Assembly (NCBI GenBank): GCA_018711275.1
Contig: DVIN01000003.1
Span: 1-64,000 of the forward strand
Source of the DNA: Candidatus Pullilachnospira intestinigallinarum
GTDB lineage: Bacteria; Bacillota; Clostridia; Lachnospirales; Lachnospiraceae
Direction of reading: 5' to 3'
DNA: 64,000 nt
Part shown: in pieces, positions 1-64,000 of the stretch
Position numbering within the stretch: the stretch's first letter is position 1
Layout of the letters: every line of letters begins with the position of its first letter
The notes under the pieces: generated by a model
What the model saw: only the letters and a program-made list of their open reading frames with translations
Databases searched by the model: none
What the model was told of the DNA's origin: nothing
Program-made: the position numbers and the translations under genes

Positions 1-49
1 AAGACCGTTCCTCTGGAGTAAGTGTTATTGTTGTTGCTTTTCTTCCCAT
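1..49 (-). CDS. N-terminus of an IS630-like transposase (cut by window edge)
   Basis: The minus strand opens with ATG at 49, preceded by GGAGGG at a spacing of about 6 nt. The 16 visible codons read MGRKATTITLTPEERS. This resembles the start of the helix-turn-helix region of IS630-family transposases, where a short basic stretch is followed by a T-P-E-E-R motif. The rest lies outside the window, so catalytic residues cannot be checked. The strong ribosome binding site supports a real start. The family call rests on only 16 residues and could be another HTH protein. Confidence 0.55.
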   Translation of the reverse strand, partial: MGRKATTITLTPEERS

Positions 50-133
50 GATATTGCCCTCCATAGTTACTGTATAGAGATTATATCATAGGTTGATTAT
101 ATAGTCGAGTTAATTAAAAACTTTTATACTATA
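1..133. mobile_element. Probable terminal part of an IS630-like insertion element
   Basis: An AT-rich stretch (about 60-133) separates the transposase-like start from the tail of a gene on the opposite strand. Within it TATAGT (100-105) and ACTATA (128-133) are inverted copies about 22 nt apart, and TA dinucleotides are frequent. IS630-family elements insert at TA. The exact end cannot be fixed from one side. Confidence 0.4.
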
Positions 134-201
134 TCAACGGTGCCAACACGGTCACCTATTTTGGAGCGCTTCTGTGCGACGGCAAAGAGCTGCTGCAATA
201 A
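118..201 (+). pseudogene. C-terminal remnant of a gene interrupted by the IS end
   Basis: A plus-strand frame is open from 118 and stops with TAA at 199-201. From about 136 it reads NGANTVTYFGALLCDGKELL, which has the composition of a normal protein tail. The upstream part of the frame runs into the presumed IS end and then a stop codon. I infer that the element split this gene. The parent family is not recognised. The remnant is convergent with the dehydrogenase gene that ends at 222. Confidence 0.4.
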
Positions 202-221
202 CATCCGCTCTGCCTGCTCTC

Positions 222-1298
222 TCAGAAGCGGATGGCCACCTTCAGATCCCCATACTTTCCGGAGGCATGATCGAACGCCTCCTCCCACTGCTCAATGGGA
301 AACATGGAGGACACCACGCCGTCTGTTTTCAGACTGCCATTGGCAATCTTTTTAATCACAAAGGGATAGCAGTATGGACTCAGATGTGATCCCAGTATAT
401 CCAGTTCCTTCCGGTCACCGATGATGGACCAGTCAATGGTGGCCGGCTGTCCAAACACGCTGAACTCCACAAAACGCCCCAGCTTCCGGATCATGTTCAG
501 TCCCTGCTGCACGCTGGAGGGGTGTCCCGTGGCCTCGATATAGATATCACAGCCGTACCCTTCGGTCAGTTCCATCACCCGTTTTGTCACATCCTCCTTC
601 TGCGGATTCATCGCCAGATCCGCGCCGAATTCCTTCGCCTTTTCCAGCCGGTTGTCCGCCAGATCCAAAGCGATCAGAAGGGCCGGATTTCTCATTCTGG
701 CATAGGTGATCATCCCCAGGCCAAGGGTACCGGCGCCGGAAATCACCACCACATCCTCGCTGCCGATCTGCGCCCTGTCCACCGCGTGTTTGGAACAGCC
801 ATAGGGTTCAATCAAGAGCGCTTTTTCAAGAGGCATGTCCTCCGGCACCCGGGAAATCACCGCATTTTTCGGGTAACGGACATACTCCGCCATTCCCCCG
901 TTATTTGCGCTCTGAAATCCGAAAATCGCGTGGGGCTGACACATCCAGTAGCGTCCGGATCTGCAGAACCGGCAGGTGCCGCAGGGCACAATCTGATCCG
1001 CCGTAATCCGGTCCCCCACGGAAAATCCCGTGACATTTTCCCCCAGTTTCACAATATGTCCCAAAAATTCATGCCCCGGAATAAAGGGCGGCTCCACATA
1101 GGCAGGCTGCACCTCATCCCCCCAGAACATGGCGGCCCCGTGCATACATTTCAGATCTCCGGCACAGATGCCGCAGGCCTCTGTCCTGATGATGATATCA
1201 TCCGGCCCGCACTCCGGCACCGGATAATCTGTCTCAAGCCGGTAGTCCCCCAGTCCATAGGCCACCAGCGCTTTCATGGTTTTTGGCAATTCCCCCAT
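222..1298 (-). CDS. Zinc-dependent alcohol dehydrogenase, erythritol/L-threitol dehydrogenase-like
   Basis: A 358-residue medium-chain dehydrogenase, full length for the family. It would oxidise a sugar alcohol with NAD+ in the cytoplasm. Seen: catalytic zinc ligands in ACGICAGD and PGHEFLGH, a structural-zinc cysteine cluster (CGTCRFCRSGRYWMC), and a Rossmann glycine motif GAGTLGLG near residue 190. The phrase EPYGCSKHAVD and the overall pattern recall enzymes annotated as erythritol/L-threitol dehydrogenase, but the substrate is an inference. The ATG at 1298 follows AAAGGAGG at good spacing. The gene has its own promoter and lies downstream of a ROK regulator on the same strand, which suggests control by the sugar or polyol it handles. 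Confidence 0.8.
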   Translation of the reverse strand: MGELPKTMKALVAYGLGDYRLETDYPVPECGPDDIIIRTEACGICAGDLKCMHGAAMFWGDEVQPAYVEPPFIPGHEFLGHIVKLGENVTGFSVGDRITADQIVPCGTCRFCRSGRYWMCQPHAIFGFQSANNGGMAEYVRYPKNAVISRVPEDMPLEKALLIEPYGCSKHAVDRAQIGSEDVVVISGAGTLGLGMITYARMRNPALLIALDLADNRLEKAKEFGADLAMNPQKEDVTKRVMELTEGYGCDIYIEATGHPSSVQQGLNMIRKLGRFVEFSVFGQPATIDWSIIGDRKELDILGSHLSPYCYPFVIKKIANGSLKTDGVVSSMFPIEQWEEAFDHASGKYGDLKVAIRF

Positions 1299-1349
1299 TG
1301 AAAACCTCCTTTAATGAAATATGTTTTGTTAATCAGTTTTACATATCCG

Positions 1350-1378
1350 ATTATATATAAAGAAAAGCTTCCCGTCAA
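1350..1378 (-). promoter_or_regulatory. Sigma-A type promoter of the dehydrogenase gene
   Basis: On the minus strand TTGACG and TATAAT are separated by exactly 17 nt, close to consensus. The -35 box lies inside the hairpin that ends the ROK transcript. Confidence 0.75.
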
Positions 1379-1409
1379 CACTCCTTCTCATGTTTCGGAA
1401 AGCTTTTTT
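1362..1409 (-). terminator. Hairpin terminator after the ROK gene, overlapping the next promoter
   Basis: AAAAGCTT at 1363-1370 pairs with AAGCTTTT at 1400-1407, extended by a CCG/CGG pairing. Read on the minus strand it is followed by TTTTCTTTAT. The loop is long, so efficiency is uncertain. Confidence 0.5.
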
Positions 1410-1453
1410 ATTCCGCCCTGTACCTTGCCGCCGGCACCCAGAGGAAACCGGTC

Positions 1454-2581
1454 TCAGATATTTTTCCAGAATTCATGTACAAAGGGAAGGGCCGCCCCGA
1501 AAGCCAGCGCCTCCCGTTTTACCTGACAGGCCACCAGAAAATCCGCGTTTCTGTCAAAGGGATTCCGTGCCAGCGCCAGCATCCTCAGCCGGTCCAGATA
1601 GGGTTCCATGCAGGCCCCCACATATCCGCCCAGAATCACCGGACAGTCAAACAACATTCTGATATTATTCACTGCAATGGCCAGATAGTCCAGATACTCC
1701 TCCCATACCTGCACACATTTTGGATCGCCCTGTGCCGTCTTTGCAAAAAACAGTTCCAGATCGCCACCGCTGTGAGCAGACAGCAGAGAGGCGTTGCAGT
1801 ACGCTTCAAAGCAGCCTGTTTTCCCGCAGTAGCATGGCCGTCCTCCCGGAATCAGCGTCATATGGCCGATTTCTCCGCTTCGCGCCCCCTCTCCTTTGTA
1901 GACTTTATGATCAATCAGGATCGCTCCTCCGATATTATTGCTGAGACTGATATAAAAAGCATCCCGCAGCTGACTGTTTTCTGAAATTTCCGCATAACCG
2001 CCGGCATCCGCATCGTTGTACAGACGGCAGGGCCAGGGAATGGATTCCCCGAGGATATCTGCCGTTGCCCCGGTAAAATCCAGAATTTTTCCATAGGATA
2101 TGCGCTGATGGTCCTCGGTCACCAGCCCGGGCACAGCGATTCCCACTCCCAGAATCCCTTCCGCACCCGTCCTGGCAGCGGCCGCGGCCTCCCCGGCCAG
2201 GCGTCCCAGAAGTTTCCGGTACTCTGTGTTCAGGGAAAAGGGCGCCCGCACCCGTTTTTCATAAATGAGATTTCCGCACAGATCCGCCGCCGTAACCATG
2301 ATATGGTTTCTTGTAATGTCCATCCCGATGGCGCTTCTGGCGGAAGCTCTCACGGAATAGGTTCTGGCGCGCCGTCCGCCGGTATGTCCTTCAAATCCAT
2401 TTTCATAGATATACCCCAGTCCCAGCAGTTCATCCAGATTCTGCTTTACGGTGGGACGGCTCAGTTTCAGCTCATAGGAAAGGGAAGGACTGGAGATTCG
2501 TCCCGCCTCGCGGATTCTGTGGAATACCCGGTTTCTGTTTTCCGCCTTTAAATCCTGATAAACATTTTTCTCCCGAACCAT
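1454..2581 (-). CDS. ROK-family transcriptional regulator (NagC/XylR type)
   Basis: A 375-residue protein from the ATG at 2581 (MVREKNVYQD), which follows an AAAGGA site; the ORF-track start 29 codons upstream is unlikely. Residues about 10-75 form a winged-helix DNA-binding domain. The rest is a ROK kinase-like domain with the zinc motif CYCGKTGCFEAYC and a sugar-kinase phosphate motif near IGMDIT. Family members repress sugar-uptake or catabolic genes and release DNA on binding the sugar. Here the likely target is the downstream polyol dehydrogenase (inference). Presence of the HTH argues for a regulator rather than a glucokinase. Confidence 0.88.
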   Translation of the reverse strand: MVREKNVYQDLKAENRNRVFHRIREAGRISSPSLSYELKLSRPTVKQNLDELLGLGYIYENGFEGHTGGRRARTYSVRASARSAIGMDITRNHIMVTAADLCGNLIYEKRVRAPFSLNTEYRKLLGRLAGEAAAAARTGAEGILGVGIAVPGLVTEDHQRISYGKILDFTGATADILGESIPWPCRLYNDADAGGYAEISENSQLRDAFYISLSNNIGGAILIDHKVYKGEGARSGEIGHMTLIPGGRPCYCGKTGCFEAYCNASLLSAHSGGDLELFFAKTAQGDPKCVQVWEEYLDYLAIAVNNIRMLFDCPVILGGYVGACMEPYLDRLRMLALARNPFDRNADFLVACQVKREALAFGAALPFVHEFWKNI

Positions 2582-2693
2582 TTTTCCGTATCCTTTCGTT
2601 CCATGCTTTCGTAAATCAAGTATACCATTTTGGAGCAAAGCAGGCAAAGCAATTTTTCTGACGCACATTTTTTTAAGAAAAGAAAAAAAATGA

Positions 2694-2721
2694 TTGATTT
2701 TTTCTGAAATCCATGTATAAT
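2694..2721 (+). promoter_or_regulatory. Promoter of the tRNA-Thr gene
   Basis: TTGATT and TATAAT separated by 16 nt, with the tRNA beginning 23 nt after the -10 box. Confidence 0.7.
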
Positions 2722-2744
2722 ATAGTTTGTGCCGAAAAGCACAG

Positions 2745-2817
2745 GCTGGAATAGCTCAGTCGGTAGAGCACTTCACTCGTAATGAAGGGGTCGAGAGTTC
2801 AAGTCTCTTTTCCAGCT
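2745..2817 (+). tRNA. tRNA-Thr (anticodon CGT)
   Basis: Full cloverleaf. The acceptor arms GCTGGAA and TTCCAGC pair over 7 bp. The D-arm contains AGCTCAGTCGGTAGAGC. The anticodon stem is CTTCA/TGAAG with loop CTCGTAA, and the T-arm contains GTTCAAG. The discriminator base is T, and the 3' CCA is not encoded. It reads ACG codons. It has its own promoter and terminator. Confidence 0.95.
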
Positions 2818-2824
2818 TTGAAGG

Positions 2825-2859
2825 AAGAAAGCGTTTCGCAGCAGACGCTTTCTTTTTTT
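2825..2859 (+). terminator. Intrinsic terminator after tRNA-Thr
   Basis: AAGAAAGCGT pairs with ACGCTTTCTT across a 10-nt loop and is followed by seven T residues. Confidence 0.85.
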
Positions 2860-2923
2860 ATATTATCGGACAGCCCGCAGTGCATGTCGGGTATGCCCGA
2901 TTTCATATTTGGGAGGTATCTTT

Positions 2924-4645
2924 ATGAAACTGGAAAAGCTTGTGGGAGAACGGTTTAAGGAACGCCCCGCCGACTGTGTGGTAGACAGCCACGCGCTGAT
3001 GATCCGGGGCGGGTATATGAAGTATGTGGCCAACGGCATTTACTCCTCCTACCTTCCCCTGAGAAGGATCACCCGGAAAATCGAGCAGATTATCCGGGAG
3101 GAGATGGACGCCATCGACGGCCAGGAGGTACAGTTTCCGGTGGTGCTGCCCGCTTCTCTGTGGCAGGAATCCGGCCGGTATGAAAGCGTGGGAAAAGAAC
3201 TGCTCCGTTTTCAGGACAGAAACGGCAGCCCCATGGTACTGGGCATGACCCATGAGGAAGCAGCGGTTCATCTGGTCCGGGAATACGGCCAGAGCTACAG
3301 CCGTTATCCTTTTATGATCTATCAGATCCAGACAAAGTTCCGGGATGAGGCCCGCCCGCGTGCCGGACTGATCCGTGTCAGGGAATTTACCATGAAGGAC
3401 GCCTACTCCTTCCACACCAGCCAGGAGGATCTGGAGGCTTACTATAACCGGTGTCACAAGGCCTATGAACGGATTTTTGCCAGAGCCGGCGTGCCCCAGG
3501 TAATTTCCGTGGCCTCCGATTCCGGCATGATGGGCGGCAGCATTTCCCATGAATTTATGCTGCTGACCCCCATCGGAGAAGATTCCATCGCCATCTGTCC
3601 GGAATGCGGCTACCGGTCCAACATGGAAGCGGCGGAAAATATCATCCCCCCTATCCGGGATGAGGTCTCTGACCCTCTGACCCTGGTTTACACCCCCGAC
3701 ATCCACACCATCGAGGAAATCTGTGATTTTCTGAAAAGCCCGAAAGAAAATTCCTGCAAGGCGGTGGTCTATCAGCAGGTGCCTGACGGCAAATATGTGG
3801 TGCTTTTCCTCCGGGGGGATCTGGAGGTCAATGAGACGAAGCTGACCGGCTATCTGGGCTGTGAGATCCGCCCGGCGGAGATTACGCCTGAGTCCGGGCT
3901 CCATGCGGGATACATCGGTCCCGTGGATCTGGAAGGAGACTTTACGGTATTATACGACCGGTCTTTGGAGGGAAGGAACAATCTCTCCTGCGGAGCCAAC
4001 CGGGAGGAATATCATTATACGGGTCTGGATATGGCACGGGATGTTCCCGAAGCCAGCTATCACGATTTCGCCAAAATCCGGGAGGGCGGTATCTGCCCCT
4101 GCTGCAAAAAATCCGCCATCACCATCCGGCGTGGCATTGAGGTGGGAAATATTTTCCAGCTGGGCACCAAATATACCCGATCCATGCACATGACTTACAT
4201 CGATCCGGATGGAAACTCTCAGTATCCCATCATGGGCTGCTACGGCATCGGCGTGGGCCGTCTGGCCGCCGCTGTCTGCGAAGCCTCCCATGACGAATAC
4301 GGCCCCATCTGGCCCATGGCCATCGCTCCCTGGCAGATTCATCTGTGCGCTGTCCGGTCCGATGACGCCCAGGTACGGGAATATGCGGATCGCCTGTATG
4401 AAGAACTTCAGCGGCTCGGCGCAGAGGTGATCTACGACGACCGTCCGGTGCGGGCCGGCGTCATGTTCTCCGACGCGGATCTTCTGGGCGTTCCCATCCG
4501 TGTGGTGGTCAGCCCCCGCAACCTGAAAGATCAGGTGCTGGAGATTACCTCCAGGGATAAGACACTGTCCGAAAAAATCCCGGCGCAGGATGCGGCGGCA
4601 CGGATTCTTCAGATCGTATCCGACTTTGCCAGGAAAGAAAATTAG
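2924..4645 (+). CDS. proS: Prolyl-tRNA synthetase (bacterial long form)
   Basis: Charges tRNA-Pro with proline in the cytoplasm. 573 residues from ATG 2924, which has GGGAGG 7 nt upstream; the ORF-track start at 2909 is a TTG overlapping that site. Seen: class II synthetase core with motif 2 (FRDEARPRAGLIRVREFTMKD) and motif 3 (CYGIGVGRLAAAV). Between them lies an insertion (about residues 220-385) matching the YbaK-like editing domain that removes mischarged alanine. The C-terminus is the anticodon-binding fold. Length and the insertion agree with the bacterial-type enzyme. Monocistronic, closed by a long perfect hairpin. I saw no T-box in the short leader. Confidence 0.96.
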   Translation: MKLEKLVGERFKERPADCVVDSHALMIRGGYMKYVANGIYSSYLPLRRITRKIEQIIREEMDAIDGQEVQFPVVLPASLWQESGRYESVGKELLRFQDRNGSPMVLGMTHEEAAVHLVREYGQSYSRYPFMIYQIQTKFRDEARPRAGLIRVREFTMKDAYSFHTSQEDLEAYYNRCHKAYERIFARAGVPQVISVASDSGMMGGSISHEFMLLTPIGEDSIAICPECGYRSNMEAAENIIPPIRDEVSDPLTLVYTPDIHTIEEICDFLKSPKENSCKAVVYQQVPDGKYVVLFLRGDLEVNETKLTGYLGCEIRPAEITPESGLHAGYIGPVDLEGDFTVLYDRSLEGRNNLSCGANREEYHYTGLDMARDVPEASYHDFAKIREGGICPCCKKSAITIRRGIEVGNIFQLGTKYTRSMHMTYIDPDGNSQYPIMGCYGIGVGRLAAAVCEASHDEYGPIWPMAIAPWQIHLCAVRSDDAQVREYADRLYEELQRLGAEVIYDDRPVRAGVMFSDADLLGVPIRVVVSPRNLKDQVLEITSRDKTLSEKIPAQDAAARILQIVSDFARKEN

Positions 4646-4652
4646 AAAGTAT

Positions 4653-4711
4653 AAGCCCTGCGGGATATGCAGATCACACTTGATCTCTGCATATCCCGCA
4701 GGGCTTTTTTT
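4653..4711 (+). terminator. Strong intrinsic terminator of proS
   Basis: A stem of about 20 bp (AAGCCCTGCGGGATATGCAG with its complement) is closed by a short loop and followed by seven T residues. Confidence 0.93.
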
Positions 4712-4757
4712 CTGCAGGCATCCAGCGGCCTGCCACAAAAAATCCGCGAAGGACGCG

Positions 4758-6034
4758 TCAGGACTGCAGCAGTTCGGTCTCCAGATCCTGAAGCATGATA
4801 TCCAGGGCCTGGATTCCTCCCTCTGCCGTATACCACACAGCCGGATGTGCCAGGTAGATCAGATGGCCGTTTTTGTAGGCATCCGTTCCCTGAACCAGTT
4901 CATTTTCCATGATATCCTGAGCCAGCTGGGCACCCTCTGTGGCAATGGCTGCATCCCGGTCCAGCACAAAGATATAGTCCGGATTTTTCTCTGTCACAAA
5001 TTCAAAAGAGGCTTCATTTCCATGGGTGGAGGTATCCGCATCCGCATCAACGCCGATATTCTCAAATCCGATCTCCCTTCCGATCAGAGAGCAGCGGCCG
5101 TCATTTCCCAGCACATTGAAGCTTCCGCTGGTACACATTCCGATAATGGCAGTCTTTCCCTCAGCAAACGCCGACAGCGTCTGGATTCTTTCGTCAAAAT
5201 CACTCATCAGAGTATCCACCTGATCTTCTTTTCCAAAAATGGAAGCGATGGTCTGGGCATTTTCCGCACACTCTCCACGACACCTGCCTCGGTATCCGTG
5301 GAAAGGTAAATCACCGGCGCAATATCATTCAGGCTGTCGTAGGACGCGGACAGTCTTCCTCCGATGAAGATCACATCCGGTTCGCAGGCCATTATCACCG
5401 ATTCCAGGTGATGTTCCATGGAAAAATAATCTCTGGCGCCGCGGATAAACTCCAGCTGGGAAAGCAGGGAAAAATCAATGCTTTCTCTTTCGTAAAGCGG
5501 ATGATTTTTCCCTGCGTACACACACAGCTTTCTGTTATCCAGCGGTTCAAAGTCCAGTTTTTTATGGCCCAGAATGTGGTGAAAAGCGGTCAGCTGTTTC
5601 TTGGCGATAAATACAAGGCCCAGCTGTGCCGCACCGGTTTTCACATGATCCGTAATCTCCTCCGCCGTACCTTCCAGATGTTCAATGACATATTTTTTCT
5701 CCATCTGATTATAAAAATCGACGAGAAAACGGGAAATCAAAATGCTGGGCCAGGTGGAGACGGAAAGTTTCTCTCCCGGGTTGGCGGGAGCAATATTGCT
5801 GATCATCAGCACATTTCTCAGAATATCCCTGGCATAGTCCCGGACCGTTTCTCCGAACGGCGTCAGTTGGATGCCTTTGCTGGTTCTCTCGAAAAGCTTT
5901 TTTCCCAGTTCCTTCTCCAGCCCCGAGATCACTTTGCTCACATTAGGCTGAGAAGTATACAGACACTCTGCGGCTTTATTGAAGCTCTCGCACTCACTGG
6001 CAGTGACAAAATATTCCAGCTGCTTAATCTCCAT
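4758..6034 (-). pseudogene. Chimeric, frameshifted LysR regulator / siderophore-binding protein
   Basis: The frame starts at ATG 6034 behind AAAAGGAGG and begins as a LysR regulator: HTH MEIKQLEYFVTASE then part of the effector domain up to about YFSMEHHLES. Near 5390-5405 it switches in frame to the C-terminal half of an iron-siderophore substrate-binding protein (ACEPDVIFIGGRLSASYD). At the short A-run at 5260-5263 (minus CGGAAAATGCC) one base is missing. Restoring it joins VESVRK to NAQTIASIFGKEDQ and continues to the stop at 4758 (TrackORF MDTLMSDFDERI...). The binding protein lacks its signal peptide and N-terminal lobe, and the regulator lacks its C-terminal lobe, so neither should work. 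The intact promoter may still yield a short LysR-like DNA-binding protein. Confidence 0.8.
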
Positions 6035-6049
6035 GAATGTCCTCCTTTT

Positions 6050-6094
6050 TAGTTTGTTTAGACTAACTATAAAGAAATCCATTCCTCCTGTCAA
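6050..6094 (-). promoter_or_regulatory. Promoter and operator-like repeat of the LysR chimera
   Basis: Minus-strand TTGACA and TATAGT are separated by 17 nt. Just downstream, TAGTT and AACTA (6050-6069) form an interrupted inverted repeat that could be an autoregulatory LysR site. Confidence 0.65.
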
Positions 6095-6132
6095 GTTTTT
6101 CCGGCCTGGGCTCTCCGGCGCTCTGCAGCAGC

Positions 6133-9100
6133 CTACTGTACCTTCTGATACAGCTGCAGCGTTTCCCGGCTGCTGCCTCCGAAAAAGAAATAATAATCAA
6201 TCTGCCCGCTTCCTTCCGTGTACACATACGGGCCATACATGGGGATATCGCAGCACATAACGGTATTTCCCGCGGCAATACCGATTCCATATCCCAGTTC
6301 GGAAACCACCAGAGGCATCCGCAGTTTCTTTCCCCCGAAACTGATATACCGGGCCTTCTGATCCACCCGTTCCAGATCCTGTGCCAGCAGGCCTTTCGCC
6401 CAGAGTTTCTCTTTCTTCCCCCAGTCAAAGTATGTCCAGGTCTGACCGGCCGGTGCTTCCTCCACCTGGCGGGGCAATGCGGCTTTCTCTGCCAGAAGAA
6501 GCCGCCCTCCTTTTTCAAGAAACTGTACCGCCCCGGTTTTCTTATCAACTCTTACGGTCAGTTTCTCCGTGGCAATCTCCACCAGGCTTTTGTTTTCTCT
6601 GGCGCTCCAGACCAAAGCAGCCGGCGGCTGATAATTCCAGAAGCCTTCCGCAAAAGGCGTCAGTCTGCCTTTCACAAACTGTACCCGAATCACATCGTCC
6701 TCTGCCGGTGAAATGCGAAGTGTTCCATAACTGCTGATCAGCTCCACATGTTGTTTCGTTCTGCGCACCATACGGACGGAATTGTCAATACGTCCGTGCC
6801 CCCTGGGCCGAAGCACACTGCTGTCCGGAGCGGTTCCGAATTTCCAGCGGGAGGGATTCACAGGCATCTCCCGGTCCGGGTGCTCTTTTCCGGTTTCCTG
6901 TATTTTTTCTGAAACTTCTGCTGATTTTCCTTCTTTCTCTCCCTTTTTTATGAGATCTCCCGATGGATCCCTGCCATGCATTCCCACTTTTTCTGTTTTC
7001 TTTTCTTTCGGAGAGGAAACCACAAGGGGCTTTGGCCCCAGATAGTCCCGCATGGCCCGCTCTTTATTTCCCTGCAGCACATCCCGGGCCATCTGCTCCT
7101 TGTCCGTGAGTTCCCGTTTTGTTTCAAACCGGAAGGGTTTTTTCGCCCTGCCTTCCAGAGAACCCATTCTCTTTTCTTCGGGTACCGGCTTCGCGATCAG
7201 ATCCGTCAGATCTCCCCGGTGAACCACCGCCAGTTCATGGAGCGCCCGGGTGGCAGCCACATAGAGCAGCTTCACATAGCCATCCTCGCAGGGATAGTGT
7301 TCCCCGGAGGGATGATAGATCAGCACCGCGTCAAATTCCAGTCCTTTGGTATACTCCACCGGAAGCACCATGATGCCGCTACCAAATTCGGCAGTCTCCA
7401 GATTGCTGTCTGCCAGCGGCAGATACTTCCCCAGGTTTTCGCTGACCGTGGCGGCCTCCTCCTGATCCCGGCAGATCACAGCGATGGTCTCCCTCTCTTC
7501 CTGCTGCCATCCCCGGATAATCTCCGCCGACTGGCGCAGCATATCCTCTTCATCTGCGCACTCCCGGATCACCACCGGATTCCCATGGCGGCTGATGGGT
7601 TCCACCGGATAAATGGAAAAATTCCCATGCCGCAGGATCTCTGTGGCAAAATCAGAGATTTCCACCGTATTCCGGTAACTTTTTTTCAGCAGTTCAAAGC
7701 TGTCGAAGGTTCCCGTCAGAATCAGATCCTGCAGTTCCTTCCAGTCGTTGAGGCCGTATCCGAAATGGATATTCTGGGAAACATCTCCCATGATGGTATA
7801 GGTACAGCCCCGCAGGCAGTAAGCCAGCGCTCCATAAGCCATCATACCGAAATCCTGGGCCTCGTCAATGATCACATGGCTGGCCTCCCGGATCCCGTCC
7901 GTCTCTTTGATCCGCTTATACAGAAAAGCCAGCGCCGCCAGATCATAGACATCGAAACAATCTTCCTCAAAGGGGACGCTTTTTTCGTTCCTTTTCTGCT
8001 CCTTTAAAAATTCGCCATACAGCCGGAAAACCGATCCCTTCCAGGCATTTCCTCCGAAATGCTGCCGGCAGGCCTTCTGAAGCTCCTTTTTCTCCTCCGG
8101 CGTACAGGAAATATATTTTCCGGACAGTTCATTTTCCAGTTTCGCCAGAAGCCGTGCATTGAGCATATTGATTTTGCTCTGCATGGACATCCGGGGATAT
8201 TCCTCCAGATACTGCCGGATGGATGCTGCGGACAACAGCAGCGCTCCTGTTTTCTTCAGGCGGATGTCCTTTGCCGGGATCTGCTGCCGCTCATAGGCGT
8301 TGCAGAATTCCTCCAGATCATGGAACCAGGAAAGACTGCCCTTCCGGCAAATCCGCGGATCCTTCCGGTCCGCCGGACGGATCCGATACTTTTCCCTGTC
8401 CCAGTCCTCATAAAGCAGGCGCACAAACAGTTCTTCCATAGTCATCTGGGAAACGCCGTATACATCCAGCTCCGGCAGCACGCCGGTGATGTAATTCAGC
8501 AGAATCCGGTTGCTGCCGATAATATAAAAATCCTCCGGGCGGAATTCCTCATAATTGTACAGAATATAGGAAATCCGGTGCATGGCCACGGTGGTCTTTC
8601 CGGATCCCGCCACCCCCTGAACAATCAGATTCGTCTTCGGGGATTTTCGGATAATGGCATTCTGCTCCTTCTGAATGGTGGCAATGATTTCCCCCAGCAC
8701 TGCTTTCTTATTTCTGGCCAGATATTTATTCAGCAGCTCATCGTTGGCCACCACATCGGAATCGTAAAAATCTTTCAGTTTGTCATTCTCGATTTCATAG
8801 GTGCGCTTCCGCTTCAGATCAATCGCAAAGGTACCCTCATTTTTCACGGTGTATCTGCAGGGGCCCAGGGAATTTTCGTAATACACGGAGGCCACGGGAG
8901 CCCGCCAGTCGATCACCAGGGGTTCCCGCCCATTTTGAGAAATCCCCACCCTTCCCACATAATAGGACTCCTCCTGGCGGATCCTGCCATCCAGGAAATC
9001 AATTCTTCCAAAGTACGGTTTCTTTCTGGCTTTCCGGCACCGGATCAGATCCCGCTGATTTTCCCGCATCTGCGACTGGGTATTAAAAAGCAGCGCCAGA

Positions 9101-9285
9101 GCTTCCTTATCCTTTGGGCCGTAGGTTTCCATCAGATCGTGCAGTTCCTCCGTAAGCTCCCTGCTCCGTCCGGCAGTCCGCTCCAGATTTTCCTGCGCCA
9201 CAGCGATAATCCTGGCCAGCTGCTCTTCCTCATCCTTCCTGGATAATCCCGGAATGGGCCGGGGGGTTTTCATCACATTTTCCAT
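6133..9285 (-). CDS. HelD-type UvrD helicase fused to a GH31 N-terminal domain
   Basis: 1,050 residues; typical HelD proteins are about 700-780. Residues 1-100 are a charged coiled-coil like the arm that HelD inserts into RNA polymerase. The superfamily 1 helicase core follows: Walker A QGVAGSGKTT (223-232), Walker B IIDEAQDFG (472-480), motif VI LLYVAATRAL (673-682). HelD uses ATP to release stalled RNA polymerase from DNA. Residues about 705-840 are a lysine/glutamate-rich linker. Residues about 840-1050 match the beta-sandwich N-domain of GH31 glycosidases, ending in YGPYVYTEGSGQIDYYFFFG. The catalytic barrel is absent. No ribosome binding site precedes the internal ATG at 6771, so the part appears to be one fused polypeptide. 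Starts behind AAAGGAAAACGAG, 18 nt after the aminotransferase. Confidence 0.85.
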   Translation of the reverse strand: MENVMKTPRPIPGLSRKDEEEQLARIIAVAQENLERTAGRSRELTEELHDLMETYGPKDKEALALLFNTQSQMRENQRDLIRCRKARKKPYFGRIDFLDGRIRQEESYYVGRVGISQNGREPLVIDWRAPVASVYYENSLGPCRYTVKNEGTFAIDLKRKRTYEIENDKLKDFYDSDVVANDELLNKYLARNKKAVLGEIIATIQKEQNAIIRKSPKTNLIVQGVAGSGKTTVAMHRISYILYNYEEFRPEDFYIIGSNRILLNYITGVLPELDVYGVSQMTMEELFVRLLYEDWDREKYRIRPADRKDPRICRKGSLSWFHDLEEFCNAYERQQIPAKDIRLKKTGALLLSAASIRQYLEEYPRMSMQSKINMLNARLLAKLENELSGKYISCTPEEKKELQKACRQHFGGNAWKGSVFRLYGEFLKEQKRNEKSVPFEEDCFDVYDLAALAFLYKRIKETDGIREASHVIIDEAQDFGMMAYGALAYCLRGCTYTIMGDVSQNIHFGYGLNDWKELQDLILTGTFDSFELLKKSYRNTVEISDFATEILRHGNFSIYPVEPISRHGNPVVIRECADEEDMLRQSAEIIRGWQQEERETIAVICRDQEEAATVSENLGKYLPLADSNLETAEFGSGIMVLPVEYTKGLEFDAVLIYHPSGEHYPCEDGYVKLLYVAATRALHELAVVHRGDLTDLIAKPVPEEKRMGSLEGRAKKPFRFETKRELTDKEQMARDVLQGNKERAMRDYLGPKPLVVSSPKEKKTEKVGMHGRDPSGDLIKKGEKEGKSAEVSEKIQETGKEHPDREMPVNPSRWKFGTAPDSSVLRPRGHGRIDNSVRMVRRTKQHVELISSYGTLRISPAEDDVIRVQFVKGRLTPFAEGFWNYQPPAALVWSARENKSLVEIATEKLTVRVDKKTGAVQFLEKGGRLLLAEKAALPRQVEEAPAGQTWTYFDWGKKEKLWAKGLLAQDLERVDQKARYISFGGKKLRMPLVVSELGYGIGIAAGNTVMCCDIPMYGPYVYTEGSGQIDYYFFFGGSSRETLQLYQKVQ

Positions 9286-9303
9286 CTCGTTTTCCTTTTC
9301 CGG

Positions 9304-10491
9304 TTATTTCCGGTACATGGCCGCCACCCGGTCAAAGGCCGCCAGGGAACGTTCTACTTTTTCCGTATCAATGCAGTAGGCAATCCGGAAATACCCCGGA
9401 CAGCCAAAGGTATCCCCCGGAACCAGCAACAGATCCGCTTCCATGGCTTTTTTACAGAATGCCTGGGAATCCGCCTCCAGCGCTTTGGGGAACATGTAGA
9501 AGGTCCCGCCGGGCCTTACGATCTCAAAGCCCAGCTTTGTCAGTCTGTCATAAAGAATCCCGGCGTTTTTCTCGTAAACCGACAGATCCGAGGTATCGCA
9601 AAGGCACTCTGCCACCGCCAGCTGAATAATGGAGGACGGACAGTTATGGCCGATTCCTCTGGAAATCTGGCCGCACATCTCCACAATCAGTTCCGCGTCC
9701 TCGCAGGACGGGGAGACCGCCACATATCCGATCCGCTCTCCGGGAATGGACAGAGACTTGCTGAAGGAATAGCAGGTAATGGTGTTTTTGTAATATTTCG
9801 CCACATAAGGAGCATCCACACCGTCAAATACAATCTCCCGGTAGGGTTCATCGGAAATCAGATAAATCTCATGGCCGTACGCCTTCTCCTTCTCCTCCAG
9901 AATCCGGGCCAGCTGCTGAATCGTTTCCGTGGTATAGACGATACCTGACGGATTGTTGGGCGTATTGATCAGCACCGCCGTGACATCCTCCGTCAGCATC
10001 TCCTCAAATTTCTGAAAATCCACCTGGAACCCGGCAAGATCCGGCGGGACCACCTTCAGATTGGCTCCTGTGAGATTCACATAAAACCGGTATTCCGGGA
10101 AAAACGGCGCAAAGGTCAAAATAGCGTCTCCCGGGACCGTCACCGCCCGGAAGGCATGGGCCAGGGCCGCCGCCGCCCCGCTGGTCATGAAAATGTGTTC
10201 TTTCTTATATTCCATGCCGAACCGCTGATTCAGCGAATCCGCCACCGCCTGCCGGACGGAATCAATGCCCAGCGTGGGACTGTAGCCGTGGAGTGCCACC
10301 GGGCTCTCGTTTTCCAGCAGGCTGATCATCTTTTTGGTAAACTTTTCCGGTACGGGCACCGAAGGATTTCCCAGACTGTAGTCAAACACATTCTCCGGTC
10401 CGATCTCCTTTCCTCTTTTTGCTCCGTAAGCCGCCATCTCCCGGATGGCAGATTTTGCTCCCAGCATGTTTTTATACTGTTTGGCGATCAT
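9304..10491 (-). CDS. PLP-dependent class I/II aminotransferase (aspartate-aminotransferase-like)
   Basis: 395 residues from ATG 10491 (MIAKQYKNML), which follows AAAGGAAG; the track start is 15 codons too far upstream. A fold-type I aminotransferase: PLP lysine in YSFSKSLSIPGERIG, cofactor contacts NTPNNPSG and SDEPYREIVFDG, and the substrate arginine near FRIAYC. The family transfers amino groups between amino acids and 2-oxo acids in the cytoplasm. The exact substrate cannot be read from sequence. It is followed after 18 nt by the HelD fusion, so the two are probably co-transcribed. Confidence 0.88.
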   Translation of the reverse strand: MIAKQYKNMLGAKSAIREMAAYGAKRGKEIGPENVFDYSLGNPSVPVPEKFTKKMISLLENESPVALHGYSPTLGIDSVRQAVADSLNQRFGMEYKKEHIFMTSGAAAALAHAFRAVTVPGDAILTFAPFFPEYRFYVNLTGANLKVVPPDLAGFQVDFQKFEEMLTEDVTAVLINTPNNPSGIVYTTETIQQLARILEEKEKAYGHEIYLISDEPYREIVFDGVDAPYVAKYYKNTITCYSFSKSLSIPGERIGYVAVSPSCEDAELIVEMCGQISRGIGHNCPSSIIQLAVAECLCDTSDLSVYEKNAGILYDRLTKLGFEIVRPGGTFYMFPKALEADSQAFCKKAMEADLLLVPGDTFGCPGYFRIAYCIDTEKVERSLAAFDRVAAMYRK

Positions 10492-10614
10492 ATCTATCTT
10501 CCTTTCTTTTCGTATATTTACAATGGCATTGGCCATCGGAGGATCTATCCGGGGTTCCTTTACATCGGATGCCTGGTCATAAAGGGATCCCGGGTAACGC
10601 CCGCAAAGGACAGC

Positions 10615-10636
10615 ATCCCGGCCGTATGGCCGGGAT
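10615..10636 (-). terminator. Hairpin between mscS and the aminotransferase
   Basis: ATCCCGGCC/GGCCGGGAT forms a perfect 9-bp stem with a 4-nt loop. No T-run follows on either strand, so it is a weak candidate terminator or mRNA-stabilising hairpin for the glgB-mscS transcript. Confidence 0.35.
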
Positions 10637-10676
10637 TCTGCCCTTCCTCTTAAATTTCGGGAAATCTTTCCTCCGG

Positions 10677-11528
10677 TTACTTTTTTATTTCCCTGGGAAC
10701 CTCCTGAATCCGCAGATCCATCTGAGGATATGGGATCTGAATGCCGTTGGCGTCGAAGGCTTCCTTGATGCGCTCATTCATCCGCCACTTGGTATTCCAG
10801 AATTCTTCTGTCTTTACCCAGGACTTCATTCCCAGCACCACAGAACTGTCTCCCAGCGAATCCACATAAATCTGGCTTTCCTCCTGATCCATCAGTTCCG
10901 GATCCTCCTGAATCAACTGCCGGAGAATCTCTTTGGCCTTCTGCAGATCCGAATCGTAAGAGATTCCCACTTTGATTTCCAGACGCCGTTTATCGGCCGC
11001 CGTCACATTGGTAATGCAGTTGCCGGTCAGCAGGGAATTGGGAATCACCACTTTTCTGCTGTCCGTGGTGGCCAGGGTGGTATAATACAGTTCAATTTTC
11101 TCCACGGTTCCTTCATTATTCTCTCCATGTTCGATTATGTAATCGCCCACGGAAAAGGGTCTGAGAAACATAATGATCAGCCCGCTGGCAAAATTGGACA
11201 GTCCGTCTTTCAAAGCCAGGCTGACCGCCACGCCGGCGGAGGCCAGCACGGTGGCTATGGAAGTCCGGTCCACCCCCACCTGGGCTGCCAGCGTCATGAT
11301 CAGAAGGATGTGGAGGCTGATCTTTAAAATCGACATCAGGAAACTTTTGGCCGCCTCGTCCGTTCCATACTTCAGCAGATGCTTCTTTACCATACGGCAC
11401 AGCCAGGCAATCACCTTTGTCCCGACAGCGTAGACAATCAGCGCCAGAACCAGTCGGAGCAGAAATCCCAGCATACTGTCTCTGGGAATGTTATTCAGCC
11501 AGGACAGCGCTTCTTTGATCACATCCAT
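10677..11528 (-). CDS. MscS-family mechanosensitive channel
   Basis: 283 residues, the size of small-conductance MscS. It opens under membrane tension to release solutes. Three N-terminal hydrophobic segments lie in residues about 18-110. The pore helix region reads VLASAGVAVSLALKDGLSNFASG, matching the glycine/alanine-rich TM3 that packs the heptameric pore. The beta domain follows (GDYIIEHGENNEGTVEKIELYYT) and then the cytoplasmic alpha/beta cage. Its start lies 9 nt after the glgB stop, with the AAAGGAT site inside the glgB end, so it is likely translated from the glgB mRNA. Confidence 0.92.
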   Translation of the reverse strand: MDVIKEALSWLNNIPRDSMLGFLLRLVLALIVYAVGTKVIAWLCRMVKKHLLKYGTDEAAKSFLMSILKISLHILLIMTLAAQVGVDRTSIATVLASAGVAVSLALKDGLSNFASGLIIMFLRPFSVGDYIIEHGENNEGTVEKIELYYTTLATTDSRKVVIPNSLLTGNCITNVTAADKRRLEIKVGISYDSDLQKAKEILRQLIQEDPELMDQEESQIYVDSLGDSSVVLGMKSWVKTEEFWNTKWRMNERIKEAFDANGIQIPYPQMDLRIQEVPREIKK

Positions 11529-11537
11529 AAAATAAAC

Positions 11538-14063
11538 TTATCCTTTCTCTCCGGCCGGTCCGCGTTTCTTTCCGACGCCTGCCGTATCCGTCTCTGCTCG
11601 CTTTTGCGGTTCTGGTTTTTCATTCTCTGGTTTTGTCTTCCCGGTCTTTGCGGCCCTCTGTTTCGGCTCCTCCGCTTCCTCCTTCACAACCCTCTGCTTT
11701 GGCTCCTCCACTTTCGGCTCTTCCGCCTTTCCTTTCTTCGTCTGCTCCTCTGCTTTTTGGGCCAGCTCCATCTGTCTGCTGATCTCTTCCTTCAGACCGG
11801 TTTTCTTTGCGGAAGTATTCTTTCTCTTTCCTCTGGCAGTCTTGTTGTCCACCGCTTTTTCCACGGTTTTGGTATAACTGTAAATACAGATGCCCAGCGC
11901 CGGAACCTTGACGGTGAGCGAATAGGGCCGGTCGTCACATTCCACCTTTTTTGCGATCTTCACCCGGGGATTCACGAAACCGCTTCCGCCGTAAGCCTCG
12001 GCATCACTGTTGAGGATTTCTTTATATTTTCCCGCGTAGGGCACGCCCACCTGATGGGCGTCATAGGCCACATCAGAGAAGTTGCAGATCACCACCAGAG
12101 TCTCCTCCGGCTTTGCGGTTCTTCTCATGAAGGATACCATGCTTTTTTCCCAGTCCACGCAGTTGATCCACTCAAAGCCCTGGGGATCGTAATCCATCCG
12201 GTAGAGAGCCGGATACTGCCGGTAAAGTCCGATCAACGCTTTCATGAAATCACGCAGCTTCTGATGCTCCGGCTGCTCCATATCGCTCCAGTCCAGCGAT
12301 TTATTCTCCGCCCACTCATGCTCCTGGCCAAACTCCTGCCCCATAAACAGAAGCTTCTTTCCGGGATGCGTCACGAAAAATCCCAGCGCCAGCCGCAGAT
12401 TGGCAAACTTCTTTTCCCGTTCCCCGGGCATCTTATTCAGCAGCGAGCCTTTTCCATGTACCACCTCATCATGGGAAAGACTCAGCATGAAATTCTCACT
12501 GTAAGCATAAATCATGCTGAAGGTCAGCTCGTTGTGATGGCTTCCCCGAAACAGGGGATCGTTGCACATATAGCCGATGAAATCGTTCATCCATCCCATA
12601 TTCCACTTATAGTCAAAGCCCAGGCCGTCGTCCTCCACACTGCCGGTCACTCGCGGCCATGCGGTGGACTCCTCCGCGATCAGCAGCGTATCCGGATATT
12701 TTTTCTTGAAGATGGAATTCAGATGCTTCAGGAATTCCACCGCGTCCAGATTTTCGTTGCCTCCATAGATATTGGGAATCCATTCTCCATCGTTTTTCCC
12801 GTAATCCAGATAAAGCATGGATGCCACCGCGTCGAAACGGATACCGTCCACATGGTACTTGTCCGCCCAGTACAGTGCGTTGGAAATCAGGAAATTCTTC
12901 ACCTGGGGGCGGCCGTAATTATAGATCAGTGTGCCCCAGTGGGGGTGATATCCCTGCCGGGGATCCAGATGTTCATAGAGGCAGGTTCCGTCAAAGGAAG
13001 CCAGACCGAAGGTATCTCTCGGAAAATGGGCCGGCACCCAGTCCAGAATCACACCGAAACCGGCCCGGTGAAGGGTATCCACAAAGAACATGAAATCCTC
13101 CGGTGAACCGTACCGGCTGGTGGGCGCATAATACCCCGTCACCTGGTAGCCCCAGGAAGCGTCAAAGGGATGCTCCATGATGGGCATCAGCTCCACATGA
13201 GTATAGCCCATCTCTGTCAGATACTCCACCAGCATAGGGGCAATCTCCCGGTAATTGTAAAACTCCCGGCCATCCTCCGGTTTTTTCCAGGAACCCAGAT
13301 GCATCTCATAGACAAACATGGGCTGATCCGTCTTATTCAGTTTTTTTCTGCTGCGCAGCCATGCCTTGTCCCGCCAGCGAAACCGGGTCAGATCCGCCAC
13401 CACAGAAGCAGTGGCCGGGCGAAGCTCCGCGGCATTGGCGTAAGGATCCGCTTTCAGATAAGTCAGTCCGTCCCGCAGCTTCAGTTCGTATTTGTAAATG
13501 GCCCCCACGGGAATTCCCGGGATGAACAGTTCGTAGATTCCGGAAGCCTGCAGAAGATTCATCTGATACATCCTGCCGTCCCAGTTGTTGAAATCGCCCA
13601 CCACGGACACCCGCATGGCATTGGGCGCCCAAACCGCGAAGTACACGCCGTCCACACCGTCAATGGTCATGGGATGGGCGCCCATCTTCTCATAAATCTC
13701 ATAACAGATCCCGTTGGTAAACTGCTGCTCTTCCTCCAGGGTGATCTGAGGGCCGAAAGCATAGGGATCCCGGTATTCTCTCACTTCCTCCTGCTCACTT
13801 ACCAGATACACATAGTCAGGAATCTCCTGATACGGCAGCAGTGCCGCAAAGAAACCTGCCTCATCCTCCATCACCATGGGATATGTTTTCTCATCGGAAA
13901 GAACTTTGACGCTTACCTGGGTTCTCTCCGGAAAAAAGCACTGCACCAGAACACCGTCTCCGGTCATCCGGGGACCCAGAATATTCCTGGGGGCATTTTC
14001 CTCCGAATACACCACGGCCTCAATCTCCGGCCAGTCCATCATTTCATATAATTTGTCTGCCAT
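11538..14063 (-). CDS. glgB: 1,4-alpha-glucan branching enzyme with a charged C-terminal tail
   Basis: Makes alpha-1,6 branches in glycogen. 841 residues from ATG 14063 (MADKLYEMMDW) behind GAGGAGG; the track start 8 codons earlier has a poorer site. Seen: N-terminal and CBM48 beta domains (about 20-230), then the GH13 barrel with nucleophile region DGIRFDAVASMLY, acid/base LIAEESTAWP and the third acid SHDEVVHGKGS. The enzyme normally ends near 640-750 residues. Here about 105 extra residues, rich in Lys, Glu and Pro with an EEPKQR repeat, follow. This low-complexity tail is likely disordered. No other glycogen gene is nearby. mscS is downstream. Confidence 0.95.
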   Translation of the reverse strand: MADKLYEMMDWPEIEAVVYSEENAPRNILGPRMTGDGVLVQCFFPERTQVSVKVLSDEKTYPMVMEDEAGFFAALLPYQEIPDYVYLVSEQEEVREYRDPYAFGPQITLEEEQQFTNGICYEIYEKMGAHPMTIDGVDGVYFAVWAPNAMRVSVVGDFNNWDGRMYQMNLLQASGIYELFIPGIPVGAIYKYELKLRDGLTYLKADPYANAAELRPATASVVADLTRFRWRDKAWLRSRKKLNKTDQPMFVYEMHLGSWKKPEDGREFYNYREIAPMLVEYLTEMGYTHVELMPIMEHPFDASWGYQVTGYYAPTSRYGSPEDFMFFVDTLHRAGFGVILDWVPAHFPRDTFGLASFDGTCLYEHLDPRQGYHPHWGTLIYNYGRPQVKNFLISNALYWADKYHVDGIRFDAVASMLYLDYGKNDGEWIPNIYGGNENLDAVEFLKHLNSIFKKKYPDTLLIAEESTAWPRVTGSVEDDGLGFDYKWNMGWMNDFIGYMCNDPLFRGSHHNELTFSMIYAYSENFMLSLSHDEVVHGKGSLLNKMPGEREKKFANLRLALGFFVTHPGKKLLFMGQEFGQEHEWAENKSLDWSDMEQPEHQKLRDFMKALIGLYRQYPALYRMDYDPQGFEWINCVDWEKSMVSFMRRTAKPEETLVVICNFSDVAYDAHQVGVPYAGKYKEILNSDAEAYGGSGFVNPRVKIAKKVECDDRPYSLTVKVPALGICIYSYTKTVEKAVDNKTARGKRKNTSAKKTGLKEEISRQMELAQKAEEQTKKGKAEEPKVEEPKQRVVKEEAEEPKQRAAKTGKTKPENEKPEPQKRAETDTAGVGKKRGPAGEKG

Positions 14064-14146
14064 AAAACCCGTACCTCCTCTTTTCATAATTATCCCAACG
14101 GATATCTCTGCATATGCAGTGTATCCAATTATGAAAGTATAAACTT

Positions 14147-14175
14147 ATTCTATCACTTTTGCCCTGGAAATACAA
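14147..14175 (-). promoter_or_regulatory. Likely promoter of glgB
   Basis: Minus-strand TTGTAT and TAGAAT separated by 17 nt. The leader (about 85 nt) contains a palindrome CTGCATATGCAG within GGATA/TATCC arms. Confidence 0.5.
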
Positions 14176-14192
14176 GTTTCAGTCAGCTTTCC

Positions 14193-14678
14193 CTACAGCA
14201 GTTCCGACGCCTTTTTTCCTGTCATATGTTCGATGCGCATTTCCAGGACACAAAGTCCCTTCCACTCCCGCCGGATCGCCTGGTTTCTGTTTTCTTCGCT
14301 GTCATTGGGGGCATACTTTACAGCCAGCTTTTCAATGGCAGTTCTCTTTTCTTCATCCGTCTCCAGAATCCGCATCTTCCCGAATACGGTCACACTCCGG
14401 TAATAGGTGGTATACACGGCGGGCGCCACCTGATCCTGCCCTACCACGCAGAAGGACGCCTTCGCGTCCCGGCGGACGGCATCGATTTTATGACCGGTTT
14501 TTGCGGAGTGAAAAATGATGGTTCCCTCCTGTTCGTCGTACACATAGCTTAAAGGAACCGCATAGGGATATCCCTCGTCACCGGCAAGGGCCAGTACCCC
14601 ACAAGTGCCCTTTTTCAGAATTTCTTGCGCTTCCTCCGGCGCCATCTGCTGTCTTTTCAGTCGCATTTCCCGAAACAT
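14193..14678 (-). CDS. Pyridoxamine 5'-phosphate oxidase-family flavoprotein (NimA-like)
   Basis: 161 residues from ATG 14678 (MFREMRLKRQ) behind CAGGAGGGAG. The split-barrel FMN-binding fold is suggested by VLALAGDEGYPYAVPLSYVYDE and by IIFHSAKTGHKIDAVRRDAKASFCVVG, typical of the family that includes nitroimidazole reductase NimA. Members bind FMN or haem, and most have unknown substrates. It is the last gene of the polyamine catabolic string, 61 nt after the Fe-alcohol dehydrogenase. Whether it belongs functionally to that operon is unclear. No convincing terminator follows. Confidence 0.82.
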   Translation of the reverse strand: MFREMRLKRQQMAPEEAQEILKKGTCGVLALAGDEGYPYAVPLSYVYDEQEGTIIFHSAKTGHKIDAVRRDAKASFCVVGQDQVAPAVYTTYYRSVTVFGKMRILETDEEKRTAIEKLAVKYAPNDSEENRNQAIRREWKGLCVLEMRIEHMTGKKASELL

Positions 14679-14739
14679 TTTTCTCCCTCCTGTTCTTGAA
14701 TTGAACGGCAACAGTTCCGCCGCCTTCTCCGTTCCCTTC

Positions 14740-15861
14740 TCACATCGCCCTGCGGTACAGTTTTGCTATGGCTTCCCTGTCGAACTGCACCGGATGCGCG
14801 CTGATGGCTGCGGCGGACACTTTCAGACAGTTATCCGTCATCCACTCCACATCCTCTTTTCTGACGCCTTCCGCCGACAGGGTGGTCTCAAGGCCGATGT
14901 CCCGCAGAAGATCCGTAAGAAGCACCAGGAAATCGCCGCCGCCCATATGCTGTGCCAGCACCTGAAATTTTTCGGGCGCCCGGGGGATGGTGGCCTCGTA
15001 AATCACCGGGGAAAGGGCCGCCAGGCCCCGGCCATGCACAATATCCCTCAGGCCGCTGGCCGGGTGCTCCATACCGTGGGGCAGCGCCACTCCCGCCATA
15101 TTGATGCACATGCCGCCCAGGGTACTTCCCAGACATACCCGCCCCCAGGCTTCCATATCCGAATGATCCGCCAGAGCCTTGCGGATATTGTCTGCCAGAA
15201 GTTCCACCCCAAAAAGCGCCTGCTGCATCACCAGAGGCTGGGTGGTTCTGGACAGATACGCCTCCATATTGTGGCAGAGGGCATCGAACATCACGCTGGA
15301 AGCCACCCCATTGGGCATGGTCACCATCAGCTCCGGATCGATGATGGATACTTTGGAGAGACTGACCATATTGCGCAGCGACTTTTTGTCTCCCGTTTTG
15401 TCATTGGTAAGCACAGCAAAACAGTTGCCCTCGCTGCCGGTTCCGCAGGTGGTGGGCAGGGCCACCAGCGGCAGCGCCTGGCTGCCGGTTCGGAGCCCGA
15501 AAATGTAGTCAAAAATGTCGCCGTCGTTTTTCGCCAGAAACGCGATGGCTTTTCCGCAGTCGATAATACTTCCGCCGCCTGCGGCCACCACCACGTCACA
15601 CTTCTCTTCCCGGGCCAGCGCCATTCCCCGGTAGGCGTCGGAGGCCAGCGGGTTTGGACGGGCCTGGTCATAGACCACCGAAGAGACGCCGGCTTTTTTC
15701 AGAGAATCCTGAATGCGGTCAAGAAGACCGGTTTTCCTGGCGCTGTTTCTTCCTGTCACCACCAGGGCCCGCCTTCCGTATTTGGCGGTCTCTTCTCCCA
15801 CCAGGTCGGCCTTCCCCTGCCCGAAAATCAGATTCACCGGAAGATAATACTGAAATTCCAT
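14740..15861 (-). CDS. Iron-containing alcohol dehydrogenase, probable 4-hydroxybutyrate dehydrogenase
   Basis: 373 residues from ATG 15861 (MEFQYYLPVN) behind AGAGGTGA. Type III (iron) dehydrogenase: NAD-binding motif AAGGGSIIDCGKA, PTTCGTGSE, and metal ligands in FDALCHNMEAY, LPHGMEHPASG and VHGRGLA. In this operon the natural role is reduction of succinate semialdehyde to 4-hydroxybutyrate, the step after the GABA aminotransferase. This comes from gene context, and butanol or lactaldehyde reductase activity cannot be excluded. It starts 7 nt downstream of the aguB stop, so translation is probably coupled. Confidence 0.85.
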   Translation of the reverse strand: MEFQYYLPVNLIFGQGKADLVGEETAKYGRRALVVTGRNSARKTGLLDRIQDSLKKAGVSSVVYDQARPNPLASDAYRGMALAREEKCDVVVAAGGGSIIDCGKAIAFLAKNDGDIFDYIFGLRTGSQALPLVALPTTCGTGSEGNCFAVLTNDKTGDKKSLRNMVSLSKVSIIDPELMVTMPNGVASSVMFDALCHNMEAYLSRTTQPLVMQQALFGVELLADNIRKALADHSDMEAWGRVCLGSTLGGMCINMAGVALPHGMEHPASGLRDIVHGRGLAALSPVIYEATIPRAPEKFQVLAQHMGGGDFLVLLTDLLRDIGLETTLSAEGVRKEDVEWMTDNCLKVSAAAISAHPVQFDREAIAKLYRRAM

Positions 15862-15868
15862 ACTGCAG

Positions 15869-16732
15869 TCACCTCTTTCCATGGGTCAGAAGAATCTGAT
15901 ACATCTCCGGTCTTCGATCCCGGAATACGCCCCATTCCCGCCTTTTTTCCGCGATGGCATCCAGGTCAAAGGAAGCGGTCAGCACCATCTCGCTCTCCCG
16001 GTCCGCCTGGGCCACCAGTGCTCCCGTTTCATCGGCGATGAAGGAAGAGCCGTAAAATGTCATTTCAGAATCCTTTTCCGCTTCCGTACCGATCCGGTTG
16101 GAGGCGATCACCGGCATGATGTTTGCGGCCGCATGCCCCTGCATGCAGCGGGTCCAGTGGGGCTGGGAATCGTTCTGAAGTACCGGTTCACTGCCGATAG
16201 CGGTGGGATAAAACAGCAGTTCCGCACCCAGAAGCGCCATGCATCTGGCCGCTTCCGGGAACCACTGATCCCAGCAGATCCCGCAGCCGATCCTGCCGTA
16301 TCTGGTATCCCATACTTTAAAACCGGTATCCCCCGGCGTGAAATAGAATTTCTCCGCATAGGGCAGGCCGTCGGGGATGTGCGTTTTGCGGTAATAGCCC
16401 AGAACACTTCCGTCCGCATCGATGATAGCCAGCGTGTTGAAGCCCGTATTTCCGGCTTTTTCATAAAAGCTCACCGGAATCACCACCGACAGTTCCCGGG
16501 CCACCTGCTGAAACCGGAGAACCGCTGGATTTTCCTCCGCCTTCGTACACATTTTCATATAATCAAAGCTCTGGATCTGGGCAAAATACGGGGTTTCAAA
16601 CAACTCCTGCAGCAGAACAATATTGGCGCCCTGCGCCGCCGCCTGCCGCACCAGACCTTCCGCCTTGTTCAGATTTTCCTCCCGATTCCAGCTGCAGCTC
16701 ATCTGGGTGGCAGCCACAGTCACTTTTCTCAT
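15869..16732 (-). CDS. aguB: N-carbamoylputrescine amidase
   Basis: Hydrolyses N-carbamoylputrescine to putrescine, CO2 and ammonia. 287 residues from ATG 16732 (MRKVTVAATQM) behind AAGGAGGTG. Nitrilase superfamily with the complete triad: Glu in LLQELFETPYF, Lys in YYRKTHIPDG, Cys in GCGICWDQWFPEAAR. These motifs and the length fit AguB closely. The start overlaps the stop of the upstream aminotransferase by 4 nt. Agmatine deiminase (AguA), which makes the substrate, is not in this window, so it must be encoded elsewhere or the substrate is imported. Confidence 0.93.
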   Translation of the reverse strand: MRKVTVAATQMSCSWNREENLNKAEGLVRQAAAQGANIVLLQELFETPYFAQIQSFDYMKMCTKAEENPAVLRFQQVARELSVVIPVSFYEKAGNTGFNTLAIIDADGSVLGYYRKTHIPDGLPYAEKFYFTPGDTGFKVWDTRYGRIGCGICWDQWFPEAARCMALLGAELLFYPTAIGSEPVLQNDSQPHWTRCMQGHAAANIMPVIASNRIGTEAEKDSEMTFYGSSFIADETGALVAQADRESEMVLTASFDLDAIAEKRREWGVFRDRRPEMYQILLTHGKR

Positions 16733-18108
16733 ACTCCGGCACCTCCTTTTTCCGTGCATACCCGGATGGCCTCCTCGTAAATGGCAAGCCCGGCTTCCAG
16801 CTGCGCGTCCGTCATCACCAGCGGGGCCAGGAAGCGGATCACATTGTTATGAATACCGGCATTTTCCACCAGCAGTCCGCGGCGGGCACATTCCTGGATG
16901 ATGTCGGATACCAGCTGCGGATCCGGCTCCCTGGTGGCTTTGTCCTTAACAAATTCCACGCCCAGCATGGCGCCCAGACCCCGGACATCACCCACCTGCT
17001 CATACGTTTCTTTCCATTTCAGGAATCTTTCCCGGCATTTATCGCCAATCTGACGGGAACGCAGCGCCAGGTTCTCTTTTTCAATGACCTCCAGCACCTT
17101 GACGCCTGCCGCGCAGGCCAGGGCGTTTCCTCCGTAGGTACCGCCGATGATCCCTGACGGAATCCCGTCCATGATCTCTTTGCGGGCGATCACCGCGCTG
17201 AGGGGAATTCCTCCCGCGATGGACTTCGCGGTGGCCAGGATATCCGGCTCCACTCCCGCTTCCTTCCAGTAGTCGCAGGCAAACAGCCGGCCCGTCCGGC
17301 AAAATCCGGTCTGCACCTCATCTGCCACCAGAAGAATTCCATACTGGTCGCAGATCTCCCGCAGGGCTTTCACAAACGAAAGGGGGGCCGGAATAAATCC
17401 GCCTTCTCCCTGCAGCGGCTCGATGACCATGGCGGCCACATATTCCGGCAGAGAAGCATTTTCAAAGACCTCCTTCACACTGTCCACACACCAGCGGATA
17501 TAGGCCTCCTCCGTCATCTGCTCCGGTTTCCGGTAGAGATAAGGAAACTCCGCCCGGTATACCCCGTCGGGGAAGGGACCCATCCCCCGGGAATAGGCTT
17601 TTTTCGCGGTCATGGACATGGTCAGCATGGTGCGGCCGTGGAATGCTCCGGAAAATACGATGATGTTGGGGCGGCCTGTATAGCCTTTCGCGATTTTCAC
17701 CGCGTTTTCATCCGCCTCGGCGCCGCTGTTGGCAAACATGACCTTCTTTTCCTCACCTTTTACCGGCGTGACGGCCGCCAGCTTTTCCGCCAGCTCAATA
17801 TACCGCTCATGGGTCACAATATTTGCCATGCCGTGAAAATATTTTCCCGCCTGTTCGCGGACAGCCTCCACCAGTTCCGGATGGCAGTGTCCCACATTCA
17901 GAACGCCTACGCCGCCTACCCAGTCCAGGAAGCGGTTTCCGTCCACATCTTCAATCATGGCCCCTTCTGCCCGCTCCATAACACAGGGATAGACGCACCG
18001 GATCGCGTCCGGCATGATCTTTTTTCTGCGCTCCAGCACGGCGGCCGCCTTAGGCCCCGGCAGTGTCTCCGTTTTTATTTCCGGTAATGCTTCTCTTAAC
18101 TCGCTCAT
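16729..18108 (-). CDS. Class III aminotransferase, probable 4-aminobutyrate aminotransferase
   Basis: 459 residues from ATG 18108 (MSELREALPEIK) behind CGAGGTG. Fold-type I, class III: NSGAEADENAVKIAK, GAFHGRTMLT, VADEVQTGFCRTGR and PLP lysine in ILATAKSIAGGIPLS. The closest pattern is GabT, which moves the amino group of GABA to 2-oxoglutarate and gives succinate semialdehyde. It is distinct from the putrescine aminotransferase in the same cluster, so the two can serve successive steps. Upstream is the kinase-like gene (32-nt gap); downstream it overlaps aguB by 4 nt. Acetylornithine or other omega-amino substrates are alternatives. Confidence 0.85.
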   Translation of the reverse strand: MSELREALPEIKTETLPGPKAAAVLERRKKIMPDAIRCVYPCVMERAEGAMIEDVDGNRFLDWVGGVGVLNVGHCHPELVEAVREQAGKYFHGMANIVTHERYIELAEKLAAVTPVKGEEKKVMFANSGAEADENAVKIAKGYTGRPNIIVFSGAFHGRTMLTMSMTAKKAYSRGMGPFPDGVYRAEFPYLYRKPEQMTEEAYIRWCVDSVKEVFENASLPEYVAAMVIEPLQGEGGFIPAPLSFVKALREICDQYGILLVADEVQTGFCRTGRLFACDYWKEAGVEPDILATAKSIAGGIPLSAVIARKEIMDGIPSGIIGGTYGGNALACAAGVKVLEVIEKENLALRSRQIGDKCRERFLKWKETYEQVGDVRGLGAMLGVEFVKDKATREPDPQLVSDIIQECARRGLLVENAGIHNNVIRFLAPLVMTDAQLEAGLAIYEEAIRVCTEKGGAGV

Positions 18109-18140
18109 AATCGTACACCTCGCTCCTGTCGCATAAAATG

Positions 18141-18755
18141 TCATACTCCGAATTTTCTTCTGACTGCCTCCGCAAGAAACTGGGCCGTTTTTTCCACACC
18201 CAGAAAACTGCTGTCTATCATAATGTCCTTGTGATTCTTGTCATCCGGCAGATAGCCCGCGTAATGCATATGGTAGGAATCTCTGGCTTCATCCACATCC
18301 ACAATCATCTGACGTGCCTCCTGAATATCCATTTTCAGATTATCCACACTCTGCTGCACTCTTACCTCATAGGGTGCGTAGATATAAATATGCATGGCGT
18401 TCTTCATCTCTTCCAGGATGAAATCCGAGCAGCGTCCCACGATAATGCAGGTTTCCTTTTCTGCCAGAAACTGAATAATGTTCTGCTGCGCCTCAAAAAT
18501 GGCGTCCTGGGTATCACTGGTCCCTTTTCCCAGCGGATACTTCATGCGGGTAAAGGGATTCAGGGGAACTTTTTTCGCCGACTCTTCCTCCTTATCCACC
18601 ACCGATACCGGCAGCTTCAGCTTTTTCGCCGCCTCGTCCACCAGATCGCGGTCATAGTAGCCGATATCCAGAATCTCGCTCATCCGTTTGGCGATGGGTC
18701 TTCCCAGACTTCCAAACTGTCGGGTGATGGTCACCACATACTTGCTTCTCGTCAT
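18141..18755 (-). CDS. Cytidylate kinase-like family protein
   Basis: 204 residues. The N-terminus VVTITRQFGSLGRPIAKRMSE is the variant P-loop of the cytidylate-kinase-like family, where GSxGxxIA replaces the classic GxxGxGK. IIVGRCSDFIL and a C-terminal YHMHYAGYLPDDKNHKD region also fit. These proteins have a nucleoside-monophosphate-kinase fold, but true Cmk activity is not established and the substrate is unknown. Its start is behind GAGAGGAGAA. It sits between the aldehyde dehydrogenase and GABA aminotransferase genes with short gaps on the same strand, an unexpected place for a nucleotide kinase. Confidence 0.82.
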   Translation of the reverse strand: MTRSKYVVTITRQFGSLGRPIAKRMSEILDIGYYDRDLVDEAAKKLKLPVSVVDKEEESAKKVPLNPFTRMKYPLGKGTSDTQDAIFEAQQNIIQFLAEKETCIIVGRCSDFILEEMKNAMHIYIYAPYEVRVQQSVDNLKMDIQEARQMIVDVDEARDSYHMHYAGYLPDDKNHKDIMIDSSFLGVEKTAQFLAEAVRRKFGV

Positions 18756-18793
18756 ATCACATTCTCCTCTCTTCAGTCAGCCTGACCGGCTGA

Positions 18794-20275
18794 TCAGTGC
18801 TCATACCAGCCCAGAATACCGGGGTTCAGGTTGATATTGATCTGCTTTACCTCCTGATATTCCTCCAGGCCGTGGACACTCAGCTCCCTTCCGATACCGG
18901 ACATCTTATATCCGCCCCACGGAGCCTCGTTGAAGGTGGGATTGTAACAGTTGATCCAGGTGATTCCGGCCCGGATCTCCCGGATCACCCGCAGCGCCCG
19001 GGCGCCGTCTGTGGTAAAGACTGCCCCCGCCAGGCCGTAAGGCGTATCGTTGGCCAGGTCGATGGCCTCCTGCTCGGTCCGGAAGGTCTGGATGGTCACC
19101 ACCGGCCCGAAAATCTCTTCCTTCACGATGGTCATATCACTGGTACAATTATCGAAAATGGTGGGCCGCACATAATACCCGGAAGCACATTCTCCTTCCG
19201 TATACCGTTCACCGCCGCATACCAGCGTGGCGCCCTCGTCGATTCCCTTCTGAATATAAGAAAGCACCCGGTTCATATGTCCCTCCGTCACCAGCGGTCC
19301 CATATCCGGATTGTCCAGGGGATTTCCAATGGTCATCGCGTTGGCTCTCTCAGCCAGCCGTTTCACGAAGGCATCCTTTATGCTCTCCTCTATAATGATT
19401 CTGGAGCCTGCGGAGCAGACTTCGCCCTGGTTGAAGAAAATCCCCACCATGGCCCATTCCACGGCGCCCTCCAGATCCGCGTCCGCGAAAATCACGTTGG
19501 GGGATTTGCCGCCCAGCTCCAGGCCTACCTTCTTCACATTTCCTGCGGCGGCCCGCATGATGCTCTGCCCCACCTGGGTGCTGCCGGTGAAGGTTACCAT
19601 ATCCACATCCATGCTGGCTGCCATCTCATTTCCCACCACGGAGCCCGGACCCAGCACCAGGTTGACGCTGCCTTTCGGCATTTCCAGTTTCTCAAAAATT
19701 TCAAACAGTTTCACACAGGACAGCACACAGTTGGAGCTGGGTTTAAAGACCACGCTGTTGCCCGCGGCCAGGGCAGGCGCCAGTTTCCACACCGCCATCA
19801 GCAGCGGATAATTCCAGGGGGTAATCAGCGCGCACACCCCCACCGGCTCGTGGATGGTATAGGAATGCATGGCTCCAAAGCCGTCATTCACCTCATAGCT
19901 TCCGCCGCAGGGCGCTTTCAGAATTCCCGCGTAATAGCGGAAGCAGTGAATGGCGTCGTCCACATCACATTCTGCCTCCCGCAGAGGCTTTCCGTGATCC
20001 ATGCTGTCCAGACGGGCGAATTCCTCTTTTTCCGCCTCGATGGCGTTGGCGATCTCCAGAAGCTTATCGCTGCGGCTCTGGGAATCCAGATCTCTCCATT
20101 CCCTGGTTTCGTAGAAGGATTTTCTGGCAGCAGCCACGGCCCGGTGCACATCCTCTTTGGTTCCCACCGTCATGTAAGCCAGCACCTGGCCGTTGGCGGG
20201 ATTGATGGTGGGTTCCGATTTTCCTTCACTGCCTTCCATCCAGCAGCCGTCAATGAACATCTTTTTCAGATCCAT
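18794..20275 (-). CDS. NAD-dependent aldehyde dehydrogenase, probable 4-aminobutanal dehydrogenase
   Basis: 493 residues from ATG 20275 (MDLKKMFIDGC) behind GAGAGGAGTG; the ORF-track start is 12 codons too long. All family marks are present: PWNYPLLMAVWK, FTGSTQVGQ, the general base in LELGGKSPNV and the catalytic cysteine in NQGEVCSAGS. It oxidises an aldehyde to the acid in the cytoplasm. Between putrescine aminotransferase and GABA aminotransferase genes, the fitting reaction is 4-aminobutanal to GABA (PuuC/PatD-like); this is context-based. Betaine aldehyde is an alternative. Its start lies inside the end of the amidohydrolase gene (26-nt overlap). Confidence 0.88.
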   Translation of the reverse strand: MDLKKMFIDGCWMEGSEGKSEPTINPANGQVLAYMTVGTKEDVHRAVAAARKSFYETREWRDLDSQSRSDKLLEIANAIEAEKEEFARLDSMDHGKPLREAECDVDDAIHCFRYYAGILKAPCGGSYEVNDGFGAMHSYTIHEPVGVCALITPWNYPLLMAVWKLAPALAAGNSVVFKPSSNCVLSCVKLFEIFEKLEMPKGSVNLVLGPGSVVGNEMAASMDVDMVTFTGSTQVGQSIMRAAAGNVKKVGLELGGKSPNVIFADADLEGAVEWAMVGIFFNQGEVCSAGSRIIIEESIKDAFVKRLAERANAMTIGNPLDNPDMGPLVTEGHMNRVLSYIQKGIDEGATLVCGGERYTEGECASGYYVRPTIFDNCTSDMTIVKEEIFGPVVTIQTFRTEQEAIDLANDTPYGLAGAVFTTDGARALRVIREIRAGITWINCYNPTFNEAPWGGYKMSGIGRELSVHGLEEYQEVKQININLNPGILGWYEH

Positions 20276-21905
20276 AACCTTCACTCCTCTCAAAAATCTT
20301 TTTTCCTTCAAAATAGTTCACCAAAACCTGTGTTTGGGGAATCTTCTCTGCGTCAATCTCAAAGAGATTCCGATCCAGTACCAGCAGATTCGCCAGCTTT
20401 CCGGCTTCCAGCGTCCCCATCTCCTTCTCCGCCCGGTACGCTCTGGCAGCGTCCAGGGTGTAGCCGGTCAGCGCCTCCGGAAGCGTCAGCGTCTCCCAGG
20501 GATTGTGTCCTGTGGCCACCCCGTATTCGTCTTTTCTGGTGACCGCCGAATGGAGACTGGCAAAGGGATTGATACCCACCACGGGAAAGTCGGTTCCCAG
20601 GGCCAGCATACCGGCGCTCTCCCGCATGGACCGCTCCGGCCACTCATAGCGGCAGCGCGTTTCTCCGATCCGGAAAATCTTGTCATTTCTGGACAAGGTC
20701 AGATGATAGGGCTGCATGGAGGGCAGCACCCCGATCTGACCAAATCTGGGAATATCATCCGGATGGATATTTTCAATATGTTCAATGGTATTATAAAAAT
20801 CCATCGGTCCGTTGACGGCCCGTGATCTTTCATAAGCATCCAGCGCCAGCCGGACGGACCCGTCCGCGATACAGTGAAGTCTCACCTGAATCCCTGCCCC
20901 GTTGGCGGCGATGATCTCTTCTTCAATCCTGTCCCGGGGCCAAAGGGGAACGGAAAGTCCGCGGCAGTCCGGCCGGTCGGTATAAGGCTCCAGCATCATT
21001 CCGGTATAGGTTTCCGTAACCCCGTCCACAAACCCTTTCAGACCTCCGATGTGAAAATGGGGGGAATCAAAAAACTCTTTCATCCGGAAATACGGAGAAA
21101 AATCAGTATAACCGAACAGACGGGTGTACGCATAGATATGTGCGGAAAGTCCTTCCTGATTATCCAGTTTTTTCAACAGCCCGTAATCATGATACGTTTT
21201 CCCGGTATAATCATCGGCATACATCTCGCTGGCCGCGCTGATTCCCCAGGCCGCCAGCTGGTTCTGAAATCCCCGATGAATTTTCATCATCTCTTCATCG
21301 GAAAATTCCATATATTTTTCCACCGCCGGCGCACAGGCGGAAGGTTCAAGAAGCAGGCCGCTCATCTGGCCGTCGCCGAACCGGACGATAATTCCATCGG
21401 AAAGCTTCCGGTCGGGATCGATGTTCGCCTCCTCAAGCGCCCTGGAATTCAGCCACATACTATGGGCGTCCGCGCACTGCAGATACACCGGCCGGTCTGG
21501 GATGGCCTGATCCAGAAGCCGTCTGTCCGGAAGCACATCCTCTTTCCAGTTTCCCACAAACCAGCCGGTCCCACGGATCCTGGGATAATCCGGATGTTCT
21601 TCGGCAAAAGCCCGGATGATTTCCACACACTCCTCCTGAGATCTTCCCCGTCCCAGATCCGTACAGACGTATTCGCTGGAACTGACCGCCCCGGAAAACA
21701 GATGCGTATGCGCGTCGATAAACGAGGGCATCACCATACGGTCACCGTAATCATGAATTTCCCAGTTTCCATCGATTTTTTCACAGTCCCAGGGCAGCAC
21801 CCCGAGAATCCGTTCTCCCTCCACGGCTATGGCTGCCGGAGCGGGCCGGTCCGTCCGGCCCGTATACACCGCCCGGCTCCGGACGATAAATCTTCTGCTG
21901 CTCAT
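20250..21905 (-). CDS. YtcJ-type metal-dependent amidohydrolase
   Basis: 551 residues. Amidohydrolase superfamily: N-terminal small beta domain, metal ligands in FIDAHTHLFSG, a long barrel with HCIADGSVRLALDAYE and IEHIENIHPDDIPRFG, the late metal ligand in LALGTDFPVVG, and a C-terminal GTLEAGKLANLLVLD strand. Members hydrolyse amide bonds, and most YtcJ-like proteins have no known substrate. In this cluster it could release amine from an acylated or formylated polyamine (inference only). Starts behind AAGGATGGTGAG, 83 nt after the antiporter, and overlaps the aldehyde dehydrogenase by 26 nt. Confidence 0.85.
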   Translation of the reverse strand: MSSRRFIVRSRAVYTGRTDRPAPAAIAVEGERILGVLPWDCEKIDGNWEIHDYGDRMVMPSFIDAHTHLFSGAVSSSEYVCTDLGRGRSQEECVEIIRAFAEEHPDYPRIRGTGWFVGNWKEDVLPDRRLLDQAIPDRPVYLQCADAHSMWLNSRALEEANIDPDRKLSDGIIVRFGDGQMSGLLLEPSACAPAVEKYMEFSDEEMMKIHRGFQNQLAAWGISAASEMYADDYTGKTYHDYGLLKKLDNQEGLSAHIYAYTRLFGYTDFSPYFRMKEFFDSPHFHIGGLKGFVDGVTETYTGMMLEPYTDRPDCRGLSVPLWPRDRIEEEIIAANGAGIQVRLHCIADGSVRLALDAYERSRAVNGPMDFYNTIEHIENIHPDDIPRFGQIGVLPSMQPYHLTLSRNDKIFRIGETRCRYEWPERSMRESAGMLALGTDFPVVGINPFASLHSAVTRKDEYGVATGHNPWETLTLPEALTGYTLDAARAYRAEKEMGTLEAGKLANLLVLDRNLFEIDAEKIPQTQVLVNYFEGKKIFERSEGYGSEKDVH

Positions 21906-21988
21906 TTTCTCACCATCCTTCCCGAATCAGACAGGATTCGGTCCTGTCCGCTGCCGTTCGTTCTCCCGGCTTTACCGCGATTTCCGTT

Positions 21989-23344
21989 CTACATCACAAT
22001 TCCGCAGATCACAAATCCCACAATCGACAGCACACTGGCAATCGCCACATAGGGAAGCTGGGAGATGGTATGCTCCATGTTATCAATTCCGGCGCTCTGG
22101 GAAGAAAGCAGGGTTGCATCCGCATAGAAGCAGGCATGGCTTCCGAAAGCTCCGCCGGATACCACAGCTGCCATGATCAGAACCGGATTTGCCCCGATGG
22201 CCGCGCCCAGCGGAAATACAATGGGGGAAACCACCGCGCTCATGCCCCAGAAAGAACCGGTAGCGAAACAGATGGCAGCAAGAACAACAAATACCACCGC
22301 CGGGAATGCGGCGCCTGTCATCAGCGGTTCCGCCACATCAATGATAAAATCTGTCATACCCATACCTTCCGTCACTCCCTGAAGGACAAAGGCAATCAGC
22401 AGAATCATCAGCGTCGGCAGCATATCCGCGAAACCGCGGATAACCAGGTTAAAGAACTCCTCCAGATTCATCAGCTTCTGAGGCACATACAGGATCAGGC
22501 ACACAAACAGAGCCACTACCACCGCGGAAAGAAGATCGCCGGTGATTACGGTAAGGGCCACCAGGATTACCATAGGAATCACGAAATTCCAGATATTTCC
22601 GGATTCCTCATACCCCTTCCGGTCCTCATGATTGTATTTCCGGCTGGCGTCACTGTATACCTTGCCCGTTTCCTCCACCCGCTGGAACGCTTTCTTCATG
22701 GCGCCCAGCTTCGGCATAATGCCCAGAGAAAACAGCAGCGCAATCAGCAGGGTAAGAATCGGATAAAACGCAAAGGGCGCCGCATGAACATACGCGGACA
22801 TTCCTGAAGAGAATCCCATCGCCTGTACGCTGGGCTGCTCCCAGAACAGGGAAGAATAAAACACCGCCCAGGTGGAAAAGGGAAGCAGCACACAGTCCGC
22901 GGCTCCGGTGGCGTCCAGCATGTATGCCAGACTCTCTCTGGGAAGCTTCCGTTTGTCGCTGACATTTTTCATACAGACGCCGATGGTCAGCACGTTCAGA
23001 TAATCGTCCACAAAGATCAGGATTCCCATGATAAAGGTGGTCAGCAGCGTTCTCCTCTGATTGGTACAGAATTTGGACACCAGCGCGGAAAATCCGAAGG
23101 TTCCCTTCGACTCCTGAAGCAGGGCGATGAGACTTCCGAACAGCCCGCAGACCAGGAAAATCCACACGTTGTCCGTCAGCGAGGTCTGCAGAAGCGAACA
23201 CCATTCCGTCAGGAAATCGCCTCCGTACATGACGATGGCCGCCACAATGGATCCGCCGATCAAAAATTCCATGCAGCGCCTGGTGACAATGGCGCCCACG
23301 ATAACCACTAAAATAATAAGAATTGCTATAAGTCCAGTATTCAT
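21989..23344 (-). CDS. NhaC-family Na+/H+ antiporter-like permease
   Basis: 451 residues from ATG 23344 (MNTGLIAIL) behind GGGAGG; the ORF-track start 10 codons earlier lies in the terminator hairpin. About ten to twelve hydrophobic segments. Typical of NhaC are ILIFVDDYLNVLTIG near residue 110 and FATGSFWGMSAVVSPIVFPLG plus GAFGSHACFYADATLLSS in the C-terminal half. Family members exchange Na+ for H+ or amino acids or amines. In an amine-fermenting operon it may export product, import substrate or balance pH; this is inference. Only 19 nt separate the preceding hairpin's T-run from its start codon. Confidence 0.85.
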   Translation of the reverse strand: MNTGLIAILIILVVIVGAIVTRRCMEFLIGGSIVAAIVMYGGDFLTEWCSLLQTSLTDNVWIFLVCGLFGSLIALLQESKGTFGFSALVSKFCTNQRRTLLTTFIMGILIFVDDYLNVLTIGVCMKNVSDKRKLPRESLAYMLDATGAADCVLLPFSTWAVFYSSLFWEQPSVQAMGFSSGMSAYVHAAPFAFYPILTLLIALLFSLGIMPKLGAMKKAFQRVEETGKVYSDASRKYNHEDRKGYEESGNIWNFVIPMVILVALTVITGDLLSAVVVALFVCLILYVPQKLMNLEEFFNLVIRGFADMLPTLMILLIAFVLQGVTEGMGMTDFIIDVAEPLMTGAAFPAVVFVVLAAICFATGSFWGMSAVVSPIVFPLGAAIGANPVLIMAAVVSGGAFGSHACFYADATLLSSQSAGIDNMEHTISQLPYVAIASVLSIVGFVICGIVM

Positions 23345-23362
23345 ATTGTTTCCTCCCGTATG

Positions 23363-23398
23363 AAAAAGAGGCATACCTGTCTGTCGGTATGCCTCTTT
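23363..23398 (-). terminator. Intrinsic terminator between patA and nhaC
   Basis: AAAGAGGCATACC (23365-23377) pairs perfectly with GGTATGCCTCTTT (23386-23398), and on the minus strand it runs into CTCTTTTTC. It lies 49 nt after the patA stop and leaves no room for a promoter before nhaC. Confidence 0.85.
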
Positions 23399-23447
23399 GC
23401 ATTACGAAATTCCTTATTTCGGAATATCCGCCGCAGCGGAATCCTTT

Positions 23448-24818
23448 TTACAGCTGAAATGCCTTCTTTGTGTCAGCCAGCGCCTCGTCCATCCGGCTGA
23501 TCACATCCTTGATATCCTGCTCGGAAATCACCGCCGTGGGCTCGAACCGGATCGTCTTGGCGTTCACCAGCGTACCTGCCGTCATAACTCTTCTGGCAAA
23601 TAATCCTTTGGCACATTCGTAACCCAGTTCACAGGTGTGGAATTCCACCGCCAGCATCAGGCCTACGCCCCGCACCTCCTGGATCACCTCCGGATATTTC
23701 TCTGCCAGCTGTTCCAGTCCTGCTTTCAGCAGCTTTCCTTTTTCGCGGCAAACGCCGGGGATATCGTTTTCCAGCATATATTTGATGGTGGCAATGGCTG
23801 CCGAACAGCAGACCGGATTGCCGCCGAAAGTGGGAGAGCCCAGGAGCCAGGGATTATCAATCAGATCCTGCACCCACATCTTCGGTTTGCAGATAATTCC
23901 GGTAATCGGCATGATGCCGCCGCCGAAAGCCTTTCCGAATGTCATGATATCCGGAACCACGCCCTCTGCCTCGCAGCGCCACATGGTACCTGTCCGTCCC
24001 ATACCGGTCTGGATTTCATCAAAGATAAGCGCAACGCCCGTTTCGTCACAGATCTTCCGCACTTCCGTCAGGTATCCTTCCGGCGGAACGATCACGCCGG
24101 CTTCTCCCTGGATGGGTTCCAGAATCACCGCGGCGACCTTTTCCCCCACTGCCTGGAGATTCCGAATGGCCTTGCGGATATCCTCCGCATTGCCGTACTC
24201 CACATGCTGTACCTGCTGTACCATGGGAATGTACGGGATCCGGTAGGTACCCTTTCCTCCCATGGAAACGGCTCCCATGGATTTCCCGTGGAAAGCTCCC
24301 ACCGTGGAAATAAACCATCTGCCTCCGGTAGCGATTCTGGCCAGCTTCAGTGACATCTCCACCGCCTCGGCCCCGCCGTTGGTGAAGAAGCAGTACTGCA
24401 GATCGCCCGGTGTGATATCTGCCACCGCCTTTGCCAGATAGCCGCGCAGAGGATCAAGAAGCTCCTGGGAATGCAGCGCCTGATGATCCAGCTGTGCCTT
24501 CACCACATCCAGAATGGCCGGATTTCTGTGACCGCAGGTATAGATACCAAATCCGCCCAGACAGTCGATGAATTTCTCACCATTTAATCCGTAGCAGTAA
24601 GCGCCTTCATCCTGCCACTCAAGAACGGCCCCGTTCTCCGAATCAGAAGAAACAGATTTCCGGTATTTCAGCCAGCCCGGGCTGACATAATTGTCAAAAT
24701 GATCCAGCGTCTCGCTGACCATTTTCTTTTTCTCTTCCTCCGGGATCTGATCACTGTCCGTCTCAATCAGTGAAATCACCCGTTCCAGATCCTTGATTAC
24801 CTGTTGTTTCTCTGCCAT
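23448..24818 (-). CDS. patA: Putrescine aminotransferase
   Basis: Transfers an amino group of putrescine to 2-oxoglutarate, giving 4-aminobutanal. 456 residues. It shares with E. coli YgjG/PatA the stretches YRKSV, FIDCLGGFGIYTCGHRNP, LHSQELLDPLRGYLAK, AAVILEPIQGEAGVI and GTLVNAKTIRFEP, recalled from the family. PLP lysine lies in MTFGKAFGGGIMP, and PLP-phosphate contacts in TNGGAEAVE and GAFHGKSMGA. The start follows GGAAGGGAGA. Its leader contains a terminator hairpin, and a LuxR-type regulator is divergent. The gene heads the catabolic string that continues with nhaC. Confidence 0.93.
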   Translation of the reverse strand: MAEKQQVIKDLERVISLIETDSDQIPEEEKKKMVSETLDHFDNYVSPGWLKYRKSVSSDSENGAVLEWQDEGAYCYGLNGEKFIDCLGGFGIYTCGHRNPAILDVVKAQLDHQALHSQELLDPLRGYLAKAVADITPGDLQYCFFTNGGAEAVEMSLKLARIATGGRWFISTVGAFHGKSMGAVSMGGKGTYRIPYIPMVQQVQHVEYGNAEDIRKAIRNLQAVGEKVAAVILEPIQGEAGVIVPPEGYLTEVRKICDETGVALIFDEIQTGMGRTGTMWRCEAEGVVPDIMTFGKAFGGGIMPITGIICKPKMWVQDLIDNPWLLGSPTFGGNPVCCSAAIATIKYMLENDIPGVCREKGKLLKAGLEQLAEKYPEVIQEVRGVGLMLAVEFHTCELGYECAKGLFARRVMTAGTLVNAKTIRFEPTAVISEQDIKDVISRMDEALADTKKAFQL

Positions 24819-24902
24819 ACAGTCTCCCTTCCTTTCCAGCCAGACAATTTCACGGCAAAAGAATACCTGTACATGTTATGAAAACACCTGTTTCCCTGCC
24901 AT

Positions 24903-24945
24903 GAAAAAAGGTGTATCCGCTGCGATTCCACAGCAGATACACCTT
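24903..24945 (-). terminator. Leader terminator (attenuator candidate) upstream of patA
   Basis: AAGGTGTATC (24908-24917) pairs with GATACACCTT (24936-24945), plus GCTG/CAGC after one mismatch, with an 8-nt loop. On the minus strand six T residues follow. No minus-strand gene lies upstream, so it can only act on transcripts heading into patA. Confidence 0.75.
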
Positions 24946-24978
24946 CGTATCTATGTCAGTTTTTGTTTTGATGGATTT

Positions 24979-25007
24979 ATCATACTCCTTTCTGCCCTTT
25001 TCCACAA
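24979..25007 (-). promoter_or_regulatory. Candidate patA promoter
   Basis: Minus-strand TTGTGG and TATGAT separated by 17 nt. Transcripts would meet the leader hairpin about 27 nt after starting. Confidence 0.5.
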
Positions 25008-25038
25008 TGGTATCTTTTCAGAACTTTCTACTTAAAAT

Positions 25039-25082
25039 CTATCATATATACTTGTTTTTAAGTATTTCATGTGCTATGATAG
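25039..25082 (+). promoter_or_regulatory. Promoter with nested inverted repeats before the LuxR-type gene
   Basis: TTGTTT (25052) and TATGAT (25075) are 17 nt apart. They lie inside CTATCAT...ATGATAG arms, with a second inverted pair ATACTT/AAGTAT in between, so the region could be a regulator-binding operator. Confidence 0.55.
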
Positions 25083-25122
25083 CTTATATTTCCTTTACCT
25101 TTGAGGAAGGGAGGAACCAGCC

Positions 25123-25887
25123 ATGGATAAGAACATGTTTTTTATTTTCAATGATATCGTTTACCATCTCTATGCCTGCCGCAGCCTGGAAGATCTGAAA
25201 AATGATTTTCTTGTCCCGCTGAAGATGCTGGTGCCCTACAGCTTTGCCAGTATTCTGCTGACAGATCCCTCTGCCGGCACGGATGAGATCCGGTTCGGAC
25301 GGGCAGTGTGCATTCCGGATTCTTTTGAGGAAGCGGAAAATATTTATATGGATCGTCTGGACGAAGACCCGCTGCTCTGGATTCTGCACACCAAGGAGTC
25401 CACGCTGGTCCGGGAAAGCGAACTGCTCCCGGAGGAGGAACGCCTAAGTTCTCCCCTGTACCGGAGCTGCTATCAGAAATATCACATTTTTGATTCCGTT
25501 CAGTACAGTATCGTTTACCGGCAGAAAATGCTGGGGATCCTTACCCTATACCATACCCGGATCGACGGAACCTTTACCAATGAGGATATGTTCCGGCTGC
25601 GCTCACTGGGGATCCATCTGAACGCGGCTCTGCACAATCTTCTGGAGGGCCGTCCTCCGGAAGCTGTTACAGAGCAAAAACGTCTGGATCATTTTCGCCT
25701 GAGCTGCGGACTGACCCCCAGGGAAACACAGATCCTGCAGCTTCTGCTGACCTTCTCTTCCAATGAGGAGATCACGGACGCTCTCGGAATTTCCACCCAC
25801 ACGCTGCAGAAACATATGCAGAATATTTTTCGGAAAACGGGTGTTTCCTCCCGCTGGGAGCTTTTAAAAAAGGGACAGACTTTCTGA
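25123..25887 (+). CDS. LuxR-type transcriptional regulator (divergent from patA)
   Basis: 254 residues, start behind GGGAGG. The C-terminal 65 residues are a LuxR/GerE helix-turn-helix (LTPRETQILQLLL ... EITDALGISTHTLQKHMQNIFRKTG). The first 180 residues resemble a GAF-like sensor fold with no motif I recognise. No receiver domain is seen, so it is probably not a standard response regulator. Position beside patA and next to potABCD suggests it senses a polyamine, a product or a redox/nitrogen signal and controls this island (inference). A second regulator of the same build lies at 30298-31002. Its stop codon is inside a bidirectional terminator. Confidence 0.82.
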   Translation: MDKNMFFIFNDIVYHLYACRSLEDLKNDFLVPLKMLVPYSFASILLTDPSAGTDEIRFGRAVCIPDSFEEAENIYMDRLDEDPLLWILHTKESTLVRESELLPEEERLSSPLYRSCYQKYHIFDSVQYSIVYRQKMLGILTLYHTRIDGTFTNEDMFRLRSLGIHLNAALHNLLEGRPPEAVTEQKRLDHFRLSCGLTPRETQILQLLLTFSSNEEITDALGISTHTLQKHMQNIFRKTGVSSRWELLKKGQTF

Positions 25888-25898
25888 TCTGTCCCTTT
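25866..25898. terminator. Bidirectional terminator between the LuxR-type gene and potD
   Basis: AAAGGGACAGA (25869-25879) pairs with TCTGTCCCTTT (25888-25898). The T-run is strong on the minus strand (end of the pot operon) and short on the plus strand. Confidence 0.82.
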
Positions 25899-25919
25899 CT
25901 CCGTATTTCTTTACCGTCT

Positions 25920-26972
25920 TTATTTTTTCAGTTCCGTCCAGATGGAATCATAGATTGCCAGTGTGTCCGGATCCAGATTCTGTACATATTCCCCGGATGC
26001 GATCACATCCTGCGGCACATTCTTGGCCGGGTTGGAGGAGTAATCCTCTCCCAGCAGATCCATGGCCGCCGTGTTGGGCTGCAGATACGGAAATTCTTCC
26101 GATACCTTCTGCGCGGTCTCAGCCCTCAGCATATAGTCAATAAACTGATACGCGGCGTCCACATTTTTCGCGTCTTTGGTAATGCACCAGTTGTCCATAA
26201 AGATATAAGGGCCTTCCTTGGGAAATACAATTTCTATAGCGGGATTTTCTTCCATGGCCAGCGCGATTTCCGCGCTCCAGCAGACACCGGCGGAACAGTC
26301 CCCGGCAATCAGCGCGGATTTGGGACTGTCGCTGTCATACAGCTTGATATTATTTTTCAGCTTCAGGGTCTGTTCTTTTATCTGCTCCAGCTTATCCGGA
26401 TCCGTCTCATTCATACTCAGTCCGATACTGCGGGCCGCCATACCGATCACCGCCCGGTAGTCGTCCAGCACCACCAGGCTGTTCCGGAACTCATCAGTGA
26501 ACAGATCCGCATAGGAGGTCACTTCCGTCTGAATCATATCGGTATTCACAGCGATCGCGGCCACACCTCCCATGTAGGGAACCGCGTATTTTCCTTCGGG
26601 ATCATAGGAGGGGTTCCGGTAGGCCTCGCCGATATTGTCCAGATTCTCCAGCCGGTCCGTATCCAGCTTCAGCAGCATATCCTGGGAGGCCATCTGTTCC
26701 ACCATATAATCGCTGGGCTGCACAATATCATAGGCCCCGGCAGTCTCCGATTTCACCTTTGCCAGCATATCCTCATTGGAAGAGTAGGTGGAGATATTCA
26801 CCTGAATCCCTGTCTCTTCTTCAAAGGCCTCCACCACCGAGTCCGGAACATATTCCGTCCAGATAAACACGTTCAGTTCCCCTGCGTCGCCGCTTCCGCC
26901 ACTGCTTCCGCAGCCGGTCATGGAAAGCATTGCCGACAAAATCACCAAGCCTGCGCACATTCTCTTTTTCAT
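25920..26972 (-). CDS. potD: Spermidine/putrescine ABC transporter substrate-binding lipoprotein
   Basis: 350 residues. A signal peptide ends in the lipobox LSMTGC, with Cys21 as the likely lipidated residue, so the protein is anchored outside the membrane. The mature part is a class 2 binding protein: LNVFIWTEYVPDSVVEAFE is typical of PotD/PotF, and YDIVQPSDYMVEQM and FMDNWCITKDAKN also fit. It delivers polyamine to PotBC. Specificity for putrescine or spermidine cannot be read by eye. Last gene of the pot operon, behind AAAGGAGG, 22 nt after potC. Confidence 0.94.
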   Translation of the reverse strand: MKKRMCAGLVILSAMLSMTGCGSSGGSGDAGELNVFIWTEYVPDSVVEAFEEETGIQVNISTYSSNEDMLAKVKSETAGAYDIVQPSDYMVEQMASQDMLLKLDTDRLENLDNIGEAYRNPSYDPEGKYAVPYMGGVAAIAVNTDMIQTEVTSYADLFTDEFRNSLVVLDDYRAVIGMAARSIGLSMNETDPDKLEQIKEQTLKLKNNIKLYDSDSPKSALIAGDCSAGVCWSAEIALAMEENPAIEIVFPKEGPYIFMDNWCITKDAKNVDAAYQFIDYMLRAETAQKVSEEFPYLQPNTAAMDLLGEDYSSNPAKNVPQDVIASGEYVQNLDPDTLAIYDSIWTELKK

Positions 26973-26994
26973 AGTTTTCTCCTCCTTTTCGGCC

Positions 26995-27795
26995 TCAGTT
27001 TCTTTTCTTCTGGAACAACCCGCTCTGGGTCACCGCCACCAGCGCGATGGTGCCGATCAGTATCAGCACGGACAAGGCGTTCACATCGGGCGATACGCCG
27101 CTTTTGATACTCTCCATTACCTTCAGCGGGAAGGTGCTTACCTGCCCGTTGGTAAAATAACTGATGATCACGTCATCAATGGAGAGGGTAAATGCCAGCA
27201 GAGCGCCCCCGCCGATTCCCGGCACCAGCACCGGAAGGGTAATGCGCAGAAACGTCTGCACTCTTCCGGCTCCCAGATCCATCGAGGCTTCCTCCACCGA
27301 ATAATCATAGCCTGCCAGCCTGGCCCGCACGTTGAAGATCACAAATGGAATACAGAACGTGGTATGGGCCAGAATCAGAGTGAAAAGTCCTCTGGGAATT
27401 CCGGTTCTGGAAAACAAGGTCAAAAGCGCAATTCCCAGCACAATTTCCGGAATCACCACCGGAATATAAAGCAGCGCGTCTACCGTCTTTTTCCCCCGGA
27501 ATTTGTACCGGTACATTCCCACCGCTCCCAGCGTGCCGATCACGGTGGAAAGCAGCGTGCTGGTCAGGGCAATCAGCATGGTATTTCCGAAGGCAGACAG
27601 AAGCGTATGATTGTCAAAAAGCCGGACGTACCAGTCCAGGGTAAATCCCTTCCAGGACAGGTAAGGCTTTGTGGTGGAAGCATTGAAAGAATTGACTGCC
27701 ACCACTGCGATCGGAAGAAACAGGAACAGGTAAATCAGCGTACAGTATGCCACCCCCAGCCCTTTCTTCCCTTTCTTTTTTCCCTCTCTCTTCAT
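26995..27795 (-). CDS. potC: Spermidine/putrescine ABC transporter permease PotC
   Basis: 266 residues with about six membrane helices. The cytoplasmic EAA loop reads EEASMDLGAGRVQTFLRITLPVLVPG, the contact for the ATPase. It starts 3 nt after the potB stop behind GGGGGTG, so translation is coupled. It forms the transmembrane channel with PotB. Confidence 0.94.
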   Translation of the reverse strand: MKREGKKKGKKGLGVAYCTLIYLFLFLPIAVVAVNSFNASTTKPYLSWKGFTLDWYVRLFDNHTLLSAFGNTMLIALTSTLLSTVIGTLGAVGMYRYKFRGKKTVDALLYIPVVIPEIVLGIALLTLFSRTGIPRGLFTLILAHTTFCIPFVIFNVRARLAGYDYSVEEASMDLGAGRVQTFLRITLPVLVPGIGGGALLAFTLSIDDVIISYFTNGQVSTFPLKVMESIKSGVSPDVNALSVLILIGTIALVAVTQSGLFQKKRN

Positions 27796-27798
27796 CCG

Positions 27799-28659
27799 TC
27801 ACACCCCCAGACTTTCCATGCTCCCCCCGCATTTTTGATAAAGCTTTACCAGCAGGAGGGTTATCAGAATCAGAATAATGGACAGCGCGGCCCCCAGCGG
27901 CCAGTTGTTTCCGCTCTGGAACTGCCGTTCGATCAGATTTCCGATCACATCCGCGTTTCCGCCTCCCAGGATATCCGACACATAAAAGAAGCCCAGACAC
28001 GGAATAAATACCATGATGGATCCGGAAAAAATTCCGCTGGCCGTCAGCGGCAGCACCACCCGGAAAAAGGTCACCGGTCCCTTCGCTCCCAGATCCGAGG
28101 AAGCCTCCATCAGACTCTGATCCAGTTTTTCGATGGCGGTATACAGCGGAAGCACCATGAAGGGGAACAGGCAATAAACCATGCCCAGCACCGTCGTGCC
28201 CTGGCGAAACAGAAAGTCTATTGGAGTATCCACCAGATGCAGCGTCTGCAGAAGGCTGTTCAGCCATCCGTTGGTTCCCAGAAACGTTCTCCACCCGTAT
28301 ATCCGGATCAGGGAATTGGTCCAGAAAGGAATGATCACCAGCATATAAAGCAGCGCCTTTCTCTTTGGAAATGTCCTGGCGATCAGAAACGCGAAGGGAT
28401 ATCCCAGAAAAATGCAGATCACTGTGGTCAGCGCGGCAATCAGAAAGGACTGCGCGTAAATCTGAATATAACTGGCATCCAACAGCCTCCGGTAGTTCTC
28501 CAGTGTAAACTGAAATTGAACGTTGTAGTTCTGATCAATACTGCAGAAGCTTATCACCGCCACAAACAGCAGCGGAAGCGCCACAAAAAACAGAAGCCAC
28601 AGGGTCACCGGCCCCACCATGGGGAGGGCGGCGGCCAGATTTCTTTTTTCTGCCTTCAT
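27799..28659 (-). CDS. potB: Spermidine/putrescine ABC transporter permease PotB
   Basis: 286 residues, about six membrane helices, with EAA loop MEASSDLGAKGPVTFFRVVLPL. N-terminal PMVGPVTLWLLFFVALPL is typical of PotB-like permeases. The start follows AGGAGGTGATGGA, 11 nt after potA. Partner of PotC. Confidence 0.94.
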   Translation of the reverse strand: MKAEKRNLAAALPMVGPVTLWLLFFVALPLLFVAVISFCSIDQNYNVQFQFTLENYRRLLDASYIQIYAQSFLIAALTTVICIFLGYPFAFLIARTFPKRKALLYMLVIIPFWTNSLIRIYGWRTFLGTNGWLNSLLQTLHLVDTPIDFLFRQGTTVLGMVYCLFPFMVLPLYTAIEKLDQSLMEASSDLGAKGPVTFFRVVLPLTASGIFSGSIMVFIPCLGFFYVSDILGGGNADVIGNLIERQFQSGNNWPLGAALSIILILITLLLVKLYQKCGGSMESLGV

Positions 28660-28670
28660 TCCATCACCTC

Positions 28671-29786
28671 CTAAGCCATCTTTACATTTTCCACGGCATC
28701 AAAAAATACATCGTCCAGTGAATGGAGCAGTCTCTCGTCTCCCGGATCCCAGTAAAGATAAACCCTCCCCTCCCCGGGCAGTTCCTCCCTGGAAAGCCGC
28801 TCGATACGGATCTCGTCTCCATTGGGGAGGACGACAATGGTTTTCAGCACAGAACCCGCGTAAATCTGTTCCCGGATTTCGCCGGAAATGGTAAACCCTT
28901 CCACCGGAACGGCGGAAAATTTCATGCGCTCCGGTCTGACAGAGACAGCCACCATCTCCCGTTCCCGGAATTCCCTGCCCCATGCACGGACCGTTCCCGC
29001 TTCCACTGTGACCGTTACCTCATCCCCCATCTTACGGCTGACATATCCCTCCAGCAGATTGGTCTCTCCGATAAAGGTCGCCACAAAACGGGTGGCCGGA
29101 TTTTCATAGATCTCCAGAGGGGTCCCCACCTGCTCCAGAACACCGTCCCGCATAATCGCGATCCGGTCGCTCATGGTCAGCGCCTCCTCCTGATCGTGGG
29201 TGACATAGATGAAAGTGATATTCAGCTTTCTCTGCAGCCGTTTCAGTTCCAGCTGCATCTGCTTGCGAAGCTTCAGATCCAGCGCTCCCAGAGGCTCATC
29301 CAGCAGCAGCACCCGCGGCCGGTTAATCAGCGCCCGGGCGATGGCCACCCGCTGCCTCTGCCCGCCGGAAAGCTGAGAGGGATAGCGTTTTTCAAAGCCT
29401 CCCAGCTGCACCAGCTCCAGCATATGCGTCACCCGTTCCCGGATCTCCTGCTTCTTCACCTTGCGGATGGTGAGTCCGTAAGCCACATTGTCAAATACCG
29501 TCATGTGGGGAAACAGCGCATAACTCTGGAATACGGTATTGACATTGCGCTCATAGGGTTCCCGGTTCGCCATATTCTCTCCTTCCACATATACGGCTCC
29601 CCCGGTAGGCATTTCAAAACCGGCGATCATCCGCAGGGTCGTGGTCTTTCCACAACCGGAAGAACCCAGCAGCGTCAGAAATTCTCCTTCGTAAACCTCC
29701 AGATTCAGATCTTTTACCACATGGTTCTGACCGTCATATACTTTGTTCAGATTTTCCAGCTTCACCGTAACTTTTCTTTCTCCCAA
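28671..29786 (-). CDS. potA: Spermidine/putrescine ABC transporter ATPase PotA
   Basis: 371 residues. Walker A GSSGCGKTTTLRM, Q-loop VFQSYALFPHMTV, signature LSGGQRQRVAIARAL, Walker B VLLLDEPLGALDLK and an H-loop in YVTHDQEEALTMSD. The C-terminal 130 residues form a TOBE-type regulatory domain. It hydrolyses ATP to power polyamine import by PotBCD. The annotated start is TTG at 29786 with GGAG only a few nt upstream; an in-frame GTG at about 29765 is an alternative. It follows the PII-like gene by 21 nt. Confidence 0.93.
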   Translation of the reverse strand: MGERKVTVKLENLNKVYDGQNHVVKDLNLEVYEGEFLTLLGSSGCGKTTTLRMIAGFEMPTGGAVYVEGENMANREPYERNVNTVFQSYALFPHMTVFDNVAYGLTIRKVKKQEIRERVTHMLELVQLGGFEKRYPSQLSGGQRQRVAIARALINRPRVLLLDEPLGALDLKLRKQMQLELKRLQRKLNITFIYVTHDQEEALTMSDRIAIMRDGVLEQVGTPLEIYENPATRFVATFIGETNLLEGYVSRKMGDEVTVTVEAGTVRAWGREFREREMVAVSVRPERMKFSAVPVEGFTISGEIREQIYAGSVLKTIVVLPNGDEIRIERLSREELPGEGRVYLYWDPGDERLLHSLDDVFFDAVENVKMA

Positions 29787-29807
29787 ATCACTCCACCTCG
29801 GTTTCCG

Positions 29808-30167
29808 TTATAATGCTTTCTTTCCCCGCTCGCCGGTACGGATGCGGATCACATCCTCCACGCTGCGGATAAAGATTTTTCCGTCTCCCACATGGCCCTC
29901 TGCCAGTTCCTCCCGGATTCTGGCAATGACGGGCTCCACCATGCTGTCCCGCATCACCGCCTCCACCCGGATCTTTGGCAGAAGATTGATGGTGGTTTTG
30001 AAGCCTTTGATCTGGTTCTGATAGGGTCCCGATTCCTCATCGTATCCTTTCTGGGTTCCGCAGCCCATCACACTGGAAATGGTCATACCGCCGCAGCCCA
30101 TCTCCTCCATGATGTTTTTCACCGTCTCCAGTTTCTCCGGACGAATAATAATCATCAATTCCTTCAT
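29808..30167 (-). CDS. potN: PII-family signal protein of the pot operon (PotN-like)
   Basis: 119 residues from ATG 30167 (MKELMIIIRPEKL) behind GGAGGAG; the track start is a TTG two codons earlier. The C-terminal PII signature GDGKIFIRSVEDVIRIRTGERG is clear, as is GMTISSVMGCGTQKG before the T-loop. The T-loop is longer than in GlnB/GlnK and lacks the usual Tyr51 context. Known: a PII subfamily named PotN, linked to potABCD in Firmicutes, has been described as binding adenyl nucleotides. I infer this is a member that tunes polyamine uptake to energy state, perhaps through PotA. First gene of the pot operon. Confidence 0.82.
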   Translation of the reverse strand: MKELMIIIRPEKLETVKNIMEEMGCGGMTISSVMGCGTQKGYDEESGPYQNQIKGFKTTINLLPKIRVEAVMRDSMVEPVIARIREELAEGHVGDGKIFIRSVEDVIRIRTGERGKKAL

Positions 30168-30198
30168 ACACAATCTCCTCCCTTTCTTTCCGTAAAAG

Positions 30199-30233
30199 CA
30201 AAAAGAGCAAAGGATTCTGGCGCCTTTGCTCTT
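30199..30233 (-). terminator. Terminator hairpin upstream of potN
   Basis: AAGAGCAAAGG (30203-30213) pairs with CCTTTGCTCTT (30223-30233), and on the minus strand it runs into TTTTTGC. It lies 65 nt after the LuxR-type gene and ends about 30 nt before the potN start codon, leaving no space for another promoter. Confidence 0.8.
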
Positions 30234-30242
30234 AATGGTGTT

Positions 30243-30272
30243 ATCATATACCGTTTTTGCCTGTCTTTACAA
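30243..30272 (-). promoter_or_regulatory. Possible pot operon promoter ahead of the hairpin
   Basis: Minus-strand TTGTAA and TATGAT separated by 18 nt. The start point would fall almost at the hairpin base, so use of this promoter would need terminator readthrough. Confidence 0.4.
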
Positions 30273-30297
30273 TTACCCATCCGTTTGATTCCTCTGC

Positions 30298-31002
30298 TTA
30301 AAAATTGTAAGATGACTCCTCTTCCATGCCCTGTATCTTCTTAAAAAGCTGTACCCGGCTGCGCACGCCCAGCTTCCGGTAAATATTTAAAATGTGTTTC
30401 TTCACCGTATTTTCCGTAATCACCAGCGTTTCACCGATCTGCCGGTTTCCCTGCCCCTCCATGATACAGTCAAGAATTTCCCGCTCTCTTCTGGTCAGTC
30501 CGCAGTTTGCCGCCAGTCCCTCTCCCATCCGGCTCTCCTCCTGTCTTCCCTGTGTTTTTTCCCTTTCATCCAGCCGGTATGCCAGATGCTCTTTCACCAT
30601 ATCCAGCAGGAAAATATCACGGTATTGGAAATCCTCCTGCTGGAAGGAACGGAAAAAGAACACGGTACCCAGAAATTTTTCATTGCGGACAAGTACCATG
30701 CGCAGACCATATCCCCGCAGATTTCCCGGCTCCGCGAAATCTGTTTCCCGATATACCATACTCTGTCCGTCATACAGTTCTTCCTGCGGCTGGCTGGCCC
30801 GAAGCTCCTCCAGGCAGATGTTCTCCCCGCAGACCACCTGTTCTTCTTCCCGTCCGTCCGCCAGACAGAAAACAGCCCCGTCAAAGGGGATCAGCGTGCG
30901 TATCCGTTCCAGAAAAATCCGCTGCATTTCCCGAAGATCTTCCGTGGTATAGATCCGGTAAATCGTTCCGTTCAACATCATCCAGTCCTTATTCTTTATC
31001 AT
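30298..31002 (-). CDS. LuxR-type transcriptional regulator (upstream of pot operon)
   Basis: 234 residues from ATG 31002 (MIKNKDWMML) behind AAGGAGGAA; the track start is 14 codons too long. C-terminal LuxR/GerE HTH: LTRREREILDCIMEGQGNRQIGETLVITENTVKKHILNIYRKLG. The N-terminal 160 residues are an unrecognised sensor-like domain with alternating strands (GLRMVLVRNEKFLGTVFFFR). Same architecture as the regulator at 25123, so the pot operon is bracketed by two related regulators. Likely target is the pot operon just downstream (inference). Confidence 0.82.
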   Translation of the reverse strand: MIKNKDWMMLNGTIYRIYTTEDLREMQRIFLERIRTLIPFDGAVFCLADGREEEQVVCGENICLEELRASQPQEELYDGQSMVYRETDFAEPGNLRGYGLRMVLVRNEKFLGTVFFFRSFQQEDFQYRDIFLLDMVKEHLAYRLDEREKTQGRQEESRMGEGLAANCGLTRREREILDCIMEGQGNRQIGETLVITENTVKKHILNIYRKLGVRSRVQLFKKIQGMEEESSYNF

Positions 31003-31064
31003 CCGCGCATTCCTCCTTCCTGATTTCTGCGCTGAAAAAGGCATGTTTCTTCTGCAAACACCGG

Positions 31065-31093
31065 TTTATAAAACAAGAAAGACGCTCTGTCAG
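31065..31093 (-). promoter_or_regulatory. Promoter of the second LuxR-type gene
   Basis: Minus-strand CTGACA and TATAAA separated by 17 nt. The -35 box lies within the terminator hairpin of the preceding gene. Confidence 0.5.
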
Positions 31094-31108
31094 AAACAGA
31101 ACGTCTTT
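31078..31108 (-). terminator. Hairpin terminator after the DUF1015 gene
   Basis: AAAGACG and TCTGT pair with ACAGA and CGTCTTT across a short loop. On the minus strand TTTCTTGTTTTAT follows. Confidence 0.65.
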
Positions 31109-31152
31109 GTTTGGATGGAATTATACATCATTTTTCTGAAAATGGCAAGGTG

Positions 31153-32403
31153 TCAGATTCTGTGAATAAAAAGGCCGCTTCGCAGTTTAGGCTCAAACCA
31201 GGTGGATTTCGGGGGCATCAGACGGCCCTGATCCGCCACGGCAAACAGTTCCTCAATGGATGTGGGATATAAGGCGAAGGCAACCCCTCCCTGGCTTCGC
31301 ACCATCTGCTCCAGACTGCCGAGGCCGCGGATACCGCCCACAAACCGGATCCTGGCATCCGTTTTCGGATCCCGGATTCCCAGGATGGGAGCCAGAACCC
31401 TGTCCTGCAGCACCGATACATCCAGCGCTTTCACCGGATCCTCCAAATCCCGGGCGTGCTTCTCCCGAAGACGATACCATTGTCCCCCGAGGCACATGGA
31501 AAACTCTCCCTTCTTTTCCGGCCGAATTTCGCCAAAAGCGGGAGTAACCAGAAAATCCCGGTTCAGAGCCTCCAGAAATTCTTCCGCGGTTTTCCCATTC
31601 AAATCCGCCACCCAGCGGTTATAATCCAGGATTTGCAGCTGATTCGCGGGAAAAATCACCGAGAGAATCCACTGCGCCTCCCCGGACTCCCGCGAATCTG
31701 TCCTGGAACCGTTCATCTGACCGGCGCCAAGCTTCTGCGCAACCCGGACGGCGGAAGCCGCCCGGTGATGTCCGTCCGCGATATACAGGGAAGGGATTTG
31801 GGAAAATATCCCGCGGATATGTCCGATCACCGGATCCTCCGCAATTCGCCATACCCGGTGCCGCACACCGTCCCGGGCGGTAAAATCATACAGTGGCTCC
31901 CCCTGTTTTTCTCTCTCCTGAATTCCGGCAAGTTCCCCTTTCTCATCCCTGCAGGTCAGAAAAATGGGGCCGGTCTGCGCCCGGCAGGCCTCCACATGGC
32001 GCACCCGGTCCTCTTCCTTCTCTCTGCGGGTATTTTCATGGCGGCGGATCACTCCCGTCTCATAGTCCCGCACCGCCGTGCAGCCGCAGATGCCGGTCTG
32101 CGTTCTGCCGTTCATGGTCAGTTCATACAGATAAAGGCATGGTTTCTCCTCCTGGATGAACGCTCCTTCCTCCATCATCTGCCGCAGCGTATCGGCCGCC
32201 CGCCGGTAAACCTGCGGATCATAAGTATCCACCTCATCCGGCAGCTGCACCTCCGCCCGGTCTATTTTCAGAAAAGACCAGGGATTTTCTTTCACAATGG
32301 CTGCCGCCTCGCTGCGGCTGTACACATCGTAAGGCAGCGCCGCAATCCGGGATGCAAGATCTCTCTGCGGGCGCACCGCACGAAAGGGTCTGAGCTCAGC
32401 CAT
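31153..32403 (-). CDS. DUF1015 family protein
   Basis: 416 residues from ATG 32403 (MAELRPFRAVRPQ) behind AAAAGGAGG. The family is recognised by FRAVRPQRDLASRIAALPYDV, the conserved IADGHHRAASA and the ending MPPKSTWFEPKLRSGLF. The function is not established; members are often found next to serA/serC in Clostridia, and this is also the order here. The HHR and DGHH motifs suggest metal or nucleotide chemistry, but I would not assign a reaction. Last gene of the serC-serA transcript, with its own terminator. Confidence 0.88.
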   Translation of the reverse strand: MAELRPFRAVRPQRDLASRIAALPYDVYSRSEAAAIVKENPWSFLKIDRAEVQLPDEVDTYDPQVYRRAADTLRQMMEEGAFIQEEKPCLYLYELTMNGRTQTGICGCTAVRDYETGVIRRHENTRREKEEDRVRHVEACRAQTGPIFLTCRDEKGELAGIQEREKQGEPLYDFTARDGVRHRVWRIAEDPVIGHIRGIFSQIPSLYIADGHHRAASAVRVAQKLGAGQMNGSRTDSRESGEAQWILSVIFPANQLQILDYNRWVADLNGKTAEEFLEALNRDFLVTPAFGEIRPEKKGEFSMCLGGQWYRLREKHARDLEDPVKALDVSVLQDRVLAPILGIRDPKTDARIRFVGGIRGLGSLEQMVRSQGGVAFALYPTSIEELFAVADQGRLMPPKSTWFEPKLRSGLFIHRI

Positions 32404-32593
32404 GGCTGTGTCCTCCTTTTCCGTGATGGCCCGCACCCTTCAGGCGGGCAGCCTGCCTGCCGGCGGCCGCCGCGAGAAGTCTCTTTACCGCCTGACAGGC
32501 AGGCATAATTTTCTTTCTGTTCCGGTACAAACTTTTTGCCAGGCCATACCGCCGTCTCCATTCGGCAGTTTTCTCCACAAATCTCATACGCAT
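32396..32593 (-). CDS. Small basic hypothetical protein between serA and the DUF1015 gene
   Basis: 65 codons, starting 7 nt after the serA stop and ending 4 codons into the DUF1015 start region (8-nt overlap). The product is strongly basic (RRRYGLAKSLYRNRKK) with a glycine/histidine end that simply reads through the next ribosome binding site. The upstream site is weak (AGAGA). The tight fit between two genes favours coupled translation, but the sequence matches no family I know, and it may be a chance ORF in a 197-nt gap. Confidence 0.35.
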   Translation of the reverse strand: MRMRFVEKTAEWRRRYGLAKSLYRNRKKIMPACQAVKRLLAAAAGRQAARLKGAGHHGKGGHSHG

Positions 32594-32600
32594 GATTTCT

Positions 32601-33764
32601 CTATTTGATAATTCGCGCCTTCAACACGCCGTCGATCGCCTCCAGACGCTCCACCAGCTCCTGAGTGGCAGGGGATTCCAGATCGATGAGGGTATAGGCA
32701 TAATCTCCCTTACTTTTGTTTGTCATATCGGAAATATTGATGCCGGCGCTTCCCATGACGCTGGCAAACTGGCTGATCATATTCACCACATTCCGGTGAT
32801 TGATGGCCACCCGGCTTGCCGCGGTGCAGACGCCCATGTCACAGTTGGGATAATTGACAGAATTATGGATATTTCCGTTCTCCAGAAAATCCCGCAGCTC
32901 GCGTACCGCCATCATGGCACAGTTGTCCTCGGATTCCTCCGTGGAAGCTCCCAGATGCGGGGTCACCAGAGTGTTTTTGGCTCCCGCCACCACCGGATTG
33001 GCAAAATCCGTCACATATTTCTTCACCTTTCCGTTCTCCAGTGCCTCCACCAGCGCCGTCTCGTCCACCAGCAAATCCCTGGAGAAATTCAGGAGTACCA
33101 CGCCGTCCTTCATCTTTCCGATGTTTTCCCGGCTGATCATTCCCTTCGTGCTGTCCAGAAGCGGCACATGCAGGGTAATATAATCGCAGTCGCAGAAAAT
33201 CTCGTCCACATTGCTGATATGGCGGATCTCCCGGGAAAGCTTCCAGGCTGAGTCGATGGAAATATACGGATCATAGCCGTAAACCTCCATCCCCAGATAA
33301 ATGGCTGTGTTGGCCACCAGCGCGCCGATGGCGCCCAGGCCGATCACTCCCAGCTTCTTTCCTTTGATCTCACAGCCGGCGAACTGCTTTTTCTGCTTCT
33401 CTGCCAGCTTTCCGATATTTTCATCCACTTTCTGCTGCTCCAGCCATTCGATACCTCCCACGATATCACGGGAAGCCAGCAGCATGCCGGCGATAACCAT
33501 TTCTTTCACGCCGTTGGCGTTGGCTCCCGGTGTGTTGAACACTACTATGCCGTTTTCCGCGCAGCGGTCCAGGGGAATATTGTTCACGCCCGCGCCGGCT
33601 CTGGCTACCGCCTTCAGTTTTCCCGGCAGTTCCATCTCATGCATGGACGCGCTTCGAACCAGAACCGCGTCCGCGTCCTCTATCGTTTCCGTTTTTACAT
33701 AATCCTCCGGCAACTGCTCCAGCCCCATGGAGGAAATGGGATTCAGGCAAGTATACTGATACAT
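32601..33764 (-). CDS. serA: D-3-phosphoglycerate dehydrogenase (short form with ACT domain)
   Basis: First step of serine synthesis: 3-phosphoglycerate to 3-phosphohydroxypyruvate with NAD+. 387 residues from ATG 33764 (MYQYTCLNPIS) behind AAAGGAGAA. NAD-binding GLGAIGALVANTA near residue 150, catalytic region LNFSRDLLVDE and THLGASTEESEDNCA with the active histidine. The last 75 residues read as an ACT regulatory domain (GINISDMTNKSKGDYAYTLIDLE). Overlapping arrangement with serC: only 1 nt separates the serC stop from this ATG. Confidence 0.94.
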   Translation of the reverse strand: MYQYTCLNPISSMGLEQLPEDYVKTETIEDADAVLVRSASMHEMELPGKLKAVARAGAGVNNIPLDRCAENGIVVFNTPGANANGVKEMVIAGMLLASRDIVGGIEWLEQQKVDENIGKLAEKQKKQFAGCEIKGKKLGVIGLGAIGALVANTAIYLGMEVYGYDPYISIDSAWKLSREIRHISNVDEIFCDCDYITLHVPLLDSTKGMISRENIGKMKDGVVLLNFSRDLLVDETALVEALENGKVKKYVTDFANPVVAGAKNTLVTPHLGASTEESEDNCAMMAVRELRDFLENGNIHNSVNYPNCDMGVCTAASRVAINHRNVVNMISQFASVMGSAGINISDMTNKSKGDYAYTLIDLESPATQELVERLEAIDGVLKARIIK

Positions 33765-33765
33765 A

Positions 33766-34848
33766 TCACAGATTCTCCTTTTCAAATTTACTCATAAAGT
33801 CCACCAGCGCCTCTACGCCCTCGATGGGCATGGCATTGTAGATGCTGGCCCTCATGCCGCCAACAGTCCGATGCCCTTTAAGATTTTCCAGTCCGGCAGC
33901 CTTCGCTTCCTTTACAAATTTAGCGTCCAGCTCCGCATTTCCGGTGATAAAAGGCACGTTCATCAGCGAGCGGGAAGCCTTCTCCACCGTTCCCTTAAAG
34001 AGACGGCTTTCGTCCAGATAGTCGTAGAGAATCTTTGCTTTCTTTTCGTTGTGTGCTTTCATGGCTGCCAGTCCGCCCTGTTTTTTCAGCCATTTGAACA
34101 CTTTGCCGCAGATGTAGATACACCAGCAGTTGGGAGTGTTATACATGGAACCGGCATCCGCATGGGTCTTGTACTTCATCATGGTGGGCGTTCCCGGAAG
34201 CACCTCATCCGTGATCAGATCCTCCCGGACAATGGCGATCACCATGCCGGCCGGTCCGATATTTTTCTGCACGCCTCCGTAGAGAACCGCATAACGGCTC
34301 ACATCCACCGGCTCCGACAGGAAGCAGGAAGAAACGTCTGCCACCAGATCCTTGCCCTTGGTGTTGGGAAGTTCCTTAAATTTGGTTCCGTAGATGGTGT
34401 TGTTCTCACAGATATATACATAATCCGCGTCTTCGCTGATGGGAAGATCCGAACAGTCCGGAATGTAGGAAAATGTTCTGTCCTCCGAGGAGGCGATTTT
34501 GTTTGCTTTTCCGTACTTCTGCGCCTCCTGCCATGCCTTCTTCGCCCACTGGCCGGTGACAATATAATCCGCCACCCGGTTTTTCATCAGATTCATGGGA
34601 ATCATGGCAAACTGCAGGGACGCTCCGCCCTGTAAAAACAGTACCTTGTAATTCTCCGGAATGTTCATCAGTTCCCGCAGATCCTTCTCCGCTTCCTGAA
34701 TAATCTCGCCAAACATGGCGGAACGATGGCTCATCTCCATCACGGACATTCCGCAACCCCTGTAATCCAGCATCTCCTCCTGTGCTTCCCTCAGCACCTC
34801 CTCCGGCAAAACGGCCGGACCTGCCGAAAAATTGTATACTCTGCTCAC
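33766..34848 (-). CDS. serC: Phosphoserine aminotransferase
   Basis: Converts 3-phosphohydroxypyruvate and glutamate to phosphoserine. 360 residues, the usual length, from a GTG at 34848 (VSRVYNFSAGPAVLP) that follows GGAGGAGAGG; the track start 11 codons earlier lacks a site. Family marks: NFSAGPAVLP, MEMSHRSAMF, LFLQGGASLQFAMIP, and PLP lysine in YGGVQKNIGPAG. Forms an operon with serA. A promoter is found just after ilvB, and a hairpin lies in the leader. Confidence 0.95.
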   Translation of the reverse strand: MSRVYNFSAGPAVLPEEVLREAQEEMLDYRGCGMSVMEMSHRSAMFGEIIQEAEKDLRELMNIPENYKVLFLQGGASLQFAMIPMNLMKNRVADYIVTGQWAKKAWQEAQKYGKANKIASSEDRTFSYIPDCSDLPISEDADYVYICENNTIYGTKFKELPNTKGKDLVADVSSCFLSEPVDVSRYAVLYGGVQKNIGPAGMVIAIVREDLITDEVLPGTPTMMKYKTHADAGSMYNTPNCWCIYICGKVFKWLKKQGGLAAMKAHNEKKAKILYDYLDESRLFKGTVEKASRSLMNVPFITGNAELDAKFVKEAKAAGLENLKGHRTVGGMRASIYNAMPIEGVEALVDFMSKFEKENL

Positions 34849-34882
34849 GTTACCTCTCCTCCATTTCCCTGCATATTGCATA

Positions 34883-34919
34883 AACTGCCCGAAAGTTCCG
34901 CAGGGCGGTTCGGGCAGTT
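34883..34919 (-). terminator. Hairpin in the serC leader / end of ilvB transcript
   Basis: AACTGCCCGAA pairs with TTCGGGCAGTT (11 bp). After it the minus strand has only TTTATG, so termination is probably partial. It may end the ilvB transcript while also lying inside the serC leader. Confidence 0.5.
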
Positions 34920-34950
34920 CCCACAGTTTTACACTGTTAATATACGAATC

Positions 34951-34979
34951 ACTATACGCTTATGACAAAAATTTGTCAA
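34951..34979 (-). promoter_or_regulatory. Promoter of serC-serA
   Basis: Minus-strand TTGACA and TATAGT separated by 17 nt, starting 4 nt after the ilvB stop codon. Confidence 0.75.
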
Positions 34980-34982
34980 TAT

Positions 34983-36662
34983 TTATTTCTTCTCCAGATC
35001 CTTCTCGTCAAACACATCCTCCAGCGGAGCGCCTGCAGGAACCATGGGGAATACCTTGTCATCACAGTCAATCTGGCAGTCGATCACTACCGTTGTCTGC
35101 AGAGCAATGGCTCTTTCGATGGCCGGACCCACCTCTTCCTTTTTCGTCACACGGATGCCCACGGCTCCCAGGCCCTCCGCAACCTTCACGAAATCCACCT
35201 GGTCATTCAGCACCGTATTGGAATAACGGTGGCCGTAGAACAGCGTCTGCCACTGGCGCACCATTCCCAGTACATGATTATTGATGACAATCTCGATAAC
35301 CGGCAGATGGTTTCTCGCCGCAGTGGCAATCTCGTTCATATTCATCCGGAAACAGCCGTCTCCTCCGATATTCACCACCGTCTTGTCGGGGCGTCCCAGC
35401 TTTGCTCCGATGGCTGCTCCCAGGCCATAGCCCATGGTTCCCAGTCCTCCGGAGGTAATCAGCGTTCTCGGCTCTTTATATTTATAATACTGGGCGGCCC
35501 ACATCTGGTGCTGCCCCACATCCGTCACCACGATGGCGTCCCCGTTGGTCACCCGGTACAGTTCCTCAATCACATAGGGACCGGTGAGGCCGTCGGGATT
35601 ATAGCGGAGCGGATACTGTGCCTTCATCTCTTCGATTTCCGCCACCCACTCATCATGATTCTTGGGATGAATCTTCTTATTCAGCCGTTTCAGGACCTCA
35701 TTGACATCTCCGATGATGCTGCAGTCGGTCCGCACGTTTTTGTTGATCTCCGCCGCGTCCACATCGATATGGATGATTTTTGCGTTTTTGGCAAAAGCCT
35801 TGGCATTTCCGGTCACCCGGTCGGAGAATCTTGCTCCGATGGCAATCAGCAGATCACACTTGGTCACCCCCAGGTTGGAGGTTTTGGTGCCGTGCATTCC
35901 CAGCATGCCGGTGTACAGCTCATCCGTTCCGGAAAACGCGCCTTTGCCCATCAGGGAATCCGTCACCGGCGCATTGAGGGTGTGCGCAAACGTTCTCAGT
36001 TCCTCGGAAGCGCCGGAAATCACCGCGCCGCCTCCCACAAAAATAAACGGCTTTTTCGCCTCGTCGATCAACTGCACCGCCTGTTCAATATCCTCGTCCC
36101 GGATCTCCGATACGCTGGGTCCCACATAAACCGGCTCCTGATACTTATACTCCGCCGTATCGGCGGTCACATCCTTGGTAATATCCACCAGCACAGGACC
36201 CGGACGGTCGCTTTTGGCAATCATAAAGGCCCGGCGGATGGTGTCCGCCAGCTTGTTTACATCCTTTACAATCATGCTGTGCTTTGTGATCGGCATCACG
36301 ATACCCGCGATATCCACCTCCTGGAAACTGTCCTTTCCCAGCAGGCTGGTTCCCACGTTGGCGGTGATGGCCACCACGGGAATGGAATCCATGTATGCCG
36401 TGGCAATACCCGTCACCAGGTTGGTGGCTCCCGGTCCGGACGTTGCCATACAGACGCCCACCTTTCCGGTGGCCCGGGCATAGCCGTCAGCCGCGTGAGC
36501 CGCGCCCTGCTCATGGGATGTCAGAACGTGGTGAATCTCGTCCTGATGCTTATACAATTCATCATAAATATTCAGAATGGTTCCGCCCGGATAACCGAAT
36601 ACGGTATCCACACCCTGTTCTTTCAGACACTCTATTACAATCTCGGATCCTGTAAGCTTCAT
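34983..36662 (-). CDS. ilvB: Acetolactate synthase large (catalytic) subunit
   Basis: 559 residues, biosynthetic type. ThDP enzyme that condenses two pyruvates (or pyruvate and 2-oxobutyrate) on the way to valine, leucine and isoleucine. Catalytic glutamate in TSHEQGAAHAADGYAR, GGGAVISG in the FAD-binding middle domain, and the ThDP/Mg motif GGDGCFRMNMNEIATA. No small regulatory subunit (ilvN) is adjacent. The start follows GAGGAGG, 24 nt after ilvD. Confidence 0.94.
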   Translation of the reverse strand: MKLTGSEIVIECLKEQGVDTVFGYPGGTILNIYDELYKHQDEIHHVLTSHEQGAAHAADGYARATGKVGVCMATSGPGATNLVTGIATAYMDSIPVVAITANVGTSLLGKDSFQEVDIAGIVMPITKHSMIVKDVNKLADTIRRAFMIAKSDRPGPVLVDITKDVTADTAEYKYQEPVYVGPSVSEIRDEDIEQAVQLIDEAKKPFIFVGGGAVISGASEELRTFAHTLNAPVTDSLMGKGAFSGTDELYTGMLGMHGTKTSNLGVTKCDLLIAIGARFSDRVTGNAKAFAKNAKIIHIDVDAAEINKNVRTDCSIIGDVNEVLKRLNKKIHPKNHDEWVAEIEEMKAQYPLRYNPDGLTGPYVIEELYRVTNGDAIVVTDVGQHQMWAAQYYKYKEPRTLITSGGLGTMGYGLGAAIGAKLGRPDKTVVNIGGDGCFRMNMNEIATAARNHLPVIEIVINNHVLGMVRQWQTLFYGHRYSNTVLNDQVDFVKVAEGLGAVGIRVTKKEEVGPAIERAIALQTTVVIDCQIDCDDKVFPMVPAGAPLEDVFDEKDLEKK

Positions 36663-36686
36663 CCTCTTTCCTCCTCTTACCGTTTT

Positions 36687-38357
36687 TTACTGTCTGGGCA
36701 CTTCCAGAACGGCGCCCCTGTTGCCGCTGGTAACCATGGCCGCGTAGCGGGCCAGATATCCGGTGGTTACCCGGGGCTCCCTGGGCTGCCATGCTGCCCG
36801 GCGTTTCTCCATTTCCTCATCGGAAACCTTCAGCGACAGGCTGTGTTCCGGGATATTGATGCTGATGATATCCCCCTCCTGCACCAGAGCGATGGGACCG
36901 CCCACCGCGGCTTCCGGAGAAATATGACCGATGGAGGCGCCTCTGGAAGCGCCGGAGAAACGCCCGTCGGTAATCAGAGCTACAGAGGATCCCAGGCCCA
37001 TGCCGGCAATGGCGGAGGTGGGATTCAGCATTTCTCTCATGCCGGGGCCGCCCTTGGGTCCCTCATAACGGATCACCACCACATCTCCGGCAACGATCTT
37101 TCCGCCCTTGATGGCCGCAATGGCGTCTTCTTCACAGTCGAAAACTCTGGCCGGACCTTCGTGAACCATCATCTCGTCGCAGACCGCGCTCTTTTTCACC
37201 ACGCCGCCGTCGGGCGCCAGGTTTCCGGTCAGCACTGCCAGGCCGCCGGTCTCGCTGTAGGGATGATCGATGGGCCGGATCACTTCCGGATTCCGGTTGA
37301 CACTGTTTTTAATGTTCTCTCCCATGGTTTTTCCGGTGACCGTCATGCAGTCCAGGTTCAGCAGATCCTTTTTGGACAGCTCCTTCATCACCGCGTAAAC
37401 ACCGCCGGCCTCGTTGAGATCCTCCATGTAGGTGGGACCCGCCGGAGCCAGATGGCAGAGGTTGGGCGTTTTCTCACTGATGCCGTTGGCAAATGTGATA
37501 TCAAAGTCAAAGCCGATCTCATGGGCGATGGCCGGCAGATGCAGCATACTGTTGGTGGAACATCCCAGAGCCATATCCACCGTCAAAGCGTTCAGGATGG
37601 CGTCTTTTGTCATGATGTCCCTGGGCCGGATATTCTTCCGGTACATCTCCATCACCTGCATGCCCGCATGCTTTGCCAGTTTGATTCTCTCGGAATATAC
37701 GGCAGGGATGGTGCCGTTTCCGGGAAGGCCCATACCCAGCACTTCTGTCAGACAGTTCATGCTGTTGGCAGTGTACATGCCGGAGCAGGAACCGCAGGTG
37801 GGGCAGACCTTATTTTCGAACTCTTCCACATCCTCAGCAGTCATGGTTCCGGCGGCGTAGGAGCCCACAGCCTCGAACATGGAGGAGAGACTTCTTTTCT
37901 GTCCCTTCACATGGCCGGCAAGCATGGGACCGCCGCTGACAAATACGGTGGGAACATTGATTCTGGCTGCCGCCATCAGAAGTCCCGGCACATTCTTGTC
38001 GCAGTTGGGCACCATCACCAGCGCGTCAAACTGATGGGCCATGGCCATGGCCTCGGTGGAATCCGCAATCAGATCTCTGGTCACCAGAGAATACTTCATT
38101 CCGATATGTCCCATGGCAATTCCGTCACAGACCGCGATGGCCGGGAACACGATGGGCGTTCCGCCCGCCATGGCTACCCCCTGCTTCACGGCATTTACTA
38201 TTTTATCCAGGTTCATATGCCCCGGTACAATCTCATTATAAGAGCTGACAATTCCCACCAGAGGACGTTCCATCTCTTCCTTTGTCATTCCCAGCGCGTT
38301 GAAAAGGGAACGGTGGGGTGCCTGCTGCATACCCGTCTTCACTGCATCACTTCTCAT
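36687..38357 (-). CDS. ilvD: Dihydroxy-acid dehydratase
   Basis: 556 residues from ATG 38357 ([18 protein letters not shown]) behind AAAGGAAG. Fe-S dehydratase of branched-chain amino-acid synthesis, converting 2,3-dihydroxy acids to 2-oxo acids. Cysteine ligands occur in [27 protein letters not shown], and the late motif [22 protein letters not shown] is diagnostic. Lies between leuB and ilvB in one operon. Two copies of an interspersed repeat fill the gap to leuB. Confidence 0.96.
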
Positions 38358-38382
38358 CTTCCATCTTCCTTTCCTTATTTTG

Positions 38383-38461
38383 GGCCGAATGGCCATAAAG
38401 GTATCCCCGCAGGGGGTTTCCTTGATATTGGCCGGATGGCCATAGAGGTATCCCCGCAGGG
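38383..38461. repeat. Two tandem copies of a GGCCG-TATCCCCGCAGGG repeat
   Basis: Copies at 38383-38416 and 38430-38461 (47-nt period) share GGCCGRATGGCCATARAGG followed by TATCCCCGCAGGG. Each contains the palindromic cores GGCC-N4-GGCC and CCCCGCAGGGG. Located between ilvD and leuB. Confidence 0.75.
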
Positions 38462-38470
38462 ACCCCCCTT

Positions 38471-39556
38471 TTATTGAATTCTCTCCGCGATCAGATCTCC
38501 CATCTGCTCGGTTCCCACCTGGGTGCAGCCCCCGGACATAATATCCACGGTGCGGTATCCGTCTTTCAGCACCCGGCGTACCGCCTCTTCCACTGCATCC
38601 GCCTCCTTGTCCAGATCCAGGGAATACCGCAGCAGCATGGCCGCGGACAGAATGGTAGCGATGGGATTGGCGATACCTTTCCCGGCGATATCCGGCGCAG
38701 AGCCGTGGCTGGGCTCATACAGACCGAACTTTGTCTCATTGAGGCTCGCGGAGGAAAGCATGCCGATGGAGCCGGTCACCATACTGGCTTCATCCGAAAG
38801 GATATCTCCAAACATGTTTTCCGTCAGAATCACGTCGAACTGTCCCGGGTTGTGCACCAGCTGCATGGCACAGTTGTCCACCAGCATATGCTCCAGGGTC
38901 ACCTGAGGATAGTCCTTCGCCACATCCTCCACCACTTTTCTCCAGAGCCGGGAGGAATCCAGCACGTTGGCCTTGTCCACGCTGGTGACTTTCTTTCTTC
39001 TCTTCATGGCGATGTCAAAAGCCTTGATCGCGATTCTCCGGATCTCCTGCTCGTTGTAGGTCAGGGTGTCCACAGCGGTCATCACCCCGTCCTTCTCAGC
39101 CGTCTCCCGCTTTCCGAAGTACAGACCGCCGGTCAGCTCCCGGACGATAATCATGTCAAAACCGTCGCCGATCCGCTCCTCTTTCAGAGGGCAGGCGGCC
39201 TTCAATTCTTCATACAGATAAGCGGGCCGCAGGTTCGCGAACAGATTCAGCGCCTTCCGGATCCCCAGAAGACCTGCCTCCGGCCGTTTGGAAGGCTCCA
39301 GCCGATACCAGGGGGATGTCTTTGCGTCTCCGCCGATGGAGCCCATCAGCACCGCATCAGAAGCCTTCGCGTCCGCGATGGTCTCGTCGGTCAGCGGCAC
39401 CCCGTGCCGGTCAATGGAGGCTCCTCCAAGCAGCAGCTCCTTATATGTAAAGGAATGCCCGTAAACCTGACATACCTTATCCAGAATCTTCTTTGCCTCG
39501 CGGACAATCTCCGGGCCAATGCCATCGCCCGGAATCAGCGCAATCTTGTAATCCAT
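38471..39556 (-). CDS. leuB: 3-isopropylmalate dehydrogenase
   Basis: Oxidatively decarboxylates 3-isopropylmalate in leucine synthesis. 361 residues. [47 protein letters not shown] and the metal/NAD motif [13 protein letters not shown] with [17 protein letters not shown] are all typical of LeuB. The start follows AAAGGACG. First gene of a leuB-ilvD-ilvB operon. leuA and leuCD are not in the window. The promoter lies about 150 nt upstream. Confidence 0.96.
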
Positions 39557-39626
39557 ACCACTTACGTCCTTTCTGAAATGTATTTCGGCCGGACGGACAC
39601 TGAAAATCTCTCAGAGCCTTCCTGTC

Positions 39627-39658
39627 GGCCGAACAGCCATAAAGAGATCCCCACAGGG
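39627..39658. repeat. Third copy of the GGCCG repeat, in the leuB leader
   Basis: GGCCGAACAGCCATAAAGAG followed by ATCCCCACAGGGA matches the pair at 38383-38461 with a few changes. It lies in the leader between the promoter and leuB start. Confidence 0.6.
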
Positions 39659-39703
39659 AGAATTTGGGTCTTTATCTCTTTAATATATCGCAGTATACTC
39701 TAT

Positions 39704-39732
39704 ACTATAATCCATTTTCCCCTTGTTTTCAA
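39704..39732 (-). promoter_or_regulatory. Promoter of the leuB-ilvD-ilvB operon
   Basis: Minus-strand TTGAAA and TATAGT separated by 17 nt. The leader of about 140 nt has no leucine-rich leader peptide that I can find. Confidence 0.7.
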
Positions 39733-39736
39733 GAGT

Positions 39737-39761
39737 GAAAAACCCGGAGGTCCAGCCTCCG
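39737..39761 (-). terminator. Terminator after sdaAA
   Basis: CGGAGG/CCTCCG with a 5-nt loop, followed on the minus strand by GGGTTTTTC. Confidence 0.7.
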
Positions 39762-39808
39762 CAGACAGCCAAATCCCGAATTTCATCCGTCCCTGCGCGA
39801 TTCGATCC

Positions 39809-40681
39809 TTATTGAAATATTCCACACTGTCTGGCGCAGCCGGTGGGTGTGGCGGCGCAACCGCCCAGGGCAGTCTCCCTCAGTTCAAAAGGAATCCGTT
39901 TTCCCACCCGGTACATGGCCTCTGCCATCTCGTCAAAGGGAATCAGCTGGGTAACACCGCTTAAGGCAATCTCCGCACAGGTGAGGGCATTGGCCACCCC
40001 GATGGCGTTTCTGCTCTGACAGGGGGATTCCACCAGACCGGCGATGGGATCGCACACCAGCCCCATAAGATTTGCAAGAGCAGTGGAAGCGGCATCCAGG
40101 CACTGGGCCGGCGTTCCTCCCATCAGTTCCACCGCCGCGGAGGCCGCCATGGCCGCAGCGGATCCCACCTCTGCCTGACAGCCGGCTTCGGCTCCGGCCA
40201 CGGATGCGTTCCGCATCAGCAGATACCCCACCGCGCCGGCATTGTAAAGGCCGGAAAGCATTTCTTCATCCGTCAGCTGATAAACCTCCTGCAGTGCCAG
40301 CAAAAGTCCGGGCACCACTCCGGATGATCCGGCGGTGGGCGCCGCCACGATCACTCCCATGGAAGCATTCAGTTCCAGAACAGCCATGGAATGGACGATG
40401 GCCCGGGAAAGCACCTCCCCGCAGATGGCCTTTCCTTCCCTGCGGTGTCTGCGGATTTTTTCGGCCTCCCCGCCGATGAGTCCTCCAATGGAACGGACCG
40501 GTTTTTCCAGAGATTCATGCACGGAATTTTTCATGATATCCAGGGCCTTCTTCATCCTGGCATCCACCTGATCTCCTGTCATTTCCTTCAGAAATTCTTC
40601 TCTTTTTTTCATCACTGCCGAAATGGGAAGCTGTTCCTTCCCGCACAGAGCCAGCAGTTCTTTTCCGTTCTTAAAGTCCAT
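39809..40681 (-). CDS. sdaAA: L-serine dehydratase (ammonia-lyase), alpha subunit
   Basis: 290 residues. With SdaAB it converts serine to pyruvate and ammonia using a [4Fe-4S] cluster. Seen: GVIVAAPTAGSSGVVPG, the cysteine-bearing EAGCQAEVGSAAAMAAS, DPIAGLVESPCQSRNAIG, and a C-terminal cysteine set (GGCAATPTGCARQCG), all expected for the cluster-binding subunit. It overlaps sdaAB by 11 nt, so the two are translated together. Confidence 0.95.
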   Translation of the reverse strand: MDFKNGKELLALCGKEQLPISAVMKKREEFLKEMTGDQVDARMKKALDIMKNSVHESLEKPVRSIGGLIGGEAEKIRRHRREGKAICGEVLSRAIVHSMAVLELNASMGVIVAAPTAGSSGVVPGLLLALQEVYQLTDEEMLSGLYNAGAVGYLLMRNASVAGAEAGCQAEVGSAAAMAASAAVELMGGTPAQCLDAASTALANLMGLVCDPIAGLVESPCQSRNAIGVANALTCAEIALSGVTQLIPFDEMAEAMYRVGKRIPFELRETALGGCAATPTGCARQCGIFQ

Positions 40682-41360
40682 TTGACACCTCCTGTACCTG
40701 TATCAGCATCAGATCCTCCACATTGGGATTCACCCGGATCCACCGCACCGCATCTTCCGGAATCGGCTCGTCGGACTCCACAATCGTGTAGGCCCGGGCG
40801 CCTTTTTCCTCCCGGAACAGGCGCATAAACGCAATGTTGGCGTTGGCTTCGCTGAGGCAGCGGGTGATATGGGCCACCACTCCCGGTTTATCCTTTTGAA
40901 TGACCACCAACGTGCTGTACTCGCCGGTAAATTCCACATCCACACCGTTAAGACGAACGATCCGGATCTTTCCGCCGCCCAGAGATTCCCCCCGCACAGT
41001 CATCCGGCTGCCGTCGGCGCTCTCCATCTCAATATCCACCGTGTTGGGATGCACCTCCGTCTCCGTGGTATTTTTCACAAATTCATACTGAAGCCCCCGT
41101 TCATCGGCAATGGCAAAGGAATCACGGATCCGCAGATCATCTGTGGCAAATCCCATGATGCCGCCCAGAAGCGCCCGGTCCGTCCCGTGCCCCCGATAGG
41201 TTTTGGCAAAGGAGCCATACAAAGTAAATGTCACCCGGCTGACCTCCTTCGCAAACAGTTTTCTGGCCAGACCGGATACACTGGCCGCTCCCGCGGTGTG
41301 GGAGCTGGAAGGTCCCACCATATTGGGCCCGATTACATCGAATACACTGATCAATGACAT
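40671..41360 (-). CDS. sdaAB: L-serine dehydratase (ammonia-lyase), beta subunit
   Basis: 229 residues from ATG 41360 (MSLISVFDVIGPNM) behind GCAGGAGGG; the track start lies 60 codons upstream inside the yajC terminator. GPSSSHTAGAAS and YGSFAKTYRGHGTDRALLGG are typical of the beta subunit. The last 75 residues are an ACT domain (LVVIQKDKPGVVAHITRCL). No clear promoter in the 70 nt after the yajC terminator. Confidence 0.95.
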   Translation of the reverse strand: MSLISVFDVIGPNMVGPSSSHTAGAASVSGLARKLFAKEVSRVTFTLYGSFAKTYRGHGTDRALLGGIMGFATDDLRIRDSFAIADERGLQYEFVKNTTETEVHPNTVDIEMESADGSRMTVRGESLGGGKIRIVRLNGVDVEFTGEYSTLVVIQKDKPGVVAHITRCLSEANANIAFMRLFREEKGARAYTIVESDEPIPEDAVRWIRVNPNVEDLMLIQVQEVSNGL

Positions 41361-41428
41361 GAACGTATTCCCTCCTGCATGAAATTCAACAGGCCGGATT
41401 TCCTGTAAACCGCCTGCTGTCGTGAATG

Positions 41429-41490
41429 AAAAAACGCGCCGGATGGGGAAAACGGGTATTACTCGATACCCTGGCCCCCAATCCGGCACG
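41429..41490 (-). terminator. Terminator after yajC
   Basis: Two nested stems: CGCGCCGGAT with ATCCGGCACG (one G-T pair) and GGGTAT with ATACCC. Six T residues follow on the minus strand. Confidence 0.75.
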
Positions 41491-41502
41491 CTTCCTTTTA
41501 AA

Positions 41503-41820
41503 TTACGCGTTAGCCTCGGACGCTTTTTCCACCTCGGCAATCGCAGATTTTCTCATGGGAATTCTGCAGTTTTTGTTGTTGCCGAACTCCACAATCACAT
41601 CTTCATCGGTGATATCAATCACAACGCCGTAGAAACCGCTGGTGGTCACAACCGCGTCTCCCACCGCCATATCTGCCAGCATCGCTGTCACACGCTTCTG
41701 CTCTTTCTTCTGCGGACGGATCATCAGAAACCACATCAGACCGAAAAGCAGTACGATCCAGACGATCATACCGATCATTCCCGCTGCTCCGCCGCTGCTT
41801 GCTGTTGCCACAACTGCCAT
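41503..41820 (-). CDS. yajC: Preprotein translocase accessory subunit YajC
   Basis: 105 residues from ATG 41820 (MAVVATASSGG) behind AGGAGGA. One N-terminal membrane helix (MIGMIVWIVLLFGLMWFLMI) is followed by RPQKKEQKR and the conserved VGDAVVTTSGFYGVV strand region. YajC associates with SecDF-YajC at the Sec translocon. tgt lies upstream on the same strand, the common yajC-tgt pairing. Confidence 0.93.
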   Translation of the reverse strand: MAVVATASSGGAAGMIGMIVWIVLLFGLMWFLMIRPQKKEQKRVTAMLADMAVGDAVVTTSGFYGVVIDITDEDVIVEFGNNKNCRIPMRKSAIAEVEKASEANA

Positions 41821-41895
41821 GTTATCTTCCTCCTGCAATTCAATTCGTTCCCGCTGGAACCTCCGTGCTGCTGTCCGCAGCAACACACTAGTACA

Positions 41896-41924
41896 ATGAT
41901 ACACAAAAACCTGACACACATCAA
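41896..41924 (-). promoter_or_regulatory. Promoter of yajC
   Basis: Minus-strand TTGATG and TATCAT separated by 17 nt, between tgt and yajC. Confidence 0.55.
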
Positions 41925-41973
41925 GTTCTTTTTGCCTTTTTTATAAATTCTTTATGGACCTGTTTTCCTGCCG

Positions 41974-43122
41974 TCAGCCCATTTTCCGGGCACCGTCATT
42001 TTCCAGAAAGCCTTCCAGCTTCTTTTTCTTGAATTCCCGGTAACGGCCTTCCTCAATAGCCTGGCGGATCTCCTCCATCAGATGATTGTAAAAATACAGA
42101 TTGTGAAGGACGCAGAGTCGCATTCCCAGCATCTCCTTCGCTTTCAGCAGATGACGGATATACGCCCTGCTGTAATGGCGGCAGGCAGGACAGCCGCAGC
42201 CCTCCTCAATGGGCCGTTCATCCAGTTCGTACTTCGCGTTGAACAGATTTCTCTTCCCCTGACTGGTATACACATGACCGTGGCGTCCGTTTCTGGAAGG
42301 ATACACACAGTCGAAGAAATCCACTCCCCGGTCCACAGCCTCCAGAATATTGGCGGGTGTTCCCACGCCCATCAGATACACCGGTTTTTCTCTGGGAAGT
42401 TCCGGAACTGTCACATCCAGAATCCGGTACATCTCCTCATGGGATTCTCCCACTGCCAGACCGCCCACCGCATAGCCGTCCAGATCCAGCCGGCGGATCT
42501 GACGGGCGTGTTCGATACGGATATCCTCGTAGATGGCCCCCTGATTAATGCCGAAAAGCATCTGATGGGGATTGACGGTATCCGCAAGGCTATTGAGCCG
42601 GTTCATCTCGTCCCTGCACCGCGCCAGCCAGCGGGTGGTACGGGCCACTGAATTTTCCACATAGCTGCGGTCAGCCACACTGGATGGACATTCATCAAAG
42701 GCCATGGCGATGGTGGAGCCCAGATTGGACTGAATCTGCATGCTCTCCTCCGGTCCCATGAAAATCTTTCTTCCGTCGATGTGAGAGTTGAAGTACACAC
42801 CTTCCTCTTTGATTTTCCGCAGACCGGCCAGAGAAAACACCTGAAATCCACCGGAATCCGTAAGAATGGGACGTTCCCAGTTCATAAAACGGTGCAGTCC
42901 TCCCAGTTTCCGGATCACCTGATCGCCGGGACGTACATGGAGATGATAGGTGTTGGACAGCTCCACCTGGGTGCCGATTTCATAAAGGTCCATGGTGGAC
43001 ACCGCTCCTTTAATGGCGGCAGCGGTACCCACGTTCATAAACACCGGAGTCTGGATGGTTCCGTGAACCGTAGTCAGCTGCGCTCTTTTGGCCCGCCCGT
43101 CCTCTGCCAGAATTTTATACAT
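41974..43122 (-). CDS. tgt: Queuine/preQ1 tRNA-guanine transglycosylase
   Basis: Exchanges the wobble guanine of GUN-anticodon tRNAs for the queuosine precursor preQ1. 382 residues from ATG 43122 (MYKILAEDGRAKRAQL) behind AGAGGAG; 45 extra codons in the track are upstream DNA. Nucleophile region PILTDSGGFQVFSL, second aspartate in DCVYPSRNGRHG, and the zinc site CGCPACRHYSRAYIRHLL ... LHNL. Own promoter. Confidence 0.95.
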   Translation of the reverse strand: MYKILAEDGRAKRAQLTTVHGTIQTPVFMNVGTAAAIKGAVSTMDLYEIGTQVELSNTYHLHVRPGDQVIRKLGGLHRFMNWERPILTDSGGFQVFSLAGLRKIKEEGVYFNSHIDGRKIFMGPEESMQIQSNLGSTIAMAFDECPSSVADRSYVENSVARTTRWLARCRDEMNRLNSLADTVNPHQMLFGINQGAIYEDIRIEHARQIRRLDLDGYAVGGLAVGESHEEMYRILDVTVPELPREKPVYLMGVGTPANILEAVDRGVDFFDCVYPSRNGRHGHVYTSQGKRNLFNAKYELDERPIEEGCGCPACRHYSRAYIRHLLKAKEMLGMRLCVLHNLYFYNHLMEEIRQAIEEGRYREFKKKKLEGFLENDGARKMG

Positions 43123-43216
43123 AAACACTACTCCTCTTTCATGACATTTGCAACCGTCTCGCCTTCCGGCATCTCCGACACAGCAGAAGGCAAACTTGTC
43201 ACAGACATTCTTATCC

Positions 43217-43245
43217 AGTATACTCTTCCCCGGAAGATTTTTCAA
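43217..43245 (-). promoter_or_regulatory. Promoter of tgt
   Basis: Minus-strand TTGAAA and TATACT separated by 17 nt. Confidence 0.65.
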
Positions 43246-43267
43246 GATTTTTAGCAATTTTTAATCA

Positions 43268-43296
43268 TTGCCATCTGTCTGAAAGTGTCGTATAAT
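43268..43296 (+). promoter_or_regulatory. Promoter of the activase gene
   Basis: TTGCCA and TATAAT separated by 17 nt, giving a leader of about 175 nt before the ribosome binding site. The 43123-43472 gap (350 nt) otherwise holds only the tgt promoter and the leader; no credible ORF. Confidence 0.7.
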
Positions 43297-43388
43297 CGTT
43301 ATCTGGAAATGGATCTTTCATTTCCTATGTTTATTAAGGCCGAAATGGGAACTGTGCGGACAGAAGCTTCCGCTTTACTCCGGCCGTT

Positions 43389-43423
43389 GCTCTGCCTTTC
43401 CGTTAAAGAAGAACCGGCAGAGC
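43389..43423 (+). other. Hairpin in the leader of the activase mRNA
   Basis: GCTCTGCC pairs with GGCAGAGC over a 19-nt loop, followed by CTGTATTTTGTAAATTTT. It may be a weak attenuator or just a stabilising structure; it matches no riboswitch I know. Confidence 0.4.
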
Positions 43424-43472
43424 CTGTATTTTGTAAATTTTATACCTATCACATAACCACAGAGAAAAGGAG

Positions 43473-46400
43473 GTGGCAGTTATTACTGCTGCAGAAAACA
43501 AAACGACTACATATACCCTGGGAATTGACATTGGTTCCACCACGGTAAAAATCGCCATACTGGATGAGGCTCACAAGCTGCTGTTTTCCGACTATGAGCG
43601 TCATTTTGCCAATATCCAGGAGACACTGGCCGCGCTTCTCGGGAAGGCGCGTCAGAGTCTTGGGGAGCTTACGGTTCATCCGGTGATCACCGGATCCGGC
43701 GGTCTGGCTCTTGCCAACAGTCTTGAAGTTCCCTTCGTTCAGGAAGTGATCGCTGTTTCCACGGCTCTTCAGGAGATTGCGCCGCAGACGGATGTGGCCA
43801 TCGAGCTGGGCGGCGAGGACGCCAAGATCATCTATTTTGAAGGGGGCAACATTGAGCAGCGGATGAACGGTATCTGCGCCGGCGGCACCGGCTCCTTCAT
43901 CGACCAGATGGCATCCCTTCTCCAGACAGACGCCACCGGGCTTAACGAGTACGCGAAAAACTACCGGGCGCTTTACCCCATCGCCGCCCGCTGCGGTGTG
44001 TTTGCAAAATCTGATATCCAGCCGCTCATCAACGACGGCGCCACCAAGGAAGACCTCTCCGCCTCTATTTTTCAGGCGGTGGTCAATCAGACCATCAGCG
44101 GTCTGGCCTGCGGAAAGCCTATCCGTGGACATATCGCGTTTCTGGGAGGACCGCTCCATTTCCTTTCAGAGCTGAAACAGGCGTTTATCCGTACCCTGAA
44201 GCTGGATGACGAACACACCATTGTACCTGAAAATTCCCATCTTTTCGCGGCCATGGGTTCTGCCATGAACGCCAAAGAAGAGGTGACGGTATCTCTCGCC
44301 GAGATGCAGGAACGCCTGTCCGGCACAGTCAAACTGGACTTTGAGGTGGCCCGTATGGAACCGCTGTTTGCCTCCCAGGAGGAGTACGACGCCTTCAACG
44401 AGCGTCAGAGCCAGTACAACGTGGCCACCGCGGATCTTTCCACCTATGAGGGAAACTGCTATCTGGGTATCGACGCCGGCTCCACCACCACCAAGGCAGC
44501 TCTGGTGGGCGAGGACGGCTCTCTGCTGTACTCTTTTTACAGCAACAACAACGGAAGCCCGCTGGCCACCACCATCCGGGCCATTCAGGATATCTATCAG
44601 AAGATGCCCGACACCGCGCGCATCGCCTATTCCTGCTCCACCGGTTACGGGGAGGCGCTGATCAAGGCGGCCCTGCTGCTGGACGAGGGAGAGGTGGAAA
44701 CCGTCTCCCACTACTATGCGGCGGCATTTTTCGACCCCAACGTGGACTGTATCCTGGACATCGGCGGACAGGACATGAAATGCATCAAGATCAAAAACCA
44801 CACGGTGGACAGCGTACAGCTCAACGAAGCCTGTTCCTCCGGCTGCGGCTCCTTCATCGAAACTTTCGCCAAATCCCTGAACTACAGCGTCCAGGATTTC
44901 GCAAAGGCGGCTCTGTTTGCCCAGCACCCCATCGATCTGGGAACCCGCTGTACGGTGTTCATGAACTCCAAGGTGAAACAGGCCCAGAAGGAAGGCGCTT
45001 CCGTGGCGGATATCTCCGCCGGACTGGCCTATTCTGTCATTAAAAATGCCCTTTACAAAGTGATCAAGGTGTCCGACGCTTCCGAGCTGGGACGCCAGAT
45101 CGTGGTGCAGGGCGGAACCTTCTACAATGACGCGGTGCTGCGAAGCTTTGAGAAGATCGCAGGCTGCGAAGCCATCCGACCGGATATCGCCGGCATCATG
45201 GGCGCCTTCGGAGCGGCTCTGATCGCCAGAGAACGGTATGAGGACGGAAAAGAGTCCACCATGCTTCCCATCGAGAAGATCAACAGCCTGAAGTACACCA
45301 CCAGCATGGCCAACTGCAAAGGCTGTACCAACAACTGCCGGCTGACCATCAACCATTTCTCCGGCGGCCGCCAGTATATCAGCGGAAACCGCTGCGAGCG
45401 GGGTATCGGAAAGCAGAAAAACCGGGAAAACATTCCCAACCTGTTCGATTACAAATATAAAAAGCTGTTCGGCTATGAGTCTCTGCCGGCTGACAAAGCC
45501 GTCCGGGGCCAGGTGGGAATTCCCCGGGTGCTGAATATGTTTGAGAATTATCCTTTCTGGCATACCTTCTTTACGAAGCTGAAATACCAGGTGATTCTCT
45601 CCCCCACCTCCACCAGAAAGCTGTATGAGCTGGGCATCGAATCCATTCCCAGTGAATCGGAGTGTTATCCGGCCAAGCTTGCCCACGGCCATGTGACCTG
45701 GCTGATCCGCCAGGGTGTGAAGTTTATCTTCTACCCCTGTATTCCCTATGAGCGGACGGAGTTTCCCGATGCGGTAAACCATTACAACTGCCCCATCGTC
45801 ACCTCCTACGCGGAGAATATCAAAAACAACGTGGATGAGCTGTACGGTTCCTCCATTGTATTTAAAAATCCGTTCCTTCCCTTCACCAACGAGGAGGTGC
45901 TGACCGCCCGGCTGGTGGAAGAGTTCCCCGACATTCCCAAAGAGGAAGTGGAGGCGGCCGCCCATGCAGGCTGGAAGGAAATGGAACATATGCGGAACGA
46001 TATTCGCCGGAAAGGCGAGGAGACTCTGGCATACATGGAGAAAACCGGACGCCGGGGCATCGTGCTGGCAGGCCGTCCCTACCATATCGACCCGGAGATC
46101 CACCACGGCATCCCGGATATGATCAACTCCTATGGGCTGGCAGTGCTGACAGAGGATTCCGTCTCCCACCTGGCTCCCCTGGAGCGGCCGCTGCGGGTCA
46201 ACGACCAGTGGATGTATCACACCCGCCTGTACGCCGCCGCCAATTTTGTAAAGGAACGGGATGATCTGGATCTGATTCAGCTGAACTCCTTCGGCTGCGG
46301 ACTGGACGCCGTCACCACCGACCAGGTACAGGAGATTCTGGCCGACAGCGGAAAGATCTATACCTGCCTGAAGATTGATGAGGTAAACAACCTGGGCGCC

Positions 46401-47741
46401 GCCCGTATCCGGGTACGGTCCCTGCTGGCTGCCATCCGCACCAGAGAAAAACAGCAGGAAAAACGGAAGATCCGCCCCTCTTCCATCAAGAAGGTTCCCT
46501 TCACGGAGGAGATGCGGAAAACCTACACCATCCTGTGCCCGCAGATGTCGCCCATTCATTTCAACATCCTGCAGGCCGGCTTCAATGCCAGCGGCTACCA
46601 CCTGGAGGTGCTGCCCAACGACAACAAAGAAGCCGTGGATGTGGGACTGAAGTATGTGAACAACGACGCCTGCTATCCCTCCCTGATGGTGGTGGGACAG
46701 ATCATGCAGGCCCTGCTCTCCGGAAAGTACGATCTGAACCGGGTGGCGGTAATCATGTCCCAGACGGGAGGCGGCTGCCGGGCATCCAACTATATCGGAT
46801 TTATCCGCCGGGCGCTGAAGAAAGCCGGTATGACGCAGATTCCGGTGATCTCCGTAAACCTGAGCGGTCTGGAGAGCAATCCGGGCTTTAAGATTACTCC
46901 CGGACTGGCCCGCCGTCTGGCTTACGGCGCTATCTTCGGGGATATTCTGATGAAATGTCTCTACCGGATGCGTCCCTACGAGAAGAAACAGGGCTCTGCG
47001 GACCGGCTCCACCGGAAATGGGAAAAGATCTGTATCGAATTTGTGGCCGGTAAACGCATGAGCCACACCCGGTTCAAACAGATCTGCCGCACCATGATCC
47101 GCGATTTCGATCACCTGCCCATCCACGAGGACATGAAAAAGCCCCGGGTGGGAATCGTGGGCGAGATTCTGGTAAAATTCCTTCCGGCTGCCAACAACCA
47201 TCTGGCAGAACTTCTGGAGGAGGAAGGCGCTGAACCCGTTGTACCGGATCTGGTGGACTTCATGAACTACAGCTTCTACAACCAGAACTTCAAGCATGAA
47301 AAACTGGGCTTCAAAAAGAAATCCGCCGTTCTGGGAAATGCCGGCGTGGCCGCCATCAACTGGCTGCGGAAAGCCGCTGCCGAGGAATTTAAAAAGAGCC
47401 GCCACTTTACCCCGCCGGCAGACATCGCTGATCTGGCGAGAATGGCTTCTCCCATCGTGTCTGTGGGAAATCAGACCGGAGAGGGATGGTTCCTGACCGG
47501 AGAAATGATGGAGCTGATCCACGGCGGAGTGAAAAATATCGTTTGTATTCAGCCTTTTGCCTGCCTCCCCAACCATATCGTGGGAAAAGGCGTTATCAAG
47601 GCCATCCGCCGGGAGTATCCGGACGCTAATATCGTGGCCGTGGACTACGACCCGGGCGCTTCCGAGGTAAACCAGCTGAACCGTATCAAGCTGATGCTTT
47701 CCACAGCGGTGAAAAATCTGAATAAACAAAAAGAAGCGTAA
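43473..47741 (+). CDS. Giant 2-hydroxyacyl-CoA dehydratase activase-related protein
   Basis: 1,422 codons. Two BcrAD/BadFG-type ATPase domains in tandem: the first with [10 protein letters not shown] (17-26) and cluster cysteines in [11 protein letters not shown] (Cys135) and [10 protein letters not shown] (Cys174), as in HgdC; the second with [10 protein letters not shown] (about 332) and [11 protein letters not shown]. Cysteine-rich [12 protein letters not shown] opens a DUF2229-like region (about 600-860), and the C-terminal third resembles a dehydratase-subunit fold. Known HgdC-type activases deliver one electron to 2-hydroxyacyl-CoA dehydratases; the role of this long form is not established. 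The first GTG overlaps AAAGGAGG, so the true start is likely downstream: ATT at 43482 has ideal spacing. Monocistronic, strong terminator. Confidence 0.9.
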
Positions 47742-47742
47742 A

Positions 47743-47783
47743 AAAAACCGTCCTGAAAGAATTTTTTTCAGGACGGTTTTTTT
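47743..47783. terminator. Bidirectional terminator after the activase gene
   Basis: AAAAACCGTCCTGAA pairs with TTCAGGACGGTTTTT, flanked by A-runs and T-runs on both sides, so it can serve both strands. Confidence 0.92.
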
Positions 47784-47876
47784 ATGCGCTTTACAGTTGG
47801 TTTCCTGTGTTTTGCAATTAACAAATGGCCGATAATCCGCCGCGCGCCTTAGTGATACCGCTTTCCGGCATGCGTC

Positions 47877-49496
47877 TCAGGCAAAGATCTTCAACGGCCG
47901 CAGCACCTTCACCACATAGGAACCCATGGGGAACCGGCGCATCTGCTCTTCCGTGACGCCGGTGATCTTCACAAAAAGAATCAGATATACCGGCACTGCC
48001 AGCAAAATGGCCACGGCCAGGCAGACAATCCGCACCGGGAGCAGCAGATGCAGGCCGTAGTAGGCGATCCAGGCCACCACCCCCATACCGGCGGCAGCTC
48101 CCAGAGGCTTCAGATAATCATTCCGGAAGTCATTCTTGTGTCCCAGATACTTTCTCAGTGACATGGCATTCAGGAAACACATGCTGAGAGCAAAAACAAT
48201 GGTAGCCGCCAGCACGGAAAAAATGCCCGCCTGCGGAAACAGGAAGGTCACCACAGCCACCACAGCCAGATTCAGCACCAGGGAAATGGCCGCGTTGCGA
48301 AGCGGGATCTTCGGCTTTCCGATGGCCTGCAGCACACCATTGGTGATGGTGGACAGAGCAGAAAAAATCACGGACACGGATCCTGCCGCCAGCAGCTGTC
48401 CGGACAGTTCGCCGCTTTCCGGAAACAGGGTCTTCACAATAGGGAAGGCCAGTACCGACAGGCCCACCGCCGCCGGAATACACAGAAACATGGTCAGGCG
48501 GATTCCCTCATTGATTTTTCCGTTGGCCTTCTCAAAGGAGCCGGTGGCATACAGGGAGGAAATCTCCGGCATCATGGCCGAAGAAGTGGCACTGGAGAGA
48601 GCCAGCGGAATATTGATCAGGGAAATATAATAGTTGCTGTACTCCCCCCACTGTTCACTGATCAGCCTGGCGTCCATATTGGCGTGTCCCATGATATTGG
48701 AGAACAGAATACTGTCCAGGTAGCTGCTGGCATTGTACACAAACGTGTTGAAAATGATGGGCGTTACCATCAATATGATGATCTTGAAAACCTGCCCGTA
48801 GGACTCTTCCTGGGGATGCCGGTCTCTCGCCACCTGATGCCGGATGGTTTTCCGGTTCAGCAGGTAGACGAAAAGCATGAAAAGCAGTCCCACCGCCACG
48901 CCGGCCCCGGTTCCCAAGGTTCCTCCCGCCGCTCCCCAGATGGCCGTGGTTTCCTCATCGGTGGCAAAACTGGCAATCAGCAGCCAGGCGGCAGCCACAC
49001 TGACCACCGCGTTGGCGATCTGTTCCAGCACCTGGGAAACTGAAGTGGGGAGCATGGTGTCATGAGCCTGAAAATAGCCCCGCAGCACGCCCAGGATGGC
49101 GGAGAGGAAAATGGTGGGGGCCAGAATCCGAAGAGCCGGCAGAGCATTCGGCTGATTGGCCGGCAGCAGATATCTTCCGAAGAAGAAGGCCACCAGAGCC
49201 GCCAGACCGCCCACCACCGCGCCGTAAATCAACGCGCCGTAAAATACCTTCTGGGCATTCCGGTACTGCTTCAGGGCCAGCCGCTCCGAAATCACTTTGG
49301 ACACCGCCATGGGAATGCTGTAGGAAGAGATCAGCAGCAGAATCACATAGACGTTGTTGGCAAATCCATAATAGCCCATTCCCTCATTCCCCACGATGAC
49401 GCCCAGCGGACTTTTGTAGAGGAGTCCGATCACCCGGGAGATCAGGGTGGCGATCATGAGAAACGAGGCGTTTTTCACAAATGTATTTTTACTCAT
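47877..49496 (-). CDS. MurJ/SpoVB-like lipid flippase (MOP superfamily)
   Basis: 539 residues with about 14 membrane segments. N-terminal NASFLMIATLISRVIGLLYKSPL and GMGYYGFANNVY place it in the polysaccharide-biosynthesis/SpoVB branch, near YtgP of Bacillus subtilis, a lipid II flippase. It would move undecaprenyl-linked wall precursors across the membrane. Whether it is the main MurJ or a polymer-specific flippase is not decidable here; no polysaccharide cluster is adjacent. The ribosome binding site is weak (AAAGGA about 15 nt upstream). Confidence 0.86.
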   Translation of the reverse strand: MSKNTFVKNASFLMIATLISRVIGLLYKSPLGVIVGNEGMGYYGFANNVYVILLLISSYSIPMAVSKVISERLALKQYRNAQKVFYGALIYGAVVGGLAALVAFFFGRYLLPANQPNALPALRILAPTIFLSAILGVLRGYFQAHDTMLPTSVSQVLEQIANAVVSVAAAWLLIASFATDEETTAIWGAAGGTLGTGAGVAVGLLFMLFVYLLNRKTIRHQVARDRHPQEESYGQVFKIIILMVTPIIFNTFVYNASSYLDSILFSNIMGHANMDARLISEQWGEYSNYYISLINIPLALSSATSSAMMPEISSLYATGSFEKANGKINEGIRLTMFLCIPAAVGLSVLAFPIVKTLFPESGELSGQLLAAGSVSVIFSALSTITNGVLQAIGKPKIPLRNAAISLVLNLAVVAVVTFLFPQAGIFSVLAATIVFALSMCFLNAMSLRKYLGHKNDFRNDYLKPLGAAAGMGVVAWIAYYGLHLLLPVRIVCLAVAILLAVPVYLILFVKITGVTEEQMRRFPMGSYVVKVLRPLKIFA

Positions 49497-49520
49497 GGTT
49501 GTTCCGTTAAAATCCTTTCT

Positions 49521-50210
49521 TCATCGGTCCACATTCTCAATCTGCCAGTCGATGGGCGTCATTCCGTGGCTTTCCAGCCATTCATTGGTGCGGCTGAAAG
49601 GCCGGCTTCCGAAAAAGCCCCGGAAAGCCGACAGGGGACTGGGATGAGGCGACTCAATGATCAGATGCTTCTTCGGATCCAGCATGCTCTTTTTGGCCTG
49701 AGCCGGACGCCCCCAGAGGATAAAAACCATGGGCCGGTCCTGAGCCGCCAGCACCCGGATGGCCGCGTCGGTAAACTCTTCCCATCCGATCCCCCGGTGA
49801 GAGTTGGGCTGATGCGCCCGCACGGTCAGCACTGTGTTCAGCAGCAGAACCCCCTGACGGGCCCATTTTTCCAGATAGCCGTTGTTGGGAATATAACAGC
49901 CCAGATCGTTTTCCAGTTCCTGGTAGATATTCATCAGCGAGGGCGGAATCTCCACATCCGGCTTCACGGAAAAGCTGAGGCCGTGGGCCTGTCCATCCCC
50001 GTGGTAGGGATCTTGCCCCAGGATCACCACCTTCACCTGATCCAGCGGCGTGAAATGAAAGGCGTTGAAAATATCATCCCCGGCAGGGAAGATTTTATGT
50101 GTGGCATATTCCTGTCCCACCGTCTGAAACAGTTTCTTGTAATAGGGTTTGTGAAATTCCCCTTCCAGGGCTTTCGCCCACGCGCCTGTAATCGGAGGCA
50201 TCCCGGTCAC
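49521..50210 (-). CDS. ung: Uracil-DNA glycosylase (family 1)
   Basis: 229 residues. Removes uracil from DNA. Catalytic [18 protein letters not shown] with the water-activating aspartate, and the closing motif [20 protein letters not shown]. The ATG overlaps the hisF stop by 4 nt (ATGA), and its site AAGGGAG lies in the hisF end, so expression is coupled to hisF. Confidence 0.96.
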
Positions 50211-50983
50211 GCTCCCTTCCCGGGCAGCCGGACAGGGATCCCCCTGGCTGCCAGATATTCCTTTACTTCCCGGATCTCCAGTTCTTTATAGTGGAACAGG
50301 GAAGCCGCCAGCGCCGCATCCGCGCCGCCCTCCGTCAGCGCATCGGCAAAATGGGAAAGGGTTCCCGCCCCGCCGGAGGCAATTACCGGGATGGACACCG
50401 CATCCGCAACCGCCCTGGTCAGCGGGATATCATAACCGGCTTTGGTGCCGTCGCAGTCCATACTGGTCAGCAGGATCTCTCCCGCTCCCAGCGCCTCTGC
50501 CTGGCGGGCCCACGCCACCGCGTCGATCCCCATGTCCACCCGGCCTCCGTTCTTATAAATGTTCCAGCCGGAACCGTCAGGACGCCGCTTGGCGTCGATG
50601 GCCACCACCACGCACTGGCTGCCAAACTTGTCCGCCGCCTCCCGGATCAGCTGAGGACGCATGATGGCAGAGGAATTGATGGAAATCTTGTCGGCGCCTT
50701 CCCGAAGCAGCACCTTGAAATCCTCCACGGTACGGATCCCCCCGCCCACCGTAAAAGGAATAAACACATTGGCCGCCACAGCCCGCACCATGTCCACCAC
50801 CGTATTCCGGTTATCGGAGGAGGCGGTGATATCCAGAAATACCACCTCATCCGCCCCGGCCCGGTCGTAGGCGCGCGCGATCTCCACCGGATCCCCGGCA
50901 TCTTTTAAATTTACAAAATTGACTCCTTTGACCACCCGGCCGTTGTTCACGTCCAGGCAGGGAATGATTCGTTTCGTCAGCAT
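50207..50983 (-). CDS. hisF: Imidazole glycerol phosphate synthase, cyclase subunit
   Basis: 258 residues from ATG 50983 ([12 protein letters not shown]) behind GAAGGAGG. TIM barrel with catalytic aspartates in [16 protein letters not shown] and [15 protein letters not shown], and phosphate loops [10 protein letters not shown] and [11 protein letters not shown]. With HisH it makes imidazole glycerol phosphate in histidine synthesis. Only hisH and hisF are present here; the other his genes are elsewhere. Confidence 0.97.
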
Positions 50984-50984
50984 A

Positions 50985-51608
50985 TTACCGGCCTCCTTCG
51001 GCACAGATGGCCGCAAAATTTTTCAGAATCTGCAGTCCCACATTCGAACTTTTCTCCGGATGGAACTGGCAGGCAAAGACATTTCCCTTCTCCACCGACG
51101 CGTGAATCTCGGTTCCGTACCGGGTTGCCGCCGTGACGATGGAGGGATCCTCCGCCTTCAGGTAATAGGAATGGACAAAATACACATAGGAGTGTTCCTC
51201 CACTCCCGCAAACAGTCTGCCCGGATGGGGAAAGGTGATGTCGTTCCAGCCCATGTGAGGAATCTTCCGTCCTTCCCCTGCCGGAATCCGGAGGATCTTT
51301 CCGGGAAGCAGGCCAAGCCCCTTCACCCCGGGGCTCTCCTCGCTGCTCTCAAAAAGCAGCTGCAGGCCCAGACAGATACCAAGAAACGGCGTTCCCTGAC
51401 CGGTCACCCGGCGGATCACCTCCACCAGTCCGAACCGGTGCAGATTCTCCATGGCGTCCCCGAAGCTTCCCACCCCCGGCAGGATCACGCCGTCCGCTCC
51501 GCAGATCTCATCGGGATCGCGGGTCACCACCGTCTCCTGTCCCAGAAGCTGCAGTGCTTTTTCCACACTTTTCATATTTCCTGCGTCGTAATCAATCAGT
51601 GCTATCAT
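50985..51608 (-). CDS. hisH: Imidazole glycerol phosphate synthase, glutamine amidotransferase subunit
   Basis: 207 residues from ATG 51608 ([12 protein letters not shown]) behind GAGGAG. Class I amidotransferase with nucleophile in [11 protein letters not shown], the H-E pair in CQFHPEKS, and the HisH-typical [15 protein letters not shown] start. Supplies ammonia to HisF. One nucleotide separates its stop from hisF. Confidence 0.97.
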
Positions 51609-51672
51609 TGGATACTCCTCGCGTTTAAGCAAAAGTCGTCAAAAAATTTCATTCATTAGTTTACCACAATTT

Positions 51673-52449
51673 TCATCCCAGCGCCACATCTAATATCATC
51701 ATCAAAAGGAATCCCAGGCAGAAGCCGCAGGTTCCCCCGTGCCGCCTTTTATTCCGCATGGCCGCAGGAATCAGTTCTTCCAGCACCACACAGAACATTG
51801 CGCCGGCGGAAAAGGCCAGCAGATATGGCAGAAGCGGCGTAAGCCGGGCAGCCAGAAGAAGCATCAGCGAACCTGCCGCCGGCTCCGGAATTCCGGAAAG
51901 CACACCTTTTAAAAAGGCTGTTATTCTTTTCTCTCCTCCCGATCTGGCAGGCAGCGCCACAATAAATCCCTCCGGCAGATTCTGTACGGCCACCCCTGCC
52001 GATAAGGCAAGAGCGGAGGCTGCCGCCGCCTGATGGGGACTGGCCATCACCGCGGCTAAAGCCGCGCCCACGGATAGCCCCTCGGGAATATTGTGGATGA
52101 CCACGGCCAACGTCATCAGGCTTCTCTGGCCCCGCCGGACGCCGGGACAGGGTTTCCCCTTTTCCTCCAGATACCGTACCAGGGCGTCAGTGGCCGCAAG
52201 GAACGCCACGCCCCCAAGGAATCCCACCGCCGCCGGAACAAAAGCGAACATTTCCATCCAGGAGGCCTGCTCCATGGCGGGAATCAGCAGGGACCAGATG
52301 GAGGCCGCCGTCATTACGCCGGCCGCAAACCCCAGCATCACCTGTTCTGCCAGCGGGCGGAGGCTGCTTTTCATGAAAAAGATAAAGGCTGCTCCCAGAG
52401 AGGTGCCGAAAAAGGGAAGGAGCAGTCCGAAGGTCAGAAGAAGATTCAT
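51673..52449 (-). CDS. ZIP-family metal transporter (GufA-like)
   Basis: 258 residues from ATG 52449 (MNLLLTFGLLLPF) behind AGGATGA. About eight membrane helices. The metal-binding helices carry VVIHNIPEGLSVGAAL and VQNLPEGFIVALP, the two H/N-x-P-E-G motifs of ZIP proteins, plus VVLEELIPAA. Imports zinc or related divalent metals. Monocistronic; the next genes on this strand begin 64 nt away. Confidence 0.93.
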   Translation of the reverse strand: MNLLLTFGLLLPFFGTSLGAAFIFFMKSSLRPLAEQVMLGFAAGVMTAASIWSLLIPAMEQASWMEMFAFVPAAVGFLGGVAFLAATDALVRYLEEKGKPCPGVRRGQRSLMTLAVVIHNIPEGLSVGAALAAVMASPHQAAAASALALSAGVAVQNLPEGFIVALPARSGGEKRITAFLKGVLSGIPEPAAGSLMLLLAARLTPLLPYLLAFSAGAMFCVVLEELIPAAMRNKRRHGGTCGFCLGFLLMMILDVALG

Positions 52450-52565
52450 GGAATCATCCTGGAAAATGTTGTCACTTTCAGTATATGCCGTTCGCATTTC
52501 TTTCGTTAAAAAGAACTGTGATTCTGACGCGTTTCACACCGTGCCTTATTTCCTTTCTGTCGGCA

Positions 52566-52594
52566 TGGACACCGCCATTTTTTTCTGCTATAAT
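52566..52594 (+). promoter_or_regulatory. Promoter of the nucleotidyltransferase gene
   Basis: TGGACA and TATAAT separated by 17 nt. Confidence 0.6.
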
Positions 52595-52624
52595 GATTCC
52601 GATTTATGAAGGAGAATTTTATTT

Positions 52625-53842
52625 ATGAATATTCAGACGATAAATTTTCTGCATATTCTGCAGAGTATCCTGCACGGCGGCGAGCCGTCCCTTTCCTCCC
52701 CGGACTGGGAACGTCTGCTTGAAATGGCCAATCTCCACAACCTGCTTCCCGCAGTCTATGAGACGGTCAGTCCTCTCTCCTCCTTTGCGGAGGCTCCTGA
52801 CCCGGTGAAAAAAGCCTTCCTGGAAGGCGCTGTGGGACAGTCCGGCGGACAGTTCCTCCGAACGGAAGAATTTCTCAATCTCTATGACACGCTCCGCGCG
52901 GAGGGTCTTACTCCGCTGGTTTTAAAAGGTCTGATCTGTCGTTCTCTGTACCGTGAACCCGATCTTCGCCCCTCCGGGGACGAAGATCTTCTGATCCGAA
53001 AAGAAGAGATGCCCTGTTACGACACTGTCCTTCGCCGGGAGGGCTACCGGCCGGATCTGGAAGGAGAGGCCGGTCACCTGGAGGAGATCCAGGAGATCAC
53101 CTATGAAAGTCCTACGCTGACCCTGGAGATGCATGTGAACCCCTTTGGTCTGGATACCAAAGCCCGCCGCCGAATGAATGAACTGTTTCAGGAACCTTTT
53201 TCACGGGCCGTGACCCTGCAAATCCAGGGTCACGCCATCCGGACTCTCTGCCCCACCGATCACTACCTGTTTCTGTTCTGCCACCTGTACAAACATTTTC
53301 TGGCAGGCGGCGTGGGAATCCGCCATCTGATGGATCTGCTGCTGTTCCGGCAGACTTACGAAGATAAAATTGATTTTCCCCAGGTGCTTCGGGGAATACG
53401 GACGGTTGGAGGCGAAGCCTTCTATCGTGCGGTTCTGGAAATCGGTCGCAGGCATCTGGGCTTTTCCTCCATTTCGGCCTCTCAGAAGGCCCCCGATGTG
53501 CAGCCTCTGCTGGAGGATATTCTGGAAAGCGGCTGTTTCGGTAATTCCACACGGGTTCAGCGGCTGAGCGCCGCCTATACCACCGCAGACATCCAGTCCG
53601 AAGAAAAGCACAGCTTCCGGCTTCTTCCTCTGCTGTTTCCTCCTGCCAGACAGCTGTACCACAGCTATCCGGTTCTTCTGAAGTATCCGGCGGTGCTGCC
53701 GGCCGTATGGTGCATCCGCATCGGACGTCTGCTGAAAGAAACAGTCCTGACGGATCACGGTCTCTTGCTAAGATCCCTCCGTCACGGTCAAAAACGCGCC
53801 CGTATTCTACGCAAGTATAAGATGACTCCTGAAGATAGATGA
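52625..53842 (+). CDS. Nucleotidyltransferase-family protein (NTP_transf_5-like)
   Basis: 405 residues, start behind GAAGGAGAA. The stretch LVLKGLICRSLYREPDLRPSGDEDLLI carries the acidic pair of the uncharacterised nucleotidyltransferase family (PF14907 type), with another conserved block ALEMHVNP-like (LEMHVNPFGLD). Such proteins are common near exopolysaccharide genes and peptide clusters in Firmicutes; the transferred group and target are unknown. Rich in hydrophobic helices in the second half. Stands alone on the plus strand, convergent with the VanZ-like gene. Confidence 0.8.
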   Translation: MNIQTINFLHILQSILHGGEPSLSSPDWERLLEMANLHNLLPAVYETVSPLSSFAEAPDPVKKAFLEGAVGQSGGQFLRTEEFLNLYDTLRAEGLTPLVLKGLICRSLYREPDLRPSGDEDLLIRKEEMPCYDTVLRREGYRPDLEGEAGHLEEIQEITYESPTLTLEMHVNPFGLDTKARRRMNELFQEPFSRAVTLQIQGHAIRTLCPTDHYLFLFCHLYKHFLAGGVGIRHLMDLLLFRQTYEDKIDFPQVLRGIRTVGGEAFYRAVLEIGRRHLGFSSISASQKAPDVQPLLEDILESGCFGNSTRVQRLSAAYTTADIQSEEKHSFRLLPLLFPPARQLYHSYPVLLKYPAVLPAVWCIRIGRLLKETVLTDHGLLLRSLRHGQKRARILRKYKMTPEDR

Positions 53843-53890
53843 TCGTAACGGTGGAACCCACGGCTGCTGCAGATCATTAGAAAGCGAAAT

Positions 53891-54463
53891 TCAAAAGCAG
53901 GTTTTTTCTTCTTTTTTCCGTTTTTTCCTTTTCCTGTGAACGCCGCGCCAGATCAGCCATCCGATTCCTGCCCCCAGCGTATTGGTGGCAATGTCGTCCA
54001 GCTGACAAAACCCTCTCTGAGTCACCAGCTGAGCCAGTTCAAGAAAACAGCTCAGCAGAAATCCCATATCCACACAGTACAACGGATTTCTCATCCGGGG
54101 AAATCTGGCGGGCGCCAGAATCCCGAAAGGCAGAAACATCAGGATATTTTCAATAAAGTACGCATGGGCCTGCGGGCCTCCCGCCCAGGTGGAAAAGGGG
54201 ATCAGATCAATCCCCGTCCTGGATCCGGGCTCCCGGGAAAAGAAAGCCAGCTTCAGCAGCACTGTAATATAGACAATCCCTATCACCAGCAGCCACTGCT
54301 TTCTGTCCGGCCGGCGAACCTTCTCTTCTCCACATAATATCCGCCTCCACAGATACCATCCCAGAAGGAACAGGCCGCCGGCCGCCGCCCCATAGGGCAG
54401 ATAAGCCGCCGGTTCCAGCAGATCCTTCAGAATATACCGGATCACCTGAACCGTTGTTTCCAT
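53891..54463 (-). CDS. VanZ-like membrane protein
   Basis: 190 residues from ATG 54463 (METTVQVIRY) with GAAGGA 6 nt upstream; the track start adds 121 non-coding codons. Four to five membrane segments and the VanZ signature: FFSREPGSRTGIDLIPF, ENILMFLPFGILAP and LDDIATNTLGAGIGW. VanZ family members can raise resistance to teicoplanin and related lipoglycopeptides, but most are of unknown role. Ends in a highly basic tail (HRKRKKRKKEEK). Confidence 0.88.
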   Translation of the reverse strand: METTVQVIRYILKDLLEPAAYLPYGAAAGGLFLLGWYLWRRILCGEEKVRRPDRKQWLLVIGIVYITVLLKLAFFSREPGSRTGIDLIPFSTWAGGPQAHAYFIENILMFLPFGILAPARFPRMRNPLYCVDMGFLLSCFLELAQLVTQRGFCQLDDIATNTLGAGIGWLIWRGVHRKRKKRKKEEKTCF

Positions 54464-54576
54464 CATAAATCCTTCAAAATCCTTTCTGACCATCACCAGA
54501 AGATAACGACAACGGTCTTTTGCTTTCCCATTATAGACAGAACCGGGAAAATTCGCAAGAGGCAACCGCTGAAGTT

Positions 54577-55707
54577 CTATTCCGCGGCCGAAAGTACCTG
54601 ATTCAGATAATTCCGCTTCTGGGACTGATTGCTGTGTACATAGATATCCAGTGTGGTTTTTGTGGAAGCGTGCCCCAGAATCTCTGAGAGGGCTTTTACA
54701 TCGAAACCATGTTCCATCCACCGGCTGGACAGCTGGTGGCGCATGGCATGAATATTTATCGGCGCGATTCCACAGCGACGCAGAAGCCGTTCGTATCGCC
54801 GCTGTACGGTGCGGGGCTCCATGCATTTTTCCGTCCCCGTCAGCAGATAGATCCCGTCCTCCCGGCGGCTGGCGCGGGCCTTTTTGATGATCCGGTCCGG
54901 CAGCGGGATCTGCCGGATGGAAGAAATGGATTTGGGGGTGCCGATAAAAAGCAGAGTTCTCTGCTGCGTGCTGCCCGGAAAAAATTCCGGATTTTCGATC
55001 CGGGTAACCGTCCGGCTGATGGTCATGCTTCCCCCTGCAAGGTCAAAATCCTCCCAGCGCAGCCCGCAAAGTTCGCCGATACGGATTCCGGTACACATGC
55101 AGACCAGCAGTCCGAATTCAAAGGGCTGTTCGCTGGCTTCCAGGTAGTTCCCCAGCTTCCGGTAATCCTCTGCCGACATGATCCTGGGTCTGGAGGGCAG
55201 CGCGGTAATCTTTGGGAAGCGGATGTTCTCCTCCGGACAGCAGTGAAGCTCCTCCGCAAACCGGAGCACACTCTTAAGCACCCCCAGTATGATCCGGATC
55301 GTACCTGTCTTTTTTCCCTCCCGCTGCAGGACGCGGACATAATCCGCGATCTGCCTGCCGGACAGCCTGCGGACGGGAATGTCCCCAAAAGCAGGCAGAA
55401 TATGATTTTTCAACAGAAGATGATAATTGCAGTATGTAGTATATTTCACCCGGTTCCTTGCCGCCTCCATCCAGAGGCCGGCCACCGTCCGGATTCTGTC
55501 ATCCTGGCACAAAGGCATCACGATACGGCTTTTCCGCTCTTCCTCCAGTTTCATCACCGTCTGCAGCTTTTTTTTCCTGACCTCCCGGTAAGTGGATGCG
55601 TACAGATATCCGTACCGGATCTTTCCGTCCGGTGTTCTTCCTTTCATATAGCGGGCTTCCCACCTTCCGTCCTGTCTTTTTCTGATGTTTTCCCCTTTTC
55701 TAGCCAT
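54577..55707 (-). CDS. Tyrosine recombinase (phage-integrase family)
   Basis: 376 residues from ATG 55707 (MARKGENIRKRQDG) behind AAAAGGAGG. N-terminal arm-binding AP2-like region (RWEARYMKGRTPDGK), core-binding SAM-like domain (about 90-165), and a catalytic domain with all residues: Arg in CTGIRIGELCGL, HAMRH, LGHASTKTTLDIYVHS containing His and the nucleophile Tyr. It should be able to cut and join DNA. No excisionase, relaxase, capsid gene or att pair was seen nearby, so it is either a lone resident recombinase or the remnant of an element. GACCATAT and GACCAATAT repeats sit just upstream. Confidence 0.92.
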   Translation of the reverse strand: MARKGENIRKRQDGRWEARYMKGRTPDGKIRYGYLYASTYREVRKKKLQTVMKLEEERKSRIVMPLCQDDRIRTVAGLWMEAARNRVKYTTYCNYHLLLKNHILPAFGDIPVRRLSGRQIADYVRVLQREGKKTGTIRIILGVLKSVLRFAEELHCCPEENIRFPKITALPSRPRIMSAEDYRKLGNYLEASEQPFEFGLLVCMCTGIRIGELCGLRWEDFDLAGGSMTISRTVTRIENPEFFPGSTQQRTLLFIGTPKSISSIRQIPLPDRIIKKARASRREDGIYLLTGTEKCMEPRTVQRRYERLLRRCGIAPINIHAMRHQLSSRWMEHGFDVKALSEILGHASTKTTLDIYVHSNQSQKRNYLNQVLSAAE

Positions 55708-55842
55708 TGTAATCCTCCTTTTCTTGACCATATTCATGACCAATATTTTACAGGATTCCAACAGCTGCCCCCGACTGTTTCCACGCAATTTTGGGATAAA
55801 CGGTAAAGTTTCGGAAGAATCATAAGCCTCCGTACAAACAAA

Positions 55843-55886
55843 ATTCCCCCGGGAAGGCTGTCCGAATCACAGCCCTCCGGGGGAAT
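55843..55886 (-). terminator. Terminator after the sulfite-reductase-like gene
   Basis: ATTCCCCC pairs with GGGGGAAT and GGCTGT with ACAGCC. On the minus strand AATTTTGTTTG follows. Confidence 0.7.
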
Positions 55887-55970
55887 ACATCTTCTGATAC
55901 ATCTTCTTCTACCGTGCCTGTACCATTCTTCGCAGACAGCCGATGATCAGGCGGCCCGCCAACCGTACCG

Positions 55971-56924
55971 TCAGCAGGTGGCTCCTCCCGTCACATGGAG
56001 AGTGGCGTCCAGAATCTCCTGTTTTCTTTCCAGCAGATCGTTAGCCAGCAGCTGTTTCTCCACATTTTCAAAGCCCAGACGGTCAATGGTCTGGGAGAAA
56101 CGCTCCCCGGTCTTTCCCTGCTCCCGGAACAGCAGAATCGCTTTTTCCACCACATCCATCACTTCCTCTTCCGTCCGGAAGATCCGGGACAGCGCCCGAC
56201 CCTGGGCTACTTTCTTGCCCCAGCGACCGCCGATATATACTTTATAGCCTCTGGTTCCGTCCTCGATGGCGTCAAAACGGCATTTGCCCACGCAGCGGCC
56301 GCAGTGGTTGCATACATCGGTGTCGATCTCCATCAGGCCATCCTTCAGAGATGCCGCGCCGATGGGACATGCGCTTACGACAGAACATTTTTTACAGCCA
56401 TTACACTCGTCCTCGTCATAGTTCGGGATCAGCTGGCCGATGATTCCCAGATCGTTCAGATCCGGCTTCACACAGTTGTTGGGGCATCCGCCTACGGCGA
56501 TTTTAAACTTATGAGGAAGCTTCACGGTATGATAACCCAGATAAAACCGCTCATGAATCTTCTGGGAGAGATCAAAGGTATCAATCAGTCCGTACTGGCA
56601 GGTGGTTCCCTTGCAGGATACCACCGGACGTACCACGGAGCCGGTTCCGCCGGTGATCAGACCAGCCTTGCTGATAAACTCCTGAAATTCTTCGATTTTG
56701 TCGAAGGGCACTCCCGGAATCTCCACCGTCAGACGGGTGGTATAGGTGATGGTTCCGTTGCCGAATTTTTCGGCGGCCTCGGCGATCACCTTCTGCTGAG
56801 CGGCGGTAACTTTTCCATTTACCGTGATAATTCTCGCAGAGAAATTGTCGGTTCCCTTATTGTTCAGAAATCCCAGCGCCTTTACTCTCTTCTCTTCCTC
56901 AGGGCTGATGGTTAATGCTGCCAT
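55971..56924 (-). CDS. Siroheme/4Fe-4S sulfite (or nitrite) reductase-like protein, AsrC-type
   Basis: 317 residues from ATG 56924 (MAALTISPEEEKR) behind CAGGAGG. N-terminal ferredoxin-like half domain, then the siroheme/Fe-S ligand motif SCKGTTCQYGLIDTF ... GGCPNNCVKP, then two 4Fe-4S clusters (CNGCKKCSVVSACP and CNHCGRCVGKCRFDA). This matches small single-gene reductases such as AsrC, which take sulfite to sulfide. No AsrA/AsrB is present, so the electron donor is unknown. Next to a CoA-disulfide-reductase/rhodanese gene (123-nt gap), which suggests a sulfur-handling unit. Confidence 0.85.
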   Translation of the reverse strand: MAALTISPEEEKRVKALGFLNNKGTDNFSARIITVNGKVTAAQQKVIAEAAEKFGNGTITYTTRLTVEIPGVPFDKIEEFQEFISKAGLITGGTGSVVRPVVSCKGTTCQYGLIDTFDLSQKIHERFYLGYHTVKLPHKFKIAVGGCPNNCVKPDLNDLGIIGQLIPNYDEDECNGCKKCSVVSACPIGAASLKDGLMEIDTDVCNHCGRCVGKCRFDAIEDGTRGYKVYIGGRWGKKVAQGRALSRIFRTEEEVMDVVEKAILLFREQGKTGERFSQTIDRLGFENVEKQLLANDLLERKQEILDATLHVTGGATC

Positions 56925-57047
56925 ATGTAATCCTCCTGTTTTTTCCGGCCGCCTCTTTGGCGGCCTTTTCTGATTATCTTCTTTCTTTCCGTCGCCTGGT
57001 TTCATCTGCAGTTCGTACCAGTTTTGCCTTTCGGCCCCACGGTACGG

Positions 57048-58679
57048 TTACTCCTCTTCCTCCACCTGATTGAAGGTAGCTCCGCCTTCCAGCACCTTTG
57101 TGTTGGTATAACCGAAATATTTCAGACGGTTCTGTACCATGTAGGCCCGTTTTCCTTTGGTGCATACCAGCAGAAGCTTCGCGTCCCTGTCAAATCCGTC
57201 CACCGGACCGTCGATCTTCGTCAGATCAATATAAGGAGCATTCTTCAGGGAAGGCTGCACGGCTGCGTCCACAATCTGATACCCTTCGGCTGCTCCCGCG
57301 GCGAACTTCTCCGGCGTCATGGTCTCAAAAGCGCCGCTCATCTTATTCAGAAGCACGTTGACCGTGTGAACGAAGGGATGAATGGCGGTGGAAAACGGCG
57401 GCGCGTAAGCCAGATCCATATTTTCCAGATCAGCCACGGATGCCTTCATGGTCAGCGCCGTCACGGCGATATCTACCATCTTATCCACCTCGCCGGGTCC
57501 CAGCACCTGAATTCCCAGGAATTTTCCTGTGGGCCGGTCCGCAATCATCTTGACGATGAAATTCCCCGCGCCGGGATAATAGTGGGCTTTATCGTCCACC
57601 ACCGTCACCACACTCACCGGATCGTATCCGGCACTCTTCGCCTGCTCCATGGAAAGTCCGGTGCGGCCTGCGTTCAGTCCCGGCAGTCTGCACACGGCAG
57701 TTCCCAGCACGCCGGGATACGGCTTCTTATTTCCTGCCAGCGTCTCTGCCAGCAGTCTTCCTTCCATATTGGCAGAAGAACCCATGGGGGACCATGCCGG
57801 CTGTCCCGTCTCCCGGTTGGTTACCATGGCGCAGTCGCCCACTGCGTAAATATTTTCATCGTTGGTCTGGAAATACGCATCCACCTTCACGGTTTTATTA
57901 GGCATCAGCTCAATGCCGGAGTCCGCCAGAAATCCCGTGTTGGGCCGGATACCGATGGACAGCACCGCCACATCCGCCTTCATGGCCCGACGGCTGGTCT
58001 GTACCTTCTCCAGCTTCCCTTCTCCCAGAAATCCCTCCAGTCGGGTTTTGGTGAAGGTCATGATTCCCTTATCTGCCAGATGGTTCTCCACATACTCGGC
58101 CACCTCCGGATCAAAACCCGGCAGCACATGGTCTGCCATATCGATCACCGATACTTTCAGTCCCTGGGCCAGCAGATTCTCCGCCACCTCCAGGCCGATA
58201 AAGCCGCCGCCCACAACCACGGCACGCTTCGCTCCTCCTGCCTCGATCCGCTCCCGCAGAGCAATGGCGTCCTGGGGCGTCCGCATGAAATAGATCCCGT
58301 CCAGATCCATGCCCGGCAGCGGCGGTTTGATGGGAGACGCGCCGGTAGCGATCACCAGTTTATCATAGGAATGAACGGAACGTTCCCCGGTGGCTGTACT
58401 GACAGCCTCCACGGTCTTCTCCTCCCGGTTTACCTTCACAACCTCCGTCTCTGTCACCACCTGAACACCTGTCAGTTTTTCAAAACTGGCCGGGGTATTT
58501 ACAATCAGCTGCCCCTTATCCCGGATCACATTTCCCACATAATAGGGAAGGCCGCACCCCGCATAGGAGATGTCCTTCCCCATGGTGAGAATCGTCACTT
58601 CCGCACCGAAATCTTCTCTCTTTAATTTGGCTGCAACCTTGGTTCCCGCGGCTACACCGCCGATAATCAGTACCTTCAC
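57048..58679 (-). CDS. CoA-disulfide reductase-like flavoprotein with C-terminal rhodanese domain
   Basis: 543 residues from a GTG at 58679 (VKVLIIGGVAAGTK) behind AAAGGGGA; the track adds 39 non-coding codons. FAD motif IIGGVAAG, redox cysteine in SYAGCGLPYY (single-cysteine type, as in CoA disulfide reductase), NAD(P) motif VVGGGFIGLE, and YAVGDCA. The last 90 residues form a rhodanese domain with cysteine in LLVCTKGKRAYMVQ. Family members reduce CoA disulfide, persulfide or polysulfide. With the siroheme gene downstream, a role in sulfur reduction or detoxification fits (inference). Confidence 0.88.
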   Translation of the reverse strand: MKVLIIGGVAAGTKVAAKLKREDFGAEVTILTMGKDISYAGCGLPYYVGNVIRDKGQLIVNTPASFEKLTGVQVVTETEVVKVNREEKTVEAVSTATGERSVHSYDKLVIATGASPIKPPLPGMDLDGIYFMRTPQDAIALRERIEAGGAKRAVVVGGGFIGLEVAENLLAQGLKVSVIDMADHVLPGFDPEVAEYVENHLADKGIMTFTKTRLEGFLGEGKLEKVQTSRRAMKADVAVLSIGIRPNTGFLADSGIELMPNKTVKVDAYFQTNDENIYAVGDCAMVTNRETGQPAWSPMGSSANMEGRLLAETLAGNKKPYPGVLGTAVCRLPGLNAGRTGLSMEQAKSAGYDPVSVVTVVDDKAHYYPGAGNFIVKMIADRPTGKFLGIQVLGPGEVDKMVDIAVTALTMKASVADLENMDLAYAPPFSTAIHPFVHTVNVLLNKMSGAFETMTPEKFAAGAAEGYQIVDAAVQPSLKNAPYIDLTKIDGPVDGFDRDAKLLLVCTKGKRAYMVQNRLKYFGYTNTKVLEGGATFNQVEEEE

Positions 58680-58814
58680 CTTTCTGTTCCCCTTTCCGGA
58701 GCCGTTCTGATCCCCGGTCCAACCTCTCTGTTGCCCGTCTTTATCAGCGCTCCATCCTGTGTATCCTGTCTGCAGACCGGCTTTCCCTGCCTGCATTTCC
58801 TTGTTATCAAAGCA

Positions 58815-58880
58815 ATTATATCACTTGAGCTTCTATATGAAAAGTGATATAATTTGATGAACATCATAGGAAATACCTAT
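58815..58880. promoter_or_regulatory. Symmetric divergent promoter and LysR-type operator
   Basis: ATTATATCACTT (58815-58826) and AAGTGATATAAT (58842-58853) are a perfect 12-bp inverted repeat. Each arm carries a TATAAT -10 box: plus strand TTGAGC-N17-TATAAT, minus strand TTTTCA-N17-TATAAT. ATAGG-N5-CCTAT (58866-58880), a T-N11-A LysR box, lies before the LysR start. Confidence 0.75.
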
Positions 58881-58900
58881 CAAAGGAGGGAATATGTTCC

Positions 58901-59818
58901 ATGACCATACGCCATCTGAAAATCTTTCTGGCAGTTGCCGAAACCGGAAAAATGAGCGAGGCCGCCGCCCGGCTTTATATTTCCCAGCCCACCGTCAGCC
59001 AGGCGATTCGGGAACTGGAAACCCACTACAACACACGGCTGTTTGAACGTCTTTCCAAAAAGCTGTACATCACTCCCGCGGGAAAAGAACTCTATGCCAG
59101 CGCCCAGAAGGTGGTGCAGGAGTTTGAACAGCTGGAGCGGAACATGGAAAAAGGCTCCCGCCGGGAGATCCTCCGCCTGGGAGCATCCATCACCGTGGGA
59201 ACCTGTCTCGTTCCAGCCCTTCTGAAAGATTTTGAAACAGCCATGCCGCAGGTACAGACCACTGTCCACGTCACCAACACCCATTCCATTGAGGAAATGC
59301 TGCTGAATTCTCAGCTGGATCTGGCCGTGGTGGAGGGGGATATTTCCTCCCCGGACCTGATCGCCCACTCCACAGTGGAGGATTATCTGGTCATGGCCTG
59401 CAGTCTCTCCCATCCCTTTGCCCTCCAAAGGGAAATCCCTGTCTCCGCGCTTGACGGGCAGGACTATGCCATGCGGGAGGAAGGAAGCGGCACCCGGGCT
59501 CTTTTCGAGGAGTTTGCCCTCCGCCACAATCTGCGGCTGAACATCCGCTGGGAAGCCAACTGTCCCGCCACCATCCGCCAGGCTGTGATACATGACCGCT
59601 GTCTGGCTGTCATGTCCGTGCGACTGCTGTCTGACGAAATCCGCGCCGGCCTCATCCATCCCATCCGGAATCCCAGCGGCGAATGGAACCGGCAGTTCCG
59701 TCTGGTATACCACAAGAACAAATATCTGACGCCCTCCATGGAATGCTTCCGGGATATCCTCTCCCGCTACCGTCATCCGGAGGATTTAAGCTGTTCCTGT
59801 CCCTCCGTGCTGGTATGA
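58901..59818 (+). CDS. LysR-family transcriptional regulator
   Basis: 305 residues, start behind AAAGGAGGG. N-terminal winged HTH (RHLKIFLAVAETGKMSEAAARLYISQPTVSQAIRELE), then a periplasmic-binding-like effector domain that is complete to LVYHKNKYLTPSMECF. Divergent from the CoA-disulfide-reductase and siroheme genes with an operator in between, so it probably controls both, as CysB/CysL-like regulators do for sulfur genes. The ligand is unknown. Its last 46 nt overlap the 3' end of the convergent kinase gene. Confidence 0.9.
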   Translation: MTIRHLKIFLAVAETGKMSEAAARLYISQPTVSQAIRELETHYNTRLFERLSKKLYITPAGKELYASAQKVVQEFEQLERNMEKGSRREILRLGASITVGTCLVPALLKDFETAMPQVQTTVHVTNTHSIEEMLLNSQLDLAVVEGDISSPDLIAHSTVEDYLVMACSLSHPFALQREIPVSALDGQDYAMREEGSGTRALFEEFALRHNLRLNIRWEANCPATIRQAVIHDRCLAVMSVRLLSDEIRAGLIHPIRNPSGEWNRQFRLVYHKNKYLTPSMECFRDILSRYRHPEDLSCSCPSVLV

Positions 59819-61287
59819 TCCAGCGTAAACCAGAAGGCCACGCCGTTGTCGTAATTGGTGACGCCGCACTGCTGGTTCATGGAATCCATGATGGCCTTTA
59901 CAATGGACAGGCCGATACCGCTTCCTCCGTATTCCCGGGTTCTGGCCTTGTCCACCTTATAAAACTTTACCCAGATCTTATCCAGCTCCTCCTCCGGAAT
60001 GGCGTCCCCGGTGTTGAATACCGTAGTAAGAATCTTTCCGTTCTCCTCACGGCAGCGGATCTCGATCTTCATTTCATTTTTCACATAATGGATGGCATTG
60101 GTGAGATAATTGGTCACCACTTCCTCCACCATAAATTCATCCCCCCACACATACAGAGGAGCTTCCTGTCCAAAGAGAATCCGGGCTCCGGCCTGCTGGG
60201 CCAGAAGCCGGGAGGACTGGATCACGCCATGAATCAGATCTGTCAGATCAAACCGTTCCATGCTCACCTGATTATTCCCGAACTCCAGCTGGTTCAGAGT
60301 CAGCAGCTTCTTAACCATCTGATTCATCTTGGATGCTTCATCTATAATCACGTCGCAGTAAAATGCCCGGCTTTCCGGATCATCATTGATGTTTTCCTGA
60401 AGGCCCTCCGCATATCCCTGAATCAGAGCGATGGGGGTCTTCAGCTCATGGGATACATTGGAGAGAAATTCCTTTCGCATCTCATCGATCTGTTCCTTTT
60501 TCTCGATATCCTTCTGCAGCTCATTATTGGCTGTCTTCAGTTCTGAGATAACCTCCTCCAAAGTGGCGGACATCTGATTAAAATTGTGTCCCAGCGTCCC
60601 GATCTCATCGTCGCCTCCGCTGGTATACCTGGCCTCAAAATCCAGGTTCGCCATCCGCTGGGAAATCTGCGTCAGCTCGGTCAGAGGCCTGGTGATTCTG
60701 CTGGCAAACAGCCCCACGAATCCAATCCCCAAAACCGTCATGATTCCTCCGATCAGCAGATAAAACTGATTGGATACCCGCACACTGGAGGCAATACTCT
60801 CCCAGGGAGTCCGAAAAATATAGGCATAGTTTGTGTCGGCGGAGGAAATGATACCCCACAGTTCCAGATAATCGATTTTCATATCGTCATCCCGGTTATA
60901 CTGGATCGTATAATTGTCCGTTTTCTCCAGCACCCGGTCAGCCGGCGGTTCCAGCTGGGACATGTACCCGAACAGTCTGGAAGAAATTTTCTGGTAGTCA
61001 TCATAACTGACATTTCCGATATAGGAATCCGGATGTCCCAGATCCGTCAGCACAAAGCTGATATTGTTGGCGTTGCAGTACTGTATGGTATCCACCGCCG
61101 CAGACACCGACATGTCCGGAAAAAAGGTTTCATATCCTGCCAGAAGCCGGTTCTCCTTATCCCGAAGATAAAACCGCTCCAAAAATCCCACATTCAGACA
61201 AACCACCAGGAGAATCGTCAGAAGGATAAACGCCACAAAAGCAGTGATGATCTGCCATTTGATGGATCTTCGGATCAGATTTCTCAT
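59773..61287 (-). CDS. Membrane sensor histidine kinase
   Basis: 504 residues. Membrane helix about 12-32, extracellular sensor about 33-173, second helix about 174-196, HAMP (about 197-250), dimerisation helix with phospho-His280 in LSNVSHELKTP, and HATPase with N box VVTNYLTNAIHY and G boxes in GGSGIGLSIVKA. The sensor domain is not recognised. Cognate regulator overlaps upstream by 4 nt. The gene end overlaps the convergent LysR gene by 46 nt. Confidence 0.93.
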   Translation of the reverse strand: MRNLIRRSIKWQIITAFVAFILLTILLVVCLNVGFLERFYLRDKENRLLAGYETFFPDMSVSAAVDTIQYCNANNISFVLTDLGHPDSYIGNVSYDDYQKISSRLFGYMSQLEPPADRVLEKTDNYTIQYNRDDDMKIDYLELWGIISSADTNYAYIFRTPWESIASSVRVSNQFYLLIGGIMTVLGIGFVGLFASRITRPLTELTQISQRMANLDFEARYTSGGDDEIGTLGHNFNQMSATLEEVISELKTANNELQKDIEKKEQIDEMRKEFLSNVSHELKTPIALIQGYAEGLQENINDDPESRAFYCDVIIDEASKMNQMVKKLLTLNQLEFGNNQVSMERFDLTDLIHGVIQSSRLLAQQAGARILFGQEAPLYVWGDEFMVEEVVTNYLTNAIHYVKNEMKIEIRCREENGKILTTVFNTGDAIPEEELDKIWVKFYKVDKARTREYGGSGIGLSIVKAIMDSMNQQCGVTNYDNGVAFWFTLDHTSTEGQEQLKSSG

Positions 61288-61964
61288 GGCGTCACCTCAA
61301 ATTTGTAACCCAGTCCCCAGATGGTCTTGATGTATTCTCCCTTATCCCCCATCTTGCTTCTCAGCTTTTTCACATGGGTGTCGATGGTTCTGGCATCGCC
61401 GAAATAATCGTAATTCCATACATGGTTCAGAATTTTCTCCCTGGAAAGGGCAATTCCCTGATTTTCCATGAAATACGTCATCAGTTCAAATTCCTTATAA
61501 CTGAGATCCATGGGCTTTCCGTCCACGGTCACCAGATGGGCGGTCTTATTCAGCACAATACCGCCGGCTTCCAGAATCTCCTCCTGTTCTCCGTGACCGG
61601 CCCTTCTGAGAATGGCCTCCACCCTGGCCACCAGGATCTTGGGGCTGAAAGGTTTGGAAATGTACTCATCCACTCCCAGTTCAAATCCGAGAAGTTCATC
61701 CCGCTCGTCACCTTTTGCCGTCAGCATGATAATGGGTACCTTGGAATGCGCCCGGATCTCCCGGCATACCTGCCATCCGTCCATCTTTGGCATCATCACA
61801 TCCAGGATGATCAGGGCGATATTCTTCACCTCGAAAAAGATATCCACTGCCTGCTCTCCGTCTCCGGCCTCCAGTACCTCGTAATCATGTTTTACCAGGA
61901 AGTCCTTTACCAGCTTCCTCATTCTGCTCTCATCGTCTACCACCAGGATCTTCAGTTTGCTCAT
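61284..61964 (-). CDS. OmpR/PhoB-family response regulator
   Basis: 226 residues, behind AGGAGGTAAGACG. Receiver domain with acidic pocket VVDDES, phosphoacceptor in LILDVMMPKMDG (about Asp55) and conserved TAKG and KPF. The C-terminal winged helix ends in TIDTHVKKLRSKMG ... IWGLGYKFE. Partner of the downstream histidine kinase; targets unknown. Confidence 0.95.
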   Translation of the reverse strand: MSKLKILVVDDESRMRKLVKDFLVKHDYEVLEAGDGEQAVDIFFEVKNIALIILDVMMPKMDGWQVCREIRAHSKVPIIMLTAKGDERDELLGFELGVDEYISKPFSPKILVARVEAILRRAGHGEQEEILEAGGIVLNKTAHLVTVDGKPMDLSYKEFELMTYFMENQGIALSREKILNHVWNYDYFGDARTIDTHVKKLRSKMGDKGEYIKTIWGLGYKFEVTP

Positions 61965-62023
61965 CGTCTTACCTCCTGCTTTTCCCGTCCATTTTAACAG
62001 GAAATTATGTCTCTTCTGTGTCC

Positions 62024-62632
62024 TTACTCATCCCGCCTTCTCCTTTTCTTCTCCGGCGCCGAGAAAAACTGTACGGCAATACCAGCCGCTGCCAGCAGGA
62101 CAGTGAGCCCTCCAATCACCACAGCACTCCAACCCAGGATTCCCCCAAGTCCTGAAGCCATACTGGCCGCACCGCTGATACCGGTGGACACGATGATAAT
62201 CGGTCTGGAAAACGCCACAATCAGCACTCCCACCACCAGCCCCAGCAGAGCTCCCGCAGCCATCAATGCCAGCTTTTCTTTATCCCCGATATCCATGGGG
62301 CGCACCAGGGAAATTGTGACGGATACGGTCAGCAGCCATCCCAGAAGGAACGCGCCCACCAGATAGATCTGATAGGCCAGGGTGGCGGCCACCACCCCCA
62401 CGGCCAGAGTTACCAGCCAGACGGCCCACTGAGCGTCCAGAAAACGGCCTCCCAGAAACAGTCCGATCCCGGCTCCCAGCACAAAACCTCCCAGCGCTGT
62501 CCACACCCGCAGCAGGCGGAATCCCATAAAACAATTCAGAGCGCCGAAAAGCAGACCAAACATCAGGCCTACTTGCTTTAAAAGCCCCAGCTGCTCCGTA
62601 ATTCCCGGATATTGACTAAGAAATTCCTGCAT
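62024..62632 (-). CDS. DUF4203/TMEM198-like membrane protein
   Basis: 202 residues from ATG 62632 (MQEFLSQYPGITEQ) behind AAAGGAGAG. Seven hydrophobic segments rich in glycine and alanine (FGLLFGALNCFMGFRLLRVW, GFVLGAGIGLFLGG, LLGLVVGVLIVAF), with a basic C-terminus EKKRRRRDE. Resembles the DUF4203/TM7S3-TMEM198 group, which has no assigned function in bacteria. Promoter TCGACA-N17-TACAAT at 62663-62691. Confidence 0.75.
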   Translation of the reverse strand: MQEFLSQYPGITEQLGLLKQVGLMFGLLFGALNCFMGFRLLRVWTALGGFVLGAGIGLFLGGRFLDAQWAVWLVTLAVGVVAATLAYQIYLVGAFLLGWLLTVSVTISLVRPMDIGDKEKLALMAAGALLGLVVGVLIVAFSRPIIIVSTGISGAASMASGLGGILGWSAVVIGGLTVLLAAAGIAVQFFSAPEKKRRRRDE

Positions 62633-62662
62633 CGTTCTCTCCTTTATTTCCGCGTTTTCATA

Positions 62663-62691
62663 ATTGTACAACACCGGCGGCTGTTTGTCGA
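62663..62691 (-). promoter_or_regulatory. Promoter of the DUF4203-like gene
   Basis: Minus-strand TCGACA and TACAAT separated by 17 nt. Confidence 0.55.
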
Positions 62692-62771
62692 GGCCTCCTT
62701 CCTTCGGCCCAAAAAAACGGACCGGTATCGGCAGGATTCCGCGGCTTCACAAAAACCTAACCGGATTTCCC

Positions 62772-62800
62772 TTGCAAACCTTACATTTTTCCTGTATATT
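62772..62800 (+). promoter_or_regulatory. Promoter of the CNNM/CorC-type gene
   Basis: TTGCAA and TATATT separated by 17 nt, about 86 nt before the TTG start. No other feature seen in 62692-62870. Confidence 0.6.
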
Positions 62801-62886
62801 TTTACATATATATGCCGCTGTGACAGCGCCTCTGACCCACAGAAGCATATCCCGGCGGCCATTTTCAGAAAAAGGAGTTGAACTAT

Positions 62887-64000
62887 TTGGATTCCAGTGA
62901 CGTCTTGCAATTAATCATCTTTGTGGTTCTGCTGTTGGCTTCGGCCTTCTTTTCTTCCGCGGAAACCGCTGTGGTTACGGTAAATAAGCTTCAGCTGCAG
63001 GCGCTTTCCGATGAAGGAAACCGACAGGCACAGAAGCTGCTTTCTTTGATGAAGAATCCGGGAAGACTGCTTCACACCGTACTGGTGGGAGATACCATCG
63101 TCAATCTTTCCGCGGTTTCCCTGTCCGTTCTCTGGTCCCTTCGGGTATTCGGAGCCGGAACTGCCGTGTTCTCCACCGTGGTGATCATTCTTCTTGTGGT
63201 GCTTCTGGGCGAAATTACGCCCCGTACCATCGCATCCTGTCATGGAAAGCGGCTGGCTCTGGGGTATGTGCCGGTTCTTTCCGTTCTGGTAAAGATTCTT
63301 TCGCCGCTGACCTTCCTGTTTGAAAAGGCAGCGGAAGGGATACTGATCCTCCTGCGCATCGACAGAAACAGAAAACGCCCCACCATCACGGAGGAAGAGC
63401 TTCTGAATATCGTGGACACCGGACATGAAGAAGGCGTTATTGAAACCCAGGAACGGCAGATCATTTACAATCTGTTTGATTTCGGCGACTCCCAGGCAAA
63501 GGATGTGATGGTACCCCGCACGGATATGTCCATGGTAAATGTGGATACCACCTATGAAGAGCTTCTGGAAATTTTCAGGGAAGACGGCTACACCCGGTAT
63601 CCCGTTTATGAAAATTCCGCCGATACCATCATTGGTACCATTAATATGAAGGATCTTCTTTTGAGAGATCACCGGACCAACTTTTCCATTCGTGAGATCC
63701 TGCGGGAGCCTTATTTTACCTATGAGCATAAAAGTACCGCCGACCTTCTGGTGGAGATGAAAAAGTATTCCGTCAATCTGGCCATCGTGCTGGACGAATA
63801 CGGCGCCATCGCCGGTATGATTACACTGGAGGATCTTCTGGAGGAAATTGTCGGAGAGATCCGCGATGAATACGATGCGGATGAGGAGGAGGCCTTCCGC
63901 GAGATTATTCCGCGCAGGGAATATGTGGCGCAGGGCTCCATGAAGCTGGATGATCTCAACGAGCTGATGCAGCTGGGCCTGGAATCAGAGGAAAATGATA
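62887..64000 (+). CDS. CNNM/CorC-type (hemolysin C family) membrane protein, cut by window edge
   Basis: Not in the supplied ORF track because it starts with TTG and runs off the end. TTG at 62887 lies 9 nt after GGAG. 371 codons are visible. Residues about 8-140 are a CNNM membrane domain (LLASAFFSSAETAVVTVNK, LVGDTIVNLSAVS, LLGEITPRTIA). Two CBS domains follow (VMVPRTDMSMVNVD ... GTINMKDLLL; LAIVLDEYGAIAGMITLEDLLEEIVGEI), then the start of a CorC_HlyC domain. Family members handle Mg2+ or Co2+; the older name hemolysin C does not imply toxicity. Confidence 0.92.
   Translation, partial: MDSSDVLQLIIFVVLLLASAFFSSAETAVVTVNKLQLQALSDEGNRQAQKLLSLMKNPGRLLHTVLVGDTIVNLSAVSLSVLWSLRVFGAGTAVFSTVVIILLVVLLGEITPRTIASCHGKRLALGYVPVLSVLVKILSPLTFLFEKAAEGILILLRIDRNRKRPTITEEELLNIVDTGHEEGVIETQERQIIYNLFDFGDSQAKDVMVPRTDMSMVNVDTTYEELLEIFREDGYTRYPVYENSADTIIGTINMKDLLLRDHRTNFSIREILREPYFTYEHKSTADLLVEMKKYSVNLAIVLDEYGAIAGMITLEDLLEEIVGEIRDEYDADEEEAFREIIPRREYVAQGSMKLDDLNELMQLGLESEEND

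Follow-up and report, generated by a model that had tools for sequence, protein, structure and literature searches.

A putative single-hexaloop attenuator ahead of patA and its likely place among nitrogen genes of Clostridia

What is a strong terminator doing between the promoter and the start of a gene for putrescine breakdown? In the 64,000-nucleotide stretch of Candidatus Pullilachnospira intestinigallinarum DNA analysed here (contig DVIN01000003.1, hereafter the window), the gene that would be regulated, patA (23448-24818, minus strand), matches the putrescine aminotransferase profile NF008570 above cut-off, in agreement with the identity first given to it. The gene on the other side is divergent, as had been stated: it encodes a LuxR/GAF-type regulator (25123-25887, plus strand), recognized by profile matches and, from locus comparison, a conserved neighbour of patA. 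The original prediction placed a strong hairpin followed by six T between a minus-strand promoter and patA, and proposed that it attenuates transcription. These elements are all found: an intrinsic terminator (24904-24946, minus strand) made of an 18-bp stem (24946-24929 paired with 24924-24907) and a 4-nt loop, with six T directly at its end (24909-24904), preceded on the same strand by a predicted -35 box TTGTGG (25002-25007) and, after a 17-nt spacer, a predicted -10 box TATGAT (24979-24984). This promoter was missed by a consensus scan because its -35 box is weak. With a predicted start near 24972, an A-rich, unstructured 5' leader (24953-24972, minus strand) would open a transcript having about 26 nt ahead of the terminator, and the terminated RNA would measure about 69 nt, close to the 27 and 75 nt announced.

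The folding energy of the terminator is -31.3 kcal/mol; its z-score is -9.4 and none of 200 shuffled sequences is equally stable. Its absence from close relatives had been named as an observation that would speak against attenuation; in the one relative of the same genus, at 82% identity, the hairpin is retained, together with an unchanged -10 box, TTGAAG at the place of the -35 box and a diverged spacer. The stem substitutions of that relative yield G-U pairs on the minus strand, where they would be mismatches if the plus strand were transcribed. Since pairing is kept in this way, the minus strand is the one from which the element is read, and selection bears on the RNA. At the DNA level the hairpin is single-copy, which rules out a genomic repeat element, and comparison of the patA leader with Rfam gave no riboswitch or leader reaching the gathering score. 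Two other matches to GATACRANGGYGTAT lie inside dnaE and an aminopeptidase gene and were set aside; spacer-region matches of 25 nt in two genomes of the family are attributed to chance, one falling in a hisG-like coding gene and the second where an unrelated open frame begins.

The leader also holds an alternative fold. AGAUAC (24952-24947) is complementary over 6 bp to GUAUCU (24940-24935), itself in the 5' arm of the terminator, and the small hairpin that they form around the hexaloop GAAGGU (24946-24941; whole element 24935-24952, minus strand) and the terminator are mutually exclusive. The antiterminator hairpin being worth -4.7 kcal/mol against -28.4 for the terminator, termination should be the default state. 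A scan of public genomes for patA gave about 80 loci, and the same arrangement was found in 32 patA leaders, amounting to 33 elements, as two stand in tandem in one Treponema leader; the comparison of orthologous leaders for alternative pairing that had been advised at the outset thus brings out a conserved hairpin. Its small stem appears as AUAC/GUAU, AUGC/GCAU, GUGC/GCAC, GUAC/GUAC, AAAC/GUUU, CAUC/GAUG or UGUC/GACA. Across the 33 elements, in a final set that was pre-screened for a 4-bp stem, 132 of 132 cells are paired, with 19 double-change cells (3 in shuffles) and a covariation of 0.58, against 0.17 in shuffles; a scan run without the requirement for upstream pairing found the 4-bp stem already present in T-run patA leaders of this type. 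The terminator stem, for its part, is 97.7% paired, with a covariation of 0.67 against 0.28. Terminator, promoter and exclusive hairpin being conserved with covariation, attenuation of patA appears, on the strength of sequence comparison, very likely, as first proposed.

The loop of this hairpin follows a pattern of its own. Among the patA elements the closing pair is C:G in 33 of 33, position 4 is G in 33 of 33 (the matches having been screened for G or A there) and position 1 is A in 26 of 33; the leader under study has G at position 1, and the purine-A-N-G pattern is kept. Screening bias was removed by a count free of any condition on loop bases or closing pair, which took, in the fetched loci, every hairpin with a stem of 4 bp or longer and a loop of 5 to 7 nt that overlaps a T-run terminator at its 5' base. 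Loops of 6 nt made up 183 distinct cases, against 50 of 5 nt and 68 of 7 nt; within these 183, the closing pair is C:G in 127, position 1 is A in 122 and G in 39, position 2 is A in 137 and position 4 is G in 144. It must be borne in mind that loop bases A2, G4 and G5 double as the base of the terminator, which gives a second cause for their conservation.

The switch is not restricted to patA. Among the qualifying matches of a pattern search of eight whole genomes, aimed at no gene, are some ahead of patA and of genes for GS-III, AmtB, a class II amidotransferase and an NhaC-like carrier. Directed tests placed it ahead of 22 of 24 amtB genes and about 18 of 30 GS-III genes in the family, and ahead of 8 of 11 amtB genes in sister families. 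The fetched loci (2.46 million strand-bases) contain 129 distinct matches against a single one in reversed sequences, a lenient control, as reversal also destroys true terminators. Downstream are patA, amtB, GS-III, GS-I, P-II, CTP synthase, patA-adjacent aldehyde dehydrogenases, NhaC-like carriers and others, in proportions biased by loci that were mostly chosen for nitrogen or polyamine genes. One culturable carrier is Blautia luti (locus L014). Elsewhere in the genome under study the switch also precedes at least glnA, GS-III and CTP synthase. Glutamine-consuming enzymes are again concerned where it stands before CTP synthase and a PurF-like amidotransferase (L217 +2721, L219 -, L031 -5866). 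Aldehyde dehydrogenase genes next to patA, probably the next step in putrescine breakdown, carry it in Acholeplasmatales and Treponema bins (L048 1522; L050/L051/L054 4363; L066 1221; L071 1235). Tandem switches, each with its own terminator, precede patA (Treponema) and amtB (L066 2861 and 2915; L194 1290 and 1365; L196 1310 and 1380).

The window, which was not chosen for the switch, has three matches, all before polyamine or nitrogen genes. The second copy (23363-23404, minus strand), with TAATGC and GCATAC around the loop AAAGAG and a terminator, was found by pattern match ahead of the gene for a carrier of the NhaC-like Na+/H+ antiporter family (21989-23344, minus strand; PF03553), and other NhaC-like loci are arranged alike. 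The ATG at 23374 that begins the longest open frame falls inside the switch hairpin, for which reason the true start is probably the second Met, at 23344 (MNTGLIAI). The third copy (31070-31111, minus strand; also a pattern match), AAC and GTT around AAAGAC followed by a terminator, comes immediately after a TATAAT box, is retained in the same-genus relative (L251:4063) and heads the operon luxR2-PII-potABCD. In this operon the second gene encodes the nitrogen regulatory protein P-II (29808-30173, minus strand; PF00543, E 1.3e-26) and the genes of the polyamine ABC transporter, potA-potB-potC-potD, follow (25920-29786, minus strand; domain and family profile matches). The P-II gene sits between that for a LuxR-type regulator and potA, and may couple polyamine uptake to the nitrogen state. 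As this element is also found ahead of genes for glutamine synthetase, AmtB and P-II, nitrogen status is the likely signal; this displaces putrescine, the signal first envisaged. A switch common to nitrogen and polyamine genes would therefore make polyamine uptake and breakdown part of the nitrogen regulon.

What could read such a hexaloop? Targets of ANTAR proteins have a hexaloop with A1 and G4, in a hairpin, P2, that overlaps the terminator (PMC3369931); selection with NasR brought out a C:G closing pair and A1/G4 (PMC7496416), and in the 2022 structure G4 is the sole base-specific protein contact, one hexaloop being the minimal site (PMC8934654). The patA leader has its hexaloop hairpin over the 5' arm of the terminator (24952-24935 over 24946-24907), with G4 and the C:G closing pair, has G instead of A at loop position 1, and belongs to a genome that encodes an ANTAR protein (G000:C83; PF03861, 56.4 bits), from a gene directly after glnA. 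As glnA carries the switch, this regulator would control itself. It had been argued that the leader was too short for a classical riboswitch and would call for an antitermination protein: the protein fits the ANTAR-like hexaloop, but the short leader does contain an antiterminator. An ANTAR protein is encoded in 10 of 10 patA-bearing genomes of the family, a co-occurrence that says little because ANTAR is near-universal there (34 of 37 genomes); a laboratory Bacillus subtilis strain, used as control in this search, gave none. Among patA genomes it was found in 22 of 24 with the switch and 16 of 25 without (p 0.037), a modest association; of the genomes that lack ANTAR, 13 of 14 also lack amtB, so that the co-occurrence of ANTAR with the amtB switch is uninformative there. 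Of the EutV contact residues, the family proteins keep E160 and M172, mostly have H for Y164 and do not keep R142/K143; glnA-linked pseudo-receiver ANTAR proteins with H at the Y164 position are found at L144 (1087-1665) and in L137-L149. The Asp that is phosphorylated in EutV is replaced in the family, which makes phosphorylation an unlikely signal; contact with glutamine synthetase or P-II would be our guess.

We can therefore understand the locus as a nitrogen-regulon attenuator, a reading that we hold with good confidence, in which an ANTAR protein would hold the hexaloop hairpin and let transcription read through into patA. By default the nascent RNA would fold into the 24946-24907 hairpin and most polymerases would halt at the T run, releasing the RNA of some 69 nt. 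Under nitrogen shortage, the ANTAR protein encoded behind glnA would bind and hold the hexaloop hairpin (24952-24935), which would sequester the 5' arm of the terminator and allow polymerase to continue into patA. The same signal would open the P-II/potABCD operon, the NhaC-like carrier gene, GS-III, glnA with its ANTAR gene, and CTP synthase. That an ANTAR protein is the reader is likely from the features of loop and genome; that shortage, rather than abundance, opens patA is probably right, judging from the enzymes concerned. More tentatively, and with rather less than even confidence, we may extend this scheme to a nitrogen regulon of Clostridia governed by single-hexaloop antitermination, where a glnA-linked ANTAR protein without phosphorylation site, probably reading the state of glutamine synthetase or P-II rather than a histidine kinase, would hold one hairpin open where each transcript begins, polyamine uptake and catabolism included. 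The divergent LuxR/GAF-type neighbour is probably an additional regulator, acting on patA initiation. A perfect inverted repeat (ATACTT-AAAAAC-AAGTAT, 25048-25065), located in the luxR promoter region and kept in the same-genus relative, is possibly the operator of this LuxR-type regulator.

Among other accounts, the one that survives best would have the hexaloop read by another protein, either an RNA-binding antiterminator of unknown type or a LoaP-like NusG paralogue. The lack of a P1 hairpin, two switch-bearing metagenome-assembled genomes where no ANTAR gene was found, and the replacement of Y164 by H would agree with it; yet loop length, C:G closing pair, purine or A at position 1 and G4 fit the ANTAR signature, and the amt, gln and P-II regulon is that predicted for ANTAR, so that we consider it unlikely. 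Distinctly less probable is a terminator that acts constitutively and does no more than reduce patA expression, with the small hairpin as a by-product: this would suit a very stable hairpin whose regulation is deduced from sequence, but not a small hairpin that covaries independently, nor the unbiased enrichment of 6-nt loops sharing one sequence. Slightly behind comes a miniature riboswitch sensing glutamine, ammonium or a polyamine directly. One might think of it for a short conserved element common to functionally related genes and explained by no Rfam match; its conservation, however, is limited to a hairpin of 3-6 bp with a 6-nt loop, stem sequence being free, and the A-rich leader is not conserved and is nearly absent at many amtB and GS genes. 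The adjacency of luxR and patA in about 25 loci might have made the inverted repeat a DNA operator for the divergent regulator, an explanation largely refuted, as stem sequences change completely with pairing kept, G-U pairs included, and the same element lies ahead of amtB and GS genes in many genomes. Finally, a separate small RNA ended by the hairpin, with a promoter of patA's own in the remaining stretch of about 85 nt, is barely conceivable, as nothing specific speaks for it, that stretch is poorly conserved, with indels, and the T run is just 21-29 nt from the patA start codon in several relatives.

Returning to the attenuator held by an ANTAR protein, how does it compare with known systems? 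With the RAT elements of the BglG-LicT family it shares a single protein-held antiterminator hairpin over a terminator, but RAT is an element of 29-30 nt (PMC3369931), where the switch has a stem of 3-6 bp and a hexaloop. The hairpin sites of CsrA are likewise hexaloop-like, closed by AC/GU and carrying GG in the loop. CsrA requires GGA in the loop, whereas the loops of the switch are mostly GGC or GGU; GGA is missing from nearly all of them, and a CsrA site was rejected. Closest are the ANTAR targets (EutV/eutP, NasR/nasF, AmiR/amiE), which have the same hexaloop hairpin over the 5' arm of the terminator, the same C:G closing pair and G4, with purine or A at position 1, and which likewise combine nitrogen-metabolism genes with a genome-encoded ANTAR protein. 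A 2012 prediction, made under a dual-hairpin model, already placed P-II, ammonium transporters and glutamine synthesis under ANTAR (PMC3369931), and one agmatinase gene in Streptomyces has already been predicted as an ANTAR target. The regulators differ from the EutV type in being pseudo-receivers, with the phosphorylated Asp replaced and the gene placed by glnA. The RNA differs too: the targets described so far carry a tandem pair of hexaloops, both of which EutV requires in vivo (PMC3369931), whereas the switch has one, with no P1 within reach. An upstream P1 hexaloop was found in 1 of 32 patA leaders (1.9 expected by chance) and in 8 of all 129 switch matches (6.5 expected), and for many amtB and glutamine synthetase genes only 7-10 nt separate the -10 box from the hairpin; being at the predicted 5' end of the RNA, it leaves no room for a P1. 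With a second hexaloop absent beyond chance, the switch is not a member by the dual-hairpin definition. What appears to be new here, with earlier mention possible, is the form with one hexaloop, how widely it occurs, and the membership of polyamine uptake and catabolism; the main text of PMC3369931 and of PMC8934654 names neither patA, nor the P-II/pot operon, nor the patA-linked aldehyde dehydrogenase genes. Two hexaloops have been considered necessary for ANTAR antitermination in vivo, whereas the 2022 structure pointed to one as the binding unit: natural one-hexaloop attenuators in many genomes, with a short distance from promoter to hairpin, make this question directly testable. The use of putrescine and spermidine by gut Lachnospiraceae would be tied to nitrogen status, and a C-RANGRN-G hairpin inside a leader terminator would provide a simple signature to read nitrogen regulons from sequence. 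By analogy, the switch appears to work like an ANTAR attenuator reduced to its P2 half, a single-hexaloop variant of the known family.
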